Below, piece after piece: positions 1 through 33,268 of a DNA stretch of 33,268 nt. Below the pieces are notes generated by a model. The model worked only from the letters and a program-made list of their open reading frames with translations. It searched no databases and was not told the origin of the DNA. The stretch's first letter is position 1. Each line of letters opens with the position of its first letter. Made by a program: the position numbers and the translations under genes. Location: NCBI GenBank assembly GCA_029260055.1, contig JAJDDX010000010.1:1-33268 (forward strand), in the 5' to 3' direction. Source of the stretch: Phycisphaerae bacterium (lineage in GTDB: Bacteria; Planctomycetota; Phycisphaerae; UBA1845).

Positions 1-136
1 CCTGGATCGAGCCGACCATCAGCAGCGGGTAGAGCACGATGGGCACGACGATCATGGCAATAAGCGTGCGGCGGTCGCGCAGGATGTCGATGAGTTCCTT
101 GCCGTAGACCGTGCGGATGCGGTGGCGGAACTTCAT
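1..136 (-). CDS. natB: ABC-2 type exporter permease, NatB-like (N-terminal part only)
   Basis: This is the first 45 codons of a membrane permease that continues past the left edge of the window. The visible N-terminus is a basic segment with the motif KELIDILRDRRTLIAMIVVP, followed by a hydrophobic stretch (VVPIVLYPLLMVG). That pattern, a short cytoplasmic KEL...RDRRTL segment running into TM1, is typical of NatB/COG1668-type ABC-2 permeases. The ATG at 134-136 overlaps the TGA of the upstream ATPase gene as ATGA, so the two are translationally coupled and form one exporter. The substrate cannot be told; Na+ export is the namesake function but is not shown here. Confidence 0.8.
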   Translation of the reverse strand, partial: MKFRHRIRTVYGKELIDILRDRRTLIAMIVVPIVLYPLLMVGSIQ

Positions 137-897
137 CGAACAGCCGCCTCCACCATCTCGTCCGCGTGGATCAGCTTCAAGAAGATGTTGCTTAGCCTTT
201 GCTTCCCGCTCTGTTTGCGGAGCGAGTCGATATCTCCTTCAGCGACGAGCCGTCCGTCATGGAGAAGGCCGACCACGTCGCACATGTCCTCCGCCTCGTC
301 GAGGTAATGGGTGGAGAGGATGATCGACTTGCCCTGATCGCGCTCCCGACGGATGTATTCGAGGATGATACGATTGCTCAGCACGTCGAGCCCGAGCGTG
401 GGTTCGTCCATGATGAGGATCGGCGGGTCGGCGATCAGCGCGCGGGCGATGTTGACGCGCTGCTTCTGGCCGGTGGATAGCGCGCCGCAACGCAGCGTGG
501 CAAAGTCGCCGATACCCAGCCAGCCGATCAGGTGATCGGCTCGGGCCTTGGCGTCAATCTGGCTCATGCCGTGGAGTTGGGCGAAGTAGGTCAGCAGCTC
601 ACGCGCGGAAAGGCGTTGGTATAGCCCCGTGTTGGCTGTGAGGAACCCGAGGACTCGTTTGACGTCGTTCGGTTGCGTGGCGACGTCGAATCCGGCGAGG
701 CTCGCGGCGCCGTCTGTCGGGCTCATGAGGCCGCTGAGCATTCTAAGTGTGGTGGTCTTGCCGGCGCCGTTGGGACCCAGCAAGCCGTAGATCTGCCCCG
801 TGCCGACGCGGAAGGTGAGGCCGTCGACGGCACGTTTGTCTCGGCCGTCGGGCTGAGGGAACACCTTGACCAGATTGTCCGCGACGACCATGTCCAT
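133..897 (-). CDS. natA: ABC transporter ATP-binding protein, NatA-like
   Basis: This is the ATPase subunit of an ABC-2 exporter, about 254 aa. Walker A is GPNGAGKTT at residues 41-49, the ABC signature is LSTGQKQRV at 140-148, and Walker B is ILIMDEP at 160-166. The switch histidine lies in ILSTHYLDEAEDMC. This is the daunorubicin/NatA class, in which one nucleotide-binding domain pairs with ABC-2 permeases. The reading frame is open further upstream, to 1053, but that extension is Arg/Pro-rich and runs through intergenic hairpin repeats. I therefore start at the ATG of MDMVVADNL, although no strong Shine-Dalgarno is visible. The stop overlaps the permease start (ATGA), so the two genes form an operon. 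Confidence 0.9.
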   Translation of the reverse strand: MDMVVADNLVKVFPQPDGRDKRAVDGLTFRVGTGQIYGLLGPNGAGKTTTLRMLSGLMSPTDGAASLAGFDVATQPNDVKRVLGFLTANTGLYQRLSARELLTYFAQLHGMSQIDAKARADHLIGWLGIGDFATLRCGALSTGQKQRVNIARALIADPPILIMDEPTLGLDVLSNRIILEYIRRERDQGKSIILSTHYLDEAEDMCDVVGLLHDGRLVAEGDIDSLRKQSGKQRLSNIFLKLIHADEMVEAAVR

Positions 898-960
898 GTG
901 GCGGGCATTGTAGCGTCGTGGCGGAGCAGCGGTAGGGTGCGGCGTGCGGCCACGGGCCCG

Positions 961-1133
961 GGTGTGCCACCGCTCTCGAGCGGAGGTCAAGCCGGGTGGC
1001 AGGGACGCGCGGTAACGGGTGGCATGGGCAAGCAGCAGCTTGCTCGTGTACATGCGTTGCTCAGCACTGGTGGCAAGCCACCAGTGGCACCCAGCGCGGG
1101 TGCCCCATCCTTCGGTATGTCCGAAGGGTGGGG
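961..1133. repeat. cluster of four different intergenic hairpin repeats
   Basis: Four palindromic elements lie between the natA-like gene and the fumarase beta gene. At 961-983 is GGTGTGCCACCGCTCTCGAG, which recurs at 8788-8810. At 1017-1048 is a 32-bp element with ends GGGTGGCATGGGC and GCTCGTG, which recurs at 2861, 2902 and, inverted, at 8739. At 1065-1086 is the perfect stem CACTGGTGG-CAAG-CCACCAGTG. At 1103-1133 is a 13-bp stem, CCCCATCCTTCGG against CCGAAGGGTGGGG, with one wobble pair. The last lies just after the fumarase stop codon and could end or protect that transcript, but it has no T-run. Confidence 0.8.
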
Positions 1134-1143
1134 GACGGAAGCC

Positions 1144-1761
1144 TCAACTCGCGAGGATCTCTTGCAGCTTCTTCTGCGAGTCGGTCCGAATCTTGTCGTG
1201 CAGGCTTTCGCCGTGCGAGTCCATCGTCACGACGCACGGGAAGTCCTCGACACGAATCTTCCAGAAGGCCTCCGGCACGCCGAAGTCCAGCTTGTAGACG
1301 TCGAGCACTTCCTTGACGCTCTCGGCGATCAGCGTGGCAGCTCCGCCGATGGCGTGCAGGTAGACCGCTCCATGCTCCTTGCAGCCCGCGAGCGTCCTGT
1401 CCCGCATGCCGCCCTTGCCGATGACGGCGCGGACGCCGAAGTGCCCCATCACGTCAGCCTGATAAGGTTCCTCGCGGATGCTGGTGGTAGGGCCGGCCGC
1501 GACGAACGTGTGCTTGCCGTCGTTCGTCTTGCCCACGACGGGCCCGCAATGGTAGATCACGGAGCCGGCCAGCCCCGCCTTGAGCACGTCGTACGTCTCC
1601 TTCTCGGAGTCCGGACAGGTGCCCTTGATGAAGTTGTCCATCATGTACTTATGCGCGGCGTCGCGACCGGTGAAGATCACGCCGGTGACGAGCACCTGAT
1701 CGCCGACCTTCAAGGCCCGGATGTCCTCTTCGCTGATCGGAACGGTTAGTTTGACGGCCAT
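1144..1761 (-). CDS. class I fumarate hydratase (Fe-S hydro-lyase), beta/C-terminal subunit
   Basis: This is the 205-aa C-terminal half of a two-subunit class I hydro-lyase, which interconverts fumarate and malate in the TCA cycle. L-tartrate dehydratase beta belongs to the same family, so the substrate is inferred. Family hallmarks are the start LTVPISEEDIRALKVGDQV, then GRDAAHKYM, YHCGPVV, AAGPTTSIR and IGKGGM, and the C-terminal FGVPEAFW and VTMDSHG blocks. I chose the ATG at 1759-1761 (MAVKLTV) because GGGAG lies about 8 nt upstream; an in-frame ATG at 1774 would absorb that site. The gene follows the alpha subunit on the same strand, but the 182-nt gap is unusually long and filled with tandem hairpins. 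The neighbouring divergent fumC supports a fumarase role. Confidence 0.92.
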   Translation of the reverse strand: MAVKLTVPISEEDIRALKVGDQVLVTGVIFTGRDAAHKYMMDNFIKGTCPDSEKETYDVLKAGLAGSVIYHCGPVVGKTNDGKHTFVAAGPTTSIREEPYQADVMGHFGVRAVIGKGGMRDRTLAGCKEHGAVYLHAIGGAATLIAESVKEVLDVYKLDFGVPEAFWKIRVEDFPCVVTMDSHGESLHDKIRTDSQKKLQEILAS

Positions 1762-1822
1762 GCGTGTATCTCCCATTGTCGAGCGGGATAGCCTGCAGGT
1801 GGCTTTGCGGTACGAGTTCGTC

Positions 1823-1936
1823 GGTCCGCACAGCGGACCCTACATATGTACGAGTACGTTGGTCCGCACAGCGGACCCTACATTTGTACAAGCACGTTGG
1901 TCCGCACAGCGGACCCTACATTCCTGAAGAAGCCTC
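1823..1936. repeat. three 38-bp tandem hairpin repeats inside the fumarase alpha/beta gap
   Basis: Three direct copies begin at 1823, 1861 and 1899, exactly 38 bp apart. Each starts with the perfect palindrome GGTCCGC-aca-GCGGACC followed by CTAC. A 17-bp linker follows; the first two are alike (CATATGTACGAGTACGTT and CATTTGTACAAGCACGTT), while the third has diverged. Read on the coding (minus) strand, each unit is GTAGGGTCCGC-tgt-GCGGACC. The array fills most of the 182 nt between the alpha stop (1944) and the beta start (1761). The same palindrome occurs singly at 4570, 4621 and 6843. Confidence 0.95.
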
Positions 1937-1943
1937 GTCGGTC

Positions 1944-2819
1944 CTACGGTGCCTCGATCGTGACAGAGCCGTTCTTGATCGTCAGGAGCTTGCGGCGGTC
2001 GGCCCAGCACATGTACGCGATGGACACGAAGAAGGAGGCCGGCACGCGGTGTAACTGAGCCATCTTGACGCCGAGGACCGTCGTCTTGCCGCCGAAGCCC
2101 ATCGGGCCGATGCCGAGTTCGTTAATCTCGCGATGTAGCCGCTTCTCCATCGCGTCGAGTTCGGCGTCTTCGTTGCTGTCGGTAAGACGCCGGAAGAGCT
2201 GCTCCTTCGCCTTGATCATGCTCGTCGCGCGGTCGCCGCCGATGCCGACGCCGAGAATGCCGGGGGCACAGCCGAGGCCCTGAGCCTTGCAGGCCGCGTC
2301 CAGCACGGCCTTTCGCACACCCGTGATGTCCCGAGCGGCTGGGAAGTCCTGCGAGGGCACGCTGTACTGGGCGCCGCAGTTCTCCGACCCGCCGCCCTTG
2401 AGCATGAGCCCGACCTTGACGTAGTCGTGCTCCCACTCGTCGAAGTGGATGGTCGGGAAGTCCTCGCCGGTGTTGTCGCCGGAGTTCTTGCCGGAGAGTG
2501 CCTCGACCGCGTTGGGCCGCAGGTACGTCTTCTCGGTGGCGATCCGGACAGCCGCCTTGACCTGCTTGCGAATCTGAAGCTGAGACACGCCGACGGGGTA
2601 CCAGACATAGAAGATCGGCGTGCCCGTGTCCTGGCAGATAGGCCGGCCGGTCTTGCGCGACATCTCGACGTTGTCGAGGATCGTCAGCAGCGCGCCCTGG
2701 GCGGCTGAATCCTTCTCCTCCGTCTCGACCGCGGTTGACAGTGCGTTCTGCACGTCCGGGCCCAGGTCCGTCGAGGCCGACTTGATCAGTTCGACAAGAT
2801 GCTCGGTGATATCCTGCAT
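1944..2819 (-). CDS. class I fumarate hydratase (Fe-S hydro-lyase), alpha/N-terminal subunit
   Basis: This 291-aa catalytic, iron-sulfur-binding subunit is the N-terminal half of a class I fumarase or tartrate dehydratase. Likely [4Fe-4S] ligands are C62 (in PICQDTGTP), C184 (GLGCAPGILG) and C271 (IAYMCWADRR); their spacing resembles the three cluster cysteines of single-chain FumA. ENCGAQYS and GIGPMGFGGKTTVLGVK are further family blocks. The start is the ATG at 2817-2819 (MQDITEHL), preceded by GGGAGG 7 nt upstream. The frame is open further upstream to 3128, but that stretch crosses repeat DNA and is not protein-like. It is divergent from fumC with 324 nt between them. Enzymes of this class are usually oxygen-sensitive because of the cluster. 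Confidence 0.93.
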   Translation of the reverse strand: MQDITEHLVELIKSASTDLGPDVQNALSTAVETEEKDSAAQGALLTILDNVEMSRKTGRPICQDTGTPIFYVWYPVGVSQLQIRKQVKAAVRIATEKTYLRPNAVEALSGKNSGDNTGEDFPTIHFDEWEHDYVKVGLMLKGGGSENCGAQYSVPSQDFPAARDITGVRKAVLDAACKAQGLGCAPGILGVGIGGDRATSMIKAKEQLFRRLTDSNEDAELDAMEKRLHREINELGIGPMGFGGKTTVLGVKMAQLHRVPASFFVSIAYMCWADRRKLLTIKNGSVTIEAP

Positions 2820-3143
2820 GTGAAAACCTCCCAACCGTCGCATTTTCGACGGGGTCTTCCGGGTGGCATGGGCAAGCAGCAGCTTGCCCGTGTCTCGTTC
2901 CGGGTGCCACGGACTCACAGCAGCTTGTCCGTGTTCGCCTTCGCCGTAGTCTCGCATCGGACAGTAGTCACGGGCAAATCCCGGCGTGCCGGGACCCATG
3001 CCACTCATCGCAGCGTCCGCGCGGGCTGAAGCCCGCGGCTCGGGGCGCTCGATTCCGGGTCCGTCTTTTAGCCTGCGCCGGGATAGGTTACCCTGCATGC
3101 CACGTTTCTCAAGCAAGATCGATACCACCGCCGGGAGGTTCGG
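2820..3143. repeat. intergenic region between the two fumarase loci, filled with hairpin repeats
   Basis: No gene is supported here. The region carries two direct 32-bp copies of the GGGTG...AGCTTG(C/T)CCGTG element (2861-2892 and 2902-2933). It also carries an inverted relative at 2969-3004 that keeps the outer ends (CACGGGC ... CCCATGCCAC) but has a different inner palindrome (CCCGGC-gt-GCCGGG, 2980-2993). At 3020-3037 is the stem CGCGGGC-tgaa-GCCCGCG. Divergent promoters for the class I fumarase and fumC must lie here, but I cannot place clear -35/-10 boxes. The Shine-Dalgarno of fumC is GGGAGG, 5 nt before its ATG. Confidence 0.85.
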
Positions 3144-4538
<1,395 letters not shown>

Positions 4539-4802
4539 GACGCAGTTCGTAAAGCCGCGATGCCTTCCTGTAGGGTCCGTTTCGCGGACCAGGGTCTGCT
4601 ACGGTGCACATCGCACTCGCGGCCCGCACAGCGGACCCTACGGGACTGTCCACCGGATTTTGCGCCCCGTCTTCCTTGCCCGTCTACCCCCCCCGGGCCT
4701 ACTCTATGCCGAGATGCGGCATAAACATCGAAAAAGTCGAAACGTCCAAACGTCCGTAGGGCGGGCTCGGCCCGCCGGCGGCGCAGCGATAGGAGCAAAG
4801 GC
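4539..4802. repeat. repeat-rich spacer: inverted pair of GTAGGGTCCG hairpins plus a GTAGGGCGGGC hairpin
   Basis: At 4570-4590 is GTAGGGTCCG-tttcg-CGGACC. At 4621-4641 is the related GGCCCGCacaGCGGACC followed by CTAC, in the opposite orientation. At 4756-4776 is GTAG followed by the perfect stem GGCGGGC-tcg-GCCCGCC. The last lies about 25 nt before the start codon of the next gene. The pair could terminate fumC transcription. No gene is seen here. Confidence 0.85.
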
Positions 4803-5144
4803 ATGCAATGGTGGCAATTCGCACTCTGCGGCCTAGCCGGCGGTGCCATTATCGACGGTATTGAATTCTGGCGAGCCGTCCGGGGGAACAAGGGACGGAT
4901 ACCAGAGGAGTTCCGCACGCCCGGCTTCGCCCTCGCCGAGGCGATCCGACTATTGTCGGGTGCTACTCTCGCCTGGGCATTCGGCACATCCGGCGAGATC
5001 AGCACTGCGCTTGCAGCGCTGACCGTCGGGGTCACTGCTCCACTCGTCGTAGAGAAACTCGCCCGAGCAGCATCCGTGCCGGTGCCCCAAACGGACACGG
5101 GCGCCGAGAAGGCCGACGCTACCGGCGTGGGGGCGCAACCATGA
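4803..5144 (+). CDS. small membrane protein of unknown function (first gene of the FRG cassette)
   Basis: A 113-aa protein that I cannot name. Three hydrophobic helices are visible, at about residues 2-22 (WWQFALCGLAGGAIIDGIEFW), 43-62 (LAEAIRLLSGATLAWAFG) and 66-88 (ISTALAALTVGVTAPLVVEKLA), with a short basic loop (RAVRGNKGR) after the first. A polar, Thr/Ala-rich tail follows. AGGAG lies 7 nt before the ATG, downstream of a GTAGGG hairpin. The stop overlaps the next gene's ATG (ATGA), indicating translational coupling. Co-direction and tight packing with three more genes, ending in an FRG-domain gene, suggest a functional cassette, but no activity can be inferred from this protein alone. 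Confidence 0.75.
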   Translation: MQWWQFALCGLAGGAIIDGIEFWRAVRGNKGRIPEEFRTPGFALAEAIRLLSGATLAWAFGTSGEISTALAALTVGVTAPLVVEKLARAASVPVPQTDTGAEKADATGVGAQP

Positions 5145-5374
5145 GAAGCGGAAGATTCTTCGACCAGTTCTTCAAGGCACTTGGCCGAAGGTGGGACAGT
5201 CCACAAGGAGAAAGCGTCAGTCATCCCATGACCCTCAACTCCGTCAGCGGACGCCTCCTGCTCTTCATAGTGACTTTAATCGCGGCATCCTACTTTACGG
5301 TGAACTGTCAAACGAGTCACCTCACTGTCGGCTGTAGCCAGGAGGCGGCAAACGTGGTTGTCGACCAGCCGTAG
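5141..5374 (+). CDS. small single-pass membrane protein, unknown
   Basis: A 77-aa protein with a basic N-terminus (MRSGRFF, KALGRRW), one hydrophobic helix at about residues 38-54 (RLLLFIVTLIAASYFTV), then two cysteines (C56 and C65) on the far side. If the N-terminus is inside, the C-terminal third would be periplasmic. The start codon overlaps the previous stop (ATGA), which is the main support for the gene. An in-frame ATG at codon 30 is possible but lacks a well-spaced ribosome site. The stop codon (TAG at 5372-5374) lies inside the GTAGGGTGGGC hairpin repeat that precedes the next gene. The family is not recognised. Confidence 0.6.
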   Translation: MRSGRFFDQFFKALGRRWDSPQGESVSHPMTLNSVSGRLLLFIVTLIAASYFTVNCQTSHLTVGCSQEAANVVVDQP

Positions 5375-5396
5375 GGTGGGCAACCTGCCCGCGGAA
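5371..5396. repeat. GTAGGGTGGGC hairpin carrying a stop codon and abutting a ribosome site
   Basis: GTAGGGTGGGCAACCTGCCC forms a GGGCA-acc-TGCCC hairpin. Its first bases supply the TAG stop of the upstream gene. Immediately after it, GAAGGAG is the ribosome-binding site of the next gene, 8 nt before its ATG. A closed hairpin at this point could influence translation of the downstream gene. Confidence 0.75.
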
Positions 5397-5408
5397 GGAG
5401 CCCATTCC

Positions 5409-5981
5409 ATGATCGGAGCGGTCGATTTCGTGGCTATCGGCGGTTGGATCTTCACCGCCGTTGTGGCTGGCGTCGGTGCGGCGGTTGGAGCGTACGTGCG
5501 AACACGTGCCGAACGGCGGGCAATCGCGGCGTCCTTGGACGACGTGGAACGGCGGATTGCCGACATGACCGAAGCAGCTCGCGCTCGCTGGTCACGGCGA
5601 TCCGAAGTCTGCGCCACGTTGTACGGCCACCTCATGAAGACACAGCTTGAGTTCGCTGGCTTCCTTGGCCCTTCCACCACTCCAACGGACGCTGAAGTAG
5701 AGGAACTCCACACCCACTTCCGCGCGTTCAGCGATTACTTTTCCCAGAACGCCCTATTCCTTCCCAAGGAGATCAAACAGCAGGTCCATGCCATCGCCAA
5801 TGAACTCAGAAAGGTCCGCGCGGGGGCCACGATGTTGACGCCGGAGAGCGGCGAAGTGACGCAACCGGACTACCGCAAGCGGACACACGAAGACCTGCTG
5901 CGACTCACGAACGACGGCGAGTTGGGCGTGATGATCTCCAAAGTCGAAGACGAGTTGCGAGAAGCGCTAGCTTTGGACTGA
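5409..5981 (+). CDS. membrane-anchored coiled-coil protein, unknown (third gene of the FRG cassette)
   Basis: A 190-aa protein. Residues about 5-28 form one Gly/Ala-rich transmembrane helix (FVAIGGWIFTAVVAGVGAAVG). A charged, heptad-like helix follows at about 30-60 (RTRAERRAIAASLDDVERRI), and then a helical cytoplasmic region containing FSDYFSQNALFLP and a C-terminal KVEDELREAL helix. I start at the ATG at 5409 because GAAGGAG lies 8 nt upstream; the frame is open further back to 5358, but that part runs through the hairpin repeat. I recognise no enzymatic motif. The layout (anchor, coiled coil, helical domain) is common in sensor or effector-anchoring partners, but this is inference. Confidence 0.75.
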   Translation: MIGAVDFVAIGGWIFTAVVAGVGAAVGAYVRTRAERRAIAASLDDVERRIADMTEAARARWSRRSEVCATLYGHLMKTQLEFAGFLGPSTTPTDAEVEELHTHFRAFSDYFSQNALFLPKEIKQQVHAIANELRKVRAGATMLTPESGEVTQPDYRKRTHEDLLRLTNDGELGVMISKVEDELREALALD

Positions 5982-5985
5982 TGCC

Positions 5986-6009
5986 GCCGAGCGGGCAATC
6001 TGCCCGCCG
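5986..6009. repeat. GCGGGCA-atc-TGCCCGC hairpin between the coiled-coil and FRG genes
   Basis: A perfect 7-bp stem at 5991-6007 with a 3-nt loop, starting a few bases after the TGA of the upstream gene and ending about 25 nt before the FRG start codon. It is closely related in sequence and position to the hairpins at 4756 and 5371, so three of the four cassette genes have one just upstream. Confidence 0.75.
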
Positions 6010-6031
6010 GGAAGACACGAACGGAGCCACG

Positions 6032-6832
6032 ATGGACGCTACAGAAATCCGAGACATCTCCGACCTGGCTGGATTGGCCAAGGCAGACCCGAGTATGACG
6101 GAAACGCGGTGGTTTCGCGGGCACAGCGACTCATCGTGGAAACTCGTGCCCCAGGTTTTCCGAGAAGAGAACTGGGGGGCCGGGGAGTCCGGCATCTACT
6201 CCGAGTTCCAGATGAAGGCACCATCGCGTTACGGGATGTGCCCGCCCGCGACCGACGCAGTCGCGTGGCTGATCCTGGCGCAGCACTATGGACTTCCGAC
6301 CCGCCTCTTGGATTGGTCCGAATCGATCCTAACGGCAACCTTCTTCGCCGTAGAGGATGAAGACACGGATACCGATGGCGCCCTTTGGGAGATCGACCCT
6401 TGCAGAATCAATCAGTGTGCCATGGTGGGGCGCTGCGTTGTCAGGGCTGATTTCCCCGGCGTGGTAGATCGCGCCAACGCGGGCTTCTCTGGGACTGAAC
6501 ACGTCGGGCGGCCTTACGCTTTCCAGCCGGTGGAGCGTGATCCACGCATGATGCTGCAGCAGGCAACGTTCACTCTCCACGGCAACGAAGCCCCTGTTAT
6601 CGAGCCCGAATTCGACGTCGAAGCCGTCCGCCGGTATGCGATCCCAGGCGGTTCGAAGCCCGACTTGGCGGCGGCGCTCCGAGCCTTGGGGGTCGCGCGC
6701 TCCACCCTGTTCCCGGATCTGGAAGCGCTCGCCCATGACGTGAAGCGAATCACGTGGTCGGGAGACACGCCCATAGCGATCTACGTCGCCAGTGGCCCCC
6801 CCCTTCTTCACCACAAACCGGACCTCCGATAG
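6032..6832 (+). CDS. FRG domain-containing protein
   Basis: A 266-aa protein with a clear FRG domain (PF08867), named for the FRG motif at residues 28-30 in ETRWFRGHSDSSWKLVP. The second hallmark, LAQHYGLPTRLLDWSES, is at 82-98, followed by ATFFAVEDE. The biochemical activity of FRG domains is not established to my knowledge; they often occur near phage- and conflict-related genes. The rest of the protein is a charged alpha/beta region with no recognised domain. The start is the ATG at 6032, with GGAG 6 nt upstream; upstream codons lie within the hairpin repeat. It is the last gene of the cassette, 50 nt after the coiled-coil gene, and is followed 11 nt later by a GTAGGGTCCGC repeat that matches the left flank. 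Confidence 0.88.
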   Translation: MDATEIRDISDLAGLAKADPSMTETRWFRGHSDSSWKLVPQVFREENWGAGESGIYSEFQMKAPSRYGMCPPATDAVAWLILAQHYGLPTRLLDWSESILTATFFAVEDEDTDTDGALWEIDPCRINQCAMVGRCVVRADFPGVVDRANAGFSGTEHVGRPYAFQPVERDPRMMLQQATFTLHGNEAPVIEPEFDVEAVRRYAIPGGSKPDLAAALRALGVARSTLFPDLEALAHDVKRITWSGDTPIAIYVASGPPLLHHKPDLR

Positions 6833-7404
6833 GCGTAGCCCCGTAGGGTCCGCTGTGCGGACCATTCTCCCCGCCGCTTGGCCGTTTCGACGTTTCCCCC
6901 ACTTCCTGAGTCGCAGGCTTTAGCCTGCGCGGGCCCGCGCGACCGGTAGGCACGGGCCTCGTTGGCAACACCAAGGTTCGCATAGGGCCAAAGGAGGCGC
7001 ATCAGCTCAACCGACTTCGCACGATTCCGGAAAAAGCTTGCATCGCGCGGCGCGGCCTGGGTATAAAAGCCTCTTAACCGTTGGCTGACGGCGCGGGCGG
7101 CGCTGCTGGCCGGGCGACACACATCGACCGAGCGTCTGATCGAAGGGAGGGCGGATCGTATGCGCTCCACAGCGCGATGCACCAAATGGCCCTGACTGCG
7201 CGGCGGGTACGTACCGGCGGCGGACGGTACGCAGCGGGCTCGTTCCTTTTCTTTGCGGGCCGGTGGAGGGATCAGTCGCCACGAAGTCCTTACATATCCA
7301 CGAAACTCGATCGCCGGGGCGCCGCGGTGCGTCTCACATCAAACGACGGTGACAGGCATGGCGGGAAGACGCGACCGCCGCGCATCTGTCGAAGGGAGGT
7401 ACAT
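6833..7404. other. long non-coding leader and spacer upstream of the secreted metalloprotease
   Basis: No convincing gene is present in about 570 nt. It contains a GTAGGGTCCGC-tgt-GCGGACC hairpin (6843-6863), a CGCAGGCT-tt-AGCCTGCG stem (6912-6929), a promoter-like pair (7038-7067), and a tiny reading frame with its own GAAGGGAGG site, ATG at 7160, 11 codons, ending TGA at 7195. A nearly identical CGAAGGGAGG site precedes the real gene at 7405. If the promoter is right, the mRNA leader is about 330 nt. The open frame that reads through from 7081 is not protein-like before residue M(TRKR). Confidence 0.6.
7038..7067 (+). promoter_or_regulatory. possible sigma70-type promoter for the secreted protease operon
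   Basis: TTGCAT (7038-7043) and TATAAA (7062-7067) are separated by 18 nt. The TATAAA box is conspicuous in otherwise GC-rich DNA. The only downstream genes are the secreted metalloprotease-like gene and its partner, starting about 330 nt later. Confidence 0.4.
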
Positions 7405-8034
7405 ATGACAAGAAAACGAGCTACGTGCCTGCTGATGATACTGTTCGTGGTCGCCTTCACGCTCACGACGGCGGGTGTGGCGATGGCGGCCAAGCAGTGG
7501 TCCTGCTGGCACTGGGATCACAACAACATCGGCCTATCCAACGCAGCCGGCGGCTATTGGGGCACGATCAACGGGTCCGAGGCCAACGACTGGGAGGCCG
7601 CCACCTGCATCAGCTTCGGCGGCGGGAACGAGATCACGGTGGACGCCGGCTTCTATGGTGCGACGGGCTGGCTGGGCATTGCTCGGCTGCTCGAAGTCGG
7701 CGGCGGCTGCACGATCGTCCGGGCGGAGGCTCTGATGAACCAGAGCTATCTGGACGGCGGCGGCTATGGCGAGACAGCCGACCGACACGTCTCCTGTCAG
7801 GAGATCGGGCATGTGCTCGGGCTGGACCACGCTCGCGGCAGGTCGCAGACGTGCATGAACGACCGGTATCTCAGCTTCCCGTACTTCGCCCAGGACGAGG
7901 CCGACCTGATCGACGCCATCACCGGTGGTTGCGACGGCGGCGGCGACCCGACGTGTGGCGAACGGGGCGACCCGTGCTCGACGAATGCCGACTGTTGCTC
8001 GGACAGATGTAAGAACAACGGAACCTGCAGGTAG
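7405..8034 (+). CDS. secreted metalloprotease-like protein with Cys-rich C-terminus
   Basis: A 209-aa protein with a Sec signal peptide (basic MTRKR, hydrophobic core, probable cleavage after VAMAA at about residue 29). The metzincin-like zinc site reads CQEIGHVLGLDH at 131-142: E133, H136, G139 and H142 match HExxHxxGxxH, but the first His is Gln (Q132). TCM at 149-151 could be the Met-turn. I recall related secreted proteins with CQE(I/V)GH, so this may be a subfamily trait rather than damage. The C-terminus (184-209, CGERGDPC...DCC...CKNNGTC) has seven cysteines and looks like a disulfide-rich knot. The start has a strong GAAGGGAGG site 5 nt upstream. An operon partner follows after 21 nt. 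Confidence 0.78.
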   Translation: MTRKRATCLLMILFVVAFTLTTAGVAMAAKQWSCWHWDHNNIGLSNAAGGYWGTINGSEANDWEAATCISFGGGNEITVDAGFYGATGWLGIARLLEVGGGCTIVRAEALMNQSYLDGGGYGETADRHVSCQEIGHVLGLDHARGRSQTCMNDRYLSFPYFAQDEADLIDAITGGCDGGGDPTCGERGDPCSTNADCCSDRCKNNGTCR

Positions 8035-8055
8035 CAGTACACAAAGGAGATTGAG

Positions 8056-8628
8056 ATGATCAACAAGAAATACTGTGTGCTTGCGTGTTCCGCGATAGCA
8101 GCGGGCGTGATCGCCGGCGTGTTTGCCGCGCCGCTGCTTCACGTCCACTCACCGGGCGTGGAGATGCTGTCGCCGCAATGGGCGCACACGTACGATTCGC
8201 TCGATGCGATGAGCGTTGATGTGGACGCTGTGGTCATAGCGACGGTGGACGGCACGCGGCCGGGGCGGACGGTGCTCACATCCAACGGAACGGCGTCGCT
8301 GCCGTTCACGCTGGTCGATCTATCCGTCGAGCAGGTCATCCGTGGCAAAGTCGCCGACACGATCACGGTCGAGCAGACCGGCGGCACGGTGGGCGACACC
8401 GCTCTCTATATCGACGGCGATGGCGGGATGTACCAACCCGGCGAGAAGGTGCTGCTATTCGTCAACGCGCAGCCGGACACGGGGTTCTATTATCTCGTGC
8501 ATCCGCAGGGTCGGTATCACGTGATCAACGATCAGTTGTTCGCGGTGGCTCCCGAGAGCCCGGCCGGCAAGAGTCTGGATGGACAAGCGCTGCGCGGCGC
8601 GATTGGCGTCATCAAGTCGGCGGACTAG
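8056..8628 (+). CDS. secreted protein of unknown function
   Basis: A 190-aa exported protein. Its N-terminus is a short basic stretch (MINKKY) and a hydrophobic run (VLACSAIAAGVIAGVFAAP) that reads as a signal peptide or anchor. The mature part shows the pattern VDAVVIATVDG ... VEQVIRGKVADTITVEQTGG ... YQPGEKVLLFVN, which resembles small beta-rich exported domains found widely in environmental bacteria; I cannot name the family. AAAGGAG lies about 7 nt before the ATG. Its placement 21 nt after the metalloprotease-like gene, and before a strong terminator, makes a two-gene secreted operon. It could be a partner, substrate or inhibitor of the protease. Confidence 0.78.
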   Translation: MINKKYCVLACSAIAAGVIAGVFAAPLLHVHSPGVEMLSPQWAHTYDSLDAMSVDVDAVVIATVDGTRPGRTVLTSNGTASLPFTLVDLSVEQVIRGKVADTITVEQTGGTVGDTALYIDGDGGMYQPGEKVLLFVNAQPDTGFYYLVHPQGRYHVINDQLFAVAPESPAGKSLDGQALRGAIGVIKSAD

Positions 8629-8670
8629 CGAGCGGGCCGTAGACACGATCCGGACAACCGGACAGATGCG

Positions 8671-8702
8671 CGAGGGGCTTCGGCGCTGGCCGAGGCCCCT
8701 CG
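8671..8702 (+). terminator. strong hairpin terminator after the secreted-protein operon
   Basis: CGAGGGGCTTCGG (8671-8683) pairs over 13 bp, with one G-T pair, with CCGAGGCCCCTCG (8690-8702), leaving a 6-nt loop. It begins 43 nt after the stop codon at 8628. The following TTGTAC is only weakly T-rich, so it may act as a terminator or as a 3'-end stabiliser. Confidence 0.7.
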
Positions 8703-8738
8703 TTGTACACTCGGTGTCTGTCGCTCAACGACTGAAGA

Positions 8739-8810
8739 CACGGGCAAGCTGCGCTTGCCCATGCCACCCGGATTCGACTGAACGACGGTGTGCCACCGCG
8801 CTCGAGCGGT
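8739..8810. repeat. two intergenic hairpin repeats downstream of the VOC gene
   Basis: At 8739-8769 is an inverted copy of the 32-bp element seen at 1017 and 2861 (ends CACGGGCAAGC and CATGCCACCC). At 8788-8810 is GGTGTGCCACCGCGCTCGAG, the partner of 961-983. The two types therefore co-occur at both places, 7.8 kb apart. The element lies just 3' of the VOC gene on the minus strand. Confidence 0.8.
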
Positions 8811-8815
8811 GCTGC

Positions 8816-9199
8816 CTACCCGCCAATCAGCCCCGCGACGGCCCCGGCTGGGTCGCGGATGATGCAGAACTGTTGCTCGCCGACTTTGCGAGGGCCGTCG
8901 ATCACCTCGCCACCGAGTTCGGCACACCGGTCGGCCGCCTGCTTCACGTTCTCTACGGTGATGTAGATCATCCACTGCGGTGGGATGTTGGCGTTCGGGC
9001 CGCGGGCGTGGCAGATACCCGCCACCGTCTTGCCCGTCTCCGGCGCGTTCATGCAATAGTCGTTGTAGTCGCCCATAGCCACGGGCGCGTGGGTCCAGTT
9101 TGCGACCTTCGCATAGAAATCGCGCAGTTCGTCGGCGTTTTCCACCGTCAGGTCCGTCCAACAGATCGAACCGATCGGGGGTTGGGTCTCGTCAGTCAT
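8816..9199 (-). CDS. VOC superfamily protein (glyoxalase/bleomycin-resistance fold)
   Basis: A 127-aa single-domain protein. It begins PPIGSICWTDLTVENADELRDFYAKV, the classic first beta-alpha unit of VOC proteins. The second half repeats it (MIYITVENVKQAADRCAELGGEV) and ends in FCIIRDPAGAVAGL. This matches the short VOC proteins of the 27-kDa-antigen-like type. VOC members range from metal-dependent lyases to binding proteins, so no substrate can be assigned. The start is the ATG at 9197-9199 (MTDETQ), with GAGGGA about 9 nt upstream. It stands alone, divergent from the lipoprotein gene. Confidence 0.88.
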   Translation of the reverse strand: MTDETQPPIGSICWTDLTVENADELRDFYAKVANWTHAPVAMGDYNDYCMNAPETGKTVAGICHARGPNANIPPQWMIYITVENVKQAADRCAELGGEVIDGPRKVGEQQFCIIRDPAGAVAGLIGG

Positions 9200-9325
9200 G
9201 GGCAAAAGTCCCTCAGAAGCCTCAAAATCGGCCACGGCGCGGCCTCAACCGATGATAGCGCCAAACCGGCGGTTGATACAACGGGCCCAGCTAACCGAAC
9301 CGGCCCGTACGTGTCGATACTCGAT

Positions 9326-9346
9326 AACGGGCGGGATTGGCCCGTT
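9326..9346. repeat. AACGGGC...GCCCGTT inverted repeat in a divergent promoter region
   Basis: A perfect 7-bp inverted repeat with a 7-nt centre lies between the divergent VOC and lipoprotein genes. It could be a hairpin or an operator. Nothing else is recognised in this 240-nt spacer. Confidence 0.45.
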
Positions 9347-9439
9347 GCAGCCGCTATCGTGGCGCGCGGTCGCGTGCGCGGCTCGTCTCGGTACAATAAC
9401 GCCCGAATCTGATTTCGACTCTGATTGGAGGATCGTGAT

Positions 9440-10024
9440 ATGCGGTGCGGCATGGCACTTCTCCTTACGGCGGTGGCCGCTTCAACCGGTTGCAGCCTGA
9501 CGGTTCCGATCCAGTACCGTCCGACGACCTGGATGGACGTCAACCGTTTCGCCGGGAAGCTTCCGCTTTGCGACGAACTGAAGGTCCTGATCGAGCCGGT
9601 CTCCGACGAACGGATCGACCGCGACCTGATCGGCGAGAACAGCGAGCGGTGGGAGATCCCGATTCTATCCGAGGGCACTTCCCCGCCTGTCTTCGTGCAT
9701 CGCATTTTGAAAGAGAAGTTCGTCGGAGCGGGCTTTACGCTCGTCAGCGATCCGACTGAAGCGACGCGCGTGGTGTCCGTCAAACTCCTGCGGTTCTGGG
9801 TCCAGGAGACGGAGGAGTATCGCGGCGAGGTTCGTGCGCTGGTGACGGTGCGCGAACCGAACGGGACCGCCTTGTGCCATCTCCTGCTCGGTGGAAGCAG
9901 CGAGCGGGAGGGGTTCAGCCTGTGGAAATCGCTTTACCAGAGCGTGCTCAGCGACTCGACCATCTACTTGGCCGAGAACATCCTGAGCAACGGGTCGTTC
10001 CAGGCTTCGATGGATCTGCAGTAG
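9440..10024 (+). CDS. predicted lipoprotein, possibly YajG-like
   Basis: A 194-aa protein. The N-terminus MRCGMALLLTAVAASTGC is a short signal with a probable lipobox (STGC, cysteine at residue 18), somewhat atypical at -3. After a polar linker comes a repeating beta-strand pattern (LKVLIEPVSDER, VSVKLLRFWVQE, GEVRALVTVREP) and a C-terminal helix. This resembles lipoproteins of the YajG/DUF4410 type, in which two variants of a strand-helix unit follow each other. The assignment is by overall look only. GGAGG lies 8 nt before the ATG. It is convergent with the next gene, whose stop is 30 nt away. Confidence 0.75.
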   Translation: MRCGMALLLTAVAASTGCSLTVPIQYRPTTWMDVNRFAGKLPLCDELKVLIEPVSDERIDRDLIGENSERWEIPILSEGTSPPVFVHRILKEKFVGAGFTLVSDPTEATRVVSVKLLRFWVQETEEYRGEVRALVTVREPNGTALCHLLLGGSSEREGFSLWKSLYQSVLSDSTIYLAENILSNGSFQASMDLQ

Positions 10025-10054
10025 GGGGCGCGTCGTGAGCCGGATCGCGGCCCG

Positions 10055-10381
10055 CTACGACTCGTCGTCTCGGGGGATGTGGACGCCGGACATCATACGC
10101 CCGATTCGGTCGGCTGTTTGCGCGTCGACTCTCTCGAGGTCCCGTTGCTTGCGGGCTCCGAGCTTGACACCGAAGACCGTCATTGCCACGCCGAGAACAA
10201 TGAGCGAGGCACCCGCAAAGGGCTGTGAGCCGACGAGCAGCGCGACTCCTCCGATGACGGCAGTCACGCCGGCCAGCGGAAAGGCCTTCTCCGTCGGCAT
10301 GAGTAGGAACTCTACCGCGACCAGAGCGAAGACGGCTGCCAACCCCTTGATCGCTGTCATGGAAAGAGCCAGTGCTAGCAT
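10055..10381 (-). CDS. small integral membrane protein, unknown
   Basis: A 108-aa protein with two or three hydrophobic helices in the first 75 residues: LALALSMTAIKGLAAVFALVA, then AFPLAGVTAVIGGVALLVG, then ASLIVLGVAMTVFGV. A cytoplasmic-looking tail follows (KLGARKQRDLERVDAQTADRI) and ends in a charged HIPRDDES. The ATG at 10379-10381 has GGAG about 9 nt upstream; an in-frame TTG two codons earlier is possible. I recognise no family. Confidence 0.65.
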   Translation of the reverse strand: MLALALSMTAIKGLAAVFALVAVEFLLMPTEKAFPLAGVTAVIGGVALLVGSQPFAGASLIVLGVAMTVFGVKLGARKQRDLERVDAQTADRIGRMMSGVHIPRDDES

Positions 10382-10539
10382 GGGCAAGGTCTCCAGTATG
10401 AGGCACGTGAGTTTCCGGGTACATTGTGCGCGATTTATGGTGAACGCTGCAAGAGGCTTCCGGCAACCTTAAGAGTAAGGCCTCACGCGTATGGATGACC
10501 AGGCCCCGACTAGGCCGGGTGGTAGTGGGACGGAGAATG

Positions 10540-10872
10540 ATGAAAACGGTTTTCGTGCTCAACAAGGCACAGATGGGTAGCGGCGATGAGTCGCTGGGGC
10601 GGAAGATCCTGGCGGCATGCCTGAGGAAGCTGGTCAATTCCAAGGATCTGGCGGCGATCGTCTTCTACAACGGTGGGGTCAACCTCGTGACACAAGGTTC
10701 GCCCGTTGCCGTCGAGATCGGCTTGCTGCGGGACAAGGGCGTCGACCTGCTGGCCTGCGGCACGTGCGTCGAGCACTTCGGTATCAAGGATCAGCTTCTT
10801 CTCGACGGCGTCAGCAACATGGACGAAATCCTCGCCGCTATCGCCGAAGCCGACAAGGTCGTCACGCTGTGA
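10540..10872 (+). CDS. DsrE-like protein, YedF C-terminal domain type
   Basis: A 110-aa DsrE/DsrF-fold protein that matches the C-terminal half of YedF, the sulfurtransferase-like protein linked by genome context to selenium metabolism. The aligned blocks are FVLNKAQMGSGDESLGRKIL, VFYNGGVNLVTQGSPV, LLACGTCVEHFGIKDQL and SNMDEI...ADKVVTL. The CGTC pair is the conserved cysteine motif. The N-terminal TusA/SirA domain that YedF normally carries is absent, and no TusA gene is adjacent. Two ATGs lie back to back (10537 and 10540); GGAG suits the second better. Its 3' end overlaps the convergent membrane-protein gene by 11 nt. Confidence 0.85.
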   Translation: MKTVFVLNKAQMGSGDESLGRKILAACLRKLVNSKDLAAIVFYNGGVNLVTQGSPVAVEIGLLRDKGVDLLACGTCVEHFGIKDQLLLDGVSNMDEILAAIAEADKVVTL

Positions 10873-11785
10873 CCTTCGGCGCAAAGAAGAGCAGGAACCA
10901 ACCCCAAAGCGAGTGGGCCACGAAGACGATCGCCAGGAATAGAGCGGTAGCCTGCCCCGCTTCGATGACGCCGGCCAAGTGCCCGAGGTAGAGCCCGGCC
11001 ACGCTTCCAAACGCCGACAAAATGATGAGGATCGACGCCAGCCTCGACAGTCCGCGGACGTTGCGCCCCAACGCCAACCCGGTGGCGGCGGCCAGGCCGG
11101 CCAGCGCCGTGGCCATCGGTCGAAGCCGTGCCGGGCTTACGTCCTTGCCGACCTGAGTCCACAACTCGAAGCCCTTCCATACCAGCAGCGCGGCAGCCGC
11201 TAGGGCGAGGATCGTGCCCAACACGCGCACAGCCTTTCCGCCCGCGCGTCCCCAGCCTGCACCGCCGGCTGCGGCTAGCGCGCAGCACGCCGCCGTGGCG
11301 AGCACGAGCCACCCCGTAGCCGTTATTCCGATGACCAGTTGCGATGTGCGCACGTCGAACCTCGACACAGGCTTCGGTGGTTCCGGCTTGGCGAAGGCGT
11401 CCTTCTTGGCCGGGGTCGATTCCGCTTGGGACGGTGCGCTGTCACGCAGAGGCGGCACGAGGAGCGGGCGCGGGGCCCCGCCCGGCGTCGCGATCGTGCC
11501 GAACATGGCGGCGGCTGCGGCGTCGAGGTCGAGATCACTCTGGAACGGAGTCCGCATGGCGCTGTTGACGACGATGTACTCTTCGATCGGCCACCACGTC
11601 GCGTAGCAGAACCCCGCTGCGGCGATCCAGTTGAAGAATCCCAGCACCACGACGCCGATCGACGCTGACGCCGCTCTCGCGCGAGGTGCGCGGGTGGTCT
11701 TCTGCCGCACCGGCTTGGCGGGCGGGCGGCGTCTTCCCGAGGCGTCGTAAACGACCGTGATGTCGAGCGGAGCGGAACTGGTCAT
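10862..11785 (-). CDS. multi-pass membrane protein, unknown (end of the M16 operon)
   Basis: A 307-aa protein. It begins with a basic, Pro/Arg-rich cytoplasmic segment (residues 15-40), then a TM helix at 43-64. A long Pro- and Ala-rich soluble loop follows at about 65-148 (PPLRDSAPSQ, KPEPPKPVSRF), then four or five further helices at about 149-174, 186-204, 225-240, 248-269 and 280-302. No family is recognised. It starts 8 nt after the stop of the zinc-bearing M16 subunit on the same strand, with AGAAGA before the ATG, so it is very likely co-transcribed and may anchor or regulate the peptidase pair. The 3' end overlaps the convergent DsrE-like gene by 11 nt. Confidence 0.78.
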   Translation of the reverse strand: MTSSAPLDITVVYDASGRRRPPAKPVRQKTTRAPRARAASASIGVVVLGFFNWIAAAGFCYATWWPIEEYIVVNSAMRTPFQSDLDLDAAAAAMFGTIATPGGAPRPLLVPPLRDSAPSQAESTPAKKDAFAKPEPPKPVSRFDVRTSQLVIGITATGWLVLATAACCALAAAGGAGWGRAGGKAVRVLGTILALAAAALLVWKGFELWTQVGKDVSPARLRPMATALAGLAAATGLALGRNVRGLSRLASILIILSAFGSVAGLYLGHLAGVIEAGQATALFLAIVFVAHSLWGWFLLFFAPKVTA

Positions 11786-11793
11786 GATATCTT

Positions 11794-13047
11794 CTAAGTT
11801 CCCGTCGTTGATCCTTCAGGCCAGAGCCGCGGCCCGACGCTGGTCAGATGTCCTTCCGTATTGATCGGAAAGTCCTGGAAGTAAGTGTGAATATCGTCCA
11901 CGCCGATGGCATCGACCTCAGCCAACATCTGGTCCACGGTTCGCGGACCACCGCGGAACTGCATGTCGTCCATGAGCTGCGTCAGGCGGTGGTAGGGGGC
12001 CTCCGCCTCGATGGCGAGGCCGGTTCGCCGCTTGTTCTTGACGCGGTCGAGTTCGTGCGGCGCGATCTTATCGCTGCAGATCTTCTGTGCCTCACGCCTC
12101 AGTGCGTCGACGAGGGCCTCCGTGTTCTCCGGCAGGCAGGTGCCGTAGAGGATCATCAATCCCGAATCCGCATAGTCGAGATGGAAGGCTCCTGCACGCG
12201 GCGCGATGCCCTCCTGGACGATCTCCCAGAAGAAGCGGGAGTTCTCTCCGCCGAGGATTGTGGCGGCCGCCGACGCCGTCTCAGCGCGCTTGTCCACAGC
12301 GTTGACCGCGGGGTAAGTGATCGCGACGACCTGCTGTTTGAACCGATCCACTTGCAGCGAGGCAACTCCCGTCCGGACGGTCGGGATCGTACGCTGGTGC
12401 GCGTCGGCGTAGGGTTGCCACGAACCACAGAGTTCCTCGGCCATGCCGATGATGGCCTTGGGATCGACGTTCCCGGCGACAAGGAGCAGCACATTCCCCG
12501 GTGCGTAGCGCCTTTGGAAGTACGCCCACATCTGGTCACGCGTCATATTGCCGACCGTTTCTTCGTAGCCCAGGATCGGCCACGCGAGCGGATGCCCTTC
12601 GAATACCTTCTCTTGAAGGAAGTCGAACATGACGTGCTCGAGGTTGTCCTTCGACATGGCGATCTCTTCGAGCACGACGTTCTTCTCCATGTCGAACTCT
12701 TCGACGGGCAGCGTCGACCGCATCATGTCCGCAAGCAGTTCCATCTGCTTGCCGATGTCGGCCGTGCGCACCCAGCCGTAATACATCGTCCGATCTTCGC
12801 TCGTGTATGCGTTATAGCTGCTGCCCATGCGGTCGAAATCGACCGTGATCTCTCGCCACGTGCGCTTGCTCGTACCCTTGAACATCATGTGTTCGAGGAA
12901 GTGCGAGACGCCGGCTGCCTCCGGCGAGTCATCCCTGGCGCCGGTGTCGACCATGAAGCCGGCCGCCGCGCTGCGCACGTCAGGCATCTTCTCGATGACG
13001 ATCCGAAGACCGTTATCCAGGGTGTGTAGGGTGTATGGGTTCTTCAA
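11794..13047 (-). CDS. M16B zinc peptidase, catalytic (zinc-binding) subunit
   Basis: A 417-aa insulinase-family (M16) protein. The inverted zinc motif HxxEH is HFLEH at residues 49-53, within AAGVSHFLEHMMFKGT, with the distal Glu expected in VVLEEIAMSKDN near residue 130. The C-terminal half lacks the substrate-binding Arg/Tyr pair: the expected block reads FFWEIVQEGIAPRAGAF. In bacterial M16B heterodimers one subunit carries zinc and the other carries R/Y, and this is the zinc half. The start appears to be TTG at 13045-13047 (MKNPYTLHTLDNGLRIV), with AAGGGG about 5 nt upstream; no upstream ATG fits and the next in-frame ATG would cut the first strand. It lies 88 nt after its partner. Confidence 0.93.
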   Translation of the reverse strand: MKNPYTLHTLDNGLRIVIEKMPDVRSAAAGFMVDTGARDDSPEAAGVSHFLEHMMFKGTSKRTWREITVDFDRMGSSYNAYTSEDRTMYYGWVRTADIGKQMELLADMMRSTLPVEEFDMEKNVVLEEIAMSKDNLEHVMFDFLQEKVFEGHPLAWPILGYEETVGNMTRDQMWAYFQRRYAPGNVLLLVAGNVDPKAIIGMAEELCGSWQPYADAHQRTIPTVRTGVASLQVDRFKQQVVAITYPAVNAVDKRAETASAAATILGGENSRFFWEIVQEGIAPRAGAFHLDYADSGLMILYGTCLPENTEALVDALRREAQKICSDKIAPHELDRVKNKRRTGLAIEAEAPYHRLTQLMDDMQFRGGPRTVDQMLAEVDAIGVDDIHTYFQDFPINTEGHLTSVGPRLWPEGSTTGT

Positions 13048-13135
13048 CTTCGCCCCTTGTTAGCCGCGTTGTCGTCGCGCTTCAGCTCGCGGCTGTCCCG
13101 TTACTGATACCGCCGACGTCCGGTGCGGTTACGTC

Positions 13136-14407
13136 TTATCGAGCGGTGCCGCTCGCGCCTTGGGCAGCGGTCGCCGCCTCATCCAAGGGTCTCGGTCCCA
13201 GCGTCACGACGCACAGCCGATCCCGCGGGTGCTCGGTGAGGTACCGTACAACGTCGTCGATCGTCACGGCCCGAACCTTGGCGAGTTTCTCCTCCGCCGG
13301 TACGGGCCGACCGAAGAAGAACAGATCGTTCGCCAGTTCCGAGCCGCGCGATCGCGTGGTATCACCTCGGGTCTCCCGATGAGCGACGATCCCGGTGACC
13401 GCGCGATCCAATTCGTCTTGTGTGATGTCCTCGGCGAGCCGATCTACTTCGCGTAACAGGGTCGTATAGGTTCGATCGGCCTTCTCCGGCGTGGTCGAAG
13501 CACCGAGGAACAGCATGCCGGCACCGCGTGGGTTCTCCTGCCACGCACCGACCCAGTACACGAGCCCTTGCTTCTCACGGACTTCGGTGAACAGCCTTGC
13601 TCCCATGCCGCCCGAGAGCACACTGAGGATGACCTGCTGCACTTCGAAGTCGTCGTGCGTCGCCTCGACGCCGGGCCAGCATATGCCGATCTGCTCCTGC
13701 TCGAGTTCTTTCTCGTAGTGCGTGGTGCCGGGAGTGAACTCGACGGGTACCGGCGAACGTCCGCACTTGGCAGGGTCGCCAAACCCCGAGAAGTGCTTCT
13801 CGAACGTGTCCGCGACGCGCGTCGCGTCGAGCGGGCCCGAGACCGAGACGATCATGTTTCCGGCATGGAACCGGTTCTGCCAATGCGCGAGCAGGTCGTC
13901 CCGTGTCATACAATCAAGCGTCTCCAACTCGCCGAGCGAGTGGTGCCCGAGCTTGGGACCGTACGCCTGCAAACTGATGTACTTATCCACAAGGCCTTGC
14001 GGGTCGTCCTGCAGGGCGTCGAGTTCCTGCTTGGCCAGTTCGATGTTGACGGTAAGGGCGTCCTGAGGCAGCGTGGTCGTGCGGAGCAACTCCGCGTTCA
14101 ACGCGACGGCCTTTTCGAAGTGCTCCGGAAGCACCGAGCAGGATAACGTGGTCGTTTCGCGCCCCGCGCCGCTGCTGTGGGCCGCGCCGATAGCATCAAA
14201 CGCATCCGACAGCTCTCGGCCGGTGCGCTGCTGCGTTCCTTTGTCGAGCGTTTCTTCGAGCAGACGAGCGAGTCCGGCTTTGTCGCTCGGCTCGACGGCC
14301 GTGCCCGCCAGGACGCGAATCTGGAACGACACGACGTGCCGTTGCGGTAACGGAACGATTCCGTACTCGATACCGCAGGGTAGAACGTCGTGAGTGAATC
14401 CGGTCAT
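13136..14407 (-). CDS. M16B peptidase-like, non-catalytic partner subunit with the R/Y pair
   Basis: A 423-aa M16 homologue with a degenerate zinc site: the position of HxxEH reads R48-L-L-E51-E52 (LARLLEETLDKGT), so both zinc histidines are lost. Its C-terminal domain keeps the substrate-binding Arg/Tyr motif, REKQGLVY (R277 and Y284), which the neighbouring subunit lacks. This is the arrangement known from heterodimeric M16B peptidases such as Sphingomonas Sph2681/Sph2682 and mitochondrial MPP. I start at the ATG at 14405-14407 (MTGFTHDVLPCG), with AAGGAAG 5 nt upstream. It is the first gene of the operon and is followed by the zinc subunit and a membrane protein. No signal peptide is visible, so the pair looks cytoplasmic. 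Confidence 0.93.
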   Translation of the reverse strand: MTGFTHDVLPCGIEYGIVPLPQRHVVSFQIRVLAGTAVEPSDKAGLARLLEETLDKGTQQRTGRELSDAFDAIGAAHSSGAGRETTTLSCSVLPEHFEKAVALNAELLRTTTLPQDALTVNIELAKQELDALQDDPQGLVDKYISLQAYGPKLGHHSLGELETLDCMTRDDLLAHWQNRFHAGNMIVSVSGPLDATRVADTFEKHFSGFGDPAKCGRSPVPVEFTPGTTHYEKELEQEQIGICWPGVEATHDDFEVQQVILSVLSGGMGARLFTEVREKQGLVYWVGAWQENPRGAGMLFLGASTTPEKADRTYTTLLREVDRLAEDITQDELDRAVTGIVAHRETRGDTTRSRGSELANDLFFFGRPVPAEEKLAKVRAVTIDDVVRYLTEHPRDRLCVVTLGPRPLDEAATAAQGASGTAR

Positions 14408-14562
14408 GCGCACTTCCTTTCGCGCCGGTGGCGGGCATCGTCGCCCGCGAGGTAGAGCGGTCGCCCCCCTCCCAATCGTAGCCGGCAGGGCGAAGGGTAT
14501 GGGCATCGACCACCGGATGCAAGCGAGGCGAGCGACACTTCACAGGTTGCCATCGCCGCCTG

Positions 14563-15543
14563 TTATGGCGTCGAGTTCGGTGCGGCGAATGTGTCGTTGA
14601 ATGCGCGCAGCGATGCGGGATCGTCGTCGATCCGCCAGTCGGGCTCGTTCTCGCGCCGTTTGTCCAAGTTGAACCAGATGACCGCCCGCACCTGGGAAAA
14701 CTGCTGAAGGTAATCGAAGGCCTCGCGAATCCACACGGCCCGTTGCCCGGGCTTACCCGGTGCGGACCCGAACTCGGTGATGATCAGAGGCTTACCGCGA
14801 TAACGCTTGGCGAAGTCATCCAACGCCGCTGAGTAGACGGTTTCGAATGTCTGCCAGGTGTGCCACTTGTCGTGATGATCGCCGAAGTTGTAGCCGTCCA
14901 GCGCAACCCAATCGACATGAGCGTCGCCGGGGTAGTAGCGGTGCATGTTGTTGGCGTCCGTGTCGGGGCAGCTCACGATGTTCGGTGCCCATACCCACTC
15001 GACCGTTTCGGCGCCGGCTTCTTTGAAGATGCGGCGAGCTCGGCGGAAGGCGCTGACGTATGCCGCCGGGTCGCCGGACCAGGTGAACCAATCACCGTTG
15101 AATTCGAAACCGAATCGCAAGAGCACGCGCCTGCCGTCCTTCTTTGCCGCGGCCGCCCACGTGCGGAAGAACTCGTCATGGCGGCCTTCGTTGATGTCCG
15201 GGAGGTAAGAGCCCTTCCCGGTGGCGTGCCAAGACCAGAGCTCCAGCGAGACGACGGGCGTGGCACCATGCGCCGCGATGCCATCGATCGCGAACTTCGG
15301 GAAGGGACGCATGAGGTCGCGGTAAAACATGACGTACTTCGGCTTTGACGCGAACCGCGAGAGGGTGTCCGTCAGTTGCCGATCATAGTCTCTTGACCAG
15401 AGAATCTGGTAGAGTCCCCAGTCAATCGGTGTCTCTCGCGCTTCCGCCGCGTCGCCGGAGTGCTTGACCGCCGTCGCCGCGATCAACACACAGATCGCCG
15501 GGGCAGCCAGGCCGATCATCAGTATTCGTGGTGAACGCGTCAT
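14563..15543 (-). CDS. secreted glycoside hydrolase, GH26 (beta-mannanase)-like
   Basis: A 326-aa protein with an N-terminal hydrophobic export segment (ILMIGLAAPAICVLIAATAV, residues 7-26) and a TIM-barrel domain. The expected catalytic residues are the acid/base E147 in RFGFEFNGDWFTW and the nucleophile E257 in KPLIITEFGSA. VEWVWAPN (181-188) and DWVALDGYNFG (211-221) are typical GH26/clan GH-A blocks. Substrates in this family include mannan and mixed-linkage or xylan polymers, so specificity is open. GAAGGA lies 5 nt before the ATG. It follows the O-antigen-ligase-like gene on the same strand after 138 nt and could share its transcript. No carbohydrate-binding module is present. Confidence 0.88.
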   Translation of the reverse strand: MTRSPRILMIGLAAPAICVLIAATAVKHSGDAAEARETPIDWGLYQILWSRDYDRQLTDTLSRFASKPKYVMFYRDLMRPFPKFAIDGIAAHGATPVVSLELWSWHATGKGSYLPDINEGRHDEFFRTWAAAAKKDGRRVLLRFGFEFNGDWFTWSGDPAAYVSAFRRARRIFKEAGAETVEWVWAPNIVSCPDTDANNMHRYYPGDAHVDWVALDGYNFGDHHDKWHTWQTFETVYSAALDDFAKRYRGKPLIITEFGSAPGKPGQRAVWIREAFDYLQQFSQVRAVIWFNLDKRRENEPDWRIDDDPASLRAFNDTFAAPNSTP

Positions 15544-15681
15544 CGGTGTCCTTCTTGTCACGCGGGGGGCGCCTCCGGTTCGCCGTATTCTAGATGGAAT
15601 GGCGGAGTCATGGAAACCCCCGGCGAAGGCGGCCTCCACCGGCTGGACACGGAGGTGAATCAACGACTCGGACGACCGCGC

Positions 15682-18678
15682 CTAGTCGTTCCGCCCGGGT
15701 TGAACCGGACCTACGACCCCTCGGTCCGGCGTGAATTCCAGTTGAAGCACGCGCAGGGGTTGGCTGTCGGGCCTTTGATCCAACGCGAGGGCGACAAAAC
15801 GGGCGACGGCTTCCGGTTCGGCGCCGAGTCGCAACGCCTCACGCAGGTGGCTGACGACTGCGGCGTCGTCGCCTTCCTGAAAGGTCAAGTCTGCCGCGAC
15901 GTAATGCGACGCGGCGTCGTCTGGATTTAGCTCGAGCGCACGCGTGATCCACGCCTTGAGTTTCGGGAGCAGTTCCTGCACCGGCTTGCGCAGTATTTGT
16001 GCCTCTCGACGCTGAAGCAACGAATCGCACAGCCTCCGGTAGCGCGCGCCGAGCTCCCGCGGGATGGCATCTTGGGGGACGTTCGCGGGCGCCGTTTCCC
16101 ACAGCATCCGCACGGCCTCGTCCTCGTTGCCGGCTGCGATGTAATAGTCCACGAGACGCCGTCTTACGGTCTGCTTCAGGTGGCGTCCTTCGAGCGATGA
16201 AGGTGCGAGTTCGATCGATCGGTTTGCGGCTGACAGAGCCGCCTGCGGCGCCTCGGGGTCGTCAAAGAACTTGCAGTCCGCCAACTCGGCGTAACAGCTC
16301 GCCGATCCCATCGGCACGGTTGCCCCGAGGCGTTCGTAGGCAACCGCGGCAGCTTCCAGCAGTAGGCGCGCTCGCTCGTAGTTTCCGTCCATGAAGCGGA
16401 TCGTAGCCGCCAGTCGCAGTGTTTCCGGGGCCCATGGCGTTTCGTCGGTGTCCGACCCGGGAGTATTCGCGGTTTCGAGTGCCGAGCGGACAATGGGCGC
16501 GAAATCGCTCTCGAACGCTCCACCGCTGGCGATGCGGCTCAGTAACTCGACATAGTCCTTGGACAGCCTCCCGTAGCGGAGCGGACGCGCAAGTACTTCA
16601 ATCAGTGGTGCCAGATTGCTGTCGCTCGGTAGCACGCGGACAAGCTCCAGTGCGACCGCCTGGTTGTAGGGTTGGCGCCTGAGTTCGCGGTCGACGGCCG
16701 CCGCTGCCGCACCGATATACCGATCGCGCGTGTCTGCTACGCCGGGGTTCTGGGCGGCGGTCAGGTTCAGGCGGTACTCGAGCCGTCCGTGATTCAGGTA
16801 GCCCGGCGATCGTCTCACGAGTTCGCGAAGGACTTCGCTGGCGTTGTAGCAGTGCGCGAGACTTCGTCCCAGGTCATCCTGAGCGAGCGCGAACAACTGC
16901 CTGTTGGGCAGCGCCTCGGCCGCCGCCCGCTCTTGTCGATCGATGCCCCGGATGAGGAGGTCACGTGCAATCCGGATTTGAGCCTCGGCCTGCCGGGACA
17001 GATTCGTCAGTGCTCGCTGCGGATTGAGGCGACTCCGCGAAGCTTCGGCAAGGCGGACGGCCGTGTCATAGTCCTTGGCACTGAGCGCCTGTTCCACTTC
17101 GTAGTCCGCGCGAGCCGCGTTGAAGTCCTGCTGCGTGACGACCAGGGCAGCACATCCCAGCAGTAAGGCGGTAGTCCCGCCGGCCTTGCGGCGCCACGGG
17201 ACCGCAGTCAGTCTCGCCAGTGCCGAAGTTCGTTCGTCTCCGCTCATCGCCCAGATCAGGCCGAGCACCGTGTAGAACATCGTGCCGACGCCGGACACGC
17301 GCAGCCCGACGCCGGTGGCTTCCTCTACGATCAGTCCAACCAGCCCGCCGAGCAGCCCCAGCATCGTCCAATAGTCAATGCGACTTCGGGCGGCTGACAG
17401 GGTGCGCATCCCGGCTCGCATGGTCAGGATCAGTGCCGCGAGCACCAACACCAGCCCGACCGCCCCGAGATCCGCGAGGGTTTCGAGCCATTCGTTGTGT
17501 GCGTGTGCGATGCGCGAGCGAAGCGGCAGCGGATCGTGCAGGACATCATCCGCGGCAAACGAGTCGGCCGTAAGGACGTAGCCGCCCTGGCCGTGCCCGG
17601 TGAGCGGCTTCTCCTCGAACATCCGCCAGGCGTATTCCCAGGCGTAAAGGCGCACGCGCAGCGTGGCACCTCGGCCCGTGGGGGATGGCTGATCCTTGGC
17701 TTCCAGGAAGTAGCCGAGCCCGACAGCAAGCGTCGCGATTACCACCGCCAGAGGGATCGTCTTCCACCAACGCCGGCTGGCGAAGAAGGCGATCGCCAGG
17801 ATGCCGAACCACAAGCCGAGCAACGGGCCGCGCGATCCGCTCTTGGCGAGCACGTAGAGACCGAGTCCGGCCGTGATGATGGCGCCGAGCGCGACGATGG
17901 GGCGGCTACCGCCCCGGCCCAGCGCACCGACGATCTTCTCGGTGGCGAGCGTGCAGGCCAGCAGGATCCCGGGGATCAGCGCCGCCGCCAGGAAGGTCGG
18001 ATTACCGAACGGGAACTTGGCACGCAATGTCGGATTGCGTCCGTGGAAATACCAAAGGGCGATGATCGCCGTCACACCCGCGACGACCACGATCGAGCGT
18101 GAGGCGAGCCGGGCGGCAAGCGGATGAAGCCCGAGCCCGATTGAAAACGACCAGAGGAGATGCACGGATAGGAGGATGGCTCCACCGACCGCGAGTTCGG
18201 GGGCTGCGGACCACCGACCGCTGGCAAAGGACCAGAGCAGATACAGCGCCATGAGCGCCTGGGCGGCTGCCAGCGGCCCGATGTGGCGACGCGCGGTCTT
18301 TTGAACCGGCGCCGTCCCGTCCTCCCCGGTCGGCAGCGCGGCAGGGGCTTGAGCGGGAACCTCCTCATCGCCGATTCGGGTCCTCACCAGGATGGCGATC
18401 CCGAGGGACAGAGCGGCGAGGCCGGCACCGATACCGAGCAGGTAGACCTTGAATTCGCCCGGATTGACCGTGGGAAGCTGGTAATTCAGGCAGAGCAGTT
18501 GAACCACCGCTCGTAGCGGGGACTCTTCCTGCCAGGCGATTGCCCCATCCACAAGCGTTTTGGATTCCGCCGCACTCAGAAGCAGGCAGCCGCCTCCGAC
18601 CGTGGCGGCGATCAGGCAAATCAGCACCACGTGCAGCGGCGCGATGGCGTTCGGCTCGCGGATTCGGATCACATCCAT
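15682..18678 (-). CDS. O-antigen ligase-like membrane protein with a long TPR C-terminal region
   Basis: A 998-aa protein. The N-terminal half, to about residue 500, has a dozen or so hydrophobic helices. It contains the Wzy_C/WaaL hallmarks: SGSRGPLLGLWFG before a helix, then RLYAWEYAWRMFEEKPLTGHGQGGYV, then the periplasmic-loop signature AHAHNEWLETLADLGAVGL. The second half is helical and repetitive (LRLAATIRFMDGNYERARLL, ALELNPDDAASHYVAADLTF), i.e. TPR-like, presumably periplasmic. O-antigen ligases move polymer from a lipid carrier to lipid A or a protein, and the TPR extension is common in versions from environmental bacteria. No other polysaccharide genes are adjacent, apart from the GH26-like gene downstream. 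An oligosaccharyltransferase role is an alternative. Confidence 0.87.
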   Translation of the reverse strand: MDVIRIREPNAIAPLHVVLICLIAATVGGGCLLLSAAESKTLVDGAIAWQEESPLRAVVQLLCLNYQLPTVNPGEFKVYLLGIGAGLAALSLGIAILVRTRIGDEEVPAQAPAALPTGEDGTAPVQKTARRHIGPLAAAQALMALYLLWSFASGRWSAAPELAVGGAILLSVHLLWSFSIGLGLHPLAARLASRSIVVVAGVTAIIALWYFHGRNPTLRAKFPFGNPTFLAAALIPGILLACTLATEKIVGALGRGGSRPIVALGAIITAGLGLYVLAKSGSRGPLLGLWFGILAIAFFASRRWWKTIPLAVVIATLAVGLGYFLEAKDQPSPTGRGATLRVRLYAWEYAWRMFEEKPLTGHGQGGYVLTADSFAADDVLHDPLPLRSRIAHAHNEWLETLADLGAVGLVLVLAALILTMRAGMRTLSAARSRIDYWTMLGLLGGLVGLIVEEATGVGLRVSGVGTMFYTVLGLIWAMSGDERTSALARLTAVPWRRKAGGTTALLLGCAALVVTQQDFNAARADYEVEQALSAKDYDTAVRLAEASRSRLNPQRALTNLSRQAEAQIRIARDLLIRGIDRQERAAAEALPNRQLFALAQDDLGRSLAHCYNASEVLRELVRRSPGYLNHGRLEYRLNLTAAQNPGVADTRDRYIGAAAAAVDRELRRQPYNQAVALELVRVLPSDSNLAPLIEVLARPLRYGRLSKDYVELLSRIASGGAFESDFAPIVRSALETANTPGSDTDETPWAPETLRLAATIRFMDGNYERARLLLEAAAVAYERLGATVPMGSASCYAELADCKFFDDPEAPQAALSAANRSIELAPSSLEGRHLKQTVRRRLVDYYIAAGNEDEAVRMLWETAPANVPQDAIPRELGARYRRLCDSLLQRREAQILRKPVQELLPKLKAWITRALELNPDDAASHYVAADLTFQEGDDAAVVSHLREALRLGAEPEAVARFVALALDQRPDSQPLRVLQLEFTPDRGVVGPVQPGRND

Positions 18679-18767
18679 CGCTACTTGCGTCCTGAGTGCC
18701 GGAGTACTACGACCGCCGCTGTTCCGGGGTACGACATGGAAGTTGGCGCTCGATCGTGCTCATAGTC

Positions 18768-19313
18768 TTAGGTGCGCGGGGCTTCCCACACGATGTCCGA
18801 TACACCCGCTCGGTGATTCGCCCGCCGCGCCAAGGCGAAAAGAAGATCGCTCAGTCGGTTGAGATAAATGATCAGGGGCTGATCGACGACCTCAGCGTGA
18901 GCGAGCGTCACGACGCCTCGTTCCGCACGTCGGCAGACGGTTCGCGCTACGTGCAATGCGGCCGCTACTTTGGTTCCGCCGGGAAGTACGAAGCTGGTAA
19001 GCGGCGGCACACCGTCACAGGCCTCGTCGATCCACCGTTCGAGTTGCGCCACGTGCGACTCGCCTATCCGCGGTCCTGATTCGGAGCCCTTGGGTGTAGC
19101 CAGTTCGGCGCCCAGGGCGAACAGGTCCGACTGGATCGTGAGCAAGACGGCGACCGTGTCCTCCTCGATACAGTCGGCCACGACCTGTCCGATGGCGGCG
19201 TTGGCCTCGTCGACCTGTCCATAGGCCGCTACGCGCAGGTCATCCTTGGGCACGCGCGTGCCGCCGAAGAGCCCGGTCGTTCCGTCGTCACCGCCTTTGG
19301 AGTAGAGCTTCAT
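18768..19313 (-). CDS. cob(I)yrinic acid a,c-diamide adenosyltransferase, PduO type
   Basis: A 181-aa ATP:cob(I)alamin adenosyltransferase of the PduO/MMAB type, which makes adenosylcobalamin. The N-terminal ATP loop reads YSKGGDDGTTGLFGGTRVPK (residues 4-23), followed by AYGQVDEANAAIG. The C-terminal block FVLPGGTKVAAALHVARTVCRRAER and YLNRLSDLLFALAR are diagnostic. The start is the ATG at 19311-19313, with AGAGGA about 8 nt upstream; the frame is open further upstream but that part is Arg-rich and overlaps the end of gatB. The product suggests that a B12-dependent enzyme (mutase, diol dehydratase or reductase) exists elsewhere in the genome; none is in view. Confidence 0.95.
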   Translation of the reverse strand: MKLYSKGGDDGTTGLFGGTRVPKDDLRVAAYGQVDEANAAIGQVVADCIEEDTVAVLLTIQSDLFALGAELATPKGSESGPRIGESHVAQLERWIDEACDGVPPLTSFVLPGGTKVAAALHVARTVCRRAERGVVTLAHAEVVDQPLIIYLNRLSDLLFALARRANHRAGVSDIVWEAPRT

Positions 19314-19405
19314 GCCGATCTTCCTCTTTATACGTCGATCGGCATTATAGGGTGCGGATTCCTTGCGGCAATCAATAGCGGCCCGCGCGAGTCGGTGCGC
19401 GCACG

Positions 19406-20887
19406 CTACTCGCGCAGCTCGCTCAGTCGCTTCTCGATGAGCTGTCCGACGAGCTTGGGATCGGCCTTTCCGCCCGAGATCCTCATGACCTTCCCGCGGA
19501 GGAACCCGGCCGACGCCTTGGCTTTCTTCGGGTTGGTTAGCGCGTCGCGCACGGCCTGCTCGTTGGCCGCGAATGCCTCGCTTACCCAGGCTTCCATGGC
19601 GCCGGTGTCCTGGACCTGCACCAGGCCCAATTCGTCGGCCAGCAGGTCCGGTGGATCGCGTCGATCGAGCATGGCTTCGGCGATCCTGTTGGCGGCCGTC
19701 GCCGATACCGATCCGTCGGCGACCATGCTCGCCAGGCGTGCCATTCTCTCGGCATCGACGGACAAATCCGTGACCGGCACATTGCGATCGTTGGCCAGTT
19801 TGAGCCATACGTTGACGAACTGCTTGCCGAGGATGTCGACCGGCGCGCCGCACTTCACGGCGTTCTCGAAGAGATCGGCCGTTCCGCGGTGGCCCACGAT
19901 GATCTCAGTGTCCTTCGGGGAGAGTCCGAACTCGCTCATGAACCGTGCCCGCCGCGCGATGGGAAGCTCGGGCAGCCTCGCTGTGACGCCGGCGAGCATC
20001 TCGTCGGTCACGTCGACCGGCACCAGGTCGGGGTCGGGGAAGTAGCGGTAATCGTGCGCCGCCTCTTTCGGGCGCTGGAACTCCGTAACGCCTCGATCGT
20101 CGTTCCACCCGCGGTTTTCGTTGGGCACCTTGCCTAGCACATAGTCATGATCTTCCTGCCAGGCCGCCGTCTGCCGCTGAGATTCGAAGGCGATGGCGCC
20201 GCGAACCGACTTGAAGCTGTTGAGGTTCTTGATCTCGACGATCGGCGTGCGGTACTCCGTGCCGCCTACGTCGATCGCGACGTTTACGTTCGGTTCAAAC
20301 CGCATGTGCCCCTTCTGCATGCTCCCTTCACTCACGCCGAGGTAGGTCACGAGACGCTGAAGCTCGGTGCAGAACACGAACGCCTCCTCCGCCGACGTGA
20401 GGTCGGGCTCGGTCACGATCTCGAGGAGCGGCGTCCCGGCTCGGTTCAGATCGACCAGCGTGCAGCCGGGCACGTCGTGCAGGTTCTTGCCCGCGTCTTC
20501 TTCCAGATGAGCGCGTTTGATCCGGATGCGCCGTGTGTCTCCCTCGACGCTGATCTCGAAATGCCCGTGCTCGCAGAGCGGAAGATCGTACTGGCTGATT
20601 TGGTAGTTCTTCGGCATATCGGGATAGTAGTAGCTCTTGCGATCCCACTTGGTGTGGCGGGCGATGTCACAGCTCAGGGCAAGCCCGGTGAGCATCGAGT
20701 ACGCCAGCGCTTGGCGGTTGATGACCGGAAGAGCGCCGGGATGCCCGAGACAGACCGGACATACGCACGTGTTCGGCGGGGCGTCGAACTTCAGAGGGCA
20801 GCCGCAGAACATTTTCGTCGCCGTCCTGAGCTGAACGTGGATCTCCAGTCCGATGATGGTGCGCGTCGTGATAGCCTGATCGGTCAT
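19406..20887 (-). CDS. gatB: aspartyl/glutamyl-tRNA(Asn/Gln) amidotransferase subunit B
   Basis: A 493-aa GatB, full length for the family. With GatA and GatC it converts misacylated Glu-tRNA(Gln) and Asp-tRNA(Asn) to the amides, and GatB carries the kinase-like and tRNA-binding parts. Diagnostic blocks are GLEIHVQLRTATKMFCGC, the Cys motif CVCPVCLGHPGALPVIN, KSYYYPDMPKNYQISQYD, and EIKNLNSFKSVRGAIAFE. The C-terminal YqeY-like tail includes LRGKVMRISGGKADPKLVGQL. I start at MTDQAITTRTIIGLE (ATG at 20885-20887); no strong ribosome site is visible. gatA and gatC are not adjacent. The cobalamin adenosyltransferase follows after 92 nt on the same strand. Confidence 0.97.
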   Translation of the reverse strand: MTDQAITTRTIIGLEIHVQLRTATKMFCGCPLKFDAPPNTCVCPVCLGHPGALPVINRQALAYSMLTGLALSCDIARHTKWDRKSYYYPDMPKNYQISQYDLPLCEHGHFEISVEGDTRRIRIKRAHLEEDAGKNLHDVPGCTLVDLNRAGTPLLEIVTEPDLTSAEEAFVFCTELQRLVTYLGVSEGSMQKGHMRFEPNVNVAIDVGGTEYRTPIVEIKNLNSFKSVRGAIAFESQRQTAAWQEDHDYVLGKVPNENRGWNDDRGVTEFQRPKEAAHDYRYFPDPDLVPVDVTDEMLAGVTARLPELPIARRARFMSEFGLSPKDTEIIVGHRGTADLFENAVKCGAPVDILGKQFVNVWLKLANDRNVPVTDLSVDAERMARLASMVADGSVSATAANRIAEAMLDRRDPPDLLADELGLVQVQDTGAMEAWVSEAFAANEQAVRDALTNPKKAKASAGFLRGKVMRISGGKADPKLVGQLIEKRLSELRE

Positions 20888-20976
20888 GCGTCTCGATCCA
20901 AGAGAGCGGACCCGGTTCCGCCTCGGACTGTACCACAACCATGATCATGCGAGTAGTTTTCGGGCGAGAGGTGGTG

Positions 20977-21002
20977 CGTGGCGGCTTGTCAGCCGCGCCT
21001 AC
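20977..21002. repeat. GTAGGCGCGGCT-gaca-AGCCGC hairpin repeat
   Basis: Read on the minus strand, GTAGGCG is followed by GCGGCT-gaca-AGCCGC (stem at 20981-20996 in plus coordinates). It lies at the 3' end of the 251-aa gene and before gatB on the same strand. It shares the GTAGG start with the other hairpins at 1823, 4570, 4756, 5371 and 6843. Confidence 0.65.
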
Positions 21003-21754
21003 GAACGGCTGGCAATGGCGGCCGCGAGCGGGTTGACGATGCTGGGTACGATCTTGTCGGAAGCAAGCTCGTCCGCGGCGTCGAAGGACGTGACAAGAGC
21101 GTCCGCGAGCGAAACCGAATCGCCCACGCCCCAGTACTTCCGCGTGGTGAGGAACACGCTGATCGGTTGATCTTCGAACGTGCCGCTGCGAACCTCGAAG
21201 GTCGTCGTGCGGGATTTGACCTCGATGTACGCTTGCAAGTCGCACTCGGGCGTCAGCGCGATACCGAAGTAGGGCTGAGCATCGATGATGTGCATCGCGT
21301 CGTCGTTAAAGAGGAAGGTGCCGGCCGACTGCTCGCCGCAGAAGGTCTCGGCGACGAGCTGGTCGTGGTTGCCGCGATACTCGAGATCGAACCCGTACAT
21401 GAGCTCGAGGTGCTCGTAATCGATGTCGCTGAAGGTCAGGTGATACGGCGCCTGCGTGAAGATGAGGCGTCCGAACCGGCGCACGTCTTCCATGTCGGTC
21501 GGCGAAAAGACTCCGAAGCGAAGGCTGTCGCGGTCTAGGCGGATCCAGCGGCGCGAGCCCTCGTCGTCCGGCTCTTCTTCCAGCACGAGGCAGTGCTCGT
21601 CGCGGCGGCGCAGCTTGGTCAGCGCGGGGAACTCCTTCCGGATCCGGTCGAAAAAGTGAAGGACCGTCTCGCGCTCGAGCCCCATTTCAAGCTTGAGGAA
21701 CAAGCGACAGTTGACGTAGAACTCGTCACAAACCGCGCCAAGCCCGCTACCCAT
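20999..21754 (-). CDS. conserved-looking soluble protein, unknown
   Basis: A 251-aa protein with no signal peptide or TM helix. It is acidic and alternates strands and helices: RETVLHFFDRIRKEFPALTKLRRR, LVLEEEPDDEGSRRWIRLDRDSLRFG, DVRRFGRLIFTQAPYHLTFSDIDYEHLELMYGFDLEY, then ALTPECDLQAYIEVKSRTTTFEVR. The repeated aromatic-rich strands and the self-consistent length make it a genuine gene, but I recognise no family. Its promoter is unusually clear (TTGAAA, 17 nt, AATAAT at 21828-21800), giving a leader of about 40 nt, and a perfect 28-bp palindrome abuts the -35 box. It is divergent from the 246-aa membrane protein gene. Confidence 0.8.
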   Translation of the reverse strand: MGSGLGAVCDEFYVNCRLFLKLEMGLERETVLHFFDRIRKEFPALTKLRRRDEHCLVLEEEPDDEGSRRWIRLDRDSLRFGVFSPTDMEDVRRFGRLIFTQAPYHLTFSDIDYEHLELMYGFDLEYRGNHDQLVAETFCGEQSAGTFLFNDDAMHIIDAQPYFGIALTPECDLQAYIEVKSRTTTFEVRSGTFEDQPISVFLTTRKYWGVGDSVSLADALVTSFDAADELASDKIVPSIVNPLAAAIASRS

Positions 21755-21799
21755 AATCCCGCCTCTGTGTTTTGGACATGAACCGGCTCACCATGTTCT

Positions 21800-21828
21800 A
21801 TTATTGAGGATTCGCGAGCCGATTTCAA
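21800..21828 (-). promoter_or_regulatory. sigma70-type promoter of the 251-aa gene
   Basis: On the minus strand TTGAAA (21828-21823) and AATAAT (21805-21800) are separated by exactly 17 nt. The predicted start of transcription is about 40 nt upstream of the ATG at 21754. Each box matches the consensus at most positions, which is rare in this GC-rich window. Confidence 0.6.
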
Positions 21829-21855
21829 CCATAATAAGGTTGACCTTATTATGGT
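21828..21855. promoter_or_regulatory. perfect 13-bp inverted repeat (probable operator)
   Basis: ACCATAATAAGGT, a 2-nt centre (TG), then the exact reverse complement ACCTTATTATGGT. It is AT-rich and lies in the 244-nt spacer between two divergent genes, with its left end touching the -35 box of the minus-strand gene. A two-fold symmetric site at this position suits a dimeric activator or repressor. It is not followed by a T-run, so a terminator is unlikely. The cognate regulator is not in the window. Confidence 0.65.
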
Positions 21856-21998
21856 ATCAGTGCAAAACGGTGAGACGGCAGGCGGCGCGGCGTATGCACA
21901 GGTTGCGAGCGACGACGATCCATTCCGGGGCGTGCGCGGCGCCGCGTGAGTTGGATGTCCGAGACCGCTGGCTACGTTAACAAGAAGGGGGTTGTGCG

Positions 21999-22739
21999 AT
22001 GGAACCGATTCACTCCGGCACGACACGTGAGCGCTTGGTAAGAGCCGCTCTCGGTGCAGTCTTAGTTTGCGGCTATTCCGCGTGGTCGCTCTGGGACGGA
22101 TACATCGCCTATCCACGGGAGAACGTTGAGGCGGTATTCCAGAGTGAATTAGGCATTCAGCCGCCCGATCCGCTGCCTGTGATCAATCCGGAACTCACAA
22201 GCCTCTCGGTCGCGGCATACGAGGGGGCATCCCTGGAATCCATCGAGGTGCGCCTGGGCGCACCGGCTCACCGAAGTCGCGATCAGATCTACTACCTTGC
22301 GCCCGGCGGCTACGTGTCGTTGGAACTACGCTCGAGCCGCGTCCGAGTCGCGGCGTGGCACGACGGCCCGAGCCACTCGTCCACTGACCTGATGTGGCAA
22401 AAAGGCATCGGGTTCGCGCTCGCACCGATCGGATGTCTGCTGCTCATTAATCTGTGCCGCGCTGTGACTCTGCGCGTGACGCTAACGGATGCCGGACTCA
22501 AGCTCCGCGGCAAGCCGATCGTTCCCTTCGATGCCATGAAGGGAATCAAGCCGGGCAAGAATTCGGAAACCGTCGTCCTCGAATACAGGCGAGACGGTCG
22601 TGACGGTGTCGCCCAACTCGACGGGTACGTCGTCAAGGAGCAGGCGTCAATCGTGACTGCGATTTGTCGCCGCACGGGCTTCACCGATCCCTTCGCGACG
22701 TCGGAACAGGTCGACGCGAAGGCGGGAGACGCATCGTAG
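21999..22739 (+). CDS. membrane protein with two TM helices and a PH-like C-terminal region, unknown
   Basis: A 246-aa protein. TM1 is at about residues 15-31 (RAALGAVLVCGYSAWSL). An extracytoplasmic part of about 100 residues follows, containing GASLESIEVRLGAPAHRSRD and IYYLAPGGYVSLEL, reminiscent of SmpA/OmlA-like lipoprotein folds. TM2 is at about 136-157 (GIGFALAPIGCLLLINLC). The C-terminal region has VTLTDAGLKLRGKPIVPFDA and ETVVLEYRRDG, a strand pattern typical of small bacterial PH-like domains. AAGGGGG lies about 6 nt upstream of the ATG. It is divergent from the 251-aa gene and may share the palindromic operator between them. The function is unknown. Confidence 0.75.
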   Translation: MEPIHSGTTRERLVRAALGAVLVCGYSAWSLWDGYIAYPRENVEAVFQSELGIQPPDPLPVINPELTSLSVAAYEGASLESIEVRLGAPAHRSRDQIYYLAPGGYVSLELRSSRVRVAAWHDGPSHSSTDLMWQKGIGFALAPIGCLLLINLCRAVTLRVTLTDAGLKLRGKPIVPFDAMKGIKPGKNSETVVLEYRRDGRDGVAQLDGYVVKEQASIVTAICRRTGFTDPFATSEQVDAKAGDAS

Positions 22740-23004
22740 GTCCGCTATCTCTGTCTTTTTTCAAACGCTCATGACGGACAGCGCGTGAGCCATCCTCCGC
22801 GACGGCGGCGCGCGGGCGTTGTCCGAACTTGTCGTAGCACGTATCCTCCGCTCAAACCAAAGGCTGTGGTCGACTAGAATCTGATGGAGCTACGGACTGC
22901 ACCGGCGTCACACCGACGGCATCCGAGCGACAGGGCCGACCGAATCTGTGGGACTACATGTGGACAGGGTATGCCGGGTGTCGGCGCCCGCCCGAGGACC
23001 GATC

Positions 23005-25065
23005 ATGTTGACGAGAACGAGAACTCTGGCGCCGCTAATGGCAGGCGTTGCGATGGCGGGACTGTGTGGCATGAGTGAGCAGGCGCGTGGGGATGAAAAG
23101 CCACCGATGATTCCGCGGCACGTGCTCTTCGGGAACCCGGACCGAGCGGCGTTGAAGATCAGCCCGAACGGACAGTACTTGAGCTACCTGGCGCCCGTGG
23201 ACGGCGTGCTGAACGTCTGGGTCGGTCCCCGCGATAATCCGTCGGCTGCGAGGCCCGTCACGAAGGACACCGATCGCGGCGTGCGGATGTACTTCTGGGC
23301 GCACACCAGCAAACACGTTCTTTATATTCAGGACAAGGGTGGGGACGAGAACTGGCACGTCTACAGCGTCGACCTCGATGCCGGCAAGACCATCGACTTG
23401 ACCCCGTTCGACAGCGTGGCTGCGCGTGTGCAAGAAGTGAGCCATCTAGCTCCCGACGAGATCCTCGTCTCCATCAACAACCGCACACCGCAGATGCACG
23501 ACATTCATCGCGTCAACATCACGACCGGCAAGATGTCGATCGTGTACAAGAACGACGACTTTGTCGGCTTTCTTTCGGACAAGGACATGAAGCTCCACTT
23601 TGCCGTAAAGATGACGCGGGAAGGCGGAAGCGAAGTCCATAAGGCGGATGGCAAGGGCGGCTGGGAGTTGTTCACGCGGATCTCCGCTGACGACACGCTC
23701 ACGACGGACCCGATCGGGCTCGACGAGTCGGGCGAGAACCTCTTCATGCTGGACAGCCGCGGTCGGGACACCGCGGCGCTGACAAGCGTGAACATCGAGA
23801 CGGGAAAGGCCACGGTGCTGGCCGAGGACGATAAGGCGGACATCGCGGGTGTTGTCGGGCATCCGGCCAAGAACGTAATTCAGGCGGCCAAGTCGACCTA
23901 TGCTCGTCGCAAGTGGCACATTCTGGACGAGTCGATCAAGGCGGACTTCGATTACCTGGCTACGGTCACGGACGGTGACTTCCATGTGACGAGCCGGACC
24001 TTCGATGACCGGTACTGGTCTGTCGCATACGTCATGGACGCGGGGCCGGTTCGTTACTACGTCTACGACCGCAAAGCTCACGAGGCGAAGTTCCTCTTCA
24101 CGAACCGCAAGAACCTCGAAGGCCTGCCGCTGGCCAGGATGCGTCCGCAGGTCGTCAAGTCTCGCGACGAGCTCGACCTCGTGTGCTATTACACACTGCC
24201 GCTCTGGACCGATCCGGATATGGATGGTCGTCCCGCGAAGCCGCTGCCGACGGTGCTACTCGTCCACGGAGGCCCGTGGGCGCGCGACAGTTGGGGCTAC
24301 AACCCGATGCACCAGTGGCTGGCCAATCGCGGATACGCCGTGCTGAGCGTGAACTTCCGCGGATCCACCGGATTCGGGAAGGACTTCATCAACGCCGCGA
24401 ACCATGAGTGGTCGGGCAAGATGCACGACGACCTCCTGGATGCCGTGGCATGGGCGGTCAGCAGCGGCATCGCGGATCAGAAGAAAGTCGGCATCATGGG
24501 CGGCAGCTACGGCGGTTATGCCACGCTGGTGGGATTGACCTTCACGCCGGAGACCTTCGCTTGTGGCGTGGACATCGTGGGCCCGTCGGACCTCACGACG
24601 CTCCTCAACACGATTCCGCCTTATTGGAAGCCTCTGATGAACCTGTTCACGGCGCGCGTGGGCGACCATCGAACAGCCGAGGGACGTGCGCTACTCGAAC
24701 GCTGCTCGCCGCTGAACCGCGTCGACAAGATTTGCCGGCCCTTGCTCATCGGGCAGGGTGCTAACGATCCACGTGTGAAGCAGTCCGAGGCGGATCAGAT
24801 CGTCGAAGCCATGACGAAACGGAAGATCCCCGTGACCTACGTGCTCTATCCCGACGAGGGGCACGGCTTCGCCCGACCGGAGAACCGGATGTCATTCACT
24901 GCGGTGGCTGAGGCGTTCCTGGCGCAGCACCTGGGCGGACGATACGAGCAGATGAGCGAAGACGTGTCCGGGTCGAGCATCACGATCCCGAACGGAGCCG
25001 ACGCGATCCCACACCTTCCCAAGTGCGTGCCGACCGGCACGAAGCCCTGCAAGGACAGGACGTAA
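23005..25065 (+). CDS. S9 family peptidase (prolyl oligopeptidase / dipeptidyl aminopeptidase type)
   Basis: A 686-aa exported serine peptidase. The signal peptide spans about residues 1-30 (MLTRTRTLAPLMAGVAMAGLC). An N-terminal beta-propeller of about 390 residues follows (SPNGQYLSYLAPVDG, RGVRMYFWAHTSKHVLYIQD), then an alpha/beta-hydrolase domain from HGGPWARDSWGYN. The triad is S501 in GGSYGG, D588 in GANDPRVK and H620 in DEGHGF. Members cleave short peptides, often after proline or releasing N-terminal dipeptides. The ATG at 23005 has GAGGA 6 nt upstream. The frame opens 19 codons earlier, but that part is not signal-like. It ends in a short polar tail past the catalytic domain. It stands alone. 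Confidence 0.95.
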   Translation: MLTRTRTLAPLMAGVAMAGLCGMSEQARGDEKPPMIPRHVLFGNPDRAALKISPNGQYLSYLAPVDGVLNVWVGPRDNPSAARPVTKDTDRGVRMYFWAHTSKHVLYIQDKGGDENWHVYSVDLDAGKTIDLTPFDSVAARVQEVSHLAPDEILVSINNRTPQMHDIHRVNITTGKMSIVYKNDDFVGFLSDKDMKLHFAVKMTREGGSEVHKADGKGGWELFTRISADDTLTTDPIGLDESGENLFMLDSRGRDTAALTSVNIETGKATVLAEDDKADIAGVVGHPAKNVIQAAKSTYARRKWHILDESIKADFDYLATVTDGDFHVTSRTFDDRYWSVAYVMDAGPVRYYVYDRKAHEAKFLFTNRKNLEGLPLARMRPQVVKSRDELDLVCYYTLPLWTDPDMDGRPAKPLPTVLLVHGGPWARDSWGYNPMHQWLANRGYAVLSVNFRGSTGFGKDFINAANHEWSGKMHDDLLDAVAWAVSSGIADQKKVGIMGGSYGGYATLVGLTFTPETFACGVDIVGPSDLTTLLNTIPPYWKPLMNLFTARVGDHRTAEGRALLERCSPLNRVDKICRPLLIGQGANDPRVKQSEADQIVEAMTKRKIPVTYVLYPDEGHGFARPENRMSFTAVAEAFLAQHLGGRYEQMSEDVSGSSITIPNGADAIPHLPKCVPTGTKPCKDRT

Positions 25066-25405
25066 GACCCGGTGGGGGCAAGGGCGTCGCCAATCACGCT
25101 CGCCCCGCATGGAACGCGCTAGGCGCCGTCGGCTTAGCCCTGACGGGCGAAGGAGTGCATCCCTGGGTGAGACCCTGGGTTTGGGGGCGCCACATCTCTT
25201 CAAGCCCTGAAAGGGAGACAGGCAGAAGAAGGCAGAACGGCCGACGTGCGGCACGTGTCATGGGCATCGTCTGCGGTGCCGGCGTCGCAGGCACAACAGG
25301 CCGCCGGCCCCGGAGGCGGTGGTCCCGAGGCGCTCAGCGGCAGGCTCCGCTACGCTCGTACCTCGCTCCGCTCCGCCCGCCGCTGGGAAACGGAGCGTGG
25401 TTCGA
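25066..25405. other. non-coding spacer between the S9 peptidase and the C39-like gene
   Basis: These 340 nt separate two convergent genes. I see no convincing gene. The stretch around 25170-25220 (GGGTTTGGGGGCGCCACATC ... CAAGCCCTGAAAGGGAG) resembles a decayed dispersed repeat of a kind I associate with planctomycete genomes, but only one copy is in the window. From about 25300 the sequence is a run of alternating C/G-rich words (CGGCAGGCTCCGCTACGCTCG) without clear symmetry. Confidence 0.4.
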
Positions 25406-26293
25406 CTAATCTAAGGACTGGTACAAACCCGGGGGGAAGGCCGGTTTGCGGAACACCAGCATGGATCGAGGTGAACTGAGATGCCTGAAATCCGAAGCTC
25501 CCCAGCGACTCATGAAGTCGGATTCGCTCATAGGATCCAAGTTCGGCGCAGCGTCCGAGATCAGTGCTACTCCTGCCCAGGGATCGGCGAGTAGCACGAC
25601 TCGGTCTTCAGTGTCCTCAACGCTGTAGATTCCGACCACGAGGCTGGCGTGTGGGTAGTCGTCGGCGAGCAAGTACTCCCCGTGCGTCAGCCCGCCCAGC
25701 GGATCCGAATTGAAGAGAGTCAAAGCCTGTACCGATAGACGCACCGCTGCCCACGGGAGTAGTACAACGTTCAGCCACTTGTGGCCGGGGTGAAACGGCG
25801 TGACCCTGTAACCTACGACAACCGGCAGGCCAGTACGCCTGATCTCTAACTCAAGCCGATCCACGGTGCCGTGGTATATCTTCCTCACAACCACGCCGTG
25901 CCGAACGAGGTCGGGATGCTCCTCAAGGTAGCCCTTGACCGCATCTTCATGGATGTACGTCCCATAGTTGAGCTGGGCGTACTTCTTGTCACGTAGGCCG
26001 GCTTTGACGGCATCGTACTCCGTCTTTGTGTTCGGCGCGATCGCCGTGAGGGCCATCCACGTCGTCGCGACAGCGCAGTTCTTAGGTGTGTCTTGCTGTG
26101 CGACGACCATGCCGCGAGCGCAAGGGATCTCAGCACGTGGCGTCAACTCGCTTAGCTCGTACCGGCGGTCGCGAGTACCGATGCACGCTGAGATCAACAG
26201 GCAAGATGGAGCCAGCAGGCGTAGCCAGCGCTGGCAAGCGCGTTGTCGGCGCCCAGGGCGACGCACTACTCCACACCTCTTGCTCGTAGTCAT
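25406..26293 (-). CDS. lipoprotein with a C39-like (papain-fold) cysteine peptidase domain
   Basis: A 295-aa protein. A basic N-terminus (RRPGRRQRACQRWLR) leads to a hydrophobic stretch and a lipobox ISAC with C37. The catalytic pattern of a papain-fold peptidase follows: oxyanion Gln Q67 and nucleophile C73, six residues apart as in papain (QQDTPKNCAVATTWMAL), then H215 in YPHASLVVGIYS and D237 in LLADPW. This is the C39/C39_2 arrangement found in bacteriocin-leader peptidases and in many stand-alone enzymes of unknown target. The insertion between Cys and His contains a hydrophobic segment (KWLNVVLLPWAAV), perhaps membrane-associated. GGGAGG lies before the ATG. No exporter or double-glycine peptide is adjacent. 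Confidence 0.83.
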   Translation of the reverse strand: MTTSKRCGVVRRPGRRQRACQRWLRLLAPSCLLISACIGTRDRRYELSELTPRAEIPCARGMVVAQQDTPKNCAVATTWMALTAIAPNTKTEYDAVKAGLRDKKYAQLNYGTYIHEDAVKGYLEEHPDLVRHGVVVRKIYHGTVDRLELEIRRTGLPVVVGYRVTPFHPGHKWLNVVLLPWAAVRLSVQALTLFNSDPLGGLTHGEYLLADDYPHASLVVGIYSVEDTEDRVVLLADPWAGVALISDAAPNLDPMSESDFMSRWGASDFRHLSSPRSMLVFRKPAFPPGLYQSLD

Positions 26294-26601
26294 CCGATTC
26301 CTCCCGTCAAGATAGGTTCACGCGCGTCTCGCGCTCTTCTTCAGCGCACCGCCGCTTCGCGGTGTTTTCCTAGCCAAGGCGCGATCGAGAGGGGCCCGCA
26401 GGGGGAATTGTAAATGCCACCCAGCACAATGCAACCCACATGATGCGGATGGCGCGCTCACTGCCCCGAGTTTGAAGTAGCCGAGGACCGTCCGGACGAT
26501 AGTCCCTGCGAGCTTAATGGAACAGCCAAGTGCCGGCGCGGCTTGGTGCCTTGCGTCGCTTCCAAGGACTGCGGGCCGTCCGCTCACACTCGTGGTACTG
26601 A
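26294..26601. other. non-coding spacer with one T-tailed hairpin
   Basis: These 308 nt lie between two minus-strand genes. The only clear structure is CACCGC-cgcttc-GCGGTG followed by TTTT at 26347-26368. On the plus strand that reads as a weak rho-independent terminator, but no plus-strand gene ends here; it might limit antisense transcription. Otherwise nothing is recognised. Confidence 0.45.
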
Positions 26602-27867
26602 TCAGCCCGGCCCGACGCGCTGTCCGGCGATGAGTACCTGTTCGATCTGCTCGGGGCGAAGCGTATAGAGCAGTGCCGATGCCTGTTGCTCCTTCGGAAG
26701 ATCGGCGATCCACGCTTCCGGGCGGACCACGAGGATGTCGGCCTCGTAGCCCTTCTTGATCGTGCCGATTCGATCACCCAAGTCGAGTGCGTCAGCCGCG
26801 CCGGCTGTCAGCAGCCACCAACCCTCTGCCGGTGTGGGTGCCAAGTGATGTCCTCGCGGCACGGCGTGGACCTTGAGCGCCTTGGCCGTTTGGATGCAGG
26901 AGACGGCCACCTGCGGCATGAACGGCTCGGGACCGGCTGCCACGCTGCTTCCCAGCGCGATCGGAATACCGGCGTTGCGATGGGCCACGTAATCCATCAG
27001 GCCGCTTTCGAGGAAGAGGTTGGCGGTGGGGCAGTGGATGACGGCTGTCTTGGTTTCTGCCACCTGATGGCGAAGCGATTCGGTCAGGCAGACGCCGTGG
27101 CCCAAGAGGGTGCGCCGTCCGAGTAGGCCCATTTGGGCGAAGACGTCCACGTCGTCGAGGCACTCGGGGAAGCGTTCGCGAACCTTCGATTCTTCGTCCG
27201 CCGACTCGGCCACGTGTGTCAGGATGTGGCACTTCATCATCTCCGCGATCGCGGCCGTGCCTCGGAGCAACTCTTCGCTGCAGCAGGTGGCCATCCGCGG
27301 CGCGAACGCGTATTGAAGCAGCCCATCGTGCCCGCCGTGCCACTTGTTGGCGAGTTCGCGAGACTCATCCAGCGACTTGTCGGCCGGGGAGCTCAACTCG
27401 TCCGGGCAGTTGACATCGTTGAGCATCATGCCGCAGATGGCGCGGAAGCCCCGCTTGGCGAAGACGGAGAAGACCTTGTCGGTGGCCTTGGCGAACGGGC
27501 TGGAGAAGGCGGCGATCGTCGTCGTGCCGTTGGCGATCAGTCCGGTGACCAGATCGTCCGTAAGCCCCTCGGCGAACGCGGCATCGGCCATCCTCGCCTC
27601 CGCGGGGTAGATGACCTTGTCGAGCCAGTCGGACAGCGGCAGCCCGTCGATTCCACGACAATCCCACTGTGGCACGTGCAAATGAGCGTCGATGAAGCCC
27701 GGAAGCAGCCAGCAGCCCTCGCCGCCTATGACATCGCCTTTCGGCGCCTTGTCCTTGCCGACCTCGGCGATCGAGCCATCGTCGCTGACGCGCACGACCG
27801 TGTCGGGTGTCACATCGCAACGATCCGGCGAACAGGGCGTCAACATTGTTCCGAATAGCGTTTCCAT
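26602..27867 (-). CDS. amidohydrolase, guanine deaminase-like, with an altered metal site
   Basis: A 421-aa amidohydrolase of the guanine deaminase/chlorohydrolase class. The metal motif PGFIDAHLHVPQ has H62 and H64. The third His is H218 in THVAES, with the conserved E221, and the fourth is H257 in LLGHGVCL. HCPTANLFLESGLMD (278-292) is strongly guanine-deaminase-like. The expected GTD(V/I)G motif, whose Asp completes the metal/catalytic site, reads GSSVAAG (306-312), so Asp is replaced by S308. The protein may be inactive, use another residue, or have a changed substrate. The start is the ATG at 27865-27867, with AAAGGA 7 nt upstream. It is divergent from the etf operon, with 169 nt between. 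Confidence 0.88.
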   Translation of the reverse strand: METLFGTMLTPCSPDRCDVTPDTVVRVSDDGSIAEVGKDKAPKGDVIGGEGCWLLPGFIDAHLHVPQWDCRGIDGLPLSDWLDKVIYPAEARMADAAFAEGLTDDLVTGLIANGTTTIAAFSSPFAKATDKVFSVFAKRGFRAICGMMLNDVNCPDELSSPADKSLDESRELANKWHGGHDGLLQYAFAPRMATCCSEELLRGTAAIAEMMKCHILTHVAESADEESKVRERFPECLDDVDVFAQMGLLGRRTLLGHGVCLTESLRHQVAETKTAVIHCPTANLFLESGLMDYVAHRNAGIPIALGSSVAAGPEPFMPQVAVSCIQTAKALKVHAVPRGHHLAPTPAEGWWLLTAGAADALDLGDRIGTIKKGYEADILVVRPEAWIADLPKEQQASALLYTLRPEQIEQVLIAGQRVGPG

Positions 27868-28036
27868 CTTTCCGTCCTTTGGGCACCTGTTTGGGTTGTG
27901 ATTCCGGTTTCCGACGCAATGTAGCCCCGCGGGCATTGCCGATCAAGCGACGACAGATTACGCTTGACGCGTCGTGCCGCGTTCGCTACCGTCGAATTCG
28001 GCCGGAGGGAATACGGGTAAGTTTTGGAGCGGACCC

Positions 28037-28951
28037 TTGGGCTACCATTGCATCGTCTGTGTTAAGCAAGTTCCCGACACCGCCCGCGTGACCGGCGAGA
28101 CCATGAAGGCGGACGGGACCGTCAACCGCGCGGCCTTGCCGGCGATCTTCAACCCCGAAGACCTGCATGCGCTCGAAGCGGCGCTCGAGGTTCGGGATCA
28201 ATACGGCGGCACGATCACCGCGATCACGATGGGCCCGCTTGGTGCCACGAAGGTCCTGCGTGAGTGCCTCTTTCGGGGCGCGGATCGCGCGATCATCATC
28301 AACGATCGCCGAGCGGCCGCCAGCGACACGCTCGCCACGAGCTACATCTTGAGTCGCGCGGTCCAAAAGATCGGCGACTTCGATTTCGTATTCTGCGGCC
28401 GGCAAGCCATCGACGGCGACACGGCGCAGGTCGGCCCGCAACTCGCGGAGAAGCTCGGCCTGCCACAAGTAACCTACTACGAGCGCATGGTCGACCTGAA
28501 CGAGCGCACGGCGCGCATGCGGCGCAACGTGGGCAACGGCTGGGAGGTCCTCGAAGCGAAGCTGCCGGTGCTCGTGACCGTGCTGGACACCGCGAATGAG
28601 CCAAGGCCCGCCGGCGCGCGGAAGATGATGCAGTTCAAAAAGGCGCTGACGGCACAGGAACTCGAGCGTGAGGTGGCGGCCGACATGAAGGACGCGACCG
28701 ACGAGCAGAGAACGGAGGAGCTCGCACGCCGAATCGAAACACTTCGGATGAACCGCCTGCTGATCGATCAGTGGGATCTCGACGACGTGGACGGCGACCT
28801 GCAGTGGTGCGGCTTGGCAGGCTCGCCCACCAAGGTACACCGCGTGCAGTCGATCGTGTTGACGAAGGATGGGTTCAAGGCGATCGAGCCCACGGAGGCC
28901 GGCGTTCGCGGCATGATCCACGAACTCATCGTGGACCACACGCTGGGTTAG
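28037..28951 (+). CDS. etfB: electron transfer flavoprotein beta subunit
   Basis: A 304-aa EtfB that binds AMP or, in bifurcating types, a second FAD. It starts IVCVKQVPDT, the universal EtfB opening. The block CGRQAIDGDTAQVGP at residues 120-134, followed by QLAEKLGLPQVTY, is the form seen in electron-bifurcating ETFs (mitochondrial-type EtfB has a QAIDDDCNQTG-like sequence instead). The protein is longer than the canonical ~250 aa, with a C-terminal helical extension (LARRIETLRMNRLL). I start at TTG 28037: GGAG is 7 nt upstream and no ATG fits. It heads an operon with etfA (58 nt downstream) and an acyl-CoA dehydrogenase gene. Confidence 0.94.
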   Translation: MGYHCIVCVKQVPDTARVTGETMKADGTVNRAALPAIFNPEDLHALEAALEVRDQYGGTITAITMGPLGATKVLRECLFRGADRAIIINDRRAAASDTLATSYILSRAVQKIGDFDFVFCGRQAIDGDTAQVGPQLAEKLGLPQVTYYERMVDLNERTARMRRNVGNGWEVLEAKLPVLVTVLDTANEPRPAGARKMMQFKKALTAQELEREVAADMKDATDEQRTEELARRIETLRMNRLLIDQWDLDDVDGDLQWCGLAGSPTKVHRVQSIVLTKDGFKAIEPTEAGVRGMIHELIVDHTLG

Positions 28952-29009
28952 GCCCGGCGACCGGGGCGGATCACGGGCATCAAGAGAATTCGAGACTGAA
29001 AACGCAACC

Positions 29010-30038
29010 ATGATTGAACCGAATCGAAAAGGCGAGATCTGGGTCTTTGCAGAGCAGGAGGACGGCGCTCTTTGCGATGTGTCGTTGGAGCTGTGCGGCA
29101 AGGCTCGGGAACTGGCGGATGAGCTGAAGGTGCCGATGGCGGCGGTCCTGCCCGGCTGGAACGTGCGGGAGCTGTCCTACCGGCTCATCGCGCTCGGCGC
29201 GGACAAGGTCTACTACGTGCACGATACGCGGCTGGAGCATTACCGCACGTTGCCCTACTCGCGCGTCATGTGCGAACTCATCGCGAAGCATAAACCGCAG
29301 ATCGTGCTCTATGGGGCTACGCCACTCGGGCGCGACCTGGCGCCGCGTATCGCTTCGGAGATGCGGGCCGGGCTGACGGCCGACTGCACCGATTTGAGCA
29401 TCGGCGATTACACCGAGAGCAAGACCAAGAAGGTCCACAAGGATCTGTTGCTGCAAATCCGCCCTGCGTTCGGCGGTAACATCATCGCCACGATCATCAA
29501 TCACGACCGTTGGCCCCAGATGGCGACCGTGCGCGAGGGCGTCATGTGTATGGGGGACGGCGACCCTCGGCGCAGCGGCGAGATCATCGAGGAGAAGATC
29601 GAGTTCAGCGACTTCGACCTCGCCGTGAAACTGATCGAGCGACACCGAGAGGAGCGGAAGATCAACCTCAAGGCCGCACGGACGATCGTGGCCGGTGGCG
29701 CGGGTGTCGCGAACAAAGAGAACTTCCAGCTTATTCACGATCTTGCGGGTGCGATTGGCGGGGCGGTCGGCGCGTCGCGTGCAGCCGTCGACGGCGGTTG
29801 GATCGGTAAGGAGCACCAGGTCGGCCAGACCGGTACGACGGTGCGTCCGGCGCTCTATATCGCGTGCGGCATCAGCGGCGCGGTCCAGCATCGCGCCGGG
29901 ATGGAGGAATCCGCCAAGATCATCGCGATCAACTGGGACAAAGAGGCGCCGATCTTTTCCGTGGCGCATTTCGGTATCGTCGGTGATCTTCAGACGGTCA
30001 TTCCCATGATGATCAAGGCCATCAGAGAACGGGCATAG
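29010..30038 (+). CDS. etfA: electron transfer flavoprotein alpha subunit
   Basis: A 342-aa EtfA. The N-terminal domain begins GEIWVFAEQEDGALCDVSLE. The FAD-binding C-terminal domain carries VGQTGTTVRPALYIACGISG from about residue 271 to 290, then AVQHRAGM and INWDKEAPIF, which contact the flavin. There is no N-terminal ferredoxin domain. With EtfB it forms the heterodimer that passes electrons between an acyl-CoA dehydrogenase and a quinone reductase or, if bifurcating, couples NADH to ferredoxin and acyl-CoA. No strong ribosome site is seen before the ATG, so coupling to upstream translation is possible. The acyl-CoA dehydrogenase begins 5 nt after its stop codon. Confidence 0.96.
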   Translation: MIEPNRKGEIWVFAEQEDGALCDVSLELCGKARELADELKVPMAAVLPGWNVRELSYRLIALGADKVYYVHDTRLEHYRTLPYSRVMCELIAKHKPQIVLYGATPLGRDLAPRIASEMRAGLTADCTDLSIGDYTESKTKKVHKDLLLQIRPAFGGNIIATIINHDRWPQMATVREGVMCMGDGDPRRSGEIIEEKIEFSDFDLAVKLIERHREERKINLKAARTIVAGGAGVANKENFQLIHDLAGAIGGAVGASRAAVDGGWIGKEHQVGQTGTTVRPALYIACGISGAVQHRAGMEESAKIIAINWDKEAPIFSVAHFGIVGDLQTVIPMMIKAIRERA

Positions 30039-30043
30039 CAGGT

Positions 30044-31792
30044 ATGGCAAACTTCTTCGAAGACAACGACGACCTTCAGTTCCTTTTCGATCACCTCGAT
30101 CTGCACGAGATCGCGGCGATCCAAGAGGATGACTTTACGATGACCGACGGTCCGGGCAGTGAGTATGCCCCCGTCGATGCGGACGACGCCGTCGACAACT
30201 ACCGTCGCGTGCTGATGATCGCGGGTGACGTGGCCGCCAACGGCATCGCCGGCCGGGCGGAGCAGGTGGACCAGGACGGCAACCACCTCAACGACGATGG
30301 CACCGTGACGCTCGGCGAGGGCGTGCGGCAGAACCTCAAGTCGTTGGCTCAGGCTGATCTGATGGGCTTCACGTTGCCGCGCAGTTACGGAGGGCTGAAC
30401 TGCCCGACGACCGTCTTTACGATGGCGTGCGAGATGGTGGCGCGAGCCGACGCCTCGCTCGTGAACCTCTTCGGCCTGCAAGGCATCGGCGAGACGATCT
30501 ACGCCTTCGGCGACGACACACTCAAGAAGGAGTATCTGCCGAAGTTCTGCCACGGTGAGGTGACCGGTGCCATGGCCCTGACCGAGCCCGATGCGGGCAG
30601 CGACCTGCAAGCCGTCGGGCTGAAGGCTTGGCAGGATGACGACGGCCAGTGGCGGCTCACCGGCGTGAAGCGCTTCATTACCAACGGGTGCGGCGATGTG
30701 ATCCTGACGCTCGCCCGCTCGGAGCCGGACATCAAGGACGGCCGCGGCCTGAGCCTCTTTCTCGTCGACCAGGGCCCGCGGCTCAAGGTCCGCCACTTGG
30801 AGGAGAAGCTCGGCATCCACGGATCGCCCACCTGCGAACTCGTCTACGACGATGTCCCCGGCAAGCTCGTCGGTGAAAGGCAGCTCGGACTGATTCGCTA
30901 CGTCATGAGCCTGATGAATGGTGCACGGCTCGGGATCGCGGCACAGGCACTCGGCATTGCCGAGTCTGCCTACCGCGTGGCGAGGAAGTATGCCAACAGC
31001 CGCAAGCAGTTCGGCCAGTCCATCGAACAATTGCCGGCCGTCGCTGAGATGCTCGTCGATATGAAGGTCTCCATGGAGGTGGCTCGGGCACTGACCTACG
31101 AATGCGCCCGCATCTGCGATTTGGACAACAACAACCAGCGCGTGCTCGAGACCAACCCGCCGACCGACAAGGCGGAGTTGAAGAAGCGCAAGGGCGATGC
31201 CCGATCCTACAAGCGGCTCAACGGCATGCTCACGCCGATGTGCAAGTACTACTCGTCCGAGATGTGTGTGAAGGTTTCGAACGATGCGGTTCAGGTGCTC
31301 GGCGGTTCGGGCTACATGACCGACTATCCGGTCGAGCGACACCTGCGTGACGCGCGCATCACGAACATCTACGAGGGCACGAGCCAGTTGCAGATCGTGG
31401 CGGCTGTCCGCGGTGTCTGCGGCGGCTCCTTCGAGAAACGCGTCGACGAGTTCGAGGCGCACGAGTACTTCGACAAGGGGCTGCATGAGCTCAAGACCAA
31501 GCTGGTCGAGGGCAAGGGACGCATTCTCGAAGCGATCGGCTTCATCAAGCAGCACGGCACGAACTACATGGACCTGCACGGCCGGCGCCTGGTGGATGCT
31601 GCGTTGGTCGTCTACGTTGGCCACCTGCTGCTTCGCCAGGCCGTCAAGTCGGAGCACAAGGCCGCGATCGTGCGTCGTTTCATCGAGACGGGGTTCGAGA
31701 CGCTGACCTGCAATCTGGCCCAGATCATGAGCGGCGACACGTCGGCCATGAGCGAATTCGAACTCCTCGCCGGACCTGTGCCTGCGGCGTAG
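30044..31792 (+). CDS. acyl-CoA dehydrogenase (etf-linked, long form)
   Basis: A 582-aa FAD enzyme that oxidises acyl-CoA to enoyl-CoA or works in reverse. MALTEPDAGSDLQAV and GVKRFITNGCGDVILTLARS are the FAD and substrate blocks. RKQFGQSIEQLPAVAEMLVDM is the interface helix. The catalytic Glu is E444 in IYEGTSQLQ. It is longer than the ~380-aa type, with an acidic N-terminal arm (FFEDNDDLQFLFDHLDL), an insertion near 365-385 (DKAELKKRKGDARSYKR) and a C-terminal helical domain. It strongly resembles the long acyl-CoA dehydrogenases that follow etfB-etfA in Bacteroidetes. Chain-length preference cannot be read. Confidence 0.95.
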   Translation: MANFFEDNDDLQFLFDHLDLHEIAAIQEDDFTMTDGPGSEYAPVDADDAVDNYRRVLMIAGDVAANGIAGRAEQVDQDGNHLNDDGTVTLGEGVRQNLKSLAQADLMGFTLPRSYGGLNCPTTVFTMACEMVARADASLVNLFGLQGIGETIYAFGDDTLKKEYLPKFCHGEVTGAMALTEPDAGSDLQAVGLKAWQDDDGQWRLTGVKRFITNGCGDVILTLARSEPDIKDGRGLSLFLVDQGPRLKVRHLEEKLGIHGSPTCELVYDDVPGKLVGERQLGLIRYVMSLMNGARLGIAAQALGIAESAYRVARKYANSRKQFGQSIEQLPAVAEMLVDMKVSMEVARALTYECARICDLDNNNQRVLETNPPTDKAELKKRKGDARSYKRLNGMLTPMCKYYSSEMCVKVSNDAVQVLGGSGYMTDYPVERHLRDARITNIYEGTSQLQIVAAVRGVCGGSFEKRVDEFEAHEYFDKGLHELKTKLVEGKGRILEAIGFIKQHGTNYMDLHGRRLVDAALVVYVGHLLLRQAVKSEHKAAIVRRFIETGFETLTCNLAQIMSGDTSAMSEFELLAGPVPAA

Positions 31793-31847
31793 GGATTGAC
31801 GCTACTGTATGATCGCCGGCTGCGCGTGGCACCGCGGGCGCGCACGC

Positions 31848-33268
31848 TCAATCCGTGGATCCCAGGCGCAGGCTGAGCGGCGTGGCGCTCAGGTCGTCGA
31901 GCGGTACCACGCTCACTTCGTTCCGGGTTACCGCAAACACGTAGTCGCCCATGAATATGCCGCGCGTCCAGGGTGTGTACCAGTACCACGGATCGACCTG
32001 GACGTCGCGGGATCCGGTGGCGATTCGACCCATTGGTTCGATCCCTTCCTCGGTCGTGACCCGATAAAGGCAAAGACCCTCGAACGTCACCTCGCCGTGA
32101 TCGGACGGATGTGTGCCGGCACCTTCCGCGATTTGCATTGGCACGGCTAGCGTGTCAGTGGGCGGGAAGAAGTTGAAAGCGTGCGGGTTTGTCAGCGCCT
32201 CTGAATGAGTGCCTCGATCGCCGACGATTTCGACATCCAGCCGCTGGGGATTAGCGAAATCCGTCACGTCGAACACGGATAGCTGTACGCCCTGGTACCA
32301 CGCGAAATCTCCCACGTCGATCGCGTCCTTGCCGATCGTCAGCAGGTGATTTTCGCCGAGTGGATGGATGTAGTCGGAGTAGCCCGGCACCTTGAGCTCG
32401 CCCACCACGCGCGGCGCCGTGGGATCGGAAAGGTCGAGCGTAAAGAGCGGATCGACTTTCTTGAACGTGACCATGAATCCGCGATCACCGATGAAGCGGG
32501 CCGAGTAGATCCGCTCGCCCGGTGCAATGTCTTCCACACTCCCGACGACCTTCAAGCCGCCGTCTTCCGCACCCAGGACGTAGACGTTGTTTTTTGCGGT
32601 GTTGTCGCCGCTTCTGGACACGTGACCCACCGTCGTGGCTGCTCGCAGGTAGCCATTGTGCTCGCCCAGTGAGAACCGGTTGAGCAGACGCCCTGGCACA
32701 CTCGTGGAACCCACGTACGTCGGTCCTTGCTGGCCGAGATCGAATCGGTATACATCGGTCGTTTCGCGCATGTCGCCGCCGTATCCATAGTCCGTGTCGG
32801 TGAGATACAGCGCTGTTGTCGAGGCATACACGGTACCCGCATCGGCCATGACGGCGACCGACTGCTGTGGCTCATCCGGCGCCTCGACATCGAGTGTGAC
32901 GACGGCGGTAATCTGATACCCGTTGGGATCGACGGGGTAGTAGAAGTCCTGCCAGGCAACGAGGTTCCTCGACACGCTGCTCCCGTCCGCGCCCGTGACC
33001 GTGATGTCCGGAATCAGCGCGTCGATGTCGCTGAAGAGCAGTGCGGGTAACGGAGACGAGGGGATCGCGCGCGGCCATGTGCTCAAGACGAGGTGGAGTT
33101 TCGAACCGATCATGCGGCTGCTGACGACATCGCCATCTGCCTCGATCGTGGTCTGCAACGCAGGTGCGCCGCGATCCGACACGTCGAGGATCGTGACAAT
33201 TGCGACGGTGCGGCCCCGTTCCTCGCTATAGTTCGATCCCAAGGCGATCAGCAAGTCGGCGCGAAGGT
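31848..33268 (-). CDS. secreted beta-propeller domain protein (partial)
   Basis: At least 473 codons are visible; the N-terminus lies beyond the right edge and the frame is open at 33268. The sequence matches the secreted beta-propeller family PF09826, distantly related to WD40. The block RGFMVTFKKVDPLFTLDLSDP is followed by GELKVPGYSDYIHPLGENHLLTIGKDA, and another is LGEHNGYLRAATTVG. Repeats of about 45-60 residues, each with a Gly-Asp turn and a hydrophobic strand set, run through the whole length. The family is exported and its function is unknown. It is convergent with the acyl-CoA dehydrogenase gene, with 55 nt between their stops. Confidence 0.9.
   Translation of the reverse strand, partial: LRADLLIALGSNYSEERGRTVAIVTILDVSDRGAPALQTTIEADGDVVSSRMIGSKLHLVLSTWPRAIPSSPLPALLFSDIDALIPDITVTGADGSSVSRNLVAWQDFYYPVDPNGYQITAVVTLDVEAPDEPQQSVAVMADAGTVYASTTALYLTDTDYGYGGDMRETTDVYRFDLGQQGPTYVGSTSVPGRLLNRFSLGEHNGYLRAATTVGHVSRSGDNTAKNNVYVLGAEDGGLKVVGSVEDIAPGERIYSARFIGDRGFMVTFKKVDPLFTLDLSDPTAPRVVGELKVPGYSDYIHPLGENHLLTIGKDAIDVGDFAWYQGVQLSVFDVTDFANPQRLDVEIVGDRGTHSEALTNPHAFNFFPPTDTLAVPMQIAEGAGTHPSDHGEVTFEGLCLYRVTTEEGIEPMGRIATGSRDVQVDPWYWYTPWTRGIFMGDYVFAVTRNEVSVVPLDDLSATPLSLRLGSTD

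Follow-up and report, generated by a model that had tools for sequence, protein, structure and literature searches.

When a regular array of hairpins is found between the genes for two subunits of one enzyme, an obvious question is whether the array serves these genes or is simply carried along by them. Such an array separates two genes (PF05681 and PF05683), each encoding one half of a class I iron-sulfur fumarase, in the window considered here, that is, the whole stretch of 33,268 nt that was analysed. As argued below, the array is very probably a mobile repeat of the GTAG-tagged REP type that is carried as a passenger. The elements of the locus, in the order of the presumed transcript, and the further copies of the repeat in the window are as follows:

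1944..2819, minus strand: fumarate hydratase class I alpha subunit (PF05681, TIGR00722), upstream gene; TAG stop codon at 1946-1944
1899..1919, minus strand: REP copy 1 in transcript order (GTAG-GGTCCGC-TGT-GCGGACC), 24 nt past the alpha stop codon
1882..1898, minus strand: linker 1, 17 nt, AACGTGCTTGTACAAAT
1861..1881, minus strand: REP copy 2, same sequence as copy 1
1844..1860, minus strand: linker 2, 17 nt, AACGTACTCGTACATAT
1823..1843, minus strand: REP copy 3; next to it in the transcript, a third stretch resembling the linkers, GACGAACTCGTAC
1144..1776, minus strand: fumarate hydratase class I beta subunit (PF05683, TIGR00723), downstream gene; likely start, by alignment to relatives, at the ATG at 1761
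4570..4590, plus strand: further copy of the array REP, 1 mismatch, head-to-head with the copy at 4621
4621..4641, minus strand: further copy, 1 mismatch
6843..6863, plus strand: further exact copy, 10 nt past the 3' end of a gene

The three 21-nt copies (GGTCCGCACAGCGGACCCTAC on the plus strand, GTAGGGTCCGCTGTGCGGACC on the coding strand) are identical and spaced by exactly 38 nt, so that the preliminary description, which reported three hairpin repeats of this period between the fumarase subunit genes, was accurate in this respect. Its designation of the repeat as a 21-bp palindrome holds for the length and not for the symmetry: the hairpin proper comprises 17 nt, with a 7-bp stem and a 3-nt loop, and the other 4 nt make up an unpaired GTAG (CTAC) tag, present in all three copies. 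This anatomy is that of the GTAG-tagged REPs, namely, palindromic repeats of 20-40 nt with a stem of 6-13 bp, a short loop and an unpaired GTAG at one end. When the array is divided into 38-nt units (1810-1847, 1848-1885 and 1886-1923), their identity to the first unit is 100, 92 and 84%, respectively. The class I genes have a class II fumarase gene (FumC type; PF00206, PF10415) as their divergent neighbour at 3144-4538 on the plus strand.

The repeat is by no means confined to this gap. The palindrome GGTCCGCNNNGCGGACC occurs 72 times, on many contigs, in the genome from which the window derives (7.63 Mb in 500 contigs), as compared to 0 occurrences of the reversed control pattern, and therefore is not a product of chance; 70 matches (37 forward and 33 reverse) carry the exact GTAG tag. 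The three additional copies in the window are within one mismatch of the array REP; the preliminary description mentions neither these copies nor the dispersal of the repeat over the genome. A second repeat (CGGGTGGCATGGGCAAGCAGCAGCTTGC...) is also found in the window, at 1016-1049, 2860-2893, 2901-2934 and 8753-8772; it resembles the repeats around a gene for a REP-associated tyrosine transposase (RAYT) on contig C344. According to a simple home-made gene finder that is based on codon usage and was applied to 244 kb, 73 of the 81 scanned copies of the array-type REP are intergenic, even though coding sequence makes up about 77% of the DNA by the same calls. The 8 copies "inside" genes lie 19-155 nt from predicted starts and may reflect over-long gene calls. 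Where both neighbours were known, the REPs were located between unidirectional genes in 33 cases, convergent genes in 18 and divergent genes in 9, the convergent gaps thus holding 18 of 60 sites in 5.5 of 42 kb. Close pairs of REPs in this genome, counted with up to 4 mismatches per copy, are head-to-head in 23 cases, head-to-tail in 22 and tail-to-tail in one.

REPs are thought to be mobilised by RAYTs (HUH/Y1 enzymes, also TnpA_REP), and RAYT genes flanked by the array-type REP are present in several related genomes. Specifically, one locus (L207 in genome G034) is a complete REPtron, which consists of a REP, a gene for a 191-aa RAYT and a second REP, the TAG of which is the RAYT stop codon. 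Two such RAYTs, used as queries (alignment A1), yielded 60 loci, and a tree was built on 51 of these. In planctomycete-type genomes, most of the loci have GTAG-tagged palindromes at their borders, as a rule of a single type per locus; many Chromatiaceae loci among the 60 are without them. All ten RAYTs with GGTCCGC-type REPs, i.e. those of the array type, fall into one clade of 11 rows (SH-aLRT 98), the 11th row having a GGCCGG variant, and the REP-type label changes 2 times on the tree of 51 RAYTs vs 9.3 times in shuffles. Hence, the array repeat exemplifies a REP type that tracks a RAYT clade across phyla: the clade includes two Chromatiaceae RAYTs (L249 and L250). Since the REP and the RAYT clade are both common to planctomycetes and purple sulfur bacteria, the REP-RAYT pair may have been transferred between these groups. 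The planctomycete loci that share the REP and the clade with the two Chromatiaceae loci are L214-L217, L245, L246, L251 and L256.

In the 500 contigs of the own assembly, no RAYT bordered by the GGTCCGC REP was found, which counts against the explanation of the array as a mobile passenger. The Y1_Tnp matches there are on contigs C64 (IS200-type), C391 and C344 (other RAYTs, and also one in frame inside valS), and the wider RAYT clade is represented on C191 and C230, plus a remnant on C484, none of them bordered by GGTCCGC REPs. The first two of these (L223, C191:8492-9049, and L239, C230:26596-27150) are near-complete RAYTs bordered by another REP, GTAGGGTGCG..., and the C191 copy has an internal TAG. 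Because the RAYTs of the wider group in this assembly lack GGTCCGC borders, the enzyme mobilising the array REP is absent from this genome, lost or unassembled.

The RAYT genes that lie in frame inside housekeeping genes appear to be a more unusual lead than the fumarase array. On C344 (L028:6321-10403), a RAYT/Y1_Tnp domain occupies approximately residues 537-637 of a valyl-tRNA synthetase ORF of 1360 aa; no other valS match in the genome exceeds the family cut-off. In-frame Y1/RAYT stretches are also found in the valS, ileS and gcvP ORFs of genome G038, in alaS of G011 and in a BREX-type PglX methylase of Lamprocystis (G060), the loci concerned being L294, L295, L296, L297 and L298. Several of these stretches are bordered by repetitive peptides resembling translated repeats; judged by sequence, they look like REP-RAYT units that entered the genes and left the reading frame intact. 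A search of the literature found no report of in-frame REP-RAYT insertion in such genes.

The relatives allow one to ask whether the array belongs to the fumarase operon as such. The tagged repeat is present, with a patchy distribution, in 20 of the 60 genomes searched (the own genome and 59 relatives, none of which is of the same genus); the exact 21-mer, among the matches listed, is found in numerous records of Planctomycetota as well as in Chromatiaceae (Lamprocystis, Thiodictyon, Thiococcus and Thiosymbion). In ten relatives the two fumarase genes lie near each other; the gaps, counted from the end of the alpha alignment to the start of the beta alignment, are 18, 20, 35, 36, 100, 107, 152, 176, 192 and 1024 nt long. 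The array repeat is in none of the ten gaps. Relative G011 has 77 copies of the array REP elsewhere and a fumarase gap of 20 nt that is free of REPs; the same applies to relative G007, with 27 copies and a gap of 18 nt. In the gap of two others (G006 and G023), a different exact GTAG-tagged palindrome (GTAGGGTGGGC...GCCCACC) is found, a REP type that in G006 is also at many other genomic sites, and in two further cases (L175 and L176) looser tagged palindromes were spotted by eye. Insertions are thus tolerated in the gap, which has received REPs of different types.

The anatomy of the array repeat places it in a REP family, and the observations establish its dispersal over the genome, its intergenic bias, its absence from the relatives' gap, the existence of similar arrays elsewhere and, in related genomes, the correspondence between REP type and RAYT clade. 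The scenario that we infer starts with a single REP, a non-autonomous mobile repeat, being inserted by a RAYT of the GGTCCGC clade into a dispensable part of the intercistronic region, past the end of the alpha gene. This REP, along with 17 nt of flank, would then have been tandemly duplicated twice, giving the three head-to-tail copies, after which the linkers would have diverged and the cores stayed identical. Local tandem duplication of palindrome plus linker, proposed already in the preliminary description, is general in this family, given that head-to-tail runs of at least 3 copies with locus-specific linkers exist at other loci and in other genomes (periods 27+27, 29+29, 30+30 and 38+38). 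Likewise, the dispersed family and its association with RAYTs favour the option of an expanding selfish repeat. Three independent insertions of the REP could account for the identity of the cores in the face of variation at 8 of the 17 linker positions among the three units, but this origin is very unlikely considering the exactly equal spacing, the 92/84% identity across the whole 38-nt unit and the identical locus-specific linkers of other arrays. The unit has 8 variable columns, of which the linker holds all and the core 0 (if change were uniform, P = 5e-4); the duplication is therefore not brand new, and conversion, re-insertion or selection has kept the cores identical. The invariance of the cores vs the variable linkers could reflect selection on the hairpins and, in this respect, counts against the view of the array as a passenger. 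The linker might derive from the head-to-head spacer (GGAACGAATTCGT), an idea that is no more than suggestive. Cleavage at a fixed CT on the 3' side of the REP was considered but is not claimed here: CT is co-placed in the three fumarase linkers, but shows only a slight peak over 87 copies (11 at position 7).

Could the array, nevertheless, regulate the fumarase genes? That strong, GC-rich hairpins come so soon after the alpha gene might bring to mind transcription attenuation or intrinsic termination ahead of beta. However, none of the copies is followed by the T-tract that an intrinsic terminator would need, there is no terminator-like site on the minus strand in 1000-3200, and no Rfam match to the array was found, which makes this interpretation, including the attenuation entertained in the preliminary description, extremely unlikely. 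No promoter was found at the array on the minus strand either. It is improbable, although less so, that the array was co-opted as a post-transcriptional element whose hairpins would shield the 3' end of the alpha mRNA or promote processing between the cistrons, resulting in unequal amounts of alpha and beta. The array does reside on the presumed transcript just past the alpha stop; the folding energy is -11.6 kcal/mol for each hairpin and -31.3 kcal/mol for the pairing between two neighbouring copies, which the self-complementary palindrome permits; and some relatives, as noted, carry other REP-like palindromes in the same gap. Against co-option, the advantage of the whole 216-nt array region over shuffles in folding is modest (z -1.7), the relatives with gaps of 18-36 nt have no hairpin, and the same REP is located at dozens of unrelated loci. 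Furthermore, the fumarase subunits are presumably needed in equal amounts. The suggestion that the array sets the subunit ratio is not supported: the relatives' gaps are without the array repeat, and nothing was found that ties it to the ratio.

In E. coli, REPs can protect and stabilise the upstream mRNA (PMC12306157). By analogy, the array may have a mild effect on the alpha mRNA, where the transcribed hairpins may slow down 3'-5' decay of the message; under the passenger scenario, such an effect would be a by-product. Processing or stabilisation of the mRNA by the array is possible. It is quite improbable that, in this bacterial family, REPs with different RAYT specificities repeatedly land in the fumarase gap and that the array was kept because it tunes the stability of the alpha mRNA relative to beta. 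A fumarase-specific role is not needed to explain the array: what at first glance is a striking structure can be accounted for as an ordinary mobile repeat, which calls for caution against reading it as a fumarase regulator.

Among known systems, a CRISPR is ruled out on the repeats alone, given that the linkers resemble each other and the repeat is dispersed over the genome. REPINs (PMC3116915), which consist of two inverted, head-to-head REPs, are also ruled out for the array, where three head-to-tail singlets share one strand; the family does form such doublets elsewhere in the genome, with spacers of 13 or 28 nt, and tandem clusters of REPs or REPINs including flanking sequence are known in Pseudomonas (PMC3116915). 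The BIMEs and intercistronic REPs of E. coli are similar to the array in being palindromic GTAG repeats between genes of an operon. However, BIMEs pair their REPs inversely, in contrast to the common orientation of the three copies here, and E. coli REPs have a bulge in the stem (PMC8266576), unlike the array copies. The closest counterparts are the GTAG-tagged REPs of Di Nocera et al. 2013 (PMC3733652); the sequence of the array repeat was not found in the published text searched, and Figure 1 and the supplements of that paper may list it. In that paper, these REPs are recorded also from Planctomycetes, and RAYT genes flanked by the repeats are described. The features in common are the terminal GTAG, the 7-bp stem, the 3-nt loop, the high copy number and the mostly extragenic location near gene 3' ends, frequently with unidirectional or convergent neighbours; thus, on account of its anatomy and genome-wide intergenic dispersal, the array repeat matches the description of the GTAG-tagged REPs in that text.
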